Source of the DNA: Alicyclobacillus sp.
GTDB lineage: Bacteria > Bacillota > Bacilli > Alicyclobacillales > Alicyclobacillaceae
Direction of reading: 5' to 3'
Assembly (NCBI GenBank): GCA_023511295.1
Contig: JAIMBT010000009.1
Span: forward strand, 62,001-126,000
DNA length: 64,000 nucleotides
How positions within the stretch are numbered: the stretch's first letter is position 1; each line of letters opens with the position of its first letter. The position numbers and the translations under genes are program-made. The notes below the pieces were generated by a model, which was not told the origin of the DNA, ran no database searches, and saw nothing but the letters and a program-made list of their open reading frames with translations. Below, piece after piece: positions 1 through 64,000 of this stretch.

Positions 1-38
1 GGAACGGGTGGATTTGGTTTCGGAAAGGGTGACGACGA

Positions 39-1931
39 TTGAGCGTACAAATCTCTGAACCGCTGGCGACAGACGAGACGATTCAAGCCGCGGTGGAGTC
101 TTTGCTGCGCCGCCAGCACCCGGACGGATACTGGTGGGCGCATCTGGAAACGAATGTCACGATGGAAGCCGAGTACGTCTTTCTGGCGCATTGTCTGGGG
201 CGGCGGGACCGAGATCGGGAACAGAAACTGGCCCGCCATCTGCTCGCCCACCAGACGGAGGAAGGTGCGTGGGTCCTGTACCCCGGCGGACCGGGAGACC
301 TCAACTGTACGGTCGAGGCCTACCTGGCCCTGAAGATGATGGGCCTGCGGGAAGACGCGGAGCCGATGGAGAAGGCGCGTGCCTTCGTTCGGTCCAACGG
401 AGGAGCGGCAAGTACGCGGGTGTTCACCCGGATGTGGCTGGCGCTGCTCGGTCTGTACCCGTGGTCCCAGGTGCCCGTGGTCCCACCGGAGGTCATGTGG
501 TTGCCGAAGTGGGCACCGCTCAACATCTACGACTTCGCGAGCTGGGCGCGGTCGACGATTGTGCCGCTGTCGGTCGTGATGTCGCGCAGACCGGTCTATC
601 CGCTGCCGGATGGCATGGGGATTTCCGAACTGTACGTGGCTGGTGTGAAGCCCGTGCGCAAGGCGAAGGACGGGTGGGGGGACTTTTTCAACGGGATCGA
701 CCGCTTGCTCCAGCACTATCAGAAGTGGCCGTTCCACGTCGGTCGCATAGCGGCGGAGCGGCGGGCGATAGAGTGGGTGCTCGACCACCAGGAACGGGAC
801 GGGAACTGGGGGGGGATTCAGCCGCCGTGGTTCTACTCGCTCTTGGCGCTGAAAGCGGCGGGCCTCGAGCAGCACCCCGCGTTCGAGAAGGGGTGGGCGG
901 CGCTCGAGACGTTCGGCGTGGAGACAGACGACGGGCGCTGGTGGTTCCACGCCTGTATCTCCCCGACGTGGGATACGGGGTTGTCGGTGTTGGCCTTGCG
1001 CCACGCGGGGTTGCCTGCGGACCACCCAGCACTCGTACGGGCGGGGGAGTGGTTGCTGGACCGCCAGATTTTCGCGGATGGCGACTGGAAGGTCCGGCGG
1101 CCAAACGCGAAAGGCGGGGGCTGGGCGTTCGAGTTTGTCAACGACCGCTACCCGGACACGGACGATACGGCGGTCATCCTCACCGCCTTGAACAAGCTGC
1201 GGCTCCCGGACGAGGAACGCCGCAAACGGGCCCTGACCGCCGGGTTCCGGTGGTTGACCGCGATGCAGAGCAAAAACGGTGGGTGGGGCGCCTTCGACGC
1301 CGATAACGCGTCGAACTGGCCGAATCGCATCCCGTTTTGCGACTTTGGCGCCGTGATTGACCCGCCGTCTGAAGACGTCACCGCCCACGTCCTGGAGTGT
1401 TACGGGACCTTCGGCTACGACGACGCCTGGAAGGTGGCCGAACGCGGCGTCGATTACCTGAAGCGGACGCAGCGTCCGGACGGATCTTGGTACGGGCGGT
1501 GGGGCGTGAACCACGTGTACGGTACGGGGGCCGTTTTGCCAGCGCTGGCCGCCATTGGCGTCGATCTCCGCGAACCGTGGGTGCAGCGCGCCCTCGATTG
1601 GCTCGAGGCACATCAGAACGAAGATGGCGGGTTTGGCGAGTCGTGTCGGTCGTACGAGGACCCGGCCTGGGTCGGCCGTGGGGAGAGCACGCCGTCGCAG
1701 ACAGCGTGGGGTTTGCTCGGCCTGGTCACAGGCGGCCGGGCCAACTCGGAGGCGGCTCTGCGTGCCTACAGGTGGCTGCGAGATCACCAGCGCGAAGACG
1801 GCGGATGGGACGAAGTGCTGTATACAGGCACGGGGTTCCCCGGGGATTTCTACATCGGCTACCGCCTGTACGCCCAGGTGTTTCCGGTCATGGCCCTCGG
1901 CCGGTACCGGCAGGCGCTGCAGAGACTGTAG
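39..1931 (+). CDS. shc: Squalene-hopene cyclase
   Basis: Class II triterpene cyclase that folds squalene into hopene/hopanol at the membrane. The 630 residues match the family length. The catalytic protonating motif DTDD is at residues 373-376, and several QW repeats (QxxDGxW/F) recur, clearest in the C-terminal third (QRPDGSW, QNEDGGF, QREDGGW). The start is a TTG preceded by a GAAAGGG-like ribosome binding site at about 24-30. It is the first gene of a same-strand run with hpnC, hpnD, hpnE and dxs, so substrate synthesis and cyclisation are probably co-expressed. The upstream promoter lies outside the window. The identification is secure. Confidence 0.97.
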   Translation: MSVQISEPLATDETIQAAVESLLRRQHPDGYWWAHLETNVTMEAEYVFLAHCLGRRDRDREQKLARHLLAHQTEEGAWVLYPGGPGDLNCTVEAYLALKMMGLREDAEPMEKARAFVRSNGGAASTRVFTRMWLALLGLYPWSQVPVVPPEVMWLPKWAPLNIYDFASWARSTIVPLSVVMSRRPVYPLPDGMGISELYVAGVKPVRKAKDGWGDFFNGIDRLLQHYQKWPFHVGRIAAERRAIEWVLDHQERDGNWGGIQPPWFYSLLALKAAGLEQHPAFEKGWAALETFGVETDDGRWWFHACISPTWDTGLSVLALRHAGLPADHPALVRAGEWLLDRQIFADGDWKVRRPNAKGGGWAFEFVNDRYPDTDDTAVILTALNKLRLPDEERRKRALTAGFRWLTAMQSKNGGWGAFDADNASNWPNRIPFCDFGAVIDPPSEDVTAHVLECYGTFGYDDAWKVAERGVDYLKRTQRPDGSWYGRWGVNHVYGTGAVLPALAAIGVDLREPWVQRALDWLEAHQNEDGGFGESCRSYEDPAWVGRGESTPSQTAWGLLGLVTGGRANSEAALRAYRWLRDHQREDGGWDEVLYTGTGFPGDFYIGYRLYAQVFPVMALGRYRQALQRL

Positions 1932-1998
1932 AGACAGGACAGAGGGCCGTGTGAGACGGTAGAGATGCAGGCACAGTCAGCAGAGGGGTGGGGTTGCG

Positions 1999-2847
1999 AT
2001 GCAAGCCTCCGCCGCAGAAGTGAATGAGGCATTTGCATATTGTACGCAGGTCGCGACCAAGCACTATGAGAACTTTTCGGTCATCTCGTGGTTTCTGCCG
2101 AAGTCGTTGCAGCGGCACGTGTGCGCGTTGTACGCGTACTGCCGCGGGATCGACGACCTCGGCGACGAGCTTCAGGGAGACCGGCTGGCGGCCATCGCAG
2201 CGTGGGAGGCCGAGCTGAACCGGTGTTACGGTGGAGAACCGAGGCACCCGGTGTTCCGCGCGTTACAGGAGACGGTTCAAACCTTCTCGTTGGACCGGCA
2301 GGACTTCCTGAAGCTCATCGAGGCCAACCGGATGGACCAAGTCGTCAACCAGTTCGAGACCTATGAGGACCTTCGGCACTACTGCACCTGCTCTGCAGAT
2401 CCCGTCGGCCACCTCGTACTGCAGTTGTTCGGGTATCGGGATGCGGATCGGTTGGAATTGTCCGATCACATCTGTACAGGTCTCCAACTGGCGAACTTCC
2501 TGCAGGACATCAGCGTCGATGTCCCGCGCGGTCGGCTCTACATCCCGCTCGAAGACCTGCGCCGCTTCGGCGTGACCCGGGACGACCTGGCAGCGGGGCG
2601 GTTTGACGACCGCGTGGCCGCTTTGATGGCGTTTGAGATAGATCGGACCCAGCGGCTCTTCGACGCCGGCCGCCCGTTGGAGCGGATGGTGCCGCGTCGG
2701 CTCGGCCTGCAACTGAGCCTGTACCGCCTGGGAGGACAAGCCATTTTGGACGCGCTCCGCCGCCGCGGCGGCAACCCGTTTCCGCGGCCCCGTGTGAGCA
2801 AGCGGACCAAGTTCCTGCTCGCGTGTCGCCTGTTGGTCCGCGCATAA
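1999..2847 (+). CDS. hpnC: Squalene synthase-like HpnC (hydroxysqualene synthase)
   Basis: Trans-isoprenyl diphosphate synthase of the squalene/phytoene synthase family, 282 residues. In the HpnCDE route HpnC converts presqualene diphosphate to hydroxysqualene. Both aspartate-rich regions are visible: YCRGIDDLGDE near residues 49-59 and NFLQDISVDVPRGR near residues 163-176, which bind Mg-diphosphate. The ATG follows a purine-rich AGAGGGGTGGGG site. It sits 67 nt after shc and ahead of hpnD, a paralogue. HpnC rather than HpnD is assigned from gene order, since HpnC usually precedes HpnD, so the C/D assignment is slightly less certain than the family. Confidence 0.92.
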   Translation: MQASAAEVNEAFAYCTQVATKHYENFSVISWFLPKSLQRHVCALYAYCRGIDDLGDELQGDRLAAIAAWEAELNRCYGGEPRHPVFRALQETVQTFSLDRQDFLKLIEANRMDQVVNQFETYEDLRHYCTCSADPVGHLVLQLFGYRDADRLELSDHICTGLQLANFLQDISVDVPRGRLYIPLEDLRRFGVTRDDLAAGRFDDRVAALMAFEIDRTQRLFDAGRPLERMVPRRLGLQLSLYRLGGQAILDALRRRGGNPFPRPRVSKRTKFLLACRLLVRA

Positions 2848-2921
2848 TCCCTTCACAGGGAATGTGCACCGCTGTGCGAAGGTTGGAATTGGCAGTATTG
2901 CGTAGGGGAGGTGACGGAACC

Positions 2922-3779
2922 GTGACGCTGGACGACGCCTATTCCGCCTGTAAGAGAATTGCTCGCCAGTCGGGAACCAGCTTTTACTACGGGATGACGC
3001 TGTTGCCCTTCATCAAACGCCGTTCGATGTACGCCGTGTACGCCTGGAGCCGCCTGTGCGACGACGCCGTCGACGAGTTTGCCGGAGACGAGGCCATCCG
3101 CCGCCTTGACGGCGTGCAAACGGTGTTGGAACGCGCCCTCAGTCCCTCGTATGACCGAGCGGATGACCCGCTCGTGTACGCCCTCGGGGACTCCATCCGC
3201 CGCTTTAGCCTGTCCCCGGAACCGTTTTACGGACTTTTGGAAGGCATGCGGATGGATATCGAACCACGCCTGTACCCAACGTTTGACGATTTGAAGGAGT
3301 ACTTGAAACGCGTGGCCGGGACCATCGGCGAGCTGTGCGTCGGGATTTTCGGCGTGACCGACGCCGGCGCTCGGGCGCTCGCGGTGGACATGGGCATCGC
3401 GCTGCAGTTGACGAACATCCTCCGCGATTTGAAGGAGGATGTGGGGCGAGGTCGAATTTACTTGCCGGTCGACGAACTGGAGCGGTTCGGATACTCCATC
3501 GACGACCTCCAGCGGGCGCGCAGGACACCGGAATTCATTCAATTGATGTCATACCAGGTCGTGCGGGCGCACCACTACTACGACCGCGCCCGGCGGCTGT
3601 TTCACATGGTCGAGCCAGACGCGCTCCGTTGCATCAACGTGCTGTACATGGTCTACTACAAATTGCTGGAGCAGATTGAGGAAGACCAGTACAACGTGTT
3701 TGCGCGCCGCATCCGGGTTTCGACCCCTCGCAAACTCTGGCTGGTAGGAGAGTCTCTATGGCGTCCGAATCTGGTGTAA
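2922..3779 (+). CDS. hpnD: Presqualene diphosphate synthase HpnD
   Basis: Second squalene/phytoene synthase family protein, 285 residues from the chosen start. It joins two farnesyl diphosphates to presqualene diphosphate, the first step of the HpnCDE route. The aspartate-rich motifs are WSRLCDDAVDEF and NILRDLKEDVGRGR. A longer frame reaches back to 2823 inside hpnC, but the GTG at 2922 has a good GGGGAGGTG site just upstream and gives the family's usual N-terminus (LDDAYSACKRIARQSG), so it is preferred. The gene ends inside hpnE, a 22-nt overlap that implies translational coupling. Confidence 0.94.
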   Translation: MTLDDAYSACKRIARQSGTSFYYGMTLLPFIKRRSMYAVYAWSRLCDDAVDEFAGDEAIRRLDGVQTVLERALSPSYDRADDPLVYALGDSIRRFSLSPEPFYGLLEGMRMDIEPRLYPTFDDLKEYLKRVAGTIGELCVGIFGVTDAGARALAVDMGIALQLTNILRDLKEDVGRGRIYLPVDELERFGYSIDDLQRARRTPEFIQLMSYQVVRAHHYYDRARRLFHMVEPDALRCINVLYMVYYKLLEQIEEDQYNVFARRIRVSTPRKLWLVGESLWRPNLV

Positions 3780-5116
3780 ATGAAAGGCGGATGATGGTCA
3801 TCGGCGCAGGGTGGGCCGGACTCGCGGCCGCGCAGCACCTCGTGTTGCATGCGTCTGGGCCGACCGCTGTCACGGTGGTGGAGGGACGGCCGCGAGCGGG
3901 GGGCCGGGCGTTCTCGTTTGCCGGCCCGACTGCACTGGAGGCACTCGACAACGGGCAGCACATCCTGCTGGGCTGCTGTGACCGCGTGATGCAGTTCCTG
4001 ACGGCCATCGGGATGGGCCAGGTCGTCCGGTTTCAGCCGAGATTGCGGGTCCCTGTGTTCTGCAGCGGCCGCTGGTCCACCATCGCCAGCCGCGCGCTTC
4101 CAGGCGTCCTGCACCTCTTGCCGACACTGACCGGTTACCAGCACCTGTCCCGCGCCGAGCGCCTGGGGATGGTGCGGATGGTGCGCGCTCTCCAGGTCGA
4201 CCCGGCGCCCCTCGACGACGTTTCATTCCGCGACTGGCTGCGCCGATATGGACAGAGCGACGCGGCCATTCGCCGCCTCTGGGATCTCGTCGGAGTCTCC
4301 GTGCTGAACACGCGCGCCGAGGAGGCGAGTGCAGGGCAGGCCGTGCGCGCCTTTCAGATGGGGGTTGTACGCAGCTGGCGGGCGGGGCGGCTCGGTTTTT
4401 TTCAGGTGCCGCTGGGCGATGTCGGAACGCGGGCTGCCGAATGGCTGCAGCGCCGGGGCGTCGACGTCCGGCTGAACACGTCGGTCCGCGAAGTCGTCGT
4501 GCGCGACGGCCGCGTCGCCGGCGTTCGCCTGCGCGACGGCCGGATGGTGCCTGCCGACACCGTGATTGCCGCGGTGCCGCCGGACGCCCTGCTGCGCATC
4601 CTGCCGGAGGCGGTCCGCCAGGACCGCTACTTCGGCGACCTGCGCCAATTAAAGTGGAGTCCCATTTTGAATGTCTATCTGCGGTTCGACCGACCCGTCC
4701 TGCGCGAGGACCTCGCCGCGTTCGCCGAGGGCACCAGCCAGTTCGTCTTCAATCGAGGCCGATTGCTCGGTCTGAAGGACGCGGACGGCAGCCTGCTCAG
4801 TGTGTCCATCAGCGCCGCCGACCTCATCCGGTCTCTCGACGCCGACGAAGTCGCGCGCCGAGTGGTGTCTGAAATTCGGGCGGCCTTTCCGGCTGCGCGG
4901 GATGCGAGCCTCGTGGCGTCCCGGACCATCTGGCAGCCCCAGGCCACCCTCCTTCAGTCCGCCGGGACGGCTCGGCTGCGCCGGTCATGCCGGACGCCTC
5001 TCCCCGGTTTGTGGCTGGCCGGGGATTGGACCGACACGGGGTGGCCCGCCTGTCTCGAAGGCGCCGTCCGGAGTGGCGAGGCGGCGGCCCGCGAGGCCGT
5101 CGGTACGGTCGCTTAA
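3758..5116 (+). CDS. hpnE: Hydroxysqualene dehydroxylase HpnE
   Basis: FAD-dependent amine-oxidase-fold enzyme, 452 residues, that reduces hydroxysqualene to squalene in the last step of the HpnCDE route. The N-terminal dinucleotide-binding motif VIGAGWAGLAAA is at about residues 12-23, and the C-terminal FAD segment (LPGLWLAGDWTDTGWPACLEGAVRSGEAAA) is typical of phytoene desaturase/HpnE proteins. The ATG lies within the 3' end of hpnD and has a GGTAGGAGAG ribosome binding site. Together with hpnC and hpnD it completes a squalene pathway directly downstream of the cyclase that uses squalene. Confidence 0.94.
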   Translation: MASESGVNERRMMVIGAGWAGLAAAQHLVLHASGPTAVTVVEGRPRAGGRAFSFAGPTALEALDNGQHILLGCCDRVMQFLTAIGMGQVVRFQPRLRVPVFCSGRWSTIASRALPGVLHLLPTLTGYQHLSRAERLGMVRMVRALQVDPAPLDDVSFRDWLRRYGQSDAAIRRLWDLVGVSVLNTRAEEASAGQAVRAFQMGVVRSWRAGRLGFFQVPLGDVGTRAAEWLQRRGVDVRLNTSVREVVVRDGRVAGVRLRDGRMVPADTVIAAVPPDALLRILPEAVRQDRYFGDLRQLKWSPILNVYLRFDRPVLREDLAAFAEGTSQFVFNRGRLLGLKDADGSLLSVSISAADLIRSLDADEVARRVVSEIRAAFPAARDASLVASRTIWQPQATLLQSAGTARLRRSCRTPLPGLWLAGDWTDTGWPACLEGAVRSGEAAAREAVGTVA

Positions 5117-5163
5117 ACCGGTCATTGGAATACAGAGAAAACGCGAAAAGCGAGGTGTTCGGT

Positions 5164-7035
5164 ATGCTGCTCGACCAGGTGAATCACCCGAGCGATGTGA
5201 AGTCCCTCAGCCTGGAGGAACTGCACCAGCTGGCTCGCGAGATTCGCGACTTCCTGGTGGATTCCGTATCGAAGACGGGGGGGCATTTCGGCGCCAACCT
5301 GGGCGTGGTCGAGCTCACGCTGGCGCTGCACCGGGTGTACGACAGTCCTCGCGACAAGTTGGTGTGGGACGTCGGCCATCAGGCCTACGTACACAAGCTG
5401 CTGACCGGTCGGCGCGACCGGTTTCCAACGCTTCGGAAGTACGGCGGTATGGCGGGGTTTCCGAAGCGCAACGAGAGCGAACACGACGCATTTGGCGTGG
5501 GGCACGCCAGCACGTCCATCTCAGCAGCCCTCGGCATGGCGGTGGCGCGCGACCTCAACGGCGAGCACCACCGCGTGGTCTGTGTGATAGGGGACGGGGC
5601 GCTGACCGGCGGCATGGCGATGGAGGCGTTGAACCACGCGGGGGACATCGGCACCGACCTGACGGTGATCTTGAACGACAACGAGATGTCGATTGCGCCG
5701 AACGTCGGGGCCGTTTCCCGCTACCTGACCAAGGTTCGCACGGACCCCGCGTACTCGCGGGCGAAGGCGGAGGTGGAGCAGGCGCTGAGGCGCATGCCGG
5801 GGCTTGGGCCGCGCCTGACCAAGGCCCTGGAGCGCGTGAAGGACTCGCTTCGCAGTCTGGTTGTGGCGGGTCAGTTGTTCGAAGCGTTCGGATTCAAGTA
5901 CTTCGGGCCAGTGGACGGACACGACCTGCCTGCCCTCATCCGCGTGTTGGAGGACGTCAAGCGTCTTCGTGGCCCCGTGCTGTTGCACGTCGTCACAGAG
6001 AAGGGCAAAGGCTACCCACTCGCGGAACAGGCGCCGGACAAGTTTCACGCGTGGCCGTCGAGTGCCCGCAAGAAGGCGGTGCCGGCGTATCACGAGGTGT
6101 TTTCGAACACGCTCATCGAGTTCGCGAAGTCGGACTCGCGCATCGTCGCCGTCACGGCGGCCATGCCATCCGGCACCGGACTCGACAAGTTCGCCAAGGT
6201 CTTTCCGAATCGGTGTTTTGACGTAGGGATTGCGGAGCAGCACGCCACGACCTTCTGTGCCGGTTTGGCAGCCGCTGGCAAGCGGCCGGTGTTCGCTGTG
6301 TACTCCACGTTCCTGCAGCGCGGCTACGACCAGGTGATTCACGACGTGTGCATTCAAAACCTGCCTGTCCTGTTCGCAGTGGACCGGGCCGGTTTGGTCG
6401 GGCAGGACGGAGAAACGCACCAAGGCGCGTTCGACATCGCGTACCTGCGGACCATCCCGAATATCACCGTGATGATGCCGAAGGACGAGAACGAGTTGCG
6501 GAACATGCTGTGGACCGGCCTGCACATCGACGGGCCGGTGGCGGTGCGCTACGCCAAGGCAGATGGATTGGGTGTCGAGCTGGACGCCCGGCCGCAGCCC
6601 CTCCCGGTGGGTCGCGCGGAGGTCGTTCGAACCGGCTCTGACCTCGCCATCCTCGCGCTCGGCCCGATGGTGCAGGTGGCGCAGCAACTGGCGGACACGC
6701 TCGCCACGCGGCACGGGATCTCGGCTGGTGTGGTGAACATGCGGTTTGTCAAGCCGCTCGACGCGGAGCTCGTGGTATCCCTCGGCAAACGGGGCGTACC
6801 CATGCTGACGCTGGAGGAGGCCTCGCGGGCGGGCGGTATGGGCAGTGCCGTGCTGGAAGCTCTGTCCGATGCGGGCGTGCTGACGCCGGTGTTGTGCCGC
6901 GGCCTGCCGGATCGCTTTATCGAACACGGGTCGCGCGATGACCAGTTGAAGGACGTCGACCTGACGGTCGAGGCGCTGTTGAAGGACGTATGGCGGCTCT
7001 TGGAGTCTGTGCCGACGAAGAACGTCAGCATCTGA
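5164..7035 (+). CDS. dxs: 1-deoxy-D-xylulose-5-phosphate synthase
   Basis: Thiamine-diphosphate enzyme condensing pyruvate and glyceraldehyde-3-phosphate, the first step of the MEP isoprenoid pathway. From the ATG at 5164 it is 623 residues, the usual length. Visible are the HQAYVHKLLTGR region, the TPP/Mg motif GDGALTGGMAMEALN, and the transketolase pyrimidine and C-terminal domains (FDVGIAEQHATTFCAGLA). An open frame extends 59 codons upstream, overlapping hpnE, but that stretch is arginine-rich and not family-like, and a GAGGTG site fits ATG 5164. Location after hpnE suggests it feeds precursor into hopanoids. No other MEP genes are in the window. Confidence 0.95.
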   Translation: MLLDQVNHPSDVKSLSLEELHQLAREIRDFLVDSVSKTGGHFGANLGVVELTLALHRVYDSPRDKLVWDVGHQAYVHKLLTGRRDRFPTLRKYGGMAGFPKRNESEHDAFGVGHASTSISAALGMAVARDLNGEHHRVVCVIGDGALTGGMAMEALNHAGDIGTDLTVILNDNEMSIAPNVGAVSRYLTKVRTDPAYSRAKAEVEQALRRMPGLGPRLTKALERVKDSLRSLVVAGQLFEAFGFKYFGPVDGHDLPALIRVLEDVKRLRGPVLLHVVTEKGKGYPLAEQAPDKFHAWPSSARKKAVPAYHEVFSNTLIEFAKSDSRIVAVTAAMPSGTGLDKFAKVFPNRCFDVGIAEQHATTFCAGLAAAGKRPVFAVYSTFLQRGYDQVIHDVCIQNLPVLFAVDRAGLVGQDGETHQGAFDIAYLRTIPNITVMMPKDENELRNMLWTGLHIDGPVAVRYAKADGLGVELDARPQPLPVGRAEVVRTGSDLAILALGPMVQVAQQLADTLATRHGISAGVVNMRFVKPLDAELVVSLGKRGVPMLTLEEASRAGGMGSAVLEALSDAGVLTPVLCRGLPDRFIEHGSRDDQLKDVDLTVEALLKDVWRLLESVPTKNVSI

Positions 7036-7054
7036 GAGCCTCGGTCCTCGTTCG

Positions 7055-7082
7055 CGCCCGTCCGCCGGCGAGCGGCTGGGCG
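7055..7082 (+). terminator. Hairpin after dxs, possible terminator
   Basis: CGCCC (7055-7059) and CCGC pair with GCGG and GGGCG (7078-7082) with one internal mismatch, giving a GC-rich stem just after dxs. There is no U-run, so it would be a weak intrinsic terminator at best. It marks the likely end of the hopanoid operon. Confidence 0.35.
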
Positions 7083-7135
7083 GAGACCCGGTGTCCGCAT
7101 CCGGCCGACGATAGGATGGAAAGAGGAGGTTGTTC

Positions 7136-8551
7136 ATGGACCCGAAGGTGCGCAGTCGCGCCATTCAGTACATCCGTACCTGGCTCGAGGAGCGGTACGC
7201 GGAGGGGGATGTGCCCGGTTTCGTGGTGGCCGTGTCGCAGCACGGCGAGTTGGTGTTCCAAGAAGCCTACGGCTATGCGGACCTGGAGCGAGGCATCCGG
7301 ATGACGCCGCAACACGTGTTCCGCGTCGCATCCCACTCGAAGACGTTTACCGCGACCGCTGTGATGATGCTGGCGGAGGAAGGACGGCTGCGTGTGGACG
7401 ACCGGGTGGTCGACTACATCCCGTGGCTCCGCGGGCACAAGGACCCGCGGTGGGCGAACGTGACGCTGCGCCAACTGCTCTCTCATGCAGCTGGTGTGAT
7501 TCGCGACGGGGTGGACACAGACTACTGGGCCTTGGCCCGCCCGTTCCCGGACGCGCGTCGGTTTATCGAGGAGATGAAAGAAACCGATCTCGTCCTCGAC
7601 AACAACACGAAGATGAAGTACACCAACTACGGCTACACGCTACTCGGCATGGTCATCGAGGCCGTTTCCGGGCAGACGTACCGCGACTTCGTGTGCGAGC
7701 GGATCATCCGGCCCCTCGGCCTTCAACACACGTTCCCGGACTACCGGCCAGACGACAATCAACCGGCCGCAGCAGACCTGGTGACCGGATACTCCCGCCC
7801 GGAGCCGAAGGCCCGCTTTCCGCTCCCGGCGATCTCCACACAAGCGATGGCCCCTGCGACCGGGTTCTGCTCGACGGCAGCGGACCTCTGTGCCTACTTC
7901 ACGGCACAGATGGTCGGTTCTGGGCAGTTGCTATCCGACGAGTCGAAGAAAGAGATGCAACGCCCGGCGTGGCCGATGCTGAGCCCCGGGGCACCGCGCA
8001 ACACGGACTACGGGCTCGGATTCATCATTCGCCGCTATGACAATCGGCAGGTGTTCGGGCACAGTGGCGGATTTCCCGGCTGTATCACGAATACCCTGGC
8101 CGATCCCCAGGATGGTTGGGTCGTCACCGCCCTCACGAACGCCATCGACGGGCCGGCGGAAGCCATTTTGTCCGGCGTGTACCGCGTCCTTCGGTGGTTC
8201 GACGAACACGCGAACGCCGACCCGCCCGGAGACTGGGCCATCCTCGAGGGGGTGTACGCCAACCTCTGGGGCCGCCTGCGGATGGTCGCAGCCGATGATG
8301 CCCTCGTGGCGGTGCATGCCCGCGGTTGGGATCCGCTCGCGATGGTGGAAAAGCTGGAGTGGGTCGAGGGCCATACATTCAAGATTGTGGAGACCAGCAG
8401 CAGTGCGTCGGAGGGCGAGCTTGTGCACGTTCACGTCCAGGACGGGCGCGTGGTGGACGTTCGCCACGGGGGCTCCACGCATTGGCCGATGGCAGCATGG
8501 CGCGAACGGATGGCCGAAGCCCAGGCAACGGGGTCACGGACGGGCGGGTGA
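7136..8551 (+). CDS. Serine hydrolase, beta-lactamase/penicillin-binding (class C-like) family
   Basis: 471-residue member of the beta-lactamase-related serine hydrolases (Pfam Beta-lactamase), a family containing esterases, D-aminopeptidases and DD-peptidases. The three active-site elements are present: SxxK as S66-H-S-K69, YxN as Y162-T-N164 and HxG as H309-S-G311. No signal peptide is visible, so it is probably cytoplasmic, which argues against a true antibiotic-resistance beta-lactamase. A C-terminal extension of about 100 residues resembles the lipocalin-like tail seen in many of these proteins. The start is ATG 7136 after AAGAGGAGGT. The substrate cannot be predicted from sequence. Confidence 0.85.
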   Translation: MDPKVRSRAIQYIRTWLEERYAEGDVPGFVVAVSQHGELVFQEAYGYADLERGIRMTPQHVFRVASHSKTFTATAVMMLAEEGRLRVDDRVVDYIPWLRGHKDPRWANVTLRQLLSHAAGVIRDGVDTDYWALARPFPDARRFIEEMKETDLVLDNNTKMKYTNYGYTLLGMVIEAVSGQTYRDFVCERIIRPLGLQHTFPDYRPDDNQPAAADLVTGYSRPEPKARFPLPAISTQAMAPATGFCSTAADLCAYFTAQMVGSGQLLSDESKKEMQRPAWPMLSPGAPRNTDYGLGFIIRRYDNRQVFGHSGGFPGCITNTLADPQDGWVVTALTNAIDGPAEAILSGVYRVLRWFDEHANADPPGDWAILEGVYANLWGRLRMVAADDALVAVHARGWDPLAMVEKLEWVEGHTFKIVETSSSASEGELVHVHVQDGRVVDVRHGGSTHWPMAAWRERMAEAQATGSRTGG

Positions 8552-8574
8552 CGGATGTGTACCGTGCAGGTGCG

Positions 8575-8604
8575 GCGTGCTGCGTCCCCTGACACGCAGC
8601 ACGC
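8575..8604. terminator. Bidirectional hairpin between convergent genes
   Basis: Perfect 11-bp inverted repeat: GCGTGCTGCGT (8575-8585), 8-nt loop, ACGCAGCACGC (8594-8604). It lies between the 3' ends of the serine hydrolase (+) and the TerC-like gene (-), as expected for a shared terminator. It lacks a clear T-run on either side. Confidence 0.55.
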
Positions 8605-8642
8605 AAGCGCTCGGAGACTGCGAGAAGGCGGGTTGCACGGCG

Positions 8643-9284
8643 TTACGCCGTTCGTCGGTGCGTCACCAGCCAACGGAACCACAAGCCGATGGCCAGGATG
8701 GCGACGGTGAGCAGGCACTGACACGTGGTGCGCGGGACATCGTCGAGATTCCCAATGAACGCCTTCACGGCCGGAACGTCGAGGGTGAGGGCCGCGGCGG
8801 CCCAGGCCATCATACCGGCGCCGATGTGCAGAATCCACGTCTGTTTTTCGCACTGCTGGGACAGGAAGAGTGCGACGGCGACAAACAGCGGGATGGTTGC
8901 GAGGGATGCAACGATGAGCCACAGCCGGTCGCCCTTGAGTTCCGAACCGAGCCAGAACATGTTGTCGAGATTCCCGACGGTGGTGTAGAGCCACAACTTG
9001 GCGGTCTGCCACGGGGATGCCGCGCGGCCTGCGCCGATTTGGAGCGTGCGGATGCACATCCAGGACAGGAGCACAATCCCGATGAGGCGAAACGCGACGT
9101 TGTGCAGCATCCGGTCCACGCCGGCGGCGAGCACAATCTGGGTCGCCGCCAACAGCAGGCCGATGGTGATGACCATGGCCTTCTTCTGGCGCCATGTGCC
9201 ATGGGGGAGCAACAGCCCGGCCAGCAGCGCGTTGTCGACGGCGACGATGCCGGCGATGACGATGATTCCTCCGAACGATGTCAC
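8643..9284 (-). CDS. TerC family integral membrane protein
   Basis: 213-residue polytopic membrane protein with about six to seven hydrophobic segments. The N-terminal IVAVDNALLAGLLLP carries the acidic 'DNAL' signature of the TerC/YjbE family (metal-ion export or loading of metalloenzymes, usually Mn2+). A second such signature is visible near the middle (GNLDNMFWLGSEL). The start is GTG 9284 after a GGGGTGG site. Unlike the second TerC-family gene in this window (28467-29210), it has no recognisable riboswitch leader; a hairpin (9314-9349) lies immediately upstream. The ion handled is inferred from the family only. Confidence 0.8.
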   Translation of the reverse strand: MTSFGGIIVIAGIVAVDNALLAGLLLPHGTWRQKKAMVITIGLLLAATQIVLAAGVDRMLHNVAFRLIGIVLLSWMCIRTLQIGAGRAASPWQTAKLWLYTTVGNLDNMFWLGSELKGDRLWLIVASLATIPLFVAVALFLSQQCEKQTWILHIGAGMMAWAAAALTLDVPAVKAFIGNLDDVPRTTCQCLLTVAILAIGLWFRWLVTHRRTA

Positions 9285-9313
9285 GCGGATTCCACCCCGC
9301 TTCTCACGAAATA

Positions 9314-9349
9314 GGCCCCTGCTGGCATGGCATTCAAGCAGCAGGGGCC
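9314..9349. terminator. Strong hairpin overlapping the end of the decayed MFS gene
   Basis: Perfect 11-bp stem GGCCCCTGCTG (9314-9324) with CAGCAGGGGCC (9339-9349) and a 14-nt loop. On the minus strand it lies between the MFS remnant and the downstream TerC-like gene. The stop codon of the MFS frame (9334-9336) falls in the loop, so this was probably the native terminator after the original MFS stop. Confidence 0.6.
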
Positions 9350-10410
9350 ATTAGTCGCGCATTTGCGTGCGCGGACGGTTTACGGTGAGCTCCATCACCG
9401 GATTCAGTTGGTCTATACGTATGCGTCCATGGGGACAGGTATGTATCCGACGGCAGCAGACACCCGAACGGGAGCACCGTTTGGCTCCAACCGCATCGCT
9501 CCCGGAGTGTGCCTCCGGTCACCCGCGGTTGGCTCGCTACATACCGACTGTCGCGCAGCGGCCGACGCAGGCGCACGCGCAGGAGGACGAGGCTGGCTGC
9601 GAGTAAGCCGACGGACTTCATGCTCAGGGTCAGACCCCATCCGGCGGACCCAAACGTACGCCTCGCAAGGATGGGGCCGAGCACCTGCCACACCCCCATC
9701 TGGAGAAAGTTCATCGCCGTGAAGGCGGCAGTGGTCGACCAGATCCAGCGATGACTCCGGAAATACGACCAGCCGTCGCGCAGGTCCTGAAGGAGAGCGG
9801 TTTCCATCCCGCCGACCGGCGACGGCATCCGCACCTGCGCGAAACAGACGGCTGCGACGAGGAAGCTGCCCGCGTCAGCGGCGATGCCCCAACCTCCGCC
9901 GATGGTCGCGACCAACACCCCGGCAACCGTCGGACCGACCATCCGCGCAGCGCTCTGCGCCGTTCTGAGGAGGGCGTTGGCCTGTTTGATGTCGGATACC
10001 GCGACCAATTCCGGAACGATGCCCCTCAGCGCCGGCGAGGTGAACGCGCCGAGCACACCGTTGGCAGCCGCCAGTGGGAAGAGCCAAGCCGGGTTGAGCC
10101 CCGTTAGGACGATGGAGGCGACGCCAGCCTGGGCGAATCCGGAGCCGAGGTGACTGAGGACCAGCAGCCGGTCCCGCCGCATACGGTCCGCGGCACTGCC
10201 CCCCACCAACAAGAAGACGAGCTGAGGGAGGATCTCCGCTGCCAATACGAACCCAAGCAGGCGCTGGCCGTTCTGGGCCTGCAACACGGCGAAGGAGAGG
10301 GCGACTGGGGTCATGGCGCTGCCGAATAGCGACACCGTGCGTCCTGCGTAAAACCACTGAAATGGACGACTGGAAAGCGCACCTTGCGAGAACCGATGGG
10401 GAAGGTGCAT
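9334..10410 (-). pseudogene. MFS transporter, C-terminally decayed
   Basis: The first 270 or so residues are a convincing major facilitator (enterobactin exporter/MFS_3-like: FYAGRTVSLFGSAMTPVALSF near the N-terminus and GGSAADRMRRDRLL in the loop 2-3 position), with about eight membrane segments. After LLRVRLRRPLRD the translation becomes a polar, proline- and threonine-rich sequence with no membrane segment and ends inside a terminator hairpin. A normal protein would be about 400 residues with 12 segments, so roughly the last four helices are missing. A deletion or frameshift with 3' erosion is the simplest reading. The start is ATG 10410 after GAGAGGAG. A shortened but functional protein is unlikely. 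Confidence 0.7.
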
Positions 10411-10562
10411 CAAGCTGGGCTCCTCTCTCGTGTGAGATTCCGGCCGGTTCCCTTATCATATTTCGATATAAAAATCAAGAATAGACTTATATTTTGTCTC
10501 GTGTTAATCTCATAATAATGAAGATTCAATGGAAGAGGTCCTCGTTGAAGGGTGCCAGCGAT

Positions 10563-10576
10563 CGAACATACGTTCG
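10563..10576. promoter_or_regulatory. SOS box (LexA/DinR operator), perfect consensus match
   Basis: CGAACATACGTTCG matches the Bacillus LexA consensus CGAACRNRYGTTYG at every position and is fully dyad-symmetric except for the centre. A TTGAAG hexamer (10545-10550) about 17 bases upstream could be a -35 element on the plus strand, placing the box over the -10 region as in known SOS promoters. No DNA repair gene lies next to it; the nearest frames are the decayed MFS gene (-) and a short plus-strand frame. Confidence 0.7.
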
Positions 10577-10616
10577 TTCTGGCGCGTTTGAAGCCCCGGG
10601 GCGAGTACGAAAATAG

Positions 10617-10754
10617 GTGAAGCGGCGTACGCTGGACGTACGTCTTTTTTGTACGCTCACCGTGGAACGGGAAGGGGGTCTCGCCACGTTGACGCGACGT
10701 GTGCGCGAAGAAATCAGTCCCTACCGGCAGCCCCTCCTTCGCTACCGGCATTGA
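10617..10754 (+). CDS. Possible 45-residue protein downstream of the SOS box
   Basis: Open frame of 45 codons starting GTG (10617) and ending TGA (10752-10754). The product would be very basic (many Arg), without membrane segment or known domain. The ribosome binding site is poor (AATAGG). A terminator-like hairpin lies within its first codons, which argues against translation unless it acts as an attenuator. It is included only because it is the first plus-strand frame after a perfect LexA box. Confidence 0.2.
   Translation: MKRRTLDVRLFCTLTVEREGGLATLTRRVREEISPYRQPLLRYRH
10626..10650 (+). terminator. Terminator-like hairpin with T-run
   Basis: CGTACG (10626-10631), 5-nt loop, CGTACG (10637-10642), then TCTTTTTT (10643-10650). 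The stem is short but the T-run is on the plus strand, so a transcript started near the SOS box would stop after roughly 70-80 nt. It may define a short SOS-controlled RNA. Confidence 0.45.
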
Positions 10755-10953
10755 TAGCCCCGAATGCTATCCTACCCACCTCCCAGAATACGCGCGGCGT
10801 GTGATACGGGTGTGGACCGGCTGTGGAGAGATGTAAACCGGATCTGAAGGTCTCGTGAATTTCCTTCGTTGGATTCGGACAATTCTCCATAGTTCGCACG
10901 ATTGCATTACAATCAAAGAGGGAACCAGACTGTGGAGAAGGAGCGGATGGGTG

Positions 10954-12144
10954 ATGACTGCGATGGGCGAATTTCGGGTACCCCCGGTGATCTACTCTGG
11001 GCGCGGGTCTTTGCAAGCGCTTGCGACAGTGGCGCCGACGCTCGGCACAAAGGCGCTTGTTGTGACAGATCAAGTGATGTCCAATCTCGGTTATCCCGCA
11101 CGCGTGTGTGAAATGCTGCATCACGCCGGGGTTGCGCACGCCGTGTACGCTGGTGTGAACACGGAGCCAACGGACGTGCACGTGGACGAGGGGCTGCAGC
11201 TGTTTCGAGATGCTCACTGCGACTTCATTGTCGCCATCGGCGGAGGGAGCTGCATCGACGCGGGCAAGGCCGTGGCCGTGATGGCTGTCCACGACGGGTA
11301 CATTGGGGATTACATGGCCGAGCGCAAATGGTTCGACAACCAACCGGCACCGCTCGTCGCCATCCCGACGACGGCGGGGACCGGGTCAGAGGTGACCAGT
11401 GTCACCGTCATCACCAACACGCGGGACGACGTCAAGATGATGATCCGCCAACCGGCGCTCATTCCATCCGTCGCCATCGTCGATGCGGAGCTGACCTTGT
11501 CCTCGCCGCCGAAGGTGACGGCGGCCACCGGGATTGACGCGCTGTGCCACGCCGTGGAGGCGTACCTGTCACGGCGCCGTCAGCCGCTGACGGACGCGCT
11601 GGCCCTGTCGGCCATCGACAAGATCATGCGTTCCATCGAGCGCGCGTATGCCGACGGGCAGGACCTGGAGGCCCGGGAGCAAATGTCGATGGCCGCGATG
11701 CAGGCCGGCATGGCCTTCACGAACGCATCGGTCTGCTTGGTGCACGGCATGTCGCGACCCATCGGCGCGTTGTTTCACGTGCCGCACGGGATTTCGAACG
11801 CCATGCTGCTTCCGACCGTGCTGCGCTACTCCGCTCCAGATTGCGAGGACCGGCTTGCGGATATCGGGCGAACCCTGAACCCGGACCTGCGGAGTGTCTC
11901 CGACGAAGCGGCTGCAGCGGACGTTCTTCGACGGGTCGACCAGTTGTGCGCCAACCTGGCCATCCCGAACATGCAGCAGTGGGGGATCCATCCGGTCGCG
12001 TTCGAAGACGCCCTCGACAAGATGGCGACGGACGCCATCGCAAGCGGGAGTCCTGCCAACAACCCGAAGGTGCCGAGCCACGGTGAGATTGTCGAGTTGT
12101 ACCGCGCGGCGTACAGCGCCCAATTCGCGGCCGTCCGCCCTTAG
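10954..12144 (+). CDS. Iron-containing alcohol dehydrogenase
   Basis: Group III (Fe-dependent) NAD(P)H alcohol dehydrogenase, 396 residues from ATG 10954. The nucleotide-binding GGGSCIDAGKAVAV, the PTTAGTGSEVT segment, the GIDALCHAVEAY metal-site helix and the VHGMSRPIGALFHVPHGISNA signature are all present. An upstream in-frame extension of 33 codons was rejected because AAGGAG (10938-10943) fits the GTG at 10951 or the ATG at 10954. The gene is convergent with a GntR regulator whose divergent partner is glcDF, so a link to 2-hydroxyacid or diol metabolism (for example lactaldehyde/glycolaldehyde) is possible. The substrate is not predictable. Confidence 0.9.
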   Translation: MTAMGEFRVPPVIYSGRGSLQALATVAPTLGTKALVVTDQVMSNLGYPARVCEMLHHAGVAHAVYAGVNTEPTDVHVDEGLQLFRDAHCDFIVAIGGGSCIDAGKAVAVMAVHDGYIGDYMAERKWFDNQPAPLVAIPTTAGTGSEVTSVTVITNTRDDVKMMIRQPALIPSVAIVDAELTLSSPPKVTAATGIDALCHAVEAYLSRRRQPLTDALALSAIDKIMRSIERAYADGQDLEAREQMSMAAMQAGMAFTNASVCLVHGMSRPIGALFHVPHGISNAMLLPTVLRYSAPDCEDRLADIGRTLNPDLRSVSDEAAAADVLRRVDQLCANLAIPNMQQWGIHPVAFEDALDKMATDAIASGSPANNPKVPSHGEIVELYRAAYSAQFAAVRP

Positions 12145-12171
12145 GGCTGACGGCAGGAATCGAGATCTGCC

Positions 12172-12867
12172 TTACGGCGACGACCCGTCGAACGCCCGAG
12201 CCACGCGGTCCAGGTGCTCCGTCATCCGGACCGCCGCCGCTGCGGGGTCGTGATCGACAATGGCCTGATACATCTGCTGGTGTTCCTCGAACAGCGCTGC
12301 GGCCGATGCCGCCTCCCGGTACAACCACAGCTTCCGCGTATCGCGCATCGTCCGCGCCATCGACCGGGACAGGCTCTCCATGAGGTTCACGAGCAGGCGG
12401 TTGTGCGACGCCCGCGCAATCGATTGGTGAAAGTGGATGTCGTGCAGTTGACTCATCTCTTCGTCTCCGACGGAGTGCCGCATCTGTTCGACGATTTGAC
12501 CGAGCTCGGCGACGTCGGACTCCGTGCGCTCCATGGCCGCCAGTGAGATGGCTCCAACTTCCAGAATCTTCCGGACCTGCAGCAACTCCTTCAGTTCGGA
12601 TGGCGACGTCAACCATCCCGCACCTGCCTCCCGGAACTGCTCCAATGTGCGTTGACGGACGTACGTGCCGCCACCTTGCACGGACTCAATCAGCCCCCGC
12701 GCTTTCAATAAGCTGAGCGCCTCCCGGATTGTCGACCTGCCCACCTGGTACCGCTTGGCCAACTGTTCAATCGTGTCCAACCGCGCTCCGGGCTTGTGGA
12801 CGCCGTTCTCCACGTCGCGCCAGATTTGCTCTGCAATCCGTTCATACGCCTTTTGGCTGAGTTGCAT
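12172..12867 (-). CDS. GntR/FadR-family transcriptional regulator
   Basis: 231 residues: an N-terminal winged helix-turn-helix (residues about 8-70, YERIAEQIWRDVENG...GRSTIREALSLLKARGLIESVQGGGTYV) and a C-terminal all-helical FCD ligand domain with a metal-binding type histidine (HDIHFHQSIARAS). The start is ATG 12867 after GGAGGAAG. It is divergent from glcD, with about 175 bp between, matching the LldR/GlcC arrangement in which a FadR-type protein controls lactate or glycolate oxidation genes. A possible operator half-site pair, GGTC (12896-12899) and GACC (12906-12909), sits just before its own start, but this is weak. Confidence 0.88.
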   Translation of the reverse strand: MQLSQKAYERIAEQIWRDVENGVHKPGARLDTIEQLAKRYQVGRSTIREALSLLKARGLIESVQGGGTYVRQRTLEQFREAGAGWLTSPSELKELLQVRKILEVGAISLAAMERTESDVAELGQIVEQMRHSVGDEEMSQLHDIHFHQSIARASHNRLLVNLMESLSRSMARTMRDTRKLWLYREAASAAALFEEHQQMYQAIVDHDPAAAAVRMTEHLDRVARAFDGSSP

Positions 12868-13041
12868 GTTCTTCCTCCGTCTCGAAGCGTCTGATGGTCC
12901 GGCTTGACCTCGTACGCCTGGGCTGGGCCGTCGTCCTCTAGATCCACGATACCCCTACCCATCCCGCTTCCGCAATGTTACACTTCGTACAGGGAAATTG
13001 ATCTGATGACATGATGAATATTGGGCATGGGGGGGCCGGCG

Positions 13042-14454
13042 GTGCGAGTCGAGGTTGTGGAACAGCTTCGCGAGATAGTCGATAGCGATGCGGTTCGGGT
13101 CAGCCCGAACGAGTTGTATGCGTATTCCTTCGATGCGACCCCGTTGGTGCAGGCGGAACCGGACGTGGTCGTCTTCCCGTCGACCACGGCGCAGGTGTCC
13201 CGGGTTCTCGCGCTGTGCAATGCGGAGCGCATCCCGGTCATTCCGCGCGGGTCCGGCACCAACTTGGCGGGTGGGACCATCCCGGTGGCGGGCGGCGTCG
13301 TCCTCAACATGACGCGGTTCAACCAAATCTACGAGATTGATGAGAAGAATTTGACGGCGACCGTTGGACCTGGGGTCATCACCGCTGATTTTCACCGCGC
13401 GGTGGAAGCGGTGGGCCTGTTCTATCCACCGGACCCCGGCAGCATGCGCGTCTCCACCATCGGGGGCAACGTGGCTCAGTGCGCCGGCGGGATGCGCGGC
13501 TTGAAGTACGGCGTCACCAAGGACTACGTGATGGGGTTGGAGTACGTCCTGCCGGACGGTCAGGTGCTGCGCTGCGGCGGGAAAAATTACAAGGATGTCG
13601 CGGGGTACGATTTGACGCGGTTGCTCGTCGGTTCCGAGGGCACGCTCGCCGTGCTCACTGAGTTGACGCTGAAGTTACTGCCGATGCCGGAGACCAAGAT
13701 GACGTTGACGGTGTTCTGCAACAGTCTGGTGGATGCAGCCCGCGTCGTCGAGGAGGTGATTGCGGCGCGTATCACCCCGGCGACGATGGAGTTTCTCGAC
13801 CAGGGAACGATGCACGTCGTCGACGATTTCGCGCACCTGGGGCTGCCGCGGGACGTCGCTGCGATGCTGTTGATTGAACAGGATGGGTCACCCGTGCAGG
13901 TTCAGCGGGACATAGAGCGGATTGCGGAGATTGCGCGGGCCGTCGGTGCCGCGGACGTGCAGTTGGCGGAGACACCGGAGGACGGGGCACGCCTGATGGC
14001 GGCCCGCCGGTCCGCTTTGGCGGCGCTTTCGAGATTGCGCCCAACCACCATCCTCGAGGACGCGACCGTACCGCGGGCTCGCCTGGCGGAGATGGTTCAG
14101 GCGGTGGTGGACATCGCGGCGAAATACCGCGTGCAGATCTGCACCTTTGGCCACGCCGGCGATGGGAATCTGCACCCGACCTGTCTGACGGACGAGCGGG
14201 ACACCGATGAGATCCACCGCGTGGAGCAGGCCTTTGAGGAGATCTTCCGCACGGCCATGGAACTGGGGGGCACCATCACAGGAGAGCACGGTGTGGGGAT
14301 GTCCAAGATGAAGTACTTGCCGCAGCGCGTAGGCCCCGGTGGCATCCAGTTGATGCAGGCCATCAAAGGGGCGTTTGACCCAAACGGGATCATGAATCCC
14401 GGCAAAGTCGTGGCTGGTTACCAGCCGCAGCGAGTGGTGGTGAGGCAATCGTGA
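13042..14454 (+). CDS. glcD: FAD-linked 2-hydroxyacid oxidase subunit, GlcD-like
   Basis: FAD-binding (PCMH/FAD_binding_4) oxidoreductase of the GlcD/lactate dehydrogenase class, about 470 residues. The flavin-binding PRGSGTNLAGG and the PDPGSMRVSTIGGNVAQCAGG segment are present, and the C-terminal ICTFGHAGDGNLHPT...GGTITGEHGVGMSK motif is diagnostic. It oxidises glycolate or D-lactate and passes electrons to the partner Fe-S protein. Possible starts are TTG 13021, ATG 13027 and GTG 13042; GTG 13042 is preferred because a G-rich site precedes it and the product then begins like known homologues. It overlaps glcF by 4 nt (GTGA). Confidence 0.92.
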   Translation: MRVEVVEQLREIVDSDAVRVSPNELYAYSFDATPLVQAEPDVVVFPSTTAQVSRVLALCNAERIPVIPRGSGTNLAGGTIPVAGGVVLNMTRFNQIYEIDEKNLTATVGPGVITADFHRAVEAVGLFYPPDPGSMRVSTIGGNVAQCAGGMRGLKYGVTKDYVMGLEYVLPDGQVLRCGGKNYKDVAGYDLTRLLVGSEGTLAVLTELTLKLLPMPETKMTLTVFCNSLVDAARVVEEVIAARITPATMEFLDQGTMHVVDDFAHLGLPRDVAAMLLIEQDGSPVQVQRDIERIAEIARAVGAADVQLAETPEDGARLMAARRSALAALSRLRPTTILEDATVPRARLAEMVQAVVDIAAKYRVQICTFGHAGDGNLHPTCLTDERDTDEIHRVEQAFEEIFRTAMELGGTITGEHGVGMSKMKYLPQRVGPGGIQLMQAIKGAFDPNGIMNPGKVVAGYQPQRVVVRQS

Positions 14455-15818
14455 CGAGCGGGCAGCGTGCGCCGACGCCAGAGACGCAGCGGGGGCCGGT
14501 GACGGGTTCCGATGCGCCGGAGCGCCTCAAATTCGACATGGACGAACTGCTCAACTGCATGCACTGCGGATTCTGTCTGCCCGCGTGCCCGACGTACCAG
14601 CAGACGGGGCTGGAGACGTACAGCCCCCGCGGTCGGATTGGCTTGATGAAAGGCGTGGCGCAAGGAAAGTTGCCGATAGACGAGGAGTTTGAGCGAAACA
14701 TGTACGCCTGCCTCGGCTGTCGGGCCTGCGAGACGGCTTGCCCGGCGGGCGTCCAGTACGGGCGTCTGATAGAGACCGCGCGAGAGGTGGTGGAGGACGT
14801 CAAGCGCCGCCGCGGTCGGCGGTCCTTCACCCGTCACCTCGTATTCAAACAGTTCTTCAACCACCCGCGTCGCATCCGGGTTGCAGGTGGCATCTTGTGG
14901 GCTGTCCAGGCGGCTGGGTTGCAGCGAGTGGCGACGAAGACCGGTTTGGTGCGCGTGTTGCCGCGGGAGATGGCGGAGATGCAGTCCGCGGTGGACACTG
15001 TGGCGTCCCCGTCGGAGCGAAAACGCCGGCCCTCTGTGATGGCGCCGGACGCGGGGGTTCAGAAAGCGGGTCGCGTCGGTCTGTTTACCGGCTGCATCAT
15101 GGACGTGATGTTCTACGATACCAACCAGGCGACGGCGCGTCTGTTGAACAAGATTGGCTTTGAGGTCGTGTTTGTGGCTGGACAGGTCTGCTGCGGGGCG
15201 CTGCACGCGCATTCCGGAGAGAAAGTGGATGCCGTGGAACTTGCGAAGCGCAACATCGAGGCGTTTGAAGCGGCCGATGTGGACTTCATCGTGAACAACG
15301 CGGGCGGTTGCGGGGCTGCGCTCAAGGAATACGCCCACTGGCTGGCAGACGACCCGGTGTGGGCGGAGCGGGCGCACCGGTTTGTGGAGCGGACGCGAGA
15401 CATCTGCGAGCTGCTGGCGGAACACACCCCGCTGCCGTTTCAGAGGCGAATCGAAGCGCGCGTCACCTACCAAGACTCGTGTCACCTGGCACACGGTCAA
15501 GGGGTTCGGCAGCAACCTCGGCAACTCATCCGGAGTGTCCCGGGCGTGCAGTACGTGGAGCTGACGAACGCAGACACGTGCTGCGGTTCCGCTGGCATCT
15601 ACAACATCACCAATTGGGAGATGTCGATGCGGGTGTTGGACACGAAGATGGAGCACGTCCGGCGGACTGACGCGCACATTGTGGTGACCGCGAACCCCGG
15701 ATGTCTGTTGCAGATGAAAAAGGGGATTCAACGAGCTGGCTTGGCGGACCGAATGGAGGCCGTGCACATCGTGGATTTCTTGGAGCGGGCGCTGGGCTCT
15801 GCAGCACCGCTCGGCTGA
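14451..15818 (+). CDS. glcF: Glycolate/lactate oxidase iron-sulfur subunit, GlcF-like
   Basis: 455-residue (Fe-S)-binding protein that accepts electrons from GlcD and delivers them to the membrane quinone pool. Two 4Fe-4S motifs, CMHCGFCLPACP and CLGCRACETACP, lie in the first 110 residues, followed by two CCG heterodisulfide-reductase-type domains (FTGCIMDVMFYD...QVCCGALHAHSG and YQDSCHLAHGQG...DTCCGSAGIYN). The start is the GTG that overlaps the glcD stop, so translation is coupled. A GlcE subunit is not present here, as in other Bacillota with two-subunit enzymes. Confidence 0.93.
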   Translation: MTSGQRAPTPETQRGPVTGSDAPERLKFDMDELLNCMHCGFCLPACPTYQQTGLETYSPRGRIGLMKGVAQGKLPIDEEFERNMYACLGCRACETACPAGVQYGRLIETAREVVEDVKRRRGRRSFTRHLVFKQFFNHPRRIRVAGGILWAVQAAGLQRVATKTGLVRVLPREMAEMQSAVDTVASPSERKRRPSVMAPDAGVQKAGRVGLFTGCIMDVMFYDTNQATARLLNKIGFEVVFVAGQVCCGALHAHSGEKVDAVELAKRNIEAFEAADVDFIVNNAGGCGAALKEYAHWLADDPVWAERAHRFVERTRDICELLAEHTPLPFQRRIEARVTYQDSCHLAHGQGVRQQPRQLIRSVPGVQYVELTNADTCCGSAGIYNITNWEMSMRVLDTKMEHVRRTDAHIVVTANPGCLLQMKKGIQRAGLADRMEAVHIVDFLERALGSAAPLG

Positions 15819-15902
15819 GGCGCGCGCGATGCGTCATGGGAAGCGGAATGACGGGTTCGCGTAGGATGCCTGACGAGTGGCGAGGTGACAGGTCGTGACA
15901 AC

Positions 15903-15935
15903 GCAGCGTGCCAATGAAGTCAGTTGGCACGCTGC
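15903..15935. terminator. Bidirectional terminator hairpin after glcF
   Basis: Perfect 12-bp stem: GCAGCGTGCCAA (15903-15914), 9-nt loop, TTGGCACGCTGC (15924-15935). It lies between glcF (+) and the DUF1540 gene (-) and probably serves both transcripts. Confidence 0.7.
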
Positions 15936-15966
15936 TTCCGCGCCGCCGTGCTCGCGTCGGAGCGAG

Positions 15967-16182
15967 CTAGGGGTTCGCTCTCTTTGGCACAAACGTGTGA
16001 CAGCAGGTTTCGGCGGAATGCGCGGCGTTGTCCGCCTGTTGGCCGTTCATCATCCCGAACTCCACGTTCAGGTCGGCACTCGAATGGCGGTCGACCGTGA
16101 CCAGGATGGACGACGCCACGCACTCATTGCCGCGCGCCCAGTATTCGCAGTTGGAGACGCTGCACTTCACTTCGACCTTCAC
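15967..16182 (-). CDS. DUF1540 domain protein
   Basis: 71-residue cysteine-rich protein. The DUF1540 pattern is clear: C7-S-V-S-N-C12, then the GNEC21 segment, and a C-terminal TCCHTFVPK containing C60/C61. This small domain is common in spore-forming Bacillota and is presumed to bind a metal; its role is unknown. The start is GTG 16182 after a GGGAGGGAG site. It lies 69 nt after the unknown 164-residue gene on the same strand, so the two may be co-transcribed and end at the 15903-15935 hairpin. Confidence 0.88.
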   Translation of the reverse strand: MKVEVKCSVSNCEYWARGNECVASSILVTVDRHSSADLNVEFGMMNGQQADNAAHSAETCCHTFVPKRANP

Positions 16183-16251
16183 AGGGCTCCCTCCCGGAGA
16201 TGTGCGGATGTCACCAGCATGTCCGAAACTCCAGGCCGTGATGCGGCAGCG

Positions 16252-16746
16252 TCAACCGTGCGGGAACTCGACCACGCGGTTGATGGTCTGCACCGAGCGC
16301 CGGAACGCGAAATCCTGCCCCAACAGAACGTACGTTTCGCGCTCGGACTTCGACTCCTTTGCTTGAACTGCCTCCCATTCCTGCTCAATCAGCTTCTTCA
16401 CAATCAGCAACTGCAGCTGGCCCATATCCTGTTGGCGATGGTGGTCCCACTCCGCCTCCAGTTGGCGCTGCATCAGCTCATCCACGTAGCGAGGAACATC
16501 ATCCTCCATGTAGTGTTGGTAGGTGTGCCGGACTTCGGAATAGCGTGCGTCGTCGCTGTCAATCAGCATCAGTTGGTGACCGCGGTGATCCATCAGGAAC
16601 CGCGACAGGAAGTACGCATCGTGGGCGTAGGCGTTGTGGACGAGCGAGTACTCCCCTTCGAACAGGTGTGTGCGTGGGTCATAGCGGTTCAGACAGGTGT
16701 AGGTTCCGTCCGTGTCGCAGACCAACAGGTTCGATTGGGTGTACAT
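16252..16746 (-). CDS. Hypothetical protein, 164 residues
   Basis: Not recognised. The sequence is soluble-looking and rich in His, Tyr, Asp, Glu and Gln. The N-terminal half contains YSLVHNAYAHDAYFLSRFL and a DSDDAR stretch, and the central part is a predicted amphipathic helix (about residues 88-130) rich in Gln/Glu. No signal peptide, membrane segment or known catalytic motif is visible. The ATG at 16746 has a strong CGGAGGGAAAG site, so it is likely a real gene. It is divergent from groES and probably in one unit with the DUF1540 gene. Confidence 0.75.
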   Translation of the reverse strand: MYTQSNLLVCDTDGTYTCLNRYDPRTHLFEGEYSLVHNAYAHDAYFLSRFLMDHRGHQLMLIDSDDARYSEVRHTYQHYMEDDVPRYVDELMQRQLEAEWDHHRQQDMGQLQLLIVKKLIEQEWEAVQAKESKSERETYVLLGQDFAFRRSVQTINRVVEFPHG

Positions 16747-16942
16747 GCTGCTTTCCCTCCGTTTCCGGGTTTGCCCCGACCGATGGGTTTCCTTTTACAA
16801 TATCGAGATTGCGGCGAGATCGTCAAAAATCGTCCGTCGCTTTGGGCTCGGGAATCCAGCGAAAATCCACCGAATCGCGCAAATACGTGCGTCGCGCACC
16901 CGCTCGCGACATACCGCCTACGAGCGCTCGCGCGCACACCAG

Positions 16943-16971
16943 TTGAATCCACCAAGGTATGCCAATACAAT
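16943..16971 (+). promoter_or_regulatory. Sigma-A promoter of groESL
   Basis: TTGAAT (16943-16948), 17-nt spacer, TACAAT (16966-16971). The predicted transcription start falls at or just before the CIRCE element, the usual arrangement for HrcA-controlled operons. Confidence 0.8.
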
Positions 16972-16982
16972 ACATGCTGTGA

Positions 16983-17009
16983 TTAGCACTCAGTGAACCA
17001 GAGTGCTAA
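16983..17009 (+). promoter_or_regulatory. CIRCE element (HrcA operator)
   Basis: TTAGCACTC (16983-16991), 9-nt spacer, GAGTGCTAA (17001-17009): an exact match to the CIRCE inverted repeat. HrcA binding here represses groESL and heat relieves it. hrcA itself is not in the window. Confidence 0.97.
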
Positions 17010-17049
17010 CAATCCCTCAATTTCCCGCATGGCGAGGAGGTATTTTCGG

Positions 17050-17352
17050 ATGAGCACAGCCACCAAGACCCAACTACGGCCGTTGGCAGACCGGGTGGTG
17101 GTCCGCCCGCTGAAGCGCGACGAGAAGACGGCGAGCGGCCTGTACCTTCCGGACAACGCCAAGGAGAAGCCACAGGAAGGCGAAGTGATGGCCGTCGGGC
17201 CGGGGCGCTTCGAAGACGGCAAGCGCATTCCGCTGGATGTGCAGGTGGGGCAGCGGGTCGTGTACGCAAAGTACGCCGGGACGGAGATCAAGGTTGGCGA
17301 CGAGGAACTCTTGATTCTTCGGGAATCCGACATTCTGGCCGTTTCGGAGTGA
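17050..17352 (+). CDS. groES: Co-chaperonin GroES
   Basis: Heptameric lid of the GroEL folding chamber, 100 residues. Typical features are [38 protein letters not shown] (mobile loop region) and the C-terminal [13 protein letters not shown]. An open frame reaches back to 16993 through the CIRCE element, but ATG 17050 is preceded by GCGAGGAGG and gives the standard protein apart from a few extra N-terminal residues. It is first gene of the bicistronic groESL operon under CIRCE. Confidence 0.97.
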
Positions 17353-17407
17353 CGATCGCCCAGCTCCGTGCGCACAAGCGGCACGGAGGCGACGTACCAG
17401 ACTTTGA

Positions 17408-19054
<1,647 letters not shown>

Positions 19055-19083
19055 TAGGCTGGGCTGTTTCGCGAAACCCGGAA

Positions 19084-19113
19084 CGACAGGCTCCCATCCC
19101 TGGGAGCCTGTCG
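19084..19113 (+). terminator. groESL terminator hairpin
   Basis: Perfect 13-bp stem CGACAGGCTCCCA (19084-19096) with TGGGAGCCTGTCG (19101-19113) and a 4-nt loop, 30 nt after the groL stop. The following GCGTTTC is only a weak T-run. Confidence 0.75.
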
Positions 19114-19249
19114 GCGTTTCAACCGGCGGCGCTGGCCGCATACGGGACGCCATTTCGGGCACCGTACGACCGTACGCGGCCGGACCGAAGGCCCAGCCCT
19201 GTGGCGTTCGGGTCCGGGCGCGAATTGTTCGCCGAAAGGGGAGCGCGGC

Positions 19250-19387
19250 ATGTCCGAGTCGAGCCAAGGTAAAAAACCCGAGCAGGTGGTCTGGGAGTCG
19301 TACCTCAAAGTGTGTGAAGCTGCCGGTAAGAAACCGACGGTGTCCGACTTCACCGCGTACGCGAAGGACTTGTTGCGGCGACTGTAG
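19250..19387 (+). CDS. Small hypothetical protein, 45 residues
   Basis: Short reading frame from ATG 19250 to TAG 19385-19387. It has a strong AAGGGGAG site (19236-19243) at ideal spacing. The product is charged and helical-looking, with VVWESYLKVCEAAG in the middle and ending YAKDLLRRL; there is no membrane segment or signal peptide. It is not assignable to a known family. It lies after the groESL terminator, so it probably has its own promoter, and it converges with nadE. Confidence 0.6.
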   Translation: MSESSQGKKPEQVVWESYLKVCEAAGKKPTVSDFTAYAKDLLRRL

Positions 19388-19408
19388 TCGCTTCATCCGT
19401 GCGGAGGG

Positions 19409-20233
19409 TCAACGCCACCAGTCGTCAAACGGGGACACCGGCAGGGCGCGCTTGTGCTGCGTCGCGTGGTACCTTCGCTCCAATTCCTGCGCGACGGCGG
19501 CATCCACCGCCTTGCCTTCCAGGTAGTCGTCAATTTGGTCGTAGGTCAGGCCTAACTCCGCTTCGTCGGCCTGTCCGGGCCGGTTGTCGAGCAGGTCCGC
19601 CGTCGGCACCTTCTCGTAGATGGGTGGTTCGGCGCCAAGGTGTTGGAGCAGCTCCTTGCCCTGGCGTTTGGTCAGGCCAGTCAGGGGCGTTACGTCGCAT
19701 CCGCCGTCGCCGTACTTCGTGAAAAACCCGGTGATAGCCTCCGCCGCGTGGTCTGTGCCGACCACCAGCAGGCGCTCCATGGCCGCGATGGCGTACTGCG
19801 CCTTCATGCGTTCCCGCGCCTTCTCGTTACCCTTCACGAAATCGCTCATCGGTGTCCCCATGGCCGCTTCGTATGCGGCGGCGGAGGCATCCACCGCCGG
19901 CTGGATGTTCACCGTCCGCGTTTCGTCGGGACGGATAAAGGCGAGCGCGCGCACAGCGTCTGCTTCGTCACGCTGTACGCCGTACGGCAAACGTACGGCG
20001 ATGAAGCGGTAGTCGCGCCCGGTTTCGCGGCGTAACTCTTCGACCGCCAACTGGGTCAGCCGCCCCGCCAGGGACGAGTCCTGCCCGCCGGAGATGCCGA
20101 GCACGTACCCCCGGTTGCCCGTCGCGGTCAGGTACTGCTTCAAGAATTCGATCCGCCGCCGCACCTCGACGGCTGCGTCAATCGTCGGGTGAACGTGCAG
20201 CTCCCGCTGTATCCGCTTTTGCCAATCTGCCAT
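19409..20233 (-). CDS. nadE: NH3-dependent NAD+ synthetase
   Basis: Adenine-nucleotide alpha hydrolase that amidates deamido-NAD with ammonia, the last step of NAD synthesis. It is 274 residues, the length of the short ammonia-dependent form without a nitrilase domain. The P-loop SGGQDS is in [16 protein letters not shown] (about residues 45-60), and [16 protein letters not shown] and the [18 protein letters not shown] segment are family hallmarks. A much longer frame continues upstream but is not protein-like; ATG 20233 with a GGAGG site about 10 nt away gives the canonical N-terminus. It is divergent from the DUF423 gene. Confidence 0.95.
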
Positions 20234-20419
20234 TCCCTGTCGACCTCCACGAGCGAAACCTCTCGGCACCGCGGGTTCCTGGCGGCACCGCGTCCGATGA
20301 ACCTCATTATACACGCCCACGGTGGCCGTGCAGGATTCGCGTGCACGGGCCATGACACGGTGTCTCTCGAAAAGTGGTACAATCTGGGCTGTATCCGCGT
20401 TTCCAATGGAGGTGCTCGC

Positions 20420-20785
20420 ATGGCGTTTCTCATCGTCGGCGGCGTACTCGGCTTTCTCGCTGTCGCCCTCGGCGCGTTTGCTGCGCACGGGCTTCGGGCG
20501 AAGGTCCCGCCAGATCGACTGGCGACGTTTCACACGGGCGCACAGTACCAGATGTATCATGCCCTCGCCCTGATAGCCTGCGGTATCTCGATGCGGCTTT
20601 GGCCGCCGGGTGCGTGGTTCGGCGCAGCGGGGTGGCTGTTCACGGTCGGCGTCATCCTGTTCGCTGGGAGCCTGTACCTGCTCTGTGTCAGCGGCAAACG
20701 ATGGCTGGGAGCCATCACGCCGGTCGGCGGCCTGTGCTTTCTGGCAGGTTGGGTGTGTTTCGTCATCGCCTGCCTGCAGGCGTAA
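20420..20785 (+). CDS. DUF423 family membrane protein
   Basis: 121-residue protein with four hydrophobic segments, the DUF423/YwdK family of unknown function. The family hallmark [19 protein letters not shown]-type start and the [15 protein letters not shown] segment are seen. The start is ATG 20420 after TGGAGGTG; the longer upstream frame was rejected. A TACAAT hexamer at 20378-20383 may be its -10 box. Confidence 0.9.
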
Positions 20786-20850
20786 CATCCTCCGTTTCGG
20801 TACAGTCGGCGGGGATGGCGCGCCACCCCCGCACTTGGGCGTCAGATGCC

Positions 20851-21300
20851 CTACTGGTCCCGGTCGGAGAGCAACCGCTGGTGGTCTTGCATGATGCACC
20901 GCCGCCACAACACGGGAACACCCGCCTGTTGACACGCATCCTCCGCTGCTTGGGAGCACCCCGGTTCCGTCCAAACCGCTTGAACACCCAGGCGGCGCAC
21001 ATCCTCCGGCAGAGAAGCCGGCGGGGCGTCGCTGTTGAGGAAAACGGCGAGCGCGTCCACCGGTCCCGGAACGTCGCCCAGACTGCGGTAGGTGGGAAAC
21101 CCGAGGATGGCGTCGTCGCCTGCGGTGACGGGCGCCAAGTGGTAGCCTTGTGACTGCAGATACGATGCCACGTGATAGGACGGGTCGTCCGGTCGGGGCG
21201 ATACGCCGAGAAGCGCGATGCGGGTCGCTTCGCTCAACAGTTGGCGAACTTGGGTGTCCGTCAGAGTTCCCGTAGCCGTGTCGACTTTCGCAGTTGTCAT
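20851..21300 (-). CDS. CoA-binding domain protein
   Basis: 149-residue Rossmann-like CoA_binding (YccU-type) protein. The N-terminal [29 protein letters not shown] is the cofactor-binding region, and the [29 protein letters not shown] segment is conserved in the family. Its cellular role is unknown. The start is ATG 21300 with GGAG upstream. It converges with the DUF423 gene and is divergent from the diguanylate cyclase. Confidence 0.88.
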
Positions 21301-21447
21301 GGTTATCCATCACTCCTTCGAACACGTGTAGTATGAACGATCACCGCCGGCTCATCCGCTCCACTTGGCCTCTGCCCCTTGTCCGTCGCGCGGATATCAC
21401 CGGCCCATCCAACGGGTTGGGCGCTGAAGCAGGGAGGAGGCCCACGG

Positions 21448-22482
21448 GTGTCGAATGGTGGCGTGTCAGAATTGGACGGGGATGGGGCGTCTTTCATGAA
21501 TTCCAGTCTGTTGCGGAACTTCTTACACAGATCTCGACAGTGGGCACGGGCCACGCGCGGCGCCCAGCTGTTCGAGATGGCGGCGCGAGATTTGGCGGAG
21601 ATTGCCGAGGTGGATTCCGGGTTCTTCGTCTATCAAAAACGGTGGCATGCCGAAGAAGGCATCCGGGTGTACGTCCCGTGGGGTGTGTTTGCCGGGCGCG
21701 AGGCTGCACTGCAGGGTCTGTTGGAGGAGGTATTGCAGGAACCGGCTTCCATTGAAGCCATCCTGGAGCGGTGGTTGCTTGCGGAGGACATCCCAGATCC
21801 TCGAATCCGCGGTTCCTGGGCCAACGACCCGCTGCTGGAAATTGGCGTGTGGCCGCTGTACTCGCGCGAACGGATGAACGGTGCACTCGTTGCCGCGCGG
21901 ACAAAATCGGTGTCCAGCTTGCTGACGCCGGAAACGTCCGTGGCTCTCATGGATACCTGCGCTGCTCAGGTGTCGTTGGCACTCGACCTGATTCTGACCG
22001 GCCGAATTGCGGAGGACGCCAGTCAGCGAGACCTGCTCACGGGCGTGTTGAACCGACGCGGTTTGGAAGCTCGTTTGCCCGGTATGTTGGCTGGCGCGGA
22101 GGCCGCGGGCCAGACGTTGATGTTCGCGCTCATCGATGTGAACGACTTGAAAGCACTGAACGACGTGCACGGCCATCCGGCCGGCGATGCTGCGCTGCAC
22201 GACATCGCGCAGCGGCTCGTGGGAGAGGTTGGGTCGACCGGAATCGTCGCCCGCATCGGCGGGGATGAGTTCGCGGCGCTGAGCCGTGTGCATGCCGCTG
22301 ACGGTGCGGCGTTCGAACGGGCTTTGCAAGCGGCTGTGGTCAGCCCACGGCACGCGTGCACGGTCAGCGTCGGAACGGCCGTCTGGGGGATAGATGGGGA
22401 GACTTTGGAGTCGTGTTATGAGGTCGCGGACGGCCGGTTGTACGAACAGAAACGCCGACGTAAATCCCTGATTTCGCGGTGA
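21448..22482 (+). CDS. Diguanylate cyclase (GAF-like sensor plus GGDEF)
   Basis: 344 residues. The N-terminal about 190 residues form a GAF-like sensory region, and the C-terminal GGDEF domain contains the intact catalytic motif GGDEF at residues 271-275 and the upstream DLLTGVLNRRG and DVNDLKALNDVHGHPAGD signatures, so it should make cyclic di-GMP. The RxxD inhibitory I-site usually found five residues before GGDEF is absent (the sequence is STGI). There is no transmembrane segment, so the enzyme is cytosolic. The start is GTG 21448, chosen because AGGGAGGAGG (21431-21440) precedes it at ideal spacing; ATG 21496 is the alternative. Confidence 0.88.
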   Translation: MSNGGVSELDGDGASFMNSSLLRNFLHRSRQWARATRGAQLFEMAARDLAEIAEVDSGFFVYQKRWHAEEGIRVYVPWGVFAGREAALQGLLEEVLQEPASIEAILERWLLAEDIPDPRIRGSWANDPLLEIGVWPLYSRERMNGALVAARTKSVSSLLTPETSVALMDTCAAQVSLALDLILTGRIAEDASQRDLLTGVLNRRGLEARLPGMLAGAEAAGQTLMFALIDVNDLKALNDVHGHPAGDAALHDIAQRLVGEVGSTGIVARIGGDEFAALSRVHAADGAAFERALQAAVVSPRHACTVSVGTAVWGIDGETLESCYEVADGRLYEQKRRRKSLISR

Positions 22483-22781
22483 GGAAGGTGAAGCGGACTT
22501 CAGGGGAGGCACTGAATCGCGTGTCCGTCGAAACCGGCGAGCGGTCGACACCAATCGACGCCGTTCGTCACAATTGTCACACACGCGTAACGACTGCCGC
22601 CGTATAATGGTGCATGTTGAGTCCAGCGGTCGACGGGACAAGCCCACTACGCCGCAGGACAGAGGAGATTTGCCACTGGCCGCGACCGGCGCACCGCTCG
22701 CACCCTGCACCCTTTCACCGACCACCTTGAGACGCGAAACGCGGCCCCGGCACCTTACGGAGAGAGGTTGGACTGTCCCCT
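22483..22781 (+). other. Intergenic region before the Spo0E-like gene
   Basis: About 300 bases with no convincing gene. A consensus TATAAT is at 22603-22608, but no good -35 box lies 16-18 nt upstream (TTGTCA is 23 nt away). It is probably the promoter region of the Spo0E-like gene, with a long leader. Confidence 0.5.
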
Positions 22782-23051
22782 ATGAGCCATACGACGTCCG
22801 TCATCGAGTATCTGCGCCAAAAGATGATTGAGACCGCCGAGCGAGCGCAGAGCTTCACAGACCCGGCCGTGATTGCCGTCAGTCAGCGTTTAGATCAATT
22901 CCTGGTCCAAGAGCAGCAGCTGCAGCGACGGGCGCCCATGTCCGCCGACCACACCGGGACCGCGCCGCGGCGCGCGTTGGAGTCGACTTGGGGTGCGCCA
23001 CTTCCTGGCTGGTTCTGTGCAGTGTCGCCCCGCCCATCCGCCCATTCCTGA
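22782..23051 (+). CDS. Spo0E-like aspartyl-phosphate phosphatase
   Basis: 89 residues; the first 45 match the Spo0E family, whose members dephosphorylate Spo0A~P and delay sporulation. The helix IEYLRQKMIETAERAQ and the signature S-Q-R-L-D (residues about 34-38) are visible. The family is usually 50-60 residues; here a low-complexity, Pro/Ala-rich tail of about 40 residues follows and may be a non-conserved extension. The nearest good ribosome binding site (GGAGAGAGG) is unusually far, about 15 nt, from ATG 22782, suggesting weak translation. Confidence 0.75.
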   Translation: MSHTTSVIEYLRQKMIETAERAQSFTDPAVIAVSQRLDQFLVQEQQLQRRAPMSADHTGTAPRRALESTWGAPLPGWFCAVSPRPSAHS

Positions 23052-23443
23052 AGCGGCCGGTACGGACCACACTCGGTTGAGACATGCATTCGAGTCGGCG
23101 TGTCGGTTTGTGTCCGTCCACCTGTCACGCAGTTGACGACGGCGCAGGAAGTGTGTCGATTGTGGAGATTTCTTCGCATGTGTCGATACCGATTGCACGC
23201 CCATCCACAATTTCTCCAAATTCGAAACATGAAATATACAAACCAATGCCACCCACCAGTCACATGCCGCGGGTAACATGGACTCAGGACAGCGGACGCG
23301 AACGCCTGCAAGCTCACGTCGGCGGCGTCCGTGGCTGTGTCGAGCACGCCATCGCCGCGGCGTGCTGGTGTTCCTTCGCATGCGACGATTTACGGGATGC
23401 TATCCCCGATGTTCGGTTGAACAAGGAGGATTGAGGCGGTTTG
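23052..23443. other. Intergenic region before the acylation operon
   Basis: About 390 bases without a supportable gene. It contains an inverted repeat ATTGTGGA (23159-23166) and TCCACAAT (23214-23221) about 47 nt apart, and an AT-richer patch around 23200-23240 that could hold the operon promoter. No clear -35/-10 pair was identified. Confidence 0.45.
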
Positions 23444-24835
23444 ATGACGTCGGTTCCAGCTCGCAGCGTCACCCTTCGGATGCCCATGCGGATTGAGCGT
23501 CTCCCGGTGACCCGGTTCACGTGGCGCATTGTCCTGTTGGCAGGGCTTGCCTGGTTTATCGAATCGTTGAGTATCGGTTCGCTCGGAGTCGCACTCAACC
23601 CACTCCAGCAGGTCATGACCCTCTCTCCTGGCGAGATTGGCATCCTGACGGCTTCGTCCACGTTCGGTGTCGTGCTTGGACTGATTCCTGCCGGATTCCT
23701 CGCAGATAAACTGGGACGCAAGCGCGTCCTCGTCTGGGGCATCGTGGAGTACAGCCTCCTGACGCTGCTGTGCGCGGCGAGCCCGAATTACGCGACATTG
23801 CTGGTGCTGCGATTCCTGTCCGGTCTCGGCATGGGGGCCGTCTTTCCACTCCCGTACGCCATTGTGAGCGAGTTGGTCCAAAGCCGACAACGCACCCTGT
23901 TCAACGGTGTGATGGACGCATTTTTGTCCATCGGCTATTTCATTGCTCCGCTGCTTGGCCTCTTCATTCTCCCGAATTTCCCGGTCCACGTCGCGTGGCG
24001 CGTGTTTTTTGCGGTGTCTGCCCTACCCATCCTGTACGCGGGCGTCATCCGCCGGTGGCTCCCGGAGTCACCTCGCTGGTTGGAGCGGCACGGTCGGTAT
24101 GAGGAAGCGGAGCGTGTGATGCGGCAGATTGAGGGGCATGTCCAGCGCCTCACGCGAGCACCTCTGCCGCCACTCACAAGGGAGAAAACCGTCGTTTCCG
24201 TGGTCGACACCCGCGTCTCCGCAGGGACACCATGGAACCGGTTGTACCGCCGGCGCACCGTGTCGCGGTGCGTGGCGGCCATCGGTACGTTCTTCATGTT
24301 CTACATCGTCATGACCTACATGCCGACCCTGTTCAGTCGGCAGGGTTTGTCGTTCGCGCACTCGTTGCTGTTTACCGCCATCATTACCGGTGCTGCGATT
24401 CCCGGCAAGTTGTTGAATGGCTGGTTGGCCGAGCACTTTGGCCGCAAGGCGACGTTTGTCGCCTTCATGGGGCTGGCTGGCGTGGCCGCTCTGTTCTTCG
24501 GGCTCGCCACCACGGCAACAGCCATGGTTCTCTACGCCTGCATCATGTCGTTCTTCGGCACCGGAGCATTCCCGGCACTGAAGATGTCGTACGCGGAGCA
24601 GTACCCAACGCACGTTCGGACGACGGGGGCGGCCACGGTGGAGACGCTCGGGCGGTTTGTCGGTGGCGTGGTGGGCTCCTACGCGATGCCCGTCCTCTTG
24701 AGCGAACCGCACGGTGTGGCCGTCGGTTTCTACGTGGTGAGTGCCGTGGCCCTTGTGGCCGTCGCAGTGGAGCTGTGCTTCTCGCCGGAAACCAAGCAGT
24801 CTACCTTAGAACAACTGGAAGCGAGTGTACGATAG
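23444..24835 (+). CDS. MFS transporter, sugar/metabolite:H+ symporter type
   Basis: 463 residues with 12 membrane segments. Sugar-porter/aromatic-acid symporter motifs are present: GFLADKLGRKRV in the loop 2-3, RRWLPESPRWL before the central loop, and PETKQSTLEQL at the C-terminus. The substrate is unknown. The start is ATG 23444 (TTG 23441 possible), with AGGAGG at 23424-23429 and GAGGCGG nearer. It is the first gene of a four-gene operon; its stop overlaps the acyltransferase start by 11 nt, so its cargo may be the acylated product or its precursor. Confidence 0.88.
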   Translation: MTSVPARSVTLRMPMRIERLPVTRFTWRIVLLAGLAWFIESLSIGSLGVALNPLQQVMTLSPGEIGILTASSTFGVVLGLIPAGFLADKLGRKRVLVWGIVEYSLLTLLCAASPNYATLLVLRFLSGLGMGAVFPLPYAIVSELVQSRQRTLFNGVMDAFLSIGYFIAPLLGLFILPNFPVHVAWRVFFAVSALPILYAGVIRRWLPESPRWLERHGRYEEAERVMRQIEGHVQRLTRAPLPPLTREKTVVSVVDTRVSAGTPWNRLYRRRTVSRCVAAIGTFFMFYIVMTYMPTLFSRQGLSFAHSLLFTAIITGAAIPGKLLNGWLAEHFGRKATFVAFMGLAGVAALFFGLATTATAMVLYACIMSFFGTGAFPALKMSYAEQYPTHVRTTGAATVETLGRFVGGVVGSYAMPVLLSEPHGVAVGFYVVSAVALVAVAVELCFSPETKQSTLEQLEASVR

Positions 24836-26033
24836 ATTGGCGAAAAAACACCTGTATGAGATTGACCTGATGCGGGCCTTCATCATGTTGAGCGTTCTGT
24901 CGGTGCACACGACTTCGTTCTTCAATTCCATGAACATCGATGGGACGCCGACCTTTTTGACGTTTGGCGCCATCATCACGGGATTGCACTACACCCGCGA
25001 GGCGTTCATGTTCATCACCGGGCTCGTGCTCTTTGTGACCTACTACCGGCGAGAATTTCACACGCTGCAGTTTTGGAAGAAACGGTTCCTGCTGATTGTC
25101 ATCCCGTACATCGCGTTCAACATCCTCTACATCTTGTTTGCGGGTACGTATCAGCAAGGGTTCAGCTGGACTTGGCCGTACCTGTGGCATCAGTTGTGGT
25201 TTTACTTGGCGAGCGGAAATCAGTGGTTCCTGTACTACGTGTTGGTCTCCATTCAGTTGTACATCGTCTTCCCACTGCTCCTCTACGGCTTGCGCAAGTT
25301 TGAACGCTGGCATCTCCAGATTTTCATTGGAAGCTTCATCTTGCAGCTGCTGTTCATGGGGGTGGATAAGTTTTATCTGGAACACGTCAGTTACACGACC
25401 TTCGGGCCGGTGCTCGGCCAGATTGACCTGTACCGGGATCGGTTCATCCTGACCTACCAGTTCTGGTTCATCGCCGGGGGCATCGTCGCATGCCACTACG
25501 AGCGCATTCTGGCATTCGCCGACCGGCATCGTGTCGCCTTGCGCGCGTCTCTCGGCATTGCGCTCGCTGTCCTGTGGGGTCATTACTTCTTCGACCGATT
25601 GGTCTTGCATGAGCCGGAATCGCTGGCGGAGTTGGTCTTACAGCCCATCATGATTCCATACAGCCTGATTGCGGCTGCAAACATGTGGTACGCCGGCGTG
25701 TCCTGGGCTCGCCGCCGTGAACAGCCGGGCTGGCAGCGGTTCAGCTGGTTCGTGATGACGGCGGCCAACGCGTCGTTTGGCATCTTCTTGCTGCAGCCGT
25801 TTCCGCTGCACTACATGGAACAGACCATCATTGCGTTGGCCCGTCACGGGGTACCGGAGTGGATCCACTTCTGTCTCTGGCCGGTGTCCATCTTGTTTGT
25901 GTACCTGTCGGGCATGTTCATCGCGCATTGGATTGGAAAGGTTCCATACCTGGCGTATATCGTCGGCCGCAAGGTGAATGGGCCGAAGCCCCAGCAAGCC
26001 GTTCTCAAGAGAGGAGCTGAACTGAATGTCTGA
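24825..26033 (+). CDS. Acyltransferase family 3 (AT3) membrane protein
   Basis: 402 residues with about ten membrane segments. The N-terminal helix carries the AT3 signature (IDLMRAFIMLSVLSVH, with the conserved Arg and catalytic His). AT3 proteins move acyl groups from acyl-CoA across the membrane onto sugars, polysaccharides or antibiotics. The start is a GTG overlapping the upstream MFS gene by 11 nt and the stop overlaps the ligase start by 8 nt, so it is translationally coupled on both sides. The acceptor cannot be deduced. Confidence 0.88.
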   Translation: MYDRLAKKHLYEIDLMRAFIMLSVLSVHTTSFFNSMNIDGTPTFLTFGAIITGLHYTREAFMFITGLVLFVTYYRREFHTLQFWKKRFLLIVIPYIAFNILYILFAGTYQQGFSWTWPYLWHQLWFYLASGNQWFLYYVLVSIQLYIVFPLLLYGLRKFERWHLQIFIGSFILQLLFMGVDKFYLEHVSYTTFGPVLGQIDLYRDRFILTYQFWFIAGGIVACHYERILAFADRHRVALRASLGIALAVLWGHYFFDRLVLHEPESLAELVLQPIMIPYSLIAAANMWYAGVSWARRREQPGWQRFSWFVMTAANASFGIFLLQPFPLHYMEQTIIALARHGVPEWIHFCLWPVSILFVYLSGMFIAHWIGKVPYLAYIVGRKVNGPKPQQAVLKRGAELNV

Positions 26034-27621
26034 ACTCACCAGGTCCTTGCGGTCTGTTCTGGACTGCCCTGCGCCGTTGATACACGACCATCATCGCTGG
26101 TACGACACAGGCGAACTGCGCAGGGATGCCGACACCATCGGACGACTTCTCGACCGCGCCGGCGTCCGGCCCGGGCAACCGGTCGTCGTGGCGTATCCGA
26201 ACTCCTACGCGTTTGCGGCGGTATACGCCGCACTGCTGTTACAGGGCATCCCGGTCGCCCCGGTCAACCCGGCCATCACGCCGGCGGAATTGGCGACGTT
26301 CCTGGAACGGAGCGGCGCGGTGTGCGGCTTCTTCACCGCTCGCCAGGCGGACGTGCTGCAGCAACTGGCAGAGAAGGCTGCAGTCGGCGGCGTGAGCTGG
26401 CCATTGCACACTGCGTTCGTCGGGCGTCCCGAGCACTCCCCCGTTCCGATGTGGCGCTGGTCGTGGACTGCCTCTGGATGGTTGCAGCAAGCCGTGGTGC
26501 CCGGCCCGCCGGACGAGGCGGACACGGATGCGAGGAACAGCTCGAAGACGGTGGAACCGGCGGATACGGACATCGGGGTGATGCTGTACACGTCGGGCAC
26601 GACCGGTCGACCGAAGTGCGTGGGGTTGCAGCATCGCCACCTCCTTGCCACAGCGCGCCAGGTGGTGCGTTCACACGAGCTCACACCCGCTGATGTCACG
26701 TACTGCTTTTTGCCGCTCTTCCACATCAACGCGCAGGTGGTAGCGCTCTTGTCCACGTGGCTGTCGGGCGGGCGCGTCGTGATTGAACCGAAGTTCAGCG
26801 CGTCGCGCTTTTGGGCTGCCGTTGCCGAGCACGGGATCACGTGGGTCTCGGCCGTGCCGACGGTGATTGCCATCCTGCTCCGGACCGATGGACCGGAGCG
26901 GGCACCGGTCAGTTTACGGTTCGTCCGGTCCGCTTCGGCGCAACTCCCGGCACTGCACCAACGGAGCTTCGAGCGCCGCTTCCAGGTTCCCGTCATCCAA
27001 TCCTATGGAATGACGGAAGCAGCCAGCCAAATCTGCGTGAATCCGATTGAGCCAGGCGCTGCAAAGGCCGGGTCCGTGGGATTGCCGTGCGGGGTCGAGC
27101 TGCGAATTGTGGACGGCGAAGATCGGCCGCTGCCGCCAGGCAGGGTGGGGGAGGTGGCGATTCGTGGAGCCAGCGTGATTGACCGCTATGAAGACCTCGG
27201 TGTGACCGACGACTTCCGGGGCGGCTGGTTCCATACAGGGGACCTGGGATACGTCGACGAAGAAGGGTTCGTCTTCCTGACCGGGCGGAAGAAGGAGATG
27301 ATCAATCGCGCAGGCGAAAAGGTCAGTCCGTACGAGGTGGAGGACGCTATCCGAGCCCACCCCGCGGTGGCGCAGGTGGCCGTGATTGGCCTACCTGATC
27401 CGCTGTACGGCGAACGCATTGCGGCCTACGTGGTCCTGTCTGAGGGAGAGTGGGACGAGCAGACGGTGATTGCCGAGATTTACGAGACGTGTGACCAGAC
27501 GCTGTCGCGTTTCAAGCGGCCGTCCGAGGTGGAAATTCTGCCGGCACTGCCGGCTGGGCCGACGGGCAAGGTGCAGCGCCACCTCTTGAAGCAGACGATT
27601 CTCGCCCGGCAGATCTCGTGA
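26026..27621 (+). CDS. AMP-dependent acyl-CoA synthetase/ligase
   Basis: ANL-superfamily enzyme of 531 residues that activates a carboxylic acid as an acyl-adenylate and usually transfers it to CoA. The P-loop YTSGTTGRPK (residues about 188-197), SYGMTEAA, TGDLGYVDEEGFVFLTGRKKEMINRAGEKVSPYEVE and the catalytic lysine motif PTGKVQRHLLK are intact. No carrier domain is fused. Closest general resemblance is to medium/long-chain acyl-CoA ligases, but substrate length is not predictable. ATG 26026 has AGAGGAG upstream. In this operon it most likely provides the acyl donor for the AT3 protein. Confidence 0.9.
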   Translation: MSELTRSLRSVLDCPAPLIHDHHRWYDTGELRRDADTIGRLLDRAGVRPGQPVVVAYPNSYAFAAVYAALLLQGIPVAPVNPAITPAELATFLERSGAVCGFFTARQADVLQQLAEKAAVGGVSWPLHTAFVGRPEHSPVPMWRWSWTASGWLQQAVVPGPPDEADTDARNSSKTVEPADTDIGVMLYTSGTTGRPKCVGLQHRHLLATARQVVRSHELTPADVTYCFLPLFHINAQVVALLSTWLSGGRVVIEPKFSASRFWAAVAEHGITWVSAVPTVIAILLRTDGPERAPVSLRFVRSASAQLPALHQRSFERRFQVPVIQSYGMTEAASQICVNPIEPGAAKAGSVGLPCGVELRIVDGEDRPLPPGRVGEVAIRGASVIDRYEDLGVTDDFRGGWFHTGDLGYVDEEGFVFLTGRKKEMINRAGEKVSPYEVEDAIRAHPAVAQVAVIGLPDPLYGERIAAYVVLSEGEWDEQTVIAEIYETCDQTLSRFKRPSEVEILPALPAGPTGKVQRHLLKQTILARQIS

Positions 27622-28424
27622 AGGGGCAAGGGCGGCGCCGCGTCCGCCAAACGGTGAAGTACCTGCTGGTCGGCCTGTGTGTCGGGGCCAGTTTTCTCGC
27701 CGGTCGGATGACGGCACTGCCTGTGAACGCCGCTGTGCCGTATCGCCCAAGCGAGAACATCAAGCCGTCGAAGGCGTTGAAGCAGGAACGGGTGTTGGTG
27801 ATTGGCGGATCGATGGCGTATGGCTGGAAAGACCCGAACAACGACTCGTACATTCAACGGGCGTTCGACAGTCTGTCGAAGGCGACGGCAACCCAGTACA
27901 CGGTGGTCAACGACGCGATTGTCGGCGCGTCCGCGCACGGGTACGCGAGCAAGCACCTCGAGGATTACAAGCGGACGATAGCGACCCTCAAGCCGAGTGT
28001 TGTGGTCATCTCGTGGGGCCTGTTGAACGACATCGCGCAAAAGACGACCGAGGCCGTGTTTCAGGCGGCCATCCGGGCGGAGATTGCACCGGCGCTCGAC
28101 GCGCGAGCCCTCGTCCTCATCGTGACGCCGCCCGTTGTGCGCGCGAACGCAACGTACGCGGAACAGAAGACAATGAACTACATCGCGTGGGAAAAGGACG
28201 TCGTCGACTCGTACCGCAACCCGGATGTGGAGACCATCGACCTGTACGCGCAGATGATGCAGTACCTGAAGCTGCGGGGAGAGACGTACCAGCCGTATTA
28301 CGGAGACAACTGGCACCCCAACCAGGCCGGGCATATCCTGGCTGGGACGCTGCTCGAGAACGACATCCTGTCGGACTTTGGACAAGGCCCACTCGGGTTC
28401 ATCCGGTCGAAGACGGGCGCGTAA
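27618..28424 (+). CDS. Membrane-anchored SGNH/GDSL hydrolase
   Basis: 268 residues: an N-terminal signal-anchor (residues about 11-30), then an extracytoplasmic SGNH hydrolase domain. Block I reads VIGGSMAYGW (the serine nucleophile, with Gly in place of the usual Asp of GDS), block II has the Gly in VGASAHGY, block III the Asn in WGLLND, and block V the Asp/His in DNWHPN. Such enzymes esterify or deacylate extracellular glycans. The start GTG overlaps the ligase stop (GTGA). It is the last gene of the operon and probably completes or edits the acyl transfer started by AT3. Confidence 0.88.
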   Translation: MKGQGRRRVRQTVKYLLVGLCVGASFLAGRMTALPVNAAVPYRPSENIKPSKALKQERVLVIGGSMAYGWKDPNNDSYIQRAFDSLSKATATQYTVVNDAIVGASAHGYASKHLEDYKRTIATLKPSVVVISWGLLNDIAQKTTEAVFQAAIRAEIAPALDARALVLIVTPPVVRANATYAEQKTMNYIAWEKDVVDSYRNPDVETIDLYAQMMQYLKLRGETYQPYYGDNWHPNQAGHILAGTLLENDILSDFGQGPLGFIRSKTGA

Positions 28425-28466
28425 CGGGCTGTCGGCCAAGGTCCGCCTGCCCGGGCCTTCCAGTGG

Positions 28467-29210
28467 TCAATTCCCTTCCGCAGACTGGCCGACAGCAAAC
28501 TCCGCGGCGTCACCCACAGACGCGGACGGACGGTGCAGGCGACGCCGCCGGTTGAGAAGGAATCCCACGGCCACGACACCGGCGTATAGCGCCACAGCCC
28601 CGGCCGGGCAGACCCAGGTCAGCACATCGCTGCCGGAAAAGCGCTGGTACACGGTGTCCTCCGCCACCATCTGCCCAGCGAGATACGCGATGTAGGTCGC
28701 AGCCACGTAGACAATCCACTGCCATCGGCTCAGGATTCGGGCGATGAAATGGCTCCCGAAAATCAGGAACGGGATGGTGACCACGAGACTGGCTATCAAG
28801 ACGGTGAGGCGTCCGCCCGCCACCCCGAGCATGGCGACGGCGTTGTCGAGGCTCATGACCAGGTCGGCCACCGCAATCATGCGAACCGCCTTCCACAGCT
28901 TGTCGGTTTCGGGAAGCGCACTTCCGTCGTCTGCCTCCGCCGGCCGCATGTGTTCCCAGACCAGATGGATGGCGACCCACAGCAGCAGCCCACCGGCCAC
29001 CGTCTTCACAACGGGGATGCGGATGAGGTAGGAGCCCACGCACAGGAACACCATCAGTAACAGGATGGCAATGACGCTGCCCCACGCAATCGCTTTGGAA
29101 CGAAGTTTCCCACTCAGCTTGTTGGCGGAAAGCGAGATGGCAAGCGTGTTGTCTCCAGACAGGATGAGGTTCACCAAAGCCGTATTCACGAATGCGAGAA
29201 ACCAGGACAT
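28467..29210 (-). CDS. TerC family protein (YkoY/YjbE-like), Mn2+ handling
   Basis: 247 residues and seven membrane segments. Both acidic signatures of TerC proteins are present: NLILSGDNTLAISL in helix 1 and DLVMSLDNAVAMLG in the middle. Bacillus homologues export Mn2+ and metalate secreted enzymes. The GTG at 29219 is possible, but ATG 29210 has GGAGGTGG at good spacing. The gene lies behind a probable yybP-ykoY manganese riboswitch with a terminator, so expression should rise with Mn2+. Confidence 0.9.
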   Translation of the reverse strand: MSWFLAFVNTALVNLILSGDNTLAISLSANKLSGKLRSKAIAWGSVIAILLLMVFLCVGSYLIRIPVVKTVAGGLLLWVAIHLVWEHMRPAEADDGSALPETDKLWKAVRMIAVADLVMSLDNAVAMLGVAGGRLTVLIASLVVTIPFLIFGSHFIARILSRWQWIVYVAATYIAYLAGQMVAEDTVYQRFSGSDVLTWVCPAGAVALYAGVVAVGFLLNRRRRLHRPSASVGDAAEFAVGQSAEGN

Positions 29211-29325
29211 CTCAACCACCTCCGCTTCCCAAGATGATCCTTCGTACGCGTGTCAACGCATCAGGCGTCGCTTTGCCGAGCCTTCAGCCGTACTGGTGGT
29301 GCGCCCTCAAATGCCCGGGTGCCGC

Positions 29326-29369
29326 AAAAAAAGCGAGACTTCCAGCCCCTGTGGACTGTAAGTCTCGCT
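29326..29369 (-). terminator. Riboswitch-linked intrinsic terminator
   Basis: On the minus strand AGCGAGACTT (29369-29360) pairs with AAGTCTCGCT (29341-29332), followed by seven U residues (29332-29326). It is a textbook terminator located in the leader of the TerC gene, consistent with riboswitch-controlled attenuation. Confidence 0.88.
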
Positions 29370-29389
29370 CATCGCGTCACTGGGACACC

Positions 29390-29490
29390 ATGTAAGGCGC
29401 CGGGCATTCCGCCGTACTGACGGCGCGCTTAGACCTCAGACAACCAGCTTGCACCGCCAGCTGGTGCTTCGGCAGCTACTCCCTTACGAT
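29390..29490 (-). ncRNA. Probable yybP-ykoY (Mn2+) riboswitch aptamer
   Basis: In the minus-strand leader of the TerC gene, the 5' strand reads GTAAGGGAGTAGC, matching the conserved GGGGAGUAG start of the yybP-ykoY class, and its GTAAGG pairs with CCTTAC at the 3' end (about 29391-29396) to close a P1 helix. Inside are a GCACC/GGTGC hairpin and a second hairpin GCCG-TCAGTA-CGGC. It is followed by a strong terminator and then a TerC-family gene, the classical gene partner of this riboswitch. The class was judged by eye, not by a covariance model. Confidence 0.72.
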
Positions 29491-29502
29491 ATTCACACCT
29501 CC

Positions 29503-29531
29503 ACAATAGCCCAGACCGAGGGCCGCGTCAA
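29503..29531 (-). promoter_or_regulatory. Sigma-A promoter of the riboswitch-TerC unit
   Basis: Minus-strand TTGACG (29531-29526), 17-nt spacer, TATTGT (29508-29503). The start point would fall just before the aptamer. Confidence 0.75.
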
Positions 29532-29553
29532 GTTGCAGATACGGTTCGTCGCC

Positions 29554-30753
29554 TCACCGCGACAAGCTGGGCATGGCGGTTGACTCCGCCGGGCGGGGCG
29601 GTCCCAGTCGCCGGGAGACGCGGCGGACGTACAGAAAACAGAGGGCGCCAAAGGCGCAGCTGACCATGTCCACCTCGTACATCACCTTCGCGCCAGGGCC
29701 GTGCAAGAGAAACCCATTCAGGAGGTTGCCGACCACACCGGCCAGGCCGCCGCAGATCATCCCGAACAGACTCTGGGCCGTCGCCTGTAGCTGACGCTGG
29801 GCGAGGCGAGAGATGAAGTCGACGGCGACGACGTAGTAGAACCCGAACGACAACCCGTGCAACACCTGGATGGCGATGGCGACTGCGGGAATGGGGATGT
29901 AGGCCTGTACCGCCCAACGCACCACGTAGGCCAGGGAGGCGAGCATCAAGACATTTTCGCGGCCGAAGCGATGCATCGCGCGGGTCGCCAAGATCATGGA
30001 CGGGACGTTGGTCGCAGATGCCAGCATGAACGCGACGCCCGTCAAGTTCAGTGATCCGCCCATTTGGTGGAACGTGATTGCGAAGTACGTGTTGAAGGCG
30101 GTCAGCGTCTGACTGAGCAAAAACCCGCCGAGCACGCAGCCGACGAAGCGGCGGTCTCGGATGAGGACCCGCAGTCCGGTCGAGATGGAAGGACCGACGC
30201 CAGGTTGGATGGCGGGGTTGTCCTTCGGCAGCGTGATGGCGGCCGCCGCCCCGAGCAAGGCAAACACGAGGTAGGGCGCGAACAGCGTCGTGGCAGGGAA
30301 ATGCGCCATGTACAGGCCCCCGAGGTAGCCCCCGATGGAGAAACCCATGCTGCCAAAGAGGCGGATGGACCCGTAGGCAACGCCGTTCTCGCGCGCGGTC
30401 GCAACCGCGTAGGCGTCTGCAATCGGCGTCTGTGGCACAGAGAACATGTTGAACACGATGCTGATGAGCGTGACGAACCACAGCCAGTGGAGGTCGTAGA
30501 GGACCGCTGCAACACCCGGGACGAGGCAGCTCAGGATGAGGCTCAGACGGGTCATCCGAGACCGGTCCACGAAGACGCCCCAGAGCGGTTGCGCCAACAC
30601 GGAGGCGGCGGTGCCGATGCCCATCACCACGCCAATCTCGCTACTCGAAAACCCGTTGTGGCCAAACAGAAGCGATAGATACGGCGTCAGGATACCGCCG
30701 GACAACCCCGTACACAGGTAAAACGCGCGAAGGCGCAGCAGATTGGCTCTCAC
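29554..30753 (-). CDS. MFS transporter (MFS_1-like)
   Basis: 399 residues, 12 membrane segments. It resembles the MFS_1-like/nucleoside- or sugar-efflux group: LRLRAFYLCTGLSGGILTPYLSLLF at the start, QPLWGVFVDRSR in loop 2-3, and a repeated pattern in the second half. The substrate is unknown. The frame is open for 57 more codons upstream, but those are not membrane-like and GTG 30753 has GGGGAG upstream. It is divergent from the proline iminopeptidase-like gene, about 200 bp apart. Confidence 0.85.
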   Translation of the reverse strand: MRANLLRLRAFYLCTGLSGGILTPYLSLLFGHNGFSSSEIGVVMGIGTAASVLAQPLWGVFVDRSRMTRLSLILSCLVPGVAAVLYDLHWLWFVTLISIVFNMFSVPQTPIADAYAVATARENGVAYGSIRLFGSMGFSIGGYLGGLYMAHFPATTLFAPYLVFALLGAAAAITLPKDNPAIQPGVGPSISTGLRVLIRDRRFVGCVLGGFLLSQTLTAFNTYFAITFHQMGGSLNLTGVAFMLASATNVPSMILATRAMHRFGRENVLMLASLAYVVRWAVQAYIPIPAVAIAIQVLHGLSFGFYYVVAVDFISRLAQRQLQATAQSLFGMICGGLAGVVGNLLNGFLLHGPGAKVMYEVDMVSCAFGALCFLYVRRVSRRLGPPRPAESTAMPSLSR

Positions 30754-30952
30754 GGTGGACGTCTCCCCAGGTGTTGGATTCGATGGCGTGCGGCTGCACC
30801 ACCTTATCATACCGCAGGGAGTCGCGGTGTGGGGCTTCTCGTCCAACGGTGAATTGCGGTAGGATAAGGTGAGCGAGTCAATCGAAGATTTCGCGTTGCC
30901 GGACACTGTGGCGGACGGAACCATCCGCCGAAGGAAAGACAGGAGGATGACG

Positions 30953-31873
30953 ATGGCGCAGCGGGGCGTATCGAGGATTGTGCCGATTTCCGGCGGGTTT
31001 CACGTTTGGACGCGGCAGGTTGGGGAGAGCCCGGTGAAGATGTTGCTGTTGCACGGCGGACCCGGGTTCAACCACGAGTATCTGGAGTGCTTCGCCGACT
31101 ACCTCCCGCCAAACGGCGTGGAGATCTACTTCTACGACCAGCTCGGTTCGTACTACTCGGACCAGCCGGACGACGTGTCGCTCTGGAACACCGAGCGCTT
31201 TCGCGAGGAGGTTGAAGAGGTCCGGAGCTTTCTCGGCCTCGATTCGTTCTACCTGCTCGGGCAGTCTTGGGGCGGTCTGCTGGCCATCGAGTACGCGCTG
31301 AAGTACCAGTCCCACCTGCGCGGGCTCATCATCTCCAACATGACGGCGAGCATCCCGTCGTACGTGCGGTACATCAACGAGCTCCGTGAACGGCTGCCGC
31401 GGAATCTGGTGGACACCATGAAGCGGTACGAGGCGGACGGCGCGTACGACGCGCCGGAGTACCAGGCGCTGCTCGACGAGCACCTGTACCGTCAGCATAT
31501 CATTCGCAGCCAGCCCATGCCGGACCCAGTGGCGCGGGCGTTCGCGCACTTTAATCCGGCGGTGTACAACACCATGCAGGGGCCGAACGAGTTTGTGGTG
31601 ACCGGGACGTTCCGGGATTGGGACCGCTGGGCGGACCTGGCTCACATTCAGGTGCCCACCCACCTCTTGGTCGGCCGTTACGACTCGATGTCGGTGGAGG
31701 ATATCGAGGAGATGGGACGGCTCATCCCGGAGGCGACCGTCACCGTCTGCGAGAACGGCAGCCACCTGTCCATGTGGGATGACCAGGAAGCGTATTTTTC
31801 CGCCATTCTGGATTTTGTCCGCCGCGTCGAGACCGCCGTCCGCGCATCATCGCCCTCTCACGGAACCAAGTGA
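30953..31873 (+). CDS. Proline iminopeptidase-family alpha/beta hydrolase
   Basis: 306 residues, the usual length for proline iminopeptidases (peptidase S33), which remove N-terminal proline. The oxyanion motif HGGPG starts at residue 34 and the nucleophile elbow GQSWGG has Ser105; a plausible catalytic His lies in ENGSHLSMWDD. No signal peptide, so cytoplasmic. ATG 30953 is chosen because AGGAGG (30941-30946) is six bases away; ATG 30947 would touch the ribosome binding site. Related lactonases or esterases cannot be excluded. Confidence 0.88.
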   Translation: MAQRGVSRIVPISGGFHVWTRQVGESPVKMLLLHGGPGFNHEYLECFADYLPPNGVEIYFYDQLGSYYSDQPDDVSLWNTERFREEVEEVRSFLGLDSFYLLGQSWGGLLAIEYALKYQSHLRGLIISNMTASIPSYVRYINELRERLPRNLVDTMKRYEADGAYDAPEYQALLDEHLYRQHIIRSQPMPDPVARAFAHFNPAVYNTMQGPNEFVVTGTFRDWDRWADLAHIQVPTHLLVGRYDSMSVEDIEEMGRLIPEATVTVCENGSHLSMWDDQEAYFSAILDFVRRVETAVRASSPSHGTK

Positions 31874-31879
31874 GGGGGC

Positions 31880-31909
31880 CTGCACCGGTACGGTCCGTGC
31901 CGGGTGCAG
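31880..31909. terminator. Hairpin between convergent genes
   Basis: CTGCACCGGTAC (31880-31891) pairs with GTGCC plus GGTGCAG (31897-31909) with one bulged G and a 5-nt loop. A second smaller stem (CCCTCTCAC / GTGAGGGGG) overlaps the end of the hydrolase gene. It probably terminates both convergent transcripts. Confidence 0.6.
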
Positions 31910-31971
31910 ACCCCAATCTCTGCTTCATGACGCGCGTTAGCCCGGATGCGGCAGGTTTGGGTGTGCCTCCG

Positions 31972-33867
31972 TCAGTGCGTCCAAGTCCAGTGGCTTCCGC
32001 TTTGCGTTACGTGGACGTCCAGGTCGTTCAACAGGTTCGTCACGGTTGACAGCGGCAGGAACGTCGTCAACCCACCCGGCAGCGCCTCCGCCACCGCATC
32101 GCTCCGCAGCACAGCGCGGCCGTTGACCTCAATCTGCGCGGGCCCGCTGCCGGAGACTGCTGCGGGTCCGTGATACGCCGCGGACTGGATGTTCCACGTC
32201 GTTCCGTTCCACGAGGTCGATGTCCACCCCGCCCGCTTCATCGCCTGCATGACATCCCACAGCGACACGTACGTCTGTCCGGATTGCTCCAGGGTGGTCA
32301 CGGCGCCACTCGCTTTGCCGTTGACCTGGAGGTCGAGGTGGCCGGTTGGTGGCAGGACGTCGACGACGACGTGAATGGCCGGCAGGTTGTCGCCGGGGTG
32401 GTCGGTCTGGTATGTCAGGAGCGGGATCCCGTACAGGTAAGGCAGGGTTTGTTGTCCCTTGTAGATGGACGGGTACAGGTCAACGTAGTGGAACCCGGGC
32501 GTGCCAGAGGCGACCAGCTGCACCTTCACGTCACCCTGTGAGTTGAACCCGCAGACGTATCCGATGGTACTGTTGTCGTAATCGACGGCGTACGTGTTGT
32601 CGTACTCCGTCCAACCGACACCGTGCAGTTCGACGGTGAAGGCTTGTCCGGCCGTGACCGTCGCTGGTGCGGACACGAGGGACGGGTAGATGCGAAACGT
32701 GGTGTCGCCTGCCACCGTCTGGCCGTCCAGCAACTGGATGGTATGCGCCGGCCCACCGAGATCGTTCGGCACTTGGAGCGACTTCGAGAAATCCCCATTC
32801 GCATCGGTGGTGACCGGCCCAAGGTCCAACTGCTTCTGCTGATACCCGTTCCCGGACACCCGGCTTCCCGCCATCGTGTTCCACACCACTTCGTACGTGT
32901 GGTTTGGGGTCAGCCCCGTTCCCGTCAGCGTGAACGACGACCCCACCGTCCCGCTGCCGACAGATGTGTGCAGGTGGTTCCCGACGGCCGGCGGGAGCGC
33001 CGGAAGCGGGTCGGACACGGTCTTCGGATGGCCCGGCGTCACCTCTACGTCGAAGGTGTAGTTGGGGCGCCAGCTGAACGGGGACTGCGCTGCGTTCAGG
33101 TACGCGCCCTCCACGCCGCCGACGACGAGCTGAATCGTGTGCAACCCAACGCCGCCTTCCGCCCGGACGGTGAAGTCCGCTTGGCCGCCGCTCGTCACCG
33201 CCGTGACGTTCCCCGTGAGGTGGTTGTCGTACAGCAGATCATAGTCGCTGGTGTAGGGGCCAACCCCCATCCCATCGACGTGGATGTGGAAGAACGCACC
33301 CTGTGGCTCCGTGGTGGTCGTGATGGTCGCGCGCGGTGCGACGTTGATGGATCCCGCCGCCACCACGTTGCCCTGGTCGTCGACCAGGCCGAGGAAGTGC
33401 GCGTCCCCGAATCCAGACGGGATTTGGAGCGATCCGCTCGCAGAGCCGCTCGCGTCGGTCTGCACGGACCCGAGTGTGATCTTCCCGGTTGTGTACGTGG
33501 CCCCGATGAAGTGTTCTGCCTGGGTTTGCCACTGCCCCTCATACGTTTCCCAAACGAGGTGCAGGGTGGTGTTGGCCGGCAGGCCGGCAGCGGACCACGT
33601 GACGGTGTCCCCCACCACCGCGTACGGTGCGCTGAGGATGAGCGGCGCTGGAACGGCCGGAACGGAGCCGAGCACGGCATATGGAGACGCCGAGTCATTG
33701 GACGTCGCACTTCCCCCGGACGAGGAACTGCTGCCGCCGGTCGTGTCCGCGAATGCGGGCGCTGCAGGGAGCGAGGCAGCGAGGCCGACGGCGATGACAG
33801 TGGCGGCGGCCCGCCGCCACGTTGCAGGGCTGGATGGAGTATGAGGGACGGAGGTTCGCTTCGACAT
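31972..33867 (-). CDS. Secreted protein with repeated Ig-like modules and amine-oxidase-N-like tail
   Basis: 631 residues. A signal peptide is clear (Arg pair, hydrophobic TVIAVGLAASLPAAPAFA, cleavage near AFA-DT), followed by a Ser/Gly-rich linker. The middle holds two related modules: each begins with a hydrophobic strand pattern ending in LVWETYEG or VVWNTMAG, then a TTDA(S/N)G turn and a 'PxxxGxxHxxxLxDxQGxVxAG' end, suggesting an internal duplication of an extracellular Ig-like domain. The C-terminal about 130 residues resemble copper-amine-oxidase N-terminal-like modules (VNGKASG...WNGTTWNI, VNGRAVLRSD). The start is ATG 33867; a GTG/ATG upstream at 33906 is less likely. Function unknown, probably cell-surface. 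Confidence 0.75.
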   Translation of the reverse strand: MSKRTSVPHTPSSPATWRRAAATVIAVGLAASLPAAPAFADTTGGSSSSSGGSATSNDSASPYAVLGSVPAVPAPLILSAPYAVVGDTVTWSAAGLPANTTLHLVWETYEGQWQTQAEHFIGATYTTGKITLGSVQTDASGSASGSLQIPSGFGDAHFLGLVDDQGNVVAAGSINVAPRATITTTTEPQGAFFHIHVDGMGVGPYTSDYDLLYDNHLTGNVTAVTSGGQADFTVRAEGGVGLHTIQLVVGGVEGAYLNAAQSPFSWRPNYTFDVEVTPGHPKTVSDPLPALPPAVGNHLHTSVGSGTVGSSFTLTGTGLTPNHTYEVVWNTMAGSRVSGNGYQQKQLDLGPVTTDANGDFSKSLQVPNDLGGPAHTIQLLDGQTVAGDTTFRIYPSLVSAPATVTAGQAFTVELHGVGWTEYDNTYAVDYDNSTIGYVCGFNSQGDVKVQLVASGTPGFHYVDLYPSIYKGQQTLPYLYGIPLLTYQTDHPGDNLPAIHVVVDVLPPTGHLDLQVNGKASGAVTTLEQSGQTYVSLWDVMQAMKRAGWTSTSWNGTTWNIQSAAYHGPAAVSGSGPAQIEVNGRAVLRSDAVAEALPGGLTTFLPLSTVTNLLNDLDVHVTQSGSHWTWTH

Positions 33868-33912
33868 AGGCTGCTTCCTTTCTGAGTTCGTCCGTACGTG
33901 GAACAAAGCAAA

Positions 33913-33932
33913 GCCCTGCCTGGGGGCAGGGC
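33913..33932 (-). terminator. Terminator between the two secreted protein genes
   Basis: GCCCTGCC (33913-33920), 4-nt loop, GGCAGGGC (33925-33932). On the minus strand it is followed by TTTGCTTTG. It sits 8 nt after the stop of the 277-residue gene and before the 631-residue gene, so read-through may be limited. Confidence 0.75.
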
Positions 33933-33940
33933 CTTCTGAA

Positions 33941-34774
33941 TTAGTTCTGACCTGCAGCGGCCGGCGCGGTGTTGACGTTCAGCACGTTGCCAGCAAACGT
34001 CGCTTGTCGGTTGGAGATATTGACCAAGAACGTGAAGATGTCCGTCGAGATGTAGGTGGTATCTCGGTGGGTCGACGGGTCCTTCGCGACGTCTCCGGTG
34101 GTCTTGTACACGGTCTGACCGTTGATGACGACGCTGTACGGACCTTCGCCGCCCATGTTCGGGATCTTCGGGAGTTTGCTGTTCGTAACCGTCAGGGTGT
34201 GACCGTTCCACTGAACTGTGGAACCTTCGGCCTTGAGCAGTTGAATGATGGGATACAGCGGCACCGTCGCGCTGTTCTCCGGCAGGGTTGCAAGCGGTTT
34301 CGAGTTGAGCTCAATGGTGACGCTGTTGCCAACGACCATCGGCGGAATGCCGAGCGGGACGAAGAGCCCGGTGTGACCGTTGCCGTCATTGGCCGAGATG
34401 GTGTAGGGGAGAGCCGTTCCTGGCTTCGTGGTCGGTGGGATGACATACGTACCGACGAAGAACGTGCCGTGCGACGACATCTTCACCGTGTCCCCGTTCG
34501 CGAGGTTCACTGTGACTGTCGTGCCTGCCGGGAGTGCACTGCCGTCGGACTCCAACACCTGCGCGCGGAACACCACCATGTCGCCGGGGTGGAACGTGGC
34601 TTGCACTTGGCAGATACCGCTCAGCACGACGTCGCCGGAAACGGCGAGGCCGTTGACGGACGTCTGGGGAACGGCGGGTGACGCCGTCGAACTGTCGGCG
34701 GCAAATGCTGGGACGGGTGCGGCCAGGGGCAGCACCATCAGGGCGGCGGCTGGCAACCATTTGGAGAACTTCAT
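33941..34774 (-). CDS. Secreted copper-amine-oxidase-N-like domain protein
   Basis: 277 residues. Signal peptide: MKFSKWLPAAALMVLP then AAPVPAFA, cleaved before ADSS. The N-terminal half has an Ig-like pattern; the C-terminal half carries two segments typical of copper amine oxidase-like N-terminal (stalk) modules: VTIELNSKPLATLPENSA with WNGHTLTV, and YSVVINGQTVY ending in FTFLVNIS with VLNVNT. No enzyme motif is seen. The start is ATG 34774 with GAGGAGGAAA; the upstream frame was rejected. It precedes, on the same strand, a larger protein with the same tail design, so the two are likely paralogous partners. Confidence 0.75.
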   Translation of the reverse strand: MKFSKWLPAAALMVLPLAAPVPAFAADSSTASPAVPQTSVNGLAVSGDVVLSGICQVQATFHPGDMVVFRAQVLESDGSALPAGTTVTVNLANGDTVKMSSHGTFFVGTYVIPPTTKPGTALPYTISANDGNGHTGLFVPLGIPPMVVGNSVTIELNSKPLATLPENSATVPLYPIIQLLKAEGSTVQWNGHTLTVTNSKLPKIPNMGGEGPYSVVINGQTVYKTTGDVAKDPSTHRDTTYISTDIFTFLVNISNRQATFAGNVLNVNTAPAAAGQN

Positions 34775-34924
34775 ACGTTTCCTCCTCAAATTCTGACGTG
34801 AGGTGCGTGAATTGTTGCCAAACCAGCCAACATATGCACACCTCGCATCCATTATAGCGCACGAATTCTATCGCACAACGGGTTTTGAGAGTTTTGGGAA
34901 AATCGTGTCGAACAACGGGAAAAG

Positions 34925-34978
34925 GGCGGTCCGGACGCTCGTGGCACAGCCTTGTTGTGCCCCAGCACCCGGACCGCC
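34925..34978 (-). terminator. Quinol oxidase operon terminator
   Basis: Outer stem GGCGGTCCGG (34925-34934) with CCGGACCGCC (34969-34978) and inner stem GGCACA (34943-34948) with TGTGCC (34956-34961). On the minus strand it is followed by CCTTTTCCC. It lies just after qoxD. Confidence 0.75.
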
Positions 34979-34996
34979 GGTCCCGATACCGCTGTG

Positions 34997-35341
34997 TCAG
35001 TAACTCAGCGCACCGAACGCCATAATCCAGATAGATCCGGCGACGATGGCAATGACGAACACCAATCCCAGCGCCAACATCCACGCGTGCCAGTTGGGTC
35101 CTTTGCTCTCCGTCACATGCATGAAGAAGAACAACTGGATGAAGATTTGTATCGCCCCGAGGATGAGAATCAGGGCAATCAACGACCCTGCGCCGAGCAC
35201 GCGGTTCATCACGGCCCACAGCGCAATCAGCGTGAGGATGATGGAGAGCACAAACCCGATGACGGGGAGGGTAATCCCGTGCTGGCGGTGATGACTCGGC
35301 TCCCCGCTCGGTTGTTGCAGGCGTTCCTGATGTGTGCTCAC
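34997..35341 (-). CDS. qoxD: Quinol oxidase subunit IV
   Basis: 114 residues with three membrane segments, matching the cytochrome o/aa3 quinol oxidase subunit IV family (IQLFFFMHVTESKGPNWHAWMLALG is typical). It stabilises assembly of the oxidase. The start is GTG 35341, one base after the qoxC stop, with GGGGAG inside the end of qoxC. Last gene of the oxidase operon. Confidence 0.93.
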   Translation of the reverse strand: MSTHQERLQQPSGEPSHHRQHGITLPVIGFVLSIILTLIALWAVMNRVLGAGSLIALILILGAIQIFIQLFFFMHVTESKGPNWHAWMLALGLVFVIAIVAGSIWIMAFGALSY

Positions 35342-35342
35342 G

Positions 35343-35972
35343 TCAGCTCAACTCCCCAATCAAATACACGACGGTGAAGATAAACACCCAGACGACGTCG
35401 AGGAAGTGCCAGTAGAGTCCGACGATGAACACCTTCCGCGCCGTGACGTGGGTGATCCCTTTGACGCCGAGTTGAATCATCAGGCACAGCATCCAAAGCA
35501 GCCCGAACGAGACGTGGCAGCCGTGCATGCCGACCAGTGTGAAGAAGGCGCTGAGGAAGGCGCTCCGCGACATCGTGGCGCCGCTCGCCACGTCCGCGAC
35601 AAACTCGCTCACTTCCAACCCGATGAAACAGGCGCCGAGAATCCACGTGACCATCAGCCACCCGATGAGCGCGCCGCGGTGCCCGCGGCGCATCTCGTAC
35701 GTCCCGATGCCGGACGTGAAGCTGCTCGTCAACAGGATGAGTGTCTCGGCCGTGAATCCTCGGACGTCGAACAACTGTGTCGGCGTCGGCCCCATGTTGG
35801 TGTGCCGGTAGAGAATCACGTATGTCGCGAACACGCAGGAGAACAGCAGCATGTCCGTCACGAGAAACACCCAGAACCCAAAGATTCGGAGCGCGTCGTC
35901 TTCGTGGGCGTACTCCAGCGGCAGGTCGTCGTGCGTGTCGACGGCTGGCAGTCGTTGTTCGAGGACAGACAT
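35343..35972 (-). CDS. qoxC: Quinol oxidase subunit III
   Basis: 209 residues, five membrane segments, cytochrome c oxidase subunit III family. FGFWVFLVTDMLLFSCVFATYVILY at the N-terminus and HGCHVSFGLLWML...YWHFLDVVWVFIFTVVYL at the C-terminus are characteristic. Five rather than seven segments is the form found with quinol oxidases. The ATG at 35972 has GGGAGGT at correct spacing; the TTG at 35978 was rejected. It starts two bases after the qoxB stop. Confidence 0.95.
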   Translation of the reverse strand: MSVLEQRLPAVDTHDDLPLEYAHEDDALRIFGFWVFLVTDMLLFSCVFATYVILYRHTNMGPTPTQLFDVRGFTAETLILLTSSFTSGIGTYEMRRGHRGALIGWLMVTWILGACFIGLEVSEFVADVASGATMSRSAFLSAFFTLVGMHGCHVSFGLLWMLCLMIQLGVKGITHVTARKVFIVGLYWHFLDVVWVFIFTVVYLIGELS

Positions 35973-35974
35973 CT

Positions 35975-37945
35975 TCAAGACCTCCCGTAGGCTGCTTCCG
36001 TTTCTTCAATCTCATGAACCGGGATGTAGAAGTCTGTGTCGAACTCGAAGGAGCGCAACACCAGACAGATTCCCACGCCGAGCAGGCCGATGATGGCCAT
36101 CACGTACCAGTTGAAGGTCATGCCGAATCCGAAGACGAAGAACAACACGGACAGGATGAACGGACGACCCGAACTCTTCGGCATGTGGATGGGCCGCAAC
36201 GGTTCGGTCGACTCCTGTACCGGCTCGCCGCGGCGCCGAGCTTCCTTCATCTCCCACCAGGCATCGCGGCTGTGGACCGTCGGGATGCGGGCGAAGTTGT
36301 AGTGTGGCGCAGGCGACGGCAGGGACCACTCCAGGGTCCGCCCATCCCACGGATCTCCGGTCGTGTCGCGCACACCGTGCAGCGCGCTCTGCACGATGTT
36401 CGCGGCAATCAGGATGAACCCGATGCCCATCATGTAGGCGCCGAGCGTGGAGATGAAGTTCCACGTCGTCCAGCCCATCCCGGGTGGGTAGGTGTAGATC
36501 CGCCGCGTCATGCCCATGTACCCGAGGAAGTACTGTGGCAGGAAGCACACGTAGAAACCGATGTTGAACCACCAGAAGGCGTGCCGGGCCAGTCGTTCGC
36601 CGAGCAGGAAACCAAACACCTTCGGCCACCAGTAGTACATCCCGGCAATCATCCCGTACACCGTGCCCCCGATGAGGACTTGGTGGAAGTGCGCAATCAG
36701 AAAGTAACTGTTGTGGTACTGGTAGTCCGCCGGAGCAACGGCGAGCATGACGCCGGTCGCACCGCCGATGGCGAAGTTCGGGACAAACCCGAGCGTCCAA
36801 AGCAGCGGCGGGGTCAAGCGGATGCGGCCGCGGAACAGGGTCATCAGCCAGTTGAACACCTTGACGCCTGTCGGGATGGCGATGATCATCGACGCGAGCG
36901 CAAAGAAACTGTTCACGCCCGGACCTGCGCCCATCGTGAAGAAGTGGTGCAGCCAGACCAGGTAGCTGATGACCGTGATGACCATCATCGACGCCACCAT
37001 CGAGGCGTACCCGAACACCCGCTTCTTGGCAAACGTGGCGACGACCTCGGAGAACACGCCGAACGCCGGCAAGACGACGATGTACACCTCTGGATGGCCC
37101 CAGACCCAGAACAGGTTGACGTACATCATCGGGTTTCCACCCGCCAACATGGTGAAGAAGTGCGCCCCGGCGACGCGGTCAATCAGCAACAGGGCAAGCG
37201 CGGCGGTCAAGGCCGGAAACGCGACGATGATGAGCACGGAGGCCGACAGCACGGCCCAGCAGAACAGCGGCATGCGCATCAGGGTCATCCCGGGCGCCCG
37301 CATCCGCATGATGGTTACGAAGAAGTTGAGCCCGGTCGCCATGCTGCCGATACCGGTAATCTGCAGGGACAGCAAGTAGAAGTTTTCGCCAGGCCCGCGG
37401 TCAAACGGCAGGTCGGCGAGGGGCGGGTAGCTGACCCAGCCGGCGTCGGGGGAGCCGCCAATCACGAACGACAGGTTGAGCAGCATCGCCGCGACGAAGA
37501 ACAGCCAGAAACTGATGGCGTTCAGGTACGGAAACGCGACGTCCCGCGCGCCAATCTGGAGGGGGACGACGATGTTGAACATGGCGAAGATGAACGGCAT
37601 CGCCATGAACAAGATCATGAGCGTCCCGTGCGTGGTGAAGATCTCGTTGTAGTGCTGGGCCTGCAGAAATCGGCCGTTTGGCAACATCAACTGCGTGCGC
37701 ATCAAGAGGGCGTCGACGCCGCCCCGGAACATCATCAAGAGCGCCGCAATCAGGTACATAATCCCAATCTTCTTGTGGTCGACTGTCGTCAACCACTCTT
37801 TCCACAGCCACTTCCACTTCTTGAAGTAGGTGAGGACGAACAAGATCGCCAGGCTGACAAGCACGATGGCGACGTCCGCGCCGTAGATCATCGGCTCACC
37901 CGTGACGAAGAAATGGGTTGCGAAATTGGTTACACTCGCCGGCAT
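35975..37945 (-). CDS. qoxB: Quinol oxidase subunit I (heme-copper)
   Basis: 656 residues, the catalytic subunit with low-spin heme, high-spin heme and CuB. The heme-copper signature WGHPEVYIVVLPAFG (cross-linked His-Tyr), WLHHFFTMG (CuB histidines) and HFHQVLIGG are present; the sequence begins with an extra N-terminal segment and ends with a C-terminal tail typical of cytochrome bo3/aa3-600 quinol oxidases. It pumps protons while reducing O2. The start is ATG 37945 after GGAGAG. Confidence 0.97.
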   Translation of the reverse strand: MPASVTNFATHFFVTGEPMIYGADVAIVLVSLAILFVLTYFKKWKWLWKEWLTTVDHKKIGIMYLIAALLMMFRGGVDALLMRTQLMLPNGRFLQAQHYNEIFTTHGTLMILFMAMPFIFAMFNIVVPLQIGARDVAFPYLNAISFWLFFVAAMLLNLSFVIGGSPDAGWVSYPPLADLPFDRGPGENFYLLSLQITGIGSMATGLNFFVTIMRMRAPGMTLMRMPLFCWAVLSASVLIIVAFPALTAALALLLIDRVAGAHFFTMLAGGNPMMYVNLFWVWGHPEVYIVVLPAFGVFSEVVATFAKKRVFGYASMVASMMVITVISYLVWLHHFFTMGAGPGVNSFFALASMIIAIPTGVKVFNWLMTLFRGRIRLTPPLLWTLGFVPNFAIGGATGVMLAVAPADYQYHNSYFLIAHFHQVLIGGTVYGMIAGMYYWWPKVFGFLLGERLARHAFWWFNIGFYVCFLPQYFLGYMGMTRRIYTYPPGMGWTTWNFISTLGAYMMGIGFILIAANIVQSALHGVRDTTGDPWDGRTLEWSLPSPAPHYNFARIPTVHSRDAWWEMKEARRRGEPVQESTEPLRPIHMPKSSGRPFILSVLFFVFGFGMTFNWYVMAIIGLLGVGICLVLRSFEFDTDFYIPVHEIEETEAAYGRS

Positions 37946-37993
37946 GGACTCTCCTACCTTCCTCGCAGTACTGAATCTGCGGCCAACGGCCGG

Positions 37994-38875
37994 TCAGTCG
38001 GTCGCCGTCTCCATCTTCTGCTTCATGTACATGCCGCCGTCTGTGCGGATGGTCTGTTCGAACAGCCCCTTCGGGAACGACGAGTACTGAAGCTGGCCGA
38101 CCACGCTCTGTTGCTCGAGGGCTTTGTAGCCGGCGGTGGTCAAGGGAGGTGCCGTCCGCTTGACCTGTTGCGTCCACCGGTCAAAGTCCGCCGACGGCAT
38201 GGCGATCACGTTGAAGCGCATATGCGCAAACCCGCGCCCCGTGAAGTTGGCTCCGCTGCCGAAGTACGTCCCCGGCCGGTCCGCCTGCAGCCACAGCCGC
38301 ATCGCCATCCCGGGCATCGTGTACTCCTGGCCGCCGAGCTGTGGCACCCAGAAAGAGTTCATCGGCGCATGACTGGTCAGGACGAATTCGACGGGCCGAC
38401 CTGCCGGAATACGGACGTAGTTCACCGTCGCGATGTTCTGTCCGGGGTACTGAAACAGCCACTTCCAGTCGAGCGAGGTGACCTGAATCGTCATGGGCGG
38501 ACCGCTTGCCACGGGCGGCCGGACGAGTCGAAAGGTGTCTCGCACGGTGAAGGTGCCGAGAATCGCGATGATGAGTATCGGAATCCCCCACCAGATGATT
38601 TCGAGCGTCTTGCTCTCCGACCACTCCGGCTCGTACGGCGCCGTGTTCCCCGGCTTGTCCCGGTATCGCGTGACGATGAACGCCATCAGGGCAATGACGG
38701 GGATGACCACAATTCCGGTCAACACAAACGTCAACACAATCAGGTTTTTCTCCACATTGGCGACTGGACCAGCCGGATTTAAGATGAAGTACCGCTCCCC
38801 GCACCCGGTGCACAGCAGCGGTACGGCCGCCAGGACGCCCAGTCGGCGCAGCCGACGCAGCCCCATCTCGCTCAT
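37994..38875 (-). CDS. qoxA: Quinol oxidase subunit II
   Basis: 293 residues from ATG 38875 (GTG 38887 also possible, close to AAGGAG). A lipobox-like CTGC follows the signal peptide, and two transmembrane helices precede an extracellular cupredoxin domain (MTIQVTSLDWKWLFQYPGQNIATVNYV). The CuA ligand motif CxxxCxxxH is missing: the corresponding region reads GFAHMRFNVIAMP without cysteine. This marks a quinol rather than cytochrome c oxidase. It is third in the operon, behind two tiny membrane-protein genes. Confidence 0.93.
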   Translation of the reverse strand: MSEMGLRRLRRLGVLAAVPLLCTGCGERYFILNPAGPVANVEKNLIVLTFVLTGIVVIPVIALMAFIVTRYRDKPGNTAPYEPEWSESKTLEIIWWGIPILIIAILGTFTVRDTFRLVRPPVASGPPMTIQVTSLDWKWLFQYPGQNIATVNYVRIPAGRPVEFVLTSHAPMNSFWVPQLGGQEYTMPGMAMRLWLQADRPGTYFGSGANFTGRGFAHMRFNVIAMPSADFDRWTQQVKRTAPPLTTAGYKALEQQSVVGQLQYSSFPKGLFEQTIRTDGGMYMKQKMETATD

Positions 38876-38894
38876 GAATGCCGCCACGCTCCTT

Positions 38895-39065
38895 TCAAGG
38901 TGTCTGGCCGCCCTGGCCGAAATAGAAGTGGCCGAAGTTCAAGTGGAGAAACTCCTGAACCTCGAGCAACACGAACGCCAGTGCGAGGACGATGATCACC
39001 GCCGCGGCGACACGGCGATGCACGGTCCTGCGGGTGCCTCCGGAATCGCGCTTTTGCTCATCCAT
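38895..39065 (-). CDS. Small single-helix membrane protein of the qox operon, 56 residues
   Basis: Not previously called. Basic cytoplasmic head (MDEQKRDSGG, then TRRTVHRR), one transmembrane helix (AAAVIIVLALAFVLLEV), and an aromatic, Gly-rich tail (FLHLNFGHFYFGQGG). The frame runs from ATG 39065 to TGA just 19 nt before qoxA. The ribosome binding site is weak (AGGACAGGGA about 13 nt away). Position suggests an accessory subunit or assembly factor for the oxidase. No family recognised. Confidence 0.65.
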   Translation of the reverse strand: MDEQKRDSGGTRRTVHRRVAAAVIIVLALAFVLLEVQEFLHLNFGHFYFGQGGQTP

Positions 39066-39123
39066 TCATGTACCATTCCCTGTCCTCTGTAGATTCACGG
39101 CCTCGGCATCCAGCGCGGCCCGT

Positions 39124-39243
39124 TCAATGCAGAATGTAACCATCCCACCACCACAGCACCCCGCCAATCGCGAACAGGACCACCACCGTGAGGACGGTCG
39201 CCCAGATCACCAACCCTCCACCTTTGTTCGCGCGCTCACCCAT
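39124..39243 (-). CDS. Small single-helix membrane protein, 39 residues, first in the qox unit
   Basis: ATG 39243 to TGA 39126-39124, with an excellent AAAGGAG ribosome binding site. The product has a short basic head (MGERANKGGG), one membrane helix (LVIWATVLTVVVLFAIGGVL), and a tryptophan-rich end (WWWDGYILH). It lies 58 nt upstream of the 56-residue membrane gene and heads the oxidase operon. Resembles in size and design the tiny subunits of heme-copper or bd oxidases, but the assignment is by context only. Confidence 0.68.
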   Translation of the reverse strand: MGERANKGGGLVIWATVLTVVVLFAIGGVLWWWDGYILH

Positions 39244-39486
39244 GACGATTCACTCCTTTCTCAGTTCAGGTGTCCAGGTTAGTATGTTGTGTTCCGATTG
39301 GAATGATTCACCGGTGTGGCGAGTCCGGGGCGTTCTGGGGGATGCTGGGTACCGAAGGGCGACGGCGGTGCGTCCATGCGGTACTGGGTCCTGCGTTCTG
39401 GTATGATGGACACACAAGCCTGCGCGGTGCGCACCGCATGCCCAGACGCGCAGGTCAACGACAGGGCTGAGACGAGGTGAATTTCC

Positions 39487-39879
39487 ATGAGACGCAGTCA
39501 TCGTTGGTGGGCGACCGCAGCAGTGGCCGCCGTTGCGGTGGCGTTTGCGGCGGGTTGCGGCGGCGGCAACACGGCGTCGTCCAGCGGCGGCGGTAGCGGC
39601 AGCACCACGAATGCGACCGCTGTCGCAGGCAATGCAGCGAACGGGGTCAAGCTGTTCCAGCAGAACTGCTCCATGTGTCACTCCACCGGATCGAACACGG
39701 TGGTGGGGCCAGGGTTGGCGAACGTGTTCGATAAGAAGACGTTGCCAAACGGCAAGGCGATGAACGACCAGGACGTGATGGACTGGATTCGCACGGGCGG
39801 CGGGGGGATGCCCGGGTTTCCGCAGTTGTCGGACCAGCAGCGTGCGGACTTGGTGGCGTACCTGAAAACCTTGCACTGA
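39487..39879 (+). CDS. Lipoprotein c-type cytochrome (cytochrome c551-like)
   Basis: 130 residues. Signal peptide with lipobox-like AFAAGC (lipidated C24), a Gly/Ser/Thr linker, then a single class I cytochrome c domain: heme motif C61-S-M-C64-H65 and a distal Met in GGGGMPGFPQLS. The length and layout match CccB-type cytochrome c551 anchored to the outer face of the membrane. The ATG at 39487 has GAGGTG upstream. It is divergent from the quinol oxidase operon, whose subunit II cannot accept cytochrome c. Confidence 0.9.
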   Translation: MRRSHRWWATAAVAAVAVAFAAGCGGGNTASSSGGGSGSTTNATAVAGNAANGVKLFQQNCSMCHSTGSNTVVGPGLANVFDKKTLPNGKAMNDQDVMDWIRTGGGGMPGFPQLSDQQRADLVAYLKTLH

Positions 39880-39960
39880 CGGTGGGGCCGGGGCCTGTGC
39901 GGGAATCGACGGGACCTCGGCCTTCCGACAGAGCGCACAGCCTGCAGAGGAGGATGGGCG

Positions 39961-41193
39961 ATGAAGATGGACGGGGAGCGCCTCTGGAGCCGGTTGTCGG
40001 AATTGCACGCGTTTGGCGCGACGGCGGACGGCGGGGTCACGCGCTTTGCGTGGTCAGACGCCGAGCGACAGGCGAAGGACCGGGTGGCCGTGTGGATGCG
40101 GGAAGCCGGACTGGAGGTCCGCGAGGACGCCGCGGGCAACCTGATTGGACGGTGGTCAGGGCGGGAACCGGAGGCGCCGGTGCTCTTGGTGGGATCGCAC
40201 CTCGACTCGGTGCCAAACGGCGGCGACTTCGACGGACCCCTCGGCGTGCTGTCGGCCATCGAGGCCGTCGATGCCTTGCGACGCGCCGGTCGGCAGCCGA
40301 GGCATCCGGTGGAAGTCATCGCCTTCACGGATGAGGAGGGCGCGCGGTTCCGCTATGGGATGACCGGTAGTCGCGCGGTGGCCGGAACCCTTCGACGAGA
40401 AGAGTTGGACGCACATACGGACGCCGACGGGACGACCATCGCGGCGGCGATGACGGCGTACGGATTGGAACCGGATCGAATCGGCGAGGCGGCGCGCGCG
40501 CCGGGGTCGGTCCTCGCCTACCTGGAGTTGCACATTGAGCAGGGTCAGGTGCTCGAGGCGGCCGGCCAACCGGTTGGTGTCGTGAGCGGCATTGCGGGTC
40601 CGCTGTGGCTGAAGTTCACAGTCGTGGGCCGAGCCGGGCACGCTGGAACGACGCCGATGCCGGGCCGTCGAGATGCGCTCGTCGCAGCGGCCGAGATGGT
40701 GCAGATGATGTCGGAAGAAGCCGCGGCCGAGGCGCGGACGGTGGCGACGGTCGGCCAGCTGTCGGTGCGCCGGGGCGGGGTCAACATCATCCCGGGCCAA
40801 GTGGAATTTACGCTAGACCTGCGGGACGTCGATGAAGCGGTGCGGGACCGGGTGGAACAGCGGATTCGCGCGCGGGTGGCGGAGATATGTGAGGCGCGGG
40901 GCGTCTCGTGCCAGGTGGAGGAGCTGCAGCGGGTCCCGCCCGTGCAGTGCAACGAAGCCTTACAGGCGGCCATCGTCGAGGCAGGCCGCGAACTGGGCCT
41001 GTCGCTTCCGACGGTGGTCAGCGGAGCGGGCCACGACGGGATGCAGTGTGCCGGGCGCTGGCCGATTGCGATGCTGTTCGCGCGGTCACGCGCTGGCATC
41101 AGCCACCACCCGGACGAATACACATCGCCGGAGGACTGCGCGCTCGCGGCCGAGATATTGGCGCGGACCGTGGCGCGCGTGGCCGGTGCCTGA
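39961..41193 (+). CDS. Zn-dependent hydantoinase/carbamoylase family amidase (M20)
   Basis: 410 residues, the N-carbamoyl-L-amino-acid hydrolase/allantoate amidohydrolase family. Metal ligands are visible in GSHLDSVPNGGDFDGPLG and FTDEEGARF, the HIEQG segment (LELHIEQGQVLE) is diagnostic, and GHAGTTPM marks the dimerisation domain. It cleaves an N-carbamoyl or ureido bond; the exact substrate is not predictable. ATG 39961 follows AGAGGAGG, 81 nt after the cytochrome gene. It is followed by a second M20 enzyme. Confidence 0.92.
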   Translation: MKMDGERLWSRLSELHAFGATADGGVTRFAWSDAERQAKDRVAVWMREAGLEVREDAAGNLIGRWSGREPEAPVLLVGSHLDSVPNGGDFDGPLGVLSAIEAVDALRRAGRQPRHPVEVIAFTDEEGARFRYGMTGSRAVAGTLRREELDAHTDADGTTIAAAMTAYGLEPDRIGEAARAPGSVLAYLELHIEQGQVLEAAGQPVGVVSGIAGPLWLKFTVVGRAGHAGTTPMPGRRDALVAAAEMVQMMSEEAAAEARTVATVGQLSVRRGGVNIIPGQVEFTLDLRDVDEAVRDRVEQRIRARVAEICEARGVSCQVEELQRVPPVQCNEALQAAIVEAGRELGLSLPTVVSGAGHDGMQCAGRWPIAMLFARSRAGISHHPDEYTSPEDCALAAEILARTVARVAGA

Positions 41194-41298
41194 CGGCGGT
41201 CCCCTTGGGGCCTGTGACGGTGCGTGGCGTTTCAGCGAAGGACGCAAGCGTCCGCTTCGGGCTTGGACAGATTGTATCGATATTGGAGGTGCCAGGAG

Positions 41299-42486
41299 AT
41301 GACGATGGTCGCAAGCAATCTGGACGCCTATGTGGATGCGGTGGTTTCCGACGTGGTGAGCTGGCGGAGATACCTGCACGCGCACCCGGAGCTCTCGTTT
41401 CAAGAGGAGCGTACGGCCCAATTCGTGTACGACACGCTCTGTGGGTTCGGCAACCTCATCCTCTCGCGGCCGACAAAGACCAGTGTCGTGGCGCGGCTCG
41501 TTGGCGGCCGCCCGGGCGGCGTGCTGGCCATTCGCGCCGATATGGACGCACTGCCCATTCGGGAGGAGAATGACTTCGAGTTTCGCTCCACCGTCGACGG
41601 CGTCATGCACGCCTGCGGCCACGACGGGCACACCGCGATGTTGCTCGGGACGGCCAAGATCCTGTCCGAGCTGCAGGCGGAGTTGCCCGGCGAGGTCCGC
41701 TTCCTGTTCCAACACGCAGAGGAGCTGTTCCCCGGGGGCGCACAGGAACTGGTGGACGCAGGGGTACTCGACGGCGTGGACCAAGTGATTGGCATTCACC
41801 TGTGGGCGCCGCTTGAGGTCGGCAAGATCGGCGTCCGGGCCGGCGCACTGATGGCTGCGCCGGACACGTTCGAGATCACCGTGATCGGCAAAGGCGGCCA
41901 CGCGGCGCAGCCCCACCTGACGGTGGACGCCATCGCCATCGGCGCGCAGGTCGTCACGAACTTGCAGCACATCGTCTCGCGCCAGGTGGACCCGCTCGAT
42001 CCGCTCGTCCTCTCGGTCACCACCTTCCACGCCGGTACGGCGGACAACGTCATCCCGGGTACGGTGGAAATCACCGGCACCGTGCGTTCTTTCCGACCGG
42101 ACCTTCGGGAGGAAGTCCCGGCGTTGATGGAGCGCGTCGTCCGCGGCATCACCTCCGCGCACGGTGCCGACTACACCTTCTCGTACACGAAAGGGTACCG
42201 CCCGGTCTTGAACGACGCGGCGGTCGCAGAACGGCTACGCGCGTGTCTGGTGGACGCGTTTGGGGAAGCGGTGGTCGTCGACGCAACCCCGACCATGGGC
42301 GGCGAAGACTTCTCAGCGTACCAGTGGCGCGTGCCGGGGACGTTCTTCTTCGTCGGGGCGGGGAATCCGGAGCAGGGTATCACCTACCCGCACCACCACC
42401 CGCGGTTCACCGTCGATGAAGCCGCTCTTCCCATGGGCGTGAAGGCGTTCGTCACCGCCGCGTTTGCATTGAATCGGCAGGAATGA
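41299..42486 (+). CDS. M20 amidohydrolase (hippurate/N-acyl-amino-acid hydrolase type)
   Basis: 395 residues, M20D amidohydrolase family (aminoacylase, hippurate hydrolase, N-acetyl-diaminopimelate deacetylase). Typical motifs: RRYLHAHPELSFQEERTAQFV, MDALPIREEN, HACGHDGHTAMLLG, QHAEELFPGGAQELV and the C-terminal TPTMGGEDFSAYQWRVPGTFFFVG. The start is ATG 41299 after GGAGGTG; an in-frame extension to 41224 was rejected. It lies 105 nt after the carbamoylase-type gene, suggesting a two-step amide or ureido degradation unit. Confidence 0.92.
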   Translation: MTMVASNLDAYVDAVVSDVVSWRRYLHAHPELSFQEERTAQFVYDTLCGFGNLILSRPTKTSVVARLVGGRPGGVLAIRADMDALPIREENDFEFRSTVDGVMHACGHDGHTAMLLGTAKILSELQAELPGEVRFLFQHAEELFPGGAQELVDAGVLDGVDQVIGIHLWAPLEVGKIGVRAGALMAAPDTFEITVIGKGGHAAQPHLTVDAIAIGAQVVTNLQHIVSRQVDPLDPLVLSVTTFHAGTADNVIPGTVEITGTVRSFRPDLREEVPALMERVVRGITSAHGADYTFSYTKGYRPVLNDAAVAERLRACLVDAFGEAVVVDATPTMGGEDFSAYQWRVPGTFFFVGAGNPEQGITYPHHHPRFTVDEAALPMGVKAFVTAAFALNRQE

Positions 42487-42495
42487 GGAGGGCCA

Positions 42496-42525
42496 GGCGG
42501 ACGGCTCGATGTCGGGCCGCCCGCC
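42496..42525. terminator. Bidirectional hairpin between the M20 gene and murF
   Basis: GGCGGACGGCTC (42496-42507), 6-nt loop, GGGCCGCCCGCC (42514-42525); 12 positions with one mismatch and one wobble. It separates convergent genes and has no clear T-run. Confidence 0.55.
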
Positions 42526-42552
42526 CCCATGGGCTGCGGAGCAGCCTACCCG

Positions 42553-43935
42553 TCACGCTTCGACGGGTGCGGTGAGGACATCGACCAATTCCTCCAAATG
42601 CATCCCACGGGATGCCTTGACCAACACGACGCCGTCCTTCGGCAGGAGCTCCTGCAGGTCGGCCAAGAGCGAGGCCTTGTCTGGATAGTGGTAGACGGTG
42701 CGGACGCCACCCTGACGGGCCGCCTCGGCAATCCAGGCGGCGCGCGGTCCTACGCAAATCACGCTGTCGACGCCAAGGGCGGCACACGCCTCCCCGACCT
42801 CGCGGTGTCCCGGCTCTTCGTACTCGCCCAACTCGTACATGTCGCCGAGGATGGCGGCCGTAGGCTTGCCCTCCGCGATGTCCGTGAGGACTTTCAGACT
42901 GGCGCGCATCGACAGCGGGCTGGCGTTGTAGCAGTCGTCAATCACGCTCCGCCCGTCCACGCCTGGCAGCACCCGCAAGCGGCCTGCAGCCGGCGGGAGG
43001 GTGCGCAGTGCGTCGGCCATCGCATCGAGCGGGAGCCCGTGCAGGGCCCCGAGCAACAGGGCGCCGAGCGCATTGGTGACGTTCAAAACGCCGAAGGTCG
43101 GCAACTGGACTGTCGCCGACTGACCGAGGACGTCCGCGACAAAGCGAATCCCTTGCGAGGTGTGTACGATGTCCCGCGCCTTGGCGTGCGCTGCTTCGTG
43201 GATTCCGTACCAGTACACCTGGCCCCGGCACTTCTTTGCGATCCGCTCCAGCCACGGATCTCCATACGTCAACGCCGCTACGCCGGACTTCGGGATGGCT
43301 TCGAGGAGTTCGCCCTTCGCCTGCGCTATCTTCTCTTGACTCCCCAACAGCTCCAGATGGCTTTGCCCGATGTTCGTGATGATGCCCGCCGTCGGCCGCG
43401 CGATATCACACAGCTCGGCAATCTGGCCGAGCCCGCGCATCCCCATTTCGAGGATCATCGACCAGTTGCTCGGTTGCCGGCGCAGGATGGTGAGGGGCAA
43501 ACCCAACTCCGTGTTGAAGTTGCCGTGCGTGGCCAAACACGGGCCGCCAACCGAGAACACCGTGGAGAGCATGTCTTTCGTCGTCGTCTTCCCGTTGCTC
43601 CCCGTCACGCCGATGACCGGACCCCGAAAGCTGCGCCGCTCGTGGCGGGCGAGCCGCTGGAGCGCGCGCAGCGGGTCTGAAACCTGGATGACCGGTACCT
43701 GCGGGTCCGCCACGACGACCTCCCGCGTGACGAGGACCGCTGTGGCACCCCGATCAATGGCCTGCGGGATGAACGCGTGACCGTCGTGTTGCTGTCCGGT
43801 AAAGGCGGCGAACAGGTCTCCCGACTGCAGCGTGCGGGTGTCGATACTCGCCCCGGTGATCACCGTTCGCGGCTTGCCTTGGCGGAGGACCCCTTCCACA
43901 ATTCGAGTGAGTTCTACGGCGGAGAGCGCGAGCAT
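42553..43935 (-). CDS. murF: UDP-MurNAc-tripeptide-D-alanyl-D-alanine ligase
   Basis: Mur ligase, 460 residues, adding D-Ala-D-Ala to UDP-MurNAc-tripeptide in the cytoplasm. N-terminal substrate domain (SIDTRTLQSGDLFAAFTG), central ATPase with P-loop GVTGSNGKTTTKD, then HGNFNTELGLPLTIL and a C-terminal DCYNASPLSMRASL segment are all characteristic. The start is ATG 43935 after an AAGGTGA site. It is divergent from ddl, which makes the D-Ala-D-Ala that murF consumes. Confidence 0.95.
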   Translation of the reverse strand: MLALSAVELTRIVEGVLRQGKPRTVITGASIDTRTLQSGDLFAAFTGQQHDGHAFIPQAIDRGATAVLVTREVVVADPQVPVIQVSDPLRALQRLARHERRSFRGPVIGVTGSNGKTTTKDMLSTVFSVGGPCLATHGNFNTELGLPLTILRRQPSNWSMILEMGMRGLGQIAELCDIARPTAGIITNIGQSHLELLGSQEKIAQAKGELLEAIPKSGVAALTYGDPWLERIAKKCRGQVYWYGIHEAAHAKARDIVHTSQGIRFVADVLGQSATVQLPTFGVLNVTNALGALLLGALHGLPLDAMADALRTLPPAAGRLRVLPGVDGRSVIDDCYNASPLSMRASLKVLTDIAEGKPTAAILGDMYELGEYEEPGHREVGEACAALGVDSVICVGPRAAWIAEAARQGGVRTVYHYPDKASLLADLQELLPKDGVVLVKASRGMHLEELVDVLTAPVEA

Positions 43936-44184
43936 CTCGATTCGTCACCTTCCCATGTGTGCGCGGCGGCTGCACCCATCCGTCCGGCCTGCGCACGCAT
44001 TGTCGCGTTGTATCCTTGCAACGGGCTCTTGCGAAATCCGATGAGTCAACCGCATTGTAACACGTTGTGTATTGTATGAAGCCGCACCCCCTGTGGGCAC
44101 ACGGCAGACGATGCGCCCATACATTGTTCGCGTAGGCGACTTGTCGGGAATCCGGTATAATGGCCGCGTAAAGGAGTTGGCGGG

Positions 44185-45279
44185 ATGACGAAGTCCATGC
44201 GCATCGGCGTGGTGTTTGGCGGAAAGTCGGGCGAGCACGAGGTTTCCATGGAATCGGCGAAGTCGGTGATGGCGGCGCTCGACCCGAACCGGTACGAGCT
44301 GGTACCCATCGCCATCGACAAACAGGGCCGCTGGCACGTCGGGACCGCGGCAACCGCGCTCCTCGCGGAGAGTGGTTGGAGCACACAGCGGACGCTTGCC
44401 TCGGGAGACCGCGGGTTGCAGGTCCGGCCGGGGAGCGTGTTGCCGGGGCCGATTGCAGATCAGATCGACGTGTTACTGCCGGTGTTGCACGGGACCTTCG
44501 GCGAGGACGGGTCCATCCAGGGGTTGTTCGAACTGTTGAACGTTCCCTACGTCGGGGCGGGGGTTGCGGCGTCCGCAGTCGGGATGGATAAGATTTTAAT
44601 GAAGCGGGTGTTCGCGGCGGCAGGACTGCCCCAGGTGGCGTTCGTCGAAACCTCCCGCCGCACGTGGTCCGCAGACCCGGACGCCGTCCGGCGAGAAGTG
44701 GAGCAGAAGCTCGGTTACCCGTGCTTCGTGAAGCCGGCCAACCTCGGGTCGAGTGTGGGCATCTCCAAGGTCAAGGGGCCGAGCGAGCTGGCTGAGGCGA
44801 TGTCACTTGCCGCCCAGTATGACCGGCGCATCATCGTGGAACAAGGGCTGGACGTCCGCGAGATTGAGGTGGCGGTCCTCGGCAACGAACAACCGCGCGT
44901 TTCGGTGCCGGGCGAGGTCCTGCCATCCAACGAGTTCTACGATTACCGCGCAAAATACCTGGATGGCAACTCAGATCTGGTGATTCCCGCAGACGTCACG
45001 GACGAACAGGCCGAGCAGATTCGCGCGTACGCTGTGCGCGCCTTTCGCGCCATCGACTGCGCTGGGCTCGCCCGAGTCGACTTTTTCATCGAACGAGCGA
45101 GTGGACGGGTCCTGGTGAACGAGATCAACACGATGCCTGGGTTCACGCAGTTCAGCATGTACCCAAAGCTGTGGGAAGCGTCCGGTTTGCCGTACGAGCA
45201 ACTGCTCGACGCCCTGATTGAATTGGCACTGGAGCGTCACGAGGACCGGCTGAAGACCCGGCACGACTTCTCGAATTGA
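44185..45279 (+). CDS. ddl: D-alanine-D-alanine ligase
   Basis: ATP-grasp ligase of 364 residues. N-terminal VFGGKSGEHEVSMESAKSV, substrate loop LPVLHGTFGEDGSIQG, ATP-grasp core (PCFVKPANLGSSVGISKV) and C-terminal NEINTMPGFTQFSMYPKLWEASG are all family hallmarks. ATG 44185 has AAAGGAG upstream, and a TATAAT at 44156-44161 is a likely -10 box. It is divergently transcribed from murF. Confidence 0.97.
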   Translation: MTKSMRIGVVFGGKSGEHEVSMESAKSVMAALDPNRYELVPIAIDKQGRWHVGTAATALLAESGWSTQRTLASGDRGLQVRPGSVLPGPIADQIDVLLPVLHGTFGEDGSIQGLFELLNVPYVGAGVAASAVGMDKILMKRVFAAAGLPQVAFVETSRRTWSADPDAVRREVEQKLGYPCFVKPANLGSSVGISKVKGPSELAEAMSLAAQYDRRIIVEQGLDVREIEVAVLGNEQPRVSVPGEVLPSNEFYDYRAKYLDGNSDLVIPADVTDEQAEQIRAYAVRAFRAIDCAGLARVDFFIERASGRVLVNEINTMPGFTQFSMYPKLWEASGLPYEQLLDALIELALERHEDRLKTRHDFSN

Positions 45280-45300
45280 CCCCTTTTTGGCCAGCGAAGC

Positions 45301-45336
45301 GGTCCACCCGCCGCCCCTCACGGGGCCGGGCGGACC
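45301..45336 (+). terminator. ddl terminator hairpin
   Basis: GGTCCACCCG (45301-45310) with CGGGCGGACC (45327-45336), one mismatch, closing a further CCCC/GGGG pairing inside. It starts 22 nt after the ddl stop. Confidence 0.6.
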
Positions 45337-45562
45337 GTCGGTTCAACCCTGCGCTGCGCAATCCTCGCACCCCACCTTCGAACCATCGACCAACGCGTCG
45401 ATTTTTGCACGATTTCTCATTCCATTCTGTCGGCGTTTGTGGTTAAATCTCAATTACCTGGCGGCTTCACGCCCACAACAGCCGCCGAGGGGGAATCCGT
45501 GCGCGGAGCTTGTGCGGTCGCACAGGCCCAATCTTTCGCGTGCCTAAACAGAGGTGACCGGC

Positions 45563-47356
45563 GTGATAGACGTGTTTCGAAGGCTGCGCGGATTCTACCA
45601 ACCGCACATCCGGTGGCTGTACTGGAGCCTCGGATTGTTGGTGTTTGCCACCGCGCTCGGGCTGGCCTACCCCTACCTGTTGAAGAGGATTGTCAACCAG
45701 GTCATCATCGCCCACCATTACGCCCAACTCCCGACTCTGGCGTTGATGATCTTGGGGGCAGCCGTCCTGAAAGGCGGGTTCAACTGGTCCTACCAATATG
45801 CAGGTCAATACTTTGGCAGTCACACGGGTTACGACCTGCGCAACCAGTTGTACCGCAAGTTGAACCGACAGCCGTTTCAGTACTACGACTCTGTGCACAC
45901 GGGGGACTTGATGTCGCGTATGACGGCTGACCTGGACGCCCTGCGCATGTTCCTCGCGTTCGGCGCGAACGGCCTCGCCAGCTTGGTCCTCATCGTCGTC
46001 TTCGGCCTCGGCCTGATGTATTCCATGAACGTCTGGCTGGCGGTCGTCGTCACCTGTCTGATGCCCATCCTCGCCGTCACAGCCGTCCGCTTCGACAACC
46101 GCCTTCACCCGACCTACCAGCGGATACGCAAAACGCTCGGCGTACTCAACTCCGGGGTTCAGGAGAACATCATGGGCGTGCGGACGGTCAAGTCGTTCGC
46201 GAAGGAAGACAATGAAATCTCAAAGTTCCAGGTGCGCAACGGCGCGTACTTTGCGGCCAACATGGACGCGACGCAACTGTGGAAGCGCTTCTTTCCGTTC
46301 ATCGAGTTTACGGGAAACTTCGGCGTGGTGGCGATTGTCCTCGTCGGCGGATGGCTGGTGATGCACCACCAGATGAACCTGGGAGATCTGGTCGCCTTTC
46401 TCAGTGTACTGTGGACCCTCATCTGGCCGATGTCCAATCTGGGGTTCCTGCTCAACAACCTGACGCAGGCCGTCGCTGCAGGGGAGCGGTTGCTGGAAAT
46501 CCTGGATGCGCCTGATCCGCTCGCCGTGACGGGCCCGGCGCACGCCGCTGTGATGCGCGGAGAGGTGGTCTTCTCGGGCGTGTCCATGAAGTACGGCGAT
46601 GAGCCGGTGATGGAGGACGTCACGTTTACCGCTCGAGCGGGCGAAACGATTGCGCTGCTCGGCCTGACCGGGGCCGGGAAGTCGACACTCGTCAACCTGC
46701 TGCCGCGCTTCTATGACGTCGCAGCGGGGTCGGTTCAAATCGACGGGGTGGACGTCCGGGCATGGGACCTCCAGGCGCTGCGTCGGCAGATTGCCGTCGT
46801 ATTCCAGGAGCCGTTCCTCTTCTCGACCACCATCTTCTCGAACATCGCCTACGGCAACCCGGAGGCGACGCTCGAGGCCGTGCGCCAAGCGGCGGCGATG
46901 GCGGACGCGGCGGAGTTCATCGAGCAGTTGCCCGACGGGTATCACACCTTGGTCGGGGAGCGCGGCCTCGGGCTGTCGGGAGGGCAGAAGCAGCGGATTG
47001 CCCTGGCTCGCGCCATCCTCATGAACCCGGCGATCCTGGTCCTCGACGATGCGACGAGCGCGGTCGACATGGAGACCGAGTACAAGATTCAACAGGCGTT
47101 GCAGCGCGTGATGCAGGGCCGCACGACGTTTATCATCGCGCACCGCATCTCATCCGTGAAACGCGCGGACCAGATTCTCGTCCTTGATCGCGGCCGCATC
47201 GTGCAGCGCGGCCGCCACGAGGAACTGTTGGCGGACGAACACGGCCTGTACCGGCGCATCTTCGACATGCAGTTCCAAGATTTCGCGGCGGTCGCATCGG
47301 CGGGAGGCAGCGTCGGCGCTCTACGGGTGCTGTCGCAAAGGGGGAATGGCGAATGA
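45563..47356 (+). CDS. ABC exporter half-transporter, subunit 1 (degenerate catalytic site)
   Basis: 597 residues: six-helix exporter membrane domain then an ATPase domain with Walker A (LTGAGKST), signature LSGGQKQR and Walker B ILVLDDATSAVD. The residue after the Walker B Asp is Asp instead of the catalytic Glu. The following gene has the complementary change, the pattern of heterodimeric exporters (BmrCD, TM287/288). GTG 45563 is preferred over 45554 because GAGGTG sits at the right spacing. It overlaps the next gene by 4 nt (ATGA). Confidence 0.93.
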   Translation: MIDVFRRLRGFYQPHIRWLYWSLGLLVFATALGLAYPYLLKRIVNQVIIAHHYAQLPTLALMILGAAVLKGGFNWSYQYAGQYFGSHTGYDLRNQLYRKLNRQPFQYYDSVHTGDLMSRMTADLDALRMFLAFGANGLASLVLIVVFGLGLMYSMNVWLAVVVTCLMPILAVTAVRFDNRLHPTYQRIRKTLGVLNSGVQENIMGVRTVKSFAKEDNEISKFQVRNGAYFAANMDATQLWKRFFPFIEFTGNFGVVAIVLVGGWLVMHHQMNLGDLVAFLSVLWTLIWPMSNLGFLLNNLTQAVAAGERLLEILDAPDPLAVTGPAHAAVMRGEVVFSGVSMKYGDEPVMEDVTFTARAGETIALLGLTGAGKSTLVNLLPRFYDVAAGSVQIDGVDVRAWDLQALRRQIAVVFQEPFLFSTTIFSNIAYGNPEATLEAVRQAAAMADAAEFIEQLPDGYHTLVGERGLGLSGGQKQRIALARAILMNPAILVLDDATSAVDMETEYKIQQALQRVMQGRTTFIIAHRISSVKRADQILVLDRGRIVQRGRHEELLADEHGLYRRIFDMQFQDFAAVASAGGSVGALRVLSQRGNGE

Positions 47357-49188
47357 GTCAGGCGCAAGTGGTGCAACGGCCAGAGCGGGTCTACACGGAT
47401 GCGGAACTCCGGGCCCCGTTCATCTACCGCGACGACGAGGCCCTCGAAAAGAAGTTTCAACTCGGCCAGATGAAGCGGCTGTTCAAGTACGTGGCGAACC
47501 ACCCGCGCCTGGTCGCCCTCGCGCTCATCGCAACCCTCGGCAACCTCTTTGCGACGCTGTTTGGGCCCTACATGGTGGGGCGGGCGATTGACGGTGCGAT
47601 TGGTCAGGGGATGACAGGCGCGCTCGTGGCCGATGCGGTCATTCTCCTGCTGACGTACGCCCTCAATTACGTCGCGAGCCACTACCGCATCTACCTGACG
47701 AACTTGCTCGGGCAGACGGTGATTCAGCGGCTTCGTGAAGAGCTGTTCAGCCACGTGCAGCGGCTGTCACTCGGCTTTTTCGACGAGCGCCCCGCTGGCT
47801 CGGTGCTGGTTCGCATCATGAACGACGTCAACTCGCTGCAGGATCTGTTTACGAACGGCGTCATCAACAGCATCACCAACATCTTCACGCTCGTCGGTAT
47901 TGTGGTGATTATGCTGTCGTTGAACGCCCGCCTGGCGCTCGTCACGTTTATCATCGTGCCCATCATGTTCGTCGTATCGACGCGCCTGACGCTCACCATC
48001 CGGCGCGCCTGGCAGCAGGTACGGCTGCGCCTGTCTCGACTCAACGCACACTTGGCGGAAGCCATCCAGGGTATGCGGGTGACGGAAGCCTACACGCGCC
48101 AATCGGAAAACCAGACGTTCTTCGAAGGGATGAACCGCGACTGGATGAACAGGTTCCTTCACGCGCAGCGGGTCAGCATCCTATTCGGCCCGATGGTGGA
48201 CCTGACCAGCGCGGTGGGCAGCATGATCTTGTTCTGGTACGGCATCCACCTGTTGCGAGCTGGGTTGGTGACGGTTGGGTTGCTGGTTGCCTTTGCGAAC
48301 TACCTAGGTAATTTTTGGCAGCCCATCTCGCAGTTGGGAAACTTGTACAACCAATTGCTCGTGGCGATGGCCTCGTCTGAGCGGATCTTCCAGTACCTCG
48401 ATACGGAGGCCTCGGTCAAAGACCGTCTGGATGCGGAAGCCTTGCCCGAGATTCGCGGAGAGGTGGCATTCGAGCGTGTCACCTTCGAGTACGAACCGGG
48501 TCGCCGCGCGATTGAGGACGTCAGTTTCCGCGCGGAGCCGGGACAGACGATTGCGTTGGTCGGCCACACGGGGGCAGGCAAGAGCACCGTCATGAACCTG
48601 CTCGCACGGTTCTACGACCCGACCGGGGGCCGCATCCTCGTCGACGGCCACGATATCCGGGAGATGCGCAGCGACAGTCTGCGTTCGCAAATTGGCATTG
48701 TGTTGCAGGACACCTTCATTTTCTCCGGCACCATCCTGGACAACATCCGGTACGGAAACCCCGCGGCTTCGGACGATGACGTGATGGCGGCAGCGTGCGC
48801 CGTGTACGCGGACGAATTCATCCGCGAGTTGGAGAACGGATACCACACCGAGGTGCGCGAGCGCGGCAGCCGCTTGTCGATGGGACAGCGTCAACTGCTC
48901 TCCTTCGCTCGGGCTATCCTCGCAGATCCGCGCATCCTGGTCCTCGACGAGGCCACAGCCAGCATCGACACCTACACGGAGCATCTCATTCAGAAAGGCT
49001 TGCAGGTGTTGCTGGCCGGCCGCACGGCGTTCGTCGTCGCACACCGCCTGTCGACCATCCGAGAAGCGGACCAGATTCTCGTCTTTGATCACGGCCACAT
49101 TGTCGAGCGGGGGACGCACAGCGAGTTGATGCAACTGCGCGGACATTACTACCAACTCGTCGAAGCGCAGTACCAGTTCCTCGCTTGA
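47353..49188 (+). CDS. ABC exporter half-transporter, subunit 2
   Basis: 611 residues, with an N-terminal extension before the six-helix membrane domain, then an ATPase with Walker A (GHTGAGKST) and intact Walker B LVLDEATASID. Its signature is LSMGQ rather than LSGGQ. Because the signature of one partner faces the Walker site of the other, LSMGQ together with the Asp in subunit 1 makes one of the two composite ATP sites degenerate. The family exports drugs, lipids or peptides. Translation is coupled to subunit 1. Confidence 0.93.
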   Translation: MSQAQVVQRPERVYTDAELRAPFIYRDDEALEKKFQLGQMKRLFKYVANHPRLVALALIATLGNLFATLFGPYMVGRAIDGAIGQGMTGALVADAVILLLTYALNYVASHYRIYLTNLLGQTVIQRLREELFSHVQRLSLGFFDERPAGSVLVRIMNDVNSLQDLFTNGVINSITNIFTLVGIVVIMLSLNARLALVTFIIVPIMFVVSTRLTLTIRRAWQQVRLRLSRLNAHLAEAIQGMRVTEAYTRQSENQTFFEGMNRDWMNRFLHAQRVSILFGPMVDLTSAVGSMILFWYGIHLLRAGLVTVGLLVAFANYLGNFWQPISQLGNLYNQLLVAMASSERIFQYLDTEASVKDRLDAEALPEIRGEVAFERVTFEYEPGRRAIEDVSFRAEPGQTIALVGHTGAGKSTVMNLLARFYDPTGGRILVDGHDIREMRSDSLRSQIGIVLQDTFIFSGTILDNIRYGNPAASDDDVMAAACAVYADEFIRELENGYHTEVRERGSRLSMGQRQLLSFARAILADPRILVLDEATASIDTYTEHLIQKGLQVLLAGRTAFVVAHRLSTIREADQILVFDHGHIVERGTHSELMQLRGHYYQLVEAQYQFLA

Positions 49189-49416
49189 CGCGCCAGAGGG
49201 TCGGAATCCAGCCCGCTTAGGGCCAAGTGGTGGTGGGCGCACAGGGGTGAAGCCGAATCCCGTCCTGCCAGAAATCGTGGTATGCTGGAACGAGACACAG
49301 ACCCATGCGGTTGGCGCTGGCCACCCGCTTCCTCGGGCACGGGCTTCGGCCAGACCTCGGTTGCGGTGAGGATGGCGGGACGACGGACCGAGGATGGGCG
49401 TTGCAGGAGGCATGTG

Positions 49417-50217
49417 ATGAAGATTCGCGTGTTTGATTCGGCTCGTTCTGCGGGGTTGTACGCGGCGAGCCTGATGGAGGCAGTCATCCTGCGGGAGGAC
49501 AACCCCGTGCTCGGGCTGGCGACAGGCGGCACCGTGTTGCCGTGTTACCAAGCGTTTCGGGGATTGGTCTGGTGTGGCCTGGATCTCAGCCGGACCACCA
49601 CCATCAACCTCGACGAGTACATCGGATTGGATGCCCAGCACCCGCAAAGCTACCATTATTTTATGGAACACAACCTTTTCGCCGGCTTGCCGTCTCGGCC
49701 GCGGGCCGTCCATATTCCGGACGGAACCGCGGGCGACTTGGAGCGCGAGTGCGCCCGTTACGATGATCTGATTCACCGCAACCCGATTGACTTCCAACTG
49801 CTCGGAATCGGGACGAACGGTCACATCGGTTTCAACGAACCTAGCCATTCCCTGCTCTCGCGCACGCACGTCGTCTCGCTCACCGAAGAGACCATTGCCA
49901 GCAACGCGCGTTTCTTCGAGCGTGTCGAAGACGTGCCGCGGCGAGCCCTCACGATGGGCGTGCAGTCCATCCTGCAAGCTCGCCAGATTGTACTGATGGC
50001 GTTCGGACGCGCCAAGGCGGACGTCGTGGCGCGCGCGGTTCAGGGAGAAGTACGGACCGACCTGCCGGCCACGATGCTGCAACTGCACCGAGACGTGACC
50101 TTCATCCTCGACGTGGACAGCGCATCGGCTCTGCCACGGGAGGTCTGGGGTGGGCACGCAGTGCTGTCTGACGCATCCGACGGCCCGGAACCCGGGCCCC
50201 TGCTGTCTCGCTCGTAG
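49417..50217 (+). CDS. nagB: Glucosamine-6-phosphate deaminase
   Basis: 266 residues from ATG 49417. NagB converts glucosamine-6-phosphate to fructose-6-phosphate and ammonia. Family motifs: GLATGGTVLP, TINLDEYIGLD, and LLGIGTNGHIGFNEP (catalytic His region). The longer frame upstream is arginine-rich and unlike NagB; AGGAGG (49405-49410) at six bases fixes the start. No nagA is adjacent, so it may act in amino-sugar balance rather than a dedicated catabolic operon. Confidence 0.94.
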   Translation: MKIRVFDSARSAGLYAASLMEAVILREDNPVLGLATGGTVLPCYQAFRGLVWCGLDLSRTTTINLDEYIGLDAQHPQSYHYFMEHNLFAGLPSRPRAVHIPDGTAGDLERECARYDDLIHRNPIDFQLLGIGTNGHIGFNEPSHSLLSRTHVVSLTEETIASNARFFERVEDVPRRALTMGVQSILQARQIVLMAFGRAKADVVARAVQGEVRTDLPATMLQLHRDVTFILDVDSASALPREVWGGHAVLSDASDGPEPGPLLSRS

Positions 50218-50404
50218 CGCCTGCCCGTGGGATGGACAAGAGCGTGGGAGGGCTGACGAAACCGTCGGTCCTCCCACGTTTGCGTGCACCCCTGCGACAA
50301 ATTGACCGGTAATTCGACGGAAACGGAGGATTGAGAGTTTTAGTTCGGAGTGCTACCATAATTATGAAAGATCCGTCGAACCATGTGAGATGGAGGTGGA
50401 ACGC

Positions 50405-50971
50405 GTGGGGGATTTACGAAGTTCGGTTCAGGTTCCGGTGACCGTTCTGGTCAACGGCCGCTCGTACACGGTGGACGTGGAACCGCGCTTGCTGTTGGTG
50501 CACCTGTTGCGAGATGTCCTCGGCTTGACGGGCACCCACATCGGTTGCGACACCAGCCAGTGCGGCGCGTGCACGGTCCTCGTCGACGGGAAAGCGGTGA
50601 AGTCGTGCACGATGCTGGCGGTTCAGGCTGACGGGTGTTCGGTCACCACCATCGAGGGCATCGGCAGCGTGGAGAACCTGCACCCGGTCCAGGAAGGTTT
50701 CTGGGAGAAACATGGCTTACAATGCGGTTTTTGTACACCGGGCGTGATCATGGCAGCGGCGGACTTGCTGCGGCAGCATCCCAACCCGACGGACGAGGAG
50801 ATCCGCGAAGGGCTGGAAGGTGTCATCTGCCGCTGCACCGGCTATCAGAACATTGTTCGCGCGGTGCGCTACGCCGCCGAGCGGATGCAATCCGCGGACG
50901 GCGAGGTGGAGGTTGCCGCGACGGCCGGTTTGGACCGCGGTGAGGGCTCGCAAGGAGGTGCAACGTCGTGA
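50405..50971 (+). CDS. Molybdenum hydroxylase [2Fe-2S] subunit (CoxS-like)
   Basis: 188 residues. Two [2Fe-2S] domains: plant-type C-x4-C-x2-C ([12 protein letters not shown], plus a fourth Cys in VKSC) and the helical domain CGFCTPGV with CRCTGYQNI. It transfers electrons from the Mo centre to FAD. The start GTG 50405 has GGAGGT at good spacing; ATG 50390 is an alternative. A C-terminal low-complexity tail follows the domain. It overlaps the large subunit gene by 4 nt. Confidence 0.93.
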
Positions 50972-53319
50972 GTGCTACCGTGTTTGGAAGTCAAGTCAAG
51001 CGCCGTGAGGACCCGCGCTTTATCACCGGGCGGGGACGCTACACGGACGACGTGCAGTTGCCAGGGATGCTCTATGCCGCCATCCTTCGGAGTCCGCACG
51101 CGCATGCGCGCATCGCGTCCATCGATACCTCGAAGGCTGCTCAGTTGCCAGGTGTCGTCCGGGTATACACGGGTGCCGATCTGCAAGACCGTATGGGGAC
51201 CATTCCAACGGCTTGGCTGCCGCCGGAGTCGGACATCAAGACGGTGGCCCATCCAGCCCTCGCGGTTGACACGGTTCGGTACGTGGGGGACGGCGTGGCG
51301 ATGGTCGTCGCAACAGACCGGTACACAGCGCGGGACGCGCTTGACCAGATCCACGTGCGCTACGAAGTCCTGCAGGCGGTGGCGGAGCAGGAGTTGGCGA
51401 TGGCGCCCGGGGCACCGCAGCTTCACGCGGACGCGCCGAACAACATCGCGTTTCACTGGAAGGTCGGGAACGCGACGGACGAGGTGTTTGCGCAGGCGGA
51501 GGTGGTCGTGCGCCACCGCATCCGCCAGCAGCGTCTGGTGCCAAACCCGATGGAGCCGCGCGCATCCGCGGCCCAGTACGACCCGTCCACCGGCGAGCTG
51601 ACCGTGTGGGTGACCTCGCAAAATCCGCATATTCACCGCTTCATCCTGTCCGGGGTCCTCGGTGTCCCGGAGCACAAGTTGCGCGTCGTCGCGACGGACG
51701 TGGGCGGTGGGTTCGGCGCAAAGATCGCCGTCTACCCAGACGAAGCCCTGGTCGGGTTTGCGGCTCGGGACCTGGGCCGACCTGTGAAGTGGACGGAAGA
51801 CCGGCGTGAGCATTTCCTTGCGACGACGCACGGGCGCGACCAGGTGGAGGACATAGAATTGGCCGGGACGCGCGACGGAACACTCACGGCCATTCGCGTG
51901 AAGGCTCTGGCGAACATGGGGGCCTACCTGTCCACCGCGGCGCCGGGCGTGCCCACCATCTTATTCGGTCTGATTGTACCGGGTCCGTATCAGATTCCAT
52001 ACGCCGGTGCGGACGTGTACGGCGTGTTCACGAACACCACGCCAACGGACGCCTATCGCGGCGCCGGGCGGCCGGAGGCCACCTACCTGTTGGAGCGGAT
52101 GGTCGACCTGTTCGCGCGCGAGATTGGCATGGACCCGGTCGAGGTTCGGCGCAAGAACCTCATCCCGAAAGACGCGTTTCCGTACCACAACGCGATGGGC
52201 CTCGAGTACGACAGCGGCGACTACCACCGCGCGCTGAACCGGGCACTCGAGATGGCCGGGTACGCCGACTTCCGGGCCCGTCAGCAGCAGTTGCGCGCAG
52301 CCGGCCGCTATGTGGGCGTGGGATGCACGACCTACGTCGAGATCTGCGGCCTCGGCCCGTCGCAGGTCGCAGGGGCTGTCGGGTTCCAAGGCGGCCTCTG
52401 GGAGAGTTCGACGGTCCGCGTGCATCCCTCCGGTAAGGTCACGGTGTTTACTGGCGCGTCCCCGCACGGCCAGGGAGAAGAGACCACATTTGCCCAGATT
52501 GTCGCTTCGAAGCTGCACATTCCAGTAGAGGACATCGAGGTCATCCACGGCGATACGGCCCGCATTGCGATGGGTTGGGGGACGTACGGGTCGCGCACCA
52601 CGCCCGTGGGCGGCAGCGCACTGGCCGTGGCGACGGACCGCGTGATTGAAAAGGCGAAGAAGATTGCCGCGCACATGTTGGAAGTGTCAGAGGCGGATGT
52701 GGAGTTTGTCGACGGCAGCTTCCAGGCGAAAGGCGCGCCACAGCGCAGAGCCAGCTTCCAGGACGTCACCTTACAGGCATACCTTGCCTGGAACCTCCCG
52801 GCCGGTGTGGAGCCAGGACTCGAAGCGAGCGCATTTTATGACCCGGCCAACTTCACTTACTCGTTCGGGACCCACCTGTGCATGGTGGAGGTGGATGCGG
52901 AGACGGGCGACGTGACCATCGACCGCTACATCGCCGTGGACGACTGCGGCCGAGTCATCAATCCGATGATTGCGGAAGGCCAGGTGCACGGCGGGATTGT
53001 CCAGGGAATCGGCCAGGCTCTGTACGAGGGTGCGGTGTACGACGACCAAGCGCAGCTCCTGACCGGCACATGGATGGATTACGCGATGCCAAAGGCGCGG
53101 TTTTTCCCGAACTTTGAAACCGCGTTCACGGAGACGCCGTCGCCGCACAACCCGCTCGGCGTTAAGGGGATTGGGGAAACCGGCACGATTGCAGCCACCC
53201 CGACGGTGGTCAACGCGGTGCTGGACGCGCTCGCGCCGTTTGGCGTCCGGGAGATTCCCATGCCGCTGACGCCGCAACGCGTATGGCAGGCAATCCAGAA
53301 CGGGAGGGAAGCTGAGTGA
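50968..53319 (+). CDS. Molybdenum hydroxylase large subunit (form II CoxL-like)
   Basis: 783 residues, xanthine oxidase family catalytic subunit binding molybdopterin. The active-site loop reads AYRGAGR (residues 362-368), the signature of form II CoxL-like proteins, not AYxCSFR of true CO dehydrogenase. The catalytic Glu is E737 in [10 protein letters not shown]. So it is probably an aldehyde- or N-heterocycle-oxidising enzyme and not a CO dehydrogenase. The start is GTG overlapping the small-subunit stop; it also overlaps the FAD subunit gene by 4 nt. Confidence 0.93.
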
Positions 53320-54170
53320 TTCCGAGTGCTTTCACGTACGAGCGGGTGCACACGGTGGACGAGGCGCTGGCGAGCCTCGCGGCCAACCCGGAGGCCAAGC
53401 TGATTGCGGGCGGGCACAGCCTGCTGCCGCTGATGAAGATGCGGCTGGCCGCGCCGGCAGCGCTGGTGGACATCCAGGCTATCCGCAATCTACACGGCGT
53501 TCGCGAAGTCGACGGCCAGGTGGTGATTGGGGCGCTCACGACCCACGCGGAGATCTCCGCACACCCGGTGGTGCGGTCGCTGTTACCCGCGCTGGCGGAA
53601 GCCGCCGCACAGATTGGCGACCTGCAGGTGCGCAACCGCGGTACCATCGGTGGGAACCTCGCGCACGCCGACCCGTCGTCGGACCTTCCGGCCGTGGCGC
53701 TGGCGTACAACGCGACCCTCCGCGGGCTGAGCCCAGCGGGCGAGTTCGCGCTCCCCGCCGACGGCTTCTTCCTCGGCCCGCTCACCACCGCCATGCCGGA
53801 AGGAGCGGTGCTCACCGAGATCGCCTTCGACGTCCCGCCGGCTGGCACCCAGAGTGTTTATCAGAAAGTGCCACACCCCGCCTCGGGTTACGCGGTGGTC
53901 GGGGTTGCCGCCGTCATCGGGACGGACGAGAACGGCTGTTTCAACTACGTGCGCATCGGCGTGACCGGCGCGGGAGACGTCGCGTACCGCGCGGTCGCAG
54001 CGGAGGCGGCGCTGATGGGGCAGCCGCCGACCGACGAAGCGATACAGGCAGCTGCGGGGCATGCAGCGGAGGACGGCGTGATGGGCGAAGACCTGTACGC
54101 GTCCGCGGACTACCGGGCACACCTGGTACAGGTGCACACGGCCCGCGCCATACGGCGGGCGCTTCCGTAG
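53316..54170 (+). CDS. Molybdenum hydroxylase FAD subunit (CoxM-like)
   Basis: 284 residues. FAD-binding motifs LIAGGHSLLPLMKMRL (residues about 28-43) and RNRGTIGGNLAHADPSSDLP are typical of the CoxM/XdhB family. It takes electrons from the [2Fe-2S] subunit. GTG 53316 overlaps the stop of the large subunit (GTGA), completing a small-large-medium gene order. Confidence 0.93.
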   Translation: MIPSAFTYERVHTVDEALASLAANPEAKLIAGGHSLLPLMKMRLAAPAALVDIQAIRNLHGVREVDGQVVIGALTTHAEISAHPVVRSLLPALAEAAAQIGDLQVRNRGTIGGNLAHADPSSDLPAVALAYNATLRGLSPAGEFALPADGFFLGPLTTAMPEGAVLTEIAFDVPPAGTQSVYQKVPHPASGYAVVGVAAVIGTDENGCFNYVRIGVTGAGDVAYRAVAAEAALMGQPPTDEAIQAAAGHAAEDGVMGEDLYASADYRAHLVQVHTARAIRRALP

Positions 54171-54261
54171 AGCGAGGCAAAGGGGTCTGTCTGCGGTGGG
54201 GGCGCCGTCAGGCAGGCCCTTCCTCGGCTTGGGCGTGGATTTCCTGAGAGGGGCGGTTTGC

Positions 54262-55230
54262 GTGAACAACCCATTCACCTCCCCAGCGCAGTTGCAACGG
54301 GCATTGGATGAATCGGGATACGTCTGTGACACGCCGCTTGCGACGGCGTTGTTCCTCGCCATGGCTCTGGAACGCCCGCTGTTTCTCGAGGGCGAGGCCG
54401 GCGTCGGCAAGACCGAGCTCGCGAAGGCGGCATCGGCTGTGCTGGGCCGGCCGCTGGTCCGGTTGCAGTGCTACGAAGGGCTGGACAGCCGCAGCGCGCT
54501 GTACGAGTGGAACTATCCGAAGCAGATCTTGCACATCCGCATGATGGAGGCGTTGCGGGGGACGGGCGTTGGCCCGGAACCCGACCGACAGCTGCGCGTC
54601 GGCTGGGAGGGCGTGCATCCAGACGCGCTCTTCACGGAACCGTACCTGTTGGCGCGTCCCCTGCTGTCCGCCATCCGTCCGGACGGCCCGGCCCCCGTAC
54701 TCCTGATTGACGAGGTGGACCGCAGCGACGAGGCGTTTGAGGCCTTCCTGTTGGAAGTTCTGGCGGAATACCAGGTGACCATTCCCGAACTCGGCACCAT
54801 CCGGGCTGCTGAGCCGCCGCTCATCGTGCTCACGTCGAACCGCACGCGCGAGGTGCACGATGCGCTCAAGCGTCGCTGCTTCTACCACTGGCTTGACTTC
54901 CCGTCGTTCGAGAAGGAGCGCGCTATCGTGGAGCGGCTTGTGCCGGGGCTCGGGCGCGACCTGGCGACGGATGTCACAGCGTTCGTCCAGCGCCTGCGGC
55001 AGGAACCGCTGTTCAAGCGTCCTGGCCTCGCGGAGACGGTCAACTGGGCCGCGGCGCTGGAGCAACTCGGCGTCCGCCAACTGAATCCCGCCGAGGTCGA
55101 GGCGACCATCGGGTGCCTTCTCAAATACCGCGACGACCTCGACCTGATGTTGCAACCGGCGGATGGAGGCCTCTCCACCTTACAGCGCACCCTCGCGGAA
55201 CTCGGAGTGCCGCGAGGGTCCGCGGGGTGA
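54262..55230 (+). CDS. MoxR/CoxD-like AAA+ ATPase
   Basis: 322 residues; Walker A GEAGVGKT (residues 44-51), Walker B LLIDEVDRSD and sensor LTSNRTREVHDALKRRC are clear. In carboxydotrophs CoxD matures the Mo/Cu active site; in this form II cluster the equivalent is probably insertion or sulfuration of the Mo cofactor, by context. GTG 54262 has GAGAGGGGCGG upstream; the frame opening further upstream is not family-like. It overlaps the VWA partner gene. Confidence 0.9.
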   Translation: MNNPFTSPAQLQRALDESGYVCDTPLATALFLAMALERPLFLEGEAGVGKTELAKAASAVLGRPLVRLQCYEGLDSRSALYEWNYPKQILHIRMMEALRGTGVGPEPDRQLRVGWEGVHPDALFTEPYLLARPLLSAIRPDGPAPVLLIDEVDRSDEAFEAFLLEVLAEYQVTIPELGTIRAAEPPLIVLTSNRTREVHDALKRRCFYHWLDFPSFEKERAIVERLVPGLGRDLATDVTAFVQRLRQEPLFKRPGLAETVNWAAALEQLGVRQLNPAEVEATIGCLLKYRDDLDLMLQPADGGLSTLQRTLAELGVPRGSAG

Positions 55231-56438
55231 CTAAGATGCGCGAACCGGCCAATCCTCTCCTCCCACACAACCTTCACGCCTTTCTGCGCAGCCTACGGCG
55301 TCTGGGGCTGCCGGTCGGTCCCGCTGAGCAGGCGCTCGCGTTGCGCGCACTGGCCGCCGTCGGGTGGGAGACGCCCGAAGTGACCGCATCCGCGGTCTGT
55401 GCAGTGGTCGCCACGCGCCCGGAGCACGTGCCGCTGTTTCGCGAGGCGTGGCGGCAGTTCCTGCTGCGCCTCCGGCGGCAGGACAGCCACGCCTGGGTCC
55501 TCGAGCGGACGCTGTCGACGAGTGTGGCACGGCTGCGCCAAACCAGGCACCGGCACCCGCAGATCTTCTGGATGACCGGCCCAGAGGGTGCGACCGGCGA
55601 CGCGGCGAAGGAGCACGCCTCGGACGGGACATTGCGCCTGCAGACGGGTGCGAGCCGGTCGGCCGCCTGGAAAGCGGCCGACTTCGCGAAGTTGACCGAG
55701 GCGGAGCGGCGAGAGGCCGTCCGCTTTTCGGAGCGCGTGCCGCGGTTTTGGACGGGCAGCCGCCGTTATCGCCTGTGCCCGGCTGGCGCAGTGCCCGACC
55801 TGGCCGCGACCCTGCGGGAGGCCGCTCGCAAGGACACCTGGCTCCCGCTGCAGATGCGGCGTGCGCAGCGAGCCCAGCGAGCGGCAGTGTGGGTCGTGGA
55901 TGTGAGCGGATCGATGGAGCCGTACAGCCGGATGGTTCTCTCGTTCGTACACAGCCTGCAGTTGGCCCGGGTGCCGCTCGAGCTGTTCGCCGTCAGTACG
56001 CAGTTGACTCGCGCAACCGCCACCTTGCGGACGTCCAATCCAGACCGCGCCCTCGCTGAGCTTGCCGCTCGAACTCCGGACTTCGCCGGCGGTACGCGGT
56101 TCGCCGACGCCCTCGCCGCGCTCTCCCGGGACTGGGCCCGCACGGTGATGCGGGGGGACCCCGTGCTGCTGTTGGTGACCGATGGGTTCGACTCGGGGGA
56201 CCCGGCGCTCCTGGCTGACGCCTTGGCTCGGCTGCGGCACCGCAGTCGGCGGGTGGTGTGGTTGAACCCTGCCGCCGCCGACGCGAGTTACGCGCCCACG
56301 GCCCAAGCTGCCCGGGTTCTCGCAGCAACCGTAGACGATGCGTATCCTGCGTTCAGTTGGAGCGGGCTGGTACACGCGTGGCGGGAGACGTCGGTCCGCC
56401 AGCGCACCCGCCCCGTGCGGCCGGACGACCGGCGCTAG
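55227..56438 (+). CDS. VWA domain protein (CoxE-like)
   Basis: 403 residues. A central-to-C-terminal von Willebrand A domain has an intact MIDAS motif D225-V-S227-G-S229, with the later Thr/Asp in LLLVTDGFDSGD. CoxE-type proteins pair with CoxD ATPases in maturation of molybdenum hydroxylases. GTG 55227 overlaps the ATPase stop (GTGA); ATG 55236 is the alternative. It converges with the EamA gene. Confidence 0.9.
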   Translation: MTKMREPANPLLPHNLHAFLRSLRRLGLPVGPAEQALALRALAAVGWETPEVTASAVCAVVATRPEHVPLFREAWRQFLLRLRRQDSHAWVLERTLSTSVARLRQTRHRHPQIFWMTGPEGATGDAAKEHASDGTLRLQTGASRSAAWKAADFAKLTEAERREAVRFSERVPRFWTGSRRYRLCPAGAVPDLAATLREAARKDTWLPLQMRRAQRAQRAAVWVVDVSGSMEPYSRMVLSFVHSLQLARVPLELFAVSTQLTRATATLRTSNPDRALAELAARTPDFAGGTRFADALAALSRDWARTVMRGDPVLLLVTDGFDSGDPALLADALARLRHRSRRVVWLNPAAADASYAPTAQAARVLAATVDDAYPAFSWSGLVHAWRETSVRQRTRPVRPDDRR

Positions 56439-56447
56439 GGCGGCGGG

Positions 56448-57428
56448 TCAGCTGGCGCGTCTCGACTGCAGGGTGAGGACCACCACGGTGCCCACGATAC
56501 AGAGGCCACCGACTACCGTGGCGGCGCCGAGCTGTGTGTGCAGCCAGACAACCGATGCCACAGCCGCGGAAAGCGGTTCAACACAGGCGAGGAGGCTGCT
56601 TTCGACCGGGGAGATGCGGCTCGTGCTCGAGAGGTAGAGGTAAAAGGCGACGAGCGTGCCGAGGATGACGACGAACGCAGCCAGCGCCCAGAACGCGCCG
56701 TCCGGGTGAACGCCGGCCATTCGCCAGGGCGGGGATTGCAGGGACGATACCACGCTGCCAATCAGCATGGCCCAGCCGATGACGGCGGGCGCTCCATGGA
56801 CGCGCATCAGCCGCCCCGGCGCCACCGTGTAGATGGCGAGCGTGACGGCGGAAATCAGACCCCAGACCAGCGCGGCGGGCGGGACGACCACGGTGTGCCA
56901 CGAGCCGTTGGTGACGAGCAGCAGCGTCCCGACCACCGCCAAGGCGAGGCCAGCGCTCTCCCATCGAGTGGGCCAGCGCCGCGCGTGCCAAGCTGCGTAC
57001 AGCAGCACGAAGGCCGGCCCGAGGTACTGGAGGAACGTGGCCATGGCAGCGTTCCCGCGGGCGATGGACATCAGGTAGGAAAGCTGGACCATGTACAGAC
57101 CGAGCACCGCAAACCCGAGCAGCGCCAACGCGTCCTTGGGCCGCGCCCAGACCGCGAATAAGCCGCGCACGCCCTGAGTGGCGAGCACGGTGGTCAGCAG
57201 GACGAGCCCCGAGAAGCCCATTCGGACATCGACCAGCCACGGTGCCGTCGCGTGGTAGGTGTCGAACAGCCGCTGCGAGGCGGTGCCGGAAAGGCCCCAG
57301 AGCGTGGCGCCAACCAGCACCATGCACACCCCGACGAAGCGGGGCGGCAACAGGCGGCCGCGACCTGCGCCGAGCTTTCTGGTTGGCGGAACCGGCGCGT
57401 TCAGCGGGGTGTCCATCGGTGTGTCCAT
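56448..57428 (-). CDS. EamA/DMT-family transporter
   Basis: 326 residues with ten membrane segments in two EamA repeats (GVCMVLVGATLWGLSGTASQ and AALVWGLISAVTLAIYTVAPG). Drug/metabolite transporter superfamily; substrate unknown. The ATG at 57428 (or the in-frame ATG at 57416) follows GGGTGAGG, only 8 nt after the purA stop, so it is co-transcribed with purA. Confidence 0.88.
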   Translation of the reverse strand: MDTPMDTPLNAPVPPTRKLGAGRGRLLPPRFVGVCMVLVGATLWGLSGTASQRLFDTYHATAPWLVDVRMGFSGLVLLTTVLATQGVRGLFAVWARPKDALALLGFAVLGLYMVQLSYLMSIARGNAAMATFLQYLGPAFVLLYAAWHARRWPTRWESAGLALAVVGTLLLVTNGSWHTVVVPPAALVWGLISAVTLAIYTVAPGRLMRVHGAPAVIGWAMLIGSVVSSLQSPPWRMAGVHPDGAFWALAAFVVILGTLVAFYLYLSSTSRISPVESSLLACVEPLSAAVASVVWLHTQLGAATVVGGLCIVGTVVVLTLQSRRAS

Positions 57429-57435
57429 GGGCGCC

Positions 57436-58698
57436 TCACCCCCGTACGATGGTCTGCCGGCGGTCTGGTCCCACTGAAACGTACGCCACCGGCACGCCCG
57501 TCCACGCCTCAACTCGCCGGACGAACGCCTGGGCCGCCGCCGGGAGCGACTCGAACGTGGTACAGTCGGACAAGTCCTCCCGCCACCCGGGCAGGGTCTC
57601 GTACACCGGCACCGCGCGTTCGAGTTGGTACGCCGGCAGCGGCCGTTCGTACCGCACGCCGTCCAACTCATAGGCAGTGCAGACCGCAACCTCGTCCAAT
57701 CCGCTCAACACATCGAGCTTCATCAAGGCCAGGTCCGTGTACCCGTTCAGCCAGGCTCCGTAGCGCAGGGCCGGGATGTCGAGCCAGCCGCAATCCCGCC
57801 GCCTACCGGTGGTTGCGCCGTACTCGTGGCCCATCTCCTGCAGGTGCCGCGCTGTGTCGTCTTGCAGCAACGTCGGAAACGGGCCGGCCCCGACGGCGGT
57901 GGTGTACGCCTTCGTGATGCCGGTGACGCGGCGAATGGCCGTCGGCGGGATGCCTGCGCCAGCAGCGATGCCGCCGCTCGTCGGCGAAGATGAGGTGACA
58001 AACGGATAGACGCCCCAGTCGAGGTCGCGCATGACGCCGAGCTGCCCCTCGAGGAGGACCTTGCGCCCGCTCTGGACCGCCTCCTGGATGAGCGGCAAGG
58101 TGTCCGCAATGTAGGGCAACAGCTCCTCGCGCGCCTCCGCCAACTCGCTCCACATCTCTTCAAACGATCCCGACGCCTGTTCCATCCCGGGCATCCGCTC
58201 GAGTTTCATCCGGTACGCCCGCTCCACGCGGGTGCGGAAGTGCGCGAGATCTCGCATCTCGCCAATCTGGATGCCGAACCGCCCCGCCTTGTCCTGATAC
58301 GCCGGGCCGATGCCCTGCAGCGTGGTGCCCACTTTGTTCGCCCGCAACTGCTCCTCGTATGCATCTTGCCAGATGTGAAACGGCAGAACCAGGTGCGCGC
58401 GCTCGGAGATCACCAGCCGCTTGGTGGCGATGCCACTCTGTTGGAGGGTGTGCAACTCCTTGACCAGGTTCCCAGGGTGAATCACCACGCCCGTCCCGAG
58501 TACGCAGGTGGTCTCTGGGTGGAAGATACCGGACGGAACCAGGTGCAGGGCGAACCGTCCGTGTTCGTTCACGATGGTATGTCCGGCGTTGCCGCCGCCT
58601 TGGAAGCGGATCACCATGTCGGCGTCCGCCGCAAAGTAATCGACCATCTTGCCCTTGCCTTCATCGCCGTACTGTGCGCCAACCACTGCGTGAACCAT
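57436..58698 (-). CDS. purA: Adenylosuccinate synthetase
   Basis: 420 residues. GTP-dependent synthesis of adenylosuccinate from IMP and aspartate. The N-terminal GAQYGDEGKGKMVDYFA and GGGNAGHT are the GTP/IMP site, and the GPFPT motif (VGAGPFPTLL) follows. ATG 58698 has a GGGGGG-type site. It is divergent from a LysR regulator and followed by eamA. A promoter lies at 58747-58776. Confidence 0.97.
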   Translation of the reverse strand: MVHAVVGAQYGDEGKGKMVDYFAADADMVIRFQGGGNAGHTIVNEHGRFALHLVPSGIFHPETTCVLGTGVVIHPGNLVKELHTLQQSGIATKRLVISERAHLVLPFHIWQDAYEEQLRANKVGTTLQGIGPAYQDKAGRFGIQIGEMRDLAHFRTRVERAYRMKLERMPGMEQASGSFEEMWSELAEAREELLPYIADTLPLIQEAVQSGRKVLLEGQLGVMRDLDWGVYPFVTSSSPTSGGIAAGAGIPPTAIRRVTGITKAYTTAVGAGPFPTLLQDDTARHLQEMGHEYGATTGRRRDCGWLDIPALRYGAWLNGYTDLALMKLDVLSGLDEVAVCTAYELDGVRYERPLPAYQLERAVPVYETLPGWREDLSDCTTFESLPAAAQAFVRRVEAWTGVPVAYVSVGPDRRQTIVRG

Positions 58699-58746
58699 GC
58701 GGGTACCCCCCAGTTGCTGTCTCTCGAGTCGTCAATCGTCAACTGC

Positions 58747-58776
58747 AGTATAGGATTCCGCCGATGTATGTGTAAA
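58747..58776 (-). promoter_or_regulatory. Candidate sigma-A promoter for purA
   Basis: Minus-strand TTTACA (58776-58771), 18-nt spacer, TATACT (58752-58747), about 50 nt before the purA start. No purine riboswitch is recognisable in the short leader. Confidence 0.6.
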
Positions 58777-58866
58777 ATGAATTCGACGTATAGGGTGGAT
58801 GCAAAATGCGTATCGTGAACGTTCTGTGCCAAAACGGGCGAGGCTGACTGGCGGGAGGGAGAAGCG

Positions 58867-59784
58867 GTGGCGGATCGACTCTACCGGACGTTGGTGCAGG
58901 TGGTGGAATCGGCCACGTTGGTGGAGGCTGCTGCCGTCCTGCACTTGACGCAACCGACCGTCTCGCGGCAACTGCAACAGTTGGAGTCCGACCTCGGACA
59001 ACCGCTGTTTGACCGCATCGGCGGCCGGTTGGTGCTCACCCGCGCCGGTGAGCTCACGTACGAGATGGCGAAGCGGCTGATTGCGCTCGAGGAGAAGTTG
59101 CGGGAGGACCTGGCTTCACTGGCGAATCCAGAAGGCGGTACGGTCCACCTCGGCGCTGGGCTGACACCGGCCATCTACCTGTTGCCACCGGTGCTGGCGG
59201 CGTACCGACGGGCCCATCCGCGCGTGACGTTCCAACTGCGCACCGGGTCTTCCGGTGACCTGCTGGCGGCACTCCGACAGCGCGAGGTCGACGTCTGCAT
59301 CGTGACGACGATGCCGGACGACACAGATCACCTGTCGATCACGCCCCTCTACCGCGACGACCTGCTTCTGGTGGCGCCTCCCAACCACCCGCTGGCCCTC
59401 CGGCCGGGGGTCACAGCGGCCGCCTTGGTCGATCAGCCGTTCATCCTGATGCCGCCGACATCGGGTTTGCGCCGGTTGGCGGAAGAGATCCTCGCGAGAC
59501 CAGGACACGGGGTGACAGCGGCGCTCGAAGCGGATAGTCTAGAGAGTATCAATCGGCTGGTCCAAGCCGGAGTCGGCCTTTCGTTCCTGCCGAGGTCCTG
59601 CGTACAGGACGACTTGACGGCCGGCCGGCTGCGCGTCCTTCACCTGATGGATGACCCGCCGCGCTCACGTACGATTTCGGCGGTGTGCCGGCGTGATCTA
59701 TCGATGACAGCGGCCGCCCGGCGGTTCGCAGACGAGTTGCCGAGTTGGTTTCAAAAACTGTACCGTTCCGTCGACCGGCTGTGA
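58867..59784 (+). CDS. LysR-family transcriptional regulator
   Basis: 305 residues. N-terminal helix-turn-helix (VQVVESATLVEAAAVLHLTQPTVSRQLQQLESDLGQPLFDR) and a periplasmic-binding-like effector domain. GTG 58867 follows GGGAGGGAG. It is divergent from purA and 61 nt upstream of the PLP dehydratase gene, which with the following genes is its most likely target. Confidence 0.92.
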   Translation: MADRLYRTLVQVVESATLVEAAAVLHLTQPTVSRQLQQLESDLGQPLFDRIGGRLVLTRAGELTYEMAKRLIALEEKLREDLASLANPEGGTVHLGAGLTPAIYLLPPVLAAYRRAHPRVTFQLRTGSSGDLLAALRQREVDVCIVTTMPDDTDHLSITPLYRDDLLLVAPPNHPLALRPGVTAAALVDQPFILMPPTSGLRRLAEEILARPGHGVTAALEADSLESINRLVQAGVGLSFLPRSCVQDDLTAGRLRVLHLMDDPPRSRTISAVCRRDLSMTAAARRFADELPSWFQKLYRSVDRL

Positions 59785-59845
59785 CGGGGGCAGAACCCGG
59801 ACGGACGGGCCGGCGTCGGAACCGCACGGATGGGATGGGGAGAAC

Positions 59846-60847
59846 GTGAGTCTACGACCGATTGAATGGGACGATATCGTGCGCGCTGAGCAACGGATTC
59901 GCGGCAAGGTGGCGAAGACGCCGTTGGTGAAGGCGCATCGCTTGTCGGAGCGGCTGGGTCAGGAGGTCTACTTGAAGTGTGAAAACCTGCAGGTGACGGG
60001 GTCGTTCAAGGCGCGCGGCGCCACCAATTTCGTGCAGGCGCTGGCAACGGAGGGCGACGAGGGTCGCCAGCTCATTGGGGTGACCGCTGACCGCTCCGTA
60101 CAGGGGGTGATCACCGGATCGAGCGGGAACCACGGCCAGGCCGTCGCCTATGCAGCGCAGCAGGTGGGCCTGCCGTGCGTGGTGGTCGTGCCGGAGGACG
60201 TGATAGGCGTCAAGGAACAGGCCATCCGCGGTTTCGGCGCGGAGGTGGTGCGTTGCGGCCGGACGTCGAGCGAGCGGATTGCGAAGGCGGAGGAGATTGC
60301 CGAGGCGCGCGGCTACGTGTTTGTCCCGCCGTACGACCACCCGCTGGTTGCGGCGGGGCAGGGAACGGCGGGTCTCGAGATTTTGCAACAGCGGCCGGAC
60401 GTGCGGATGGTCTTCGTCCCGGTGGGCGGCGGGGGACTCATCAGCGGCGTTTCCACGGCGGTCAAGTCGCGGCTGCCGGGTTCGCAGGTGGTGGGCGCGG
60501 AGCCGGAACTGGCCAACGATACCTACCTGTCGCTGGAGGCAGGAAAGGTGGTGGACATCGGCGTCTCGACGACGGTGGCGGACGGCCTGCGGTCGAACCA
60601 CCCTGGGCAGTACACCTTCCCGATTGTCCAGAAGCGGGTGGACCGGGTGACGCTGGTGTCTGAAGCCGCGATTTGGTCGGCGCTGCGGGATGTGCTGGCG
60701 GAGAAGCTGCTGGCGGAACCGTCCGGCGCGACGAGCGTCGCCGCCGCGGTGCGGGCAGCGGCGGAAGGATGGCTCGAAGGACCGGCGGTGTGCGTGATCA
60801 GCGGCGGCAACGCGGCGGCTGAGGTGTTGGTGGAGGCGCTGGCGTGA
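59846..60847 (+). CDS. PLP-dependent serine/threonine dehydratase family
   Basis: 333 residues, fold type II PLP enzyme. The lysine of TGSFKARGA (K55) binds PLP, SSGNHGQAVAYAA is the substrate/PLP phosphate region, and PVGGGGLISG is the phosphate-binding Gly loop. It lacks the C-terminal regulatory domain of IlvA, so it resembles catabolic threonine dehydratase (TdcB) or serine racemase. GTG 59846 follows GGGGAG. It overlaps the glycosyltransferase start by 4 nt. Confidence 0.9.
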   Translation: MSLRPIEWDDIVRAEQRIRGKVAKTPLVKAHRLSERLGQEVYLKCENLQVTGSFKARGATNFVQALATEGDEGRQLIGVTADRSVQGVITGSSGNHGQAVAYAAQQVGLPCVVVVPEDVIGVKEQAIRGFGAEVVRCGRTSSERIAKAEEIAEARGYVFVPPYDHPLVAAGQGTAGLEILQQRPDVRMVFVPVGGGGLISGVSTAVKSRLPGSQVVGAEPELANDTYLSLEAGKVVDIGVSTTVADGLRSNHPGQYTFPIVQKRVDRVTLVSEAAIWSALRDVLAEKLLAEPSGATSVAAAVRAAAEGWLEGPAVCVISGGNAAAEVLVEALA

Positions 60848-62283
60848 CAGACTCCCCTGGCGCGAAGGCCAGTCTGGGACCGTCCGGGCGGCGACGCGGC
60901 GGGGGCGGGGCGCCTGCACGCGACAGCTGGCGTCGCCACGCCGTGCCGGCCGGTGCCCTGACCGCTCTGAACCTCCTCCTGCGCGGCGCTTGGCTGTGGT
61001 TCCTGCACCCGCCGCAGGTGGACGACTTCGATTGGTACTTCCACCACGCGGCTCAGATGGCGGCAGGCCAAGGTTATGTGTGGTACGGCCACCCGACCGC
61101 CTACTGGCCGATGGGCTATCCGTTCTTCCTGTCGCTGCTGTTCCGCGCGGTGGGCCCTTCGGTTGCGGCTGGCTTGGCCGCCAACGCTTTGTTCAGCGTC
61201 GCGATTGTTCTGTGCGTCTACGGCTTGACCTGGCAAGTGACGCGGTCGCGGGTGGCTGCGGTCTGTGCGGCTGCGGCGTACACCCTGTTGCCGAGCCAGG
61301 TGGAGTGGAACGCGGTCCTTGGGTCGGAAGAACTGTTCACGCTGCTCCTGGTTGCCTGCATCTGGTGCTTGGTCGCCAGCTGGGGGGCGCGGTCGGATGT
61401 GCCCACCGGTTCAGACCGGGTGAGCACATCCCGTTCGGCAGATCGCCTTCGCGGGGTCGGGCCGACGGTGGCTGCGGGGGTGCTGCTGGGGCTCGCCGCC
61501 GACGTTCGGCCGATTGTGCTGCTGTTCCCGGCCGCTGCGTGGCTGTTTCGCTGGCGGGTGGCGAAAGACGCGTGGCTTTCCGCACTGGGTTGGAGTGCGC
61601 TCTTTGCAGCCGGGATGGCGGCAGGCGTAGCGCCCGTCACCATCCGCAACGCGCTGGCGTTACATCACTTCGTCCTTGTATCGACAAACGGCGGCGTGAA
61701 CCTGTGGCAGGGAACGCACGCCAACGGCTCATATTTTTGGTCGTGGAACCCGCACGTCAACCCGCTGCTGCCCTACGTTCAGGACGACGTGATGGAGAAC
61801 CAGGTGGCGACACGGGCGGCCATCCAGTTCTACCTGCACCATCCGCTCCACCTCCTGTGGGGTGGGTTACTGAAGTGGTTCTTCTTGTACTGGGTAGACT
61901 GGAACGTGGTGAGCGTCACCTTCGCAGAACTTCCGAAGCGGTTCAGCCCTGCGGCGGTTCACGTGGCGATGTGGTTTGACACGGGGGTGTACTACCTCTG
62001 GATGGCCGCGTCCGTTCTCGGCATGTGCCGATGCGGCTCGGTGGGCGGAGGCGTGCGACCCTGGCACCGGGTGGCGCCGCCGCCAGGGCGAACCGTCTGG
62101 GTGTGGCTCCCGCTTTGGTACTGCGCCTACAACACGGCGATTTTCTTCTTCTTCCCGGCGTGGGACCGGTTTCGGTATCCCATGATGCCGTTTTTTGCAG
62201 TGTACGTCGGTGTATGGGGTGCGTCGCGGCTCGCGAGACGAAGGAAGGAGGAAGTCGATGGAGGACCAGCAACTGTGGCCTGA
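60844..62283 (+). CDS. Membrane glycosyltransferase, GT-C fold (PMT/ArnT-like)
   Basis: 479 residues with about ten or more membrane segments. After helix 1 an acidic motif PQVDDFDWYF in the first extracytoplasmic loop matches the catalytic Asp/Glu of dolichyl- or undecaprenyl-phosphate sugar-dependent transferases. It would move a sugar from a lipid carrier to a surface acceptor. A 39-residue Gly/Arg-rich N-terminus precedes helix 1. GTG overlaps the dehydratase stop (GTGA). Substrate and acceptor unknown. Confidence 0.8.
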   Translation: MTDSPGAKASLGPSGRRRGGGGAPARDSWRRHAVPAGALTALNLLLRGAWLWFLHPPQVDDFDWYFHHAAQMAAGQGYVWYGHPTAYWPMGYPFFLSLLFRAVGPSVAAGLAANALFSVAIVLCVYGLTWQVTRSRVAAVCAAAAYTLLPSQVEWNAVLGSEELFTLLLVACIWCLVASWGARSDVPTGSDRVSTSRSADRLRGVGPTVAAGVLLGLAADVRPIVLLFPAAAWLFRWRVAKDAWLSALGWSALFAAGMAAGVAPVTIRNALALHHFVLVSTNGGVNLWQGTHANGSYFWSWNPHVNPLLPYVQDDVMENQVATRAAIQFYLHHPLHLLWGGLLKWFFLYWVDWNVVSVTFAELPKRFSPAAVHVAMWFDTGVYYLWMAASVLGMCRCGSVGGGVRPWHRVAPPPGRTVWVWLPLWYCAYNTAIFFFFPAWDRFRYPMMPFFAVYVGVWGASRLARRRKEEVDGGPATVA

Positions 62284-63019
62284 CGGCGTACAGGTCGTGT
62301 GGTTGGACGACGTGACGGACAGCCAGCGCAACCTGGACCTGGAGTGGCAGTTGGGAGAAGCTGTGGCGCGGGGCGAACGGCCGCCCCTCATTCGCGTATG
62401 GCGGGCGGCCAACCGCCCGGGGATTGGCGTGACGCGCCGTGACGTAGCCGCTGGGCAGGGTGAGCAGGCCGCCGCCCGACTCCGTCAGGCGGGCTGGGAC
62501 GTGGTCGTGCGCACGACAGGCGGCACCGCGGTCCCGCAGGGGCCAGGCGTGGTGCACGTGTCGTACCTGTTTCCGCGAACGGAGCGACGCGCCACGACCG
62601 ATGCCTATTACCGTCTGCTGACGCGGCCGCTGCTCGCTTGGTTGGCGCAACTCGGGCTCGCGGGGGATACGGGGTCGGTCCCGGGTAGCTACTGTGACGG
62701 GACGTACAACGTGCTGGTCGGCGGGCGGAAGCTGGTTGGTACGGCGCAGGCGTGGCGCGGCGGCTTGGCGGGCACGCGCTCCAACCGGCCAGGGTACGTC
62801 CTCGCACACGCCTGTATGCCGGTCGACGTCGATGTGGATTGGGCGACAGATCTTATCAATCGCTTTTATGCGGACAGCGGCAGCGAGTACCGCGTTCAGC
62901 GGGAGACCTTCACGACCCTGCGACAGCTGGCGCCAGAGCGTTTCTCGGGGATGACACCCGCGGAATGCACCGCTTGGGTGGCAGAGCGGTGGGTCGAGTG
63001 GTACCGACGTTGGGCCTGA
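62258..63019 (+). CDS. Lipoyl/octanoyl transferase family protein (LplA/LipM/LipL type)
   Basis: 253 residues of the BPL/LplA/LipB fold. TTGGTAVPQGPGVVHVSYLF and GTYNVLVGGRKLVGTAQAWR carry the substrate-binding Gly and catalytic Lys regions; SYC before GTYNV could be the acyl-accepting cysteine used by LipM/LipL. It moves octanoate or lipoate between GcvH and E2 proteins; LipM, LipL and LplA cannot be told apart here. ATG 62258 with AAGGAGGAAG lies inside the end of the glycosyltransferase gene (26-nt overlap). Confidence 0.85.
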   Translation: MEDQQLWPDGVQVVWLDDVTDSQRNLDLEWQLGEAVARGERPPLIRVWRAANRPGIGVTRRDVAAGQGEQAAARLRQAGWDVVVRTTGGTAVPQGPGVVHVSYLFPRTERRATTDAYYRLLTRPLLAWLAQLGLAGDTGSVPGSYCDGTYNVLVGGRKLVGTAQAWRGGLAGTRSNRPGYVLAHACMPVDVDVDWATDLINRFYADSGSEYRVQRETFTTLRQLAPERFSGMTPAECTAWVAERWVEWYRRWA

Positions 63020-63193
63020 TCTCAGTCCACCGTTCACGCACCAAGGCGGAAGGATGGTGACCGCACGGCTCGTCGATACCTGTTTGTATTTCGACAAAAA
63101 TGTGATACCATACCATCTATCGCATCGCGCGAAGGGCGACCGCCCAGACGTGAGAACTTCCAAAAATCTACTGTTGTTACCGGTAAACTCAGC

Positions 63194-63222
63194 TTGAACA
63201 ATATAGAAAACTTTTTTAGAAT
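63194..63222 (+). promoter_or_regulatory. Sigma-A promoter upstream of the oligopeptide transporter genes
   Basis: TTGAAC (63194-63199), 17-nt spacer of A/T-rich sequence, TAGAAT (63217-63222). The transcript would have a roughly 400-nt leader before the ATPase gene. Confidence 0.75.
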
Positions 63223-63317
63223 GAAACCGTTCCCGACAGGAAGTTGCTTCAATCGCCCTACGCCCAACGTGCACCGTCAACCTTGTGCAGTCCGCCGCGA
63301 GGCGGAAACTGGGAAAG

Positions 63318-63500
63318 ATGATGGAATGTTTCCGCAAGTGGAGAGCATTTCTGTCGCGTATGGGTACGGTGGAGCACCGAACGCGTGAACGGGCGCGGAC
63401 CATCCGGGCAACGCTTCGGAAACAATTGTCAGTCCATTTCTTGTCGGATTGTACGCTGAGAAGGTTACAGGCGCTTTACAAACGAGCGAACGACGGCTAG
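63318..63500 (+). CDS. Possible small basic protein, 60 residues
   Basis: Frame from ATG 63318 (or GTG 63285) to TAG 63498-63500. The product is strongly basic (many Arg/Lys), begins MMECFRKWRAFLSRMG and ends LQALYKRANDG, and has no known domain or membrane segment. The upstream GGGAAAG is a modest ribosome binding site. It lies between a good promoter and the ATPase gene, so it could be a leader peptide or small protein, or only leader RNA. Confidence 0.3.
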   Translation: MMECFRKWRAFLSRMGTVEHRTRERARTIRATLRKQLSVHFLSDCTLRRLQALYKRANDG

Positions 63501-63629
63501 AATGACTTCAAAATATGCGAATTCATAGATTACCGTTCTCTGAGCCCTCGCTAATTTGCAAAGGGGAATGGAAGACGCCCCATTCGACGGCATGGCCCCG
63601 GCGAACAACAAACGGCAGGAGGTCTTGCA

Positions 63630-64000
63630 GTGGCTGAACCACTTCTGGCAATTCGCGATTTGAAGACCTATTTCATCAGCAAAGACGTACAGGTTCACGC
63701 CGTGGACGGGATTGACATCGACGTCTTTCCGCGGCAGATTGTCTGCATCGTCGGCGAATCCGGGTGCGGCAAGAGCATGACCTCGCTGTCCATCATGCGT
63801 TTGGTGCCGCAACCGCGCGGCAAGATTGTATCCGGCGAGATTCAGTTCGACGGCCGGGACCTGTTGAAGTTGACCGAGAAGCAGATGACCGACGTGCGCG
63901 GAAACGACATCTCGATGATTTTCCAAGAACCGATGACCGCGCTCAACCCGGTGTTGACCATCGGGGCGCAGATTACCGAAGTGCTCCTCCGCCACCGAAA
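63630..64000 (+). CDS. Oligopeptide/dipeptide ABC transporter ATPase, 5' part
   Basis: Partial gene that runs off the window; 123 codons are visible. GTG 63630 follows GCAGGAGG. The N-terminus LLAIRDLKTYF, Walker A GESGCGKSM and Q-loop MIFQEPMTALNPVLTIG are those of OppD/DppD-type ATPases that energise peptide or nickel import. Partner permease and binding-protein genes are expected downstream. Confidence 0.93.
   Translation, partial: MAEPLLAIRDLKTYFISKDVQVHAVDGIDIDVFPRQIVCIVGESGCGKSMTSLSIMRLVPQPRGKIVSGEIQFDGRDLLKLTEKQMTDVRGNDISMIFQEPMTALNPVLTIGAQITEVLLRHR

Follow-up and report, generated by a model that had tools for sequence, protein, structure and literature searches.

Four overlapping genes in a 64,000-nucleotide stretch of Alicyclobacillus sp. 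DNA (the window, meaning the whole stretch that was analysed) raise the question of whether they act together and, if so, which acyl group they handle and where it is taken. The genes lie in the order MFS permease (23444..24835, with a TTG at 23441 as alternative start), stand-alone AT3 (acyltransferase-3; 24825..26033, 402 aa), AMP-forming acyl-CoA ligase of the ANL type (26026..27621, 531 aa) and membrane-anchored extracytoplasmic SGNH/GDSL protein (27618..28424, 268 aa), all on the + strand, with successive overlaps of 11, 8 and 4 nt. An earlier note on this DNA had described this arrangement, and it holds in every respect: all four reading frames are open, order, strand and overlaps are as described, and each protein scores above the cut-off of its Pfam family. 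The three successive overlaps are above background, since 6 of 33 same-strand neighbour pairs in the window overlap according to a crude gene caller that trims starts. A Shine-Dalgarno-like AGAGGAG of the ligase gene sits within the 3' end of the AT3 gene, and the overlaps suggest that the four genes are translated as a set. Also as described previously, no carrier protein is encoded among the four genes, which fill 23441-28424. The next gene downstream of the SGNH gene is TerC, on the opposite strand.

The membrane enzyme belongs to the AT3 family (Acyl_transf_3, PF01757, 89.3 bits against a cut-off of 31). Its R17 and H28 form the R-x10-H motif at the first helix (24873..24908, + strand), which is invariant in 17 sequences (alignment A1), and its predicted structure is all-helical (pLDDT 88); a Foldseek search of this model against the PDB gave no significant match, with HGSNAT reaching a TM of only 0.37. 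Donors of AT3 enzymes are thought to come from central-metabolism acyl-CoAs. The SGNH protein matches Lipase_GDSL_2 (PF13472, 51 bits against a cut-off of 33), and its model (pLDDT 89) has an N-terminal helix at residues 5-31 followed by a GDSL-hydrolase fold. Residues S65, G103, N137 and H233 of blocks I, II, III and V are all present: the nucleophile Ser65 (GGSMAYG, block I; 27810..27812, + strand) and H233 are invariant in 20 sequences (alignment A3), and D230, which with H233 lies in block V (DNWHPN; Asp230 to His233, 28305..28316, + strand), is nearly so. In block III the window protein has N137 where several relatives have Asp.

With an adenylating enzyme, a polytopic acyltransferase and an anchored SGNH-type protein in one operon, the locus resembles the Dlt system (DltABCD), and the earlier note had accordingly called it Dlt-like. 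The likeness stands for the functional logic (ligase-AT3-SGNH) and fails for membership: the membrane enzyme matches PF01757 only, so that an AT3 protein stands where Dlt has the MBOAT protein DltB; the carrier DltC is found only in Dlt, whose ligase is a D-alanine-carrier ligase and not a CoA ligase as here; and the extra permease is found only here. The nearer comparison is with AT3 and AT3-SGNH transferases (OatA, OafA/OafB, ExoH, OpgC), which share the R-x10-H AT3 domain, the probable acyl-CoA donor and the external SGNH partner. The window operon differs from these in that the SGNH protein is encoded separately from the AT3 protein, which is thus not of the fused subtype, and in having a dedicated acyl-CoA ligase and importer and, from evidence given below, a probably sulfonated acyl group. 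Peptidoglycan O-acetylation by PatA/PatB likewise joins a membrane acyltransferase to an SGNH partner that is a protein of its own; however, PatA is an MBOAT protein, and Pat has neither ligase nor permease. The AT3 protein WecH is able to work with PatB (PMC9558356). The window operon is thus an AT3 member that is neither Dlt nor fused AT3-SGNH and works like both AT3-SGNH and Dlt systems; acyl-CoA as donor, passed along a ligase-AT3-SGNH route, is the best reading.

From sequence and gene order, the four genes are a conserved module, one functional unit rather than a chance directon. Outside the window's order, close relatives of the AT3 and of the ligase are nearly absent (121 genomes), and in 42 of the 45 genomes of the order that have the ligase it lies within ~4 kb of the AT3 gene; the homologues are syntenic and not scattered. 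The three exceptions are two ligases at contig ends and one genome (G020) that keeps ligase and MFS together with the AT3 elsewhere. Among the named hosts are Alicyclobacillus, Ferroacidibacillus, Pullulanibacillus, Sporolactobacillus and numerous Lactobacillaceae. When the phylum was sampled evenly, the AT3 subfamily occurred in only 11 of 398 genomes, the window genome included, and the ligase adjoins it in 3 of the other 10. Among 80 named loci found via AT3, all four families occur together in 14, and orphan AT3 paralogues with no ligase nearby are also seen at AT3-sampled loci. Order and orientation of the genes differ between genera while content is kept (MFS-AT3-LIG-SGNH; SGNH-LIG<>AT3-MFS; SGNH<>AT3-MFS-LIG; LIG-AT3-MFS). 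The constant core is AT3 plus ligase; SGNH and MFS vary among relatives through loss or replacement, and most Alicyclobacillales copies have the MFS only, with no sulfonate gene. No acceptor gene linked to the module was found.

The ligase matches AMP-binding (PF00501, 243 bits) and AMP-binding_C (PF13193, 70 bits), its adenylation motifs are intact (TSGTTG, YGMTEA, TGD, GPTGKVQ), and among solved structures plant and yeast oxalyl-CoA synthetases (AAE3, Pcs60) come closest; with these it has the motif RF[VI]RSxS[AS] in common. In two quick phylogenies, the ligases with an adjacent AT3, including that of the window, fall into a single clade, which also takes in one unlinked member; this clade is separate from three oxalyl-CoA synthetases of the PDB (support 98 and 100) and from other ANL enzymes on the same contigs. 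The oxalyl-CoA synthetases also have FHVHG where the window ligase has FHINA, and, unlike them, the module ligase is nearly always near AT3 in the order. On account of the separate clade and the FHVHG to FHINA difference, oxalate was dropped as the leading candidate substrate. Within the AT3-linked clade, the window ligase groups with MFS-only, ComA-linked (A. herbarius) and SsuABC-linked (Sporolactobacillus) ligases at 98% SH-aLRT, a support that falls to 88 in a tree with more rows; the ComA-linked ligases are its nearest neighbours in the larger tree. Both labels, SsuABC and ComA, point to sulfonates.

The first of these bears on how the acid reaches the ligase. The window permease matches MFS_1 (PF07690, 202 bits) and PF00083 (145 bits) and falls under every NCBIfam cut-off among the matches listed, the best being TIGR00895 (aromatic acid symporters); it is 68-71% identical to the corresponding module permeases of sister genera, and is predicted to be of the metabolite:H+ symporter type and to import an acid. 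Export and import had both been proposed for it. Import is the more likely direction, and the permease is probably an importer that feeds the ligase, because in lactobacilli an ABC importer takes its place: at loci of Lactobacillaceae, Sporolactobacillus and a Streptococcaceae MAG no MFS was found, and ABC importer genes follow or flank AT3 and ligase. The binding protein of this importer scores above the NCBIfam cut-off for SsuA (TIGR01728) in both representatives tested and has the SsuA proteins of E. coli and Xanthomonas as its nearest solved structures, and the importer's permease most resembles SsuC. A caveat is that proteins of the SsuA type are able to bind a variety of sulfonates. SsuA occurs in 58 of 251 lactobacillar genomes, and at 59 lactobacillar loci sampled through SsuA, not AT3, an AT3 gene is present in 56, AT3 and ligase in 54, and AT3, ligase and full SsuABC in 49; a 60th locus (L255), a second SsuA of the Sporolactobacillus, has no AT3. 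Sulfonate coordination in X. citri SsuA involves Gln36, Gly68, Gly86 and Ser141 (PMC3839906), a set of positions similar to that of TauA (PMC6906117), and these residues are kept in 75/76 (Q), 75/76 (G), 76/76 (G) and 63/76 (S) sequences.

Although the lactobacillar importer is of the SsuABC type, as in SsuABC-SsuD sulfonate assimilation, these modules lack SsuD and are tied to AT3 and ligase. No SsuD above cut-off was found in 251 lactobacillar genomes (2 of 14 control genomes were positive), and the imported sulfonate is therefore not for SsuD-type sulfur release; desulfonation of this type was rejected. The same absence speaks against a catabolic use of the operon, in which the SGNH protein would free an acid from an external ester, the MFS import it and the ligase begin to break it down, AT3 having a side role. 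Most SGNH proteins are esterases, and a permease with a CoA ligase is a frequent catabolic pair; however, it is AT3 and ligase that stay constant while SGNH and MFS come and go, and conserved downstream catabolic genes were not found at module loci. Scavenging of this kind is considered very improbable.

The second label is ComA. The order MFS-AT3-ligase-ComA-VOC is found in A. herbarius, A. shizuokensis and A. kakegawensis, with a 4-nt overlap of the ligase and ComA genes in A. herbarius; ComA and VOC are likewise neighbours of the module in A. fastidiosus, where SGNH is present, and in MAG HSP1.bin40, and in one further genome (G006) they lie beside an AT3 without ligase. The ComA proteins tested match PF02679 at 280-295 bits, and that of A. 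herbarius has B. subtilis phosphosulfolactate synthase ComA (1u83) as its best PDB match. In the sample of 121 genomes, ComA lies within ~3 kb of AT3 in eight genomes and four arrangements, against a rough chance expectation of ~0.2 genomes in the family (assuming ~two of each gene per 3.5 Mb). A caution is that ComA is common in these relatives regardless (72/121). On the quick ligase tree the ComA label requires three changes. ComB, the usual phosphatase yielding free sulfolactate, is missing from most of the family. While the earlier note was right to treat the genes as one unit, it missed this link to sulfonates through ComA and SsuABC. The window itself has no sulfonate gene next to the module, SsuABC or ComA adjacency being confined to relatives, and ComA and a full-scoring SsuA are both absent from the window genome (99.6% complete); on the simplest reading the window MFS is therefore the candidate acid importer.

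Taken with the neighbours of the relatives, the operon is read, with moderate confidence, as encoding a route for acylation across the membrane, the acyl group being most probably that of a small carboxylic acid bearing a sulfonate; 3-sulfolactate, sulfoacetate and 3-sulfopropionate are the candidates predicted from those neighbours. Given the linkage to ComA and SsuABC, an ordinary acid, whether fatty or short-chain, is less probable. An ordinary acid (short-chain, dicarboxylic or aromatic) might nevertheless follow the same export logic, as in the general surface O-acylation pictured by the earlier note, with the ComA and SsuABC neighbours being accidental or lineage-specific. This would suit the aromatic acid symporter match of the MFS, the sister position of the ligase to oxalyl-CoA synthetases, the absence of a sulfonate gene from the window locus and the known AT3 groups, which include acetyl, succinyl and methylmalonyl (PMC9558356). 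However, AT3 at nearly all lactobacillar SsuA loci, together with repeated ComA adjacency, is hardly accidental, and the FHINA of the ligase departs from the oxalyl-CoA synthetases; an ordinary acid is considered unlikely. The sulfonate might instead be the acceptor, with the ligase activating some other acid and AT3 acylating, for example, sulfolactate to give an exported or membrane sulfonolipid-like compound. The ComA and SsuABC linkage would be accounted for equally well, and small molecules are known to be acylated by some AT3 proteins. Against this, the importer delivers the sulfonate to the compartment of the ligase, the cytoplasm, while the acceptors of AT3 enzymes normally lie outside it, and the ligase groups near small-diacid enzymes, not fatty-acid ones; a sulfonate acceptor is thus improbable.

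If the acyl group is a sulfonated acid, the pathway would begin with its entry into the cytoplasm via the MFS permease or, in relatives, by SsuABC import or as sulfolactate of the cell's own making with ComA. The ANL ligase would convert the acid to the acyl-adenylate and then to the acyl-CoA, here a putative sulfo-acyl-CoA. Such thioesters are known in Firmicutes, where 3-sulfopropionyl-CoA is a metabolite (PMC11489063), and the proposed donor is therefore chemically reasonable. The likeness to the sulfopropionyl- and sulfoacetyl-CoA ligases of sulfoglycolysis (HpfYZ, SqwKL) lies in these CoA thioesters of sulfonated acids (PMC11489063); those enzymes are of the ADP-forming succinyl-CoA-ligase type, run towards ATP and have no AT3, unlike the module ligase. 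On the cytoplasmic face the AT3 would then accept the acyl group of the CoA thioester and hand it over outside, where the anchored SGNH protein would transfer it to a surface acceptor, or edit it; in lineages without SGNH the AT3 would perform the transfer. Wall or exopolysaccharide, or a lipid head group, are possible acceptors, and the end product would be a cell surface that keeps its negative charge at low pH. A literature search found, in the papers covered, no description of a sulfo-acyl surface group and no report of this exact gene set, and a 2022 review of AT3 proteins (PMC9558356) mentions neither ligases nor sulfonates.

Because the cassette of the relatives sits with genes for sulfonic-acid import or synthesis, a sulfonate coat is possible in these acid-loving bacteria. 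Most of the named hosts are acidophiles or tolerate acid, a trait confounded with taxonomy, and at pH 2-4 a sulfonate is ionised and carboxylates largely are not; charge at low pH is a rationale for the role and not evidence of it. It is proposed tentatively that acidophilic and acid-tolerant Firmicutes carry an AT3-borne sulfonated acyl coat (sulfolactyl, sulfoacetyl or sulfopropionyl) with its own ligase and importer, the charge of which would stay un-titrated at low pH, and that lactobacillar SsuABC may serve this coat rather than sulfur nutrition. With a dedicated importer and ligase supplying the donor, donor choice by AT3 would become testable. Should the acyl group prove to be sulfonated, Alicyclobacillaceae and Lactobacillaceae, the latter in wide use, would have a surface modification of a new class; the SsuABC genes of lactobacilli without SsuD would gain a function, and there would be a hint at how acid-dwelling cells maintain surface charge.

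ComA, the phosphosulfolactate synthase that adjoins the module in several Alicyclobacillaceae, is encoded by one or two genes in most genomes of that family, and these lack ComB, the phosphatase that usually yields free sulfolactate. Every module-linked ComA seen among the fetched loci of relatives is accompanied by a small protein of the VOC/glyoxalase family (L117:12756-13151; L145:6576-6962; L139:6939-7316); at the A. suci locus (L143) the VOC gene is retained and ComA is absent. A ligase-less AT3 acyltransferase lies ~18-20 kb from ComA, at nearly constant spacing, in many Alicyclobacillus genomes of the 121-genome sample (G004, G019, G026, G029-G034, G039).

Comparison of the module loci shows that the same module is served by two types of MFS permease, with ~70% vs ~32% identity to the MFS protein of the window. 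Two different ligases are found inside a single AT3-SsuABC region in many lactobacillar loci (L161, L162, L163, L164, L165, L168), where the sulfonate ABC importer SsuABC stands in place of the MFS permease.

Upstream (5') of the operon in the window, a small ORF (22782-23051) encodes a Spo0E-like sporulation regulator (PF09388, 40 bits). Genes for an OmpR-type response regulator and a histidine kinase flank the module in several sister-family genomes (L086:11092-13084; also L085 and L102).
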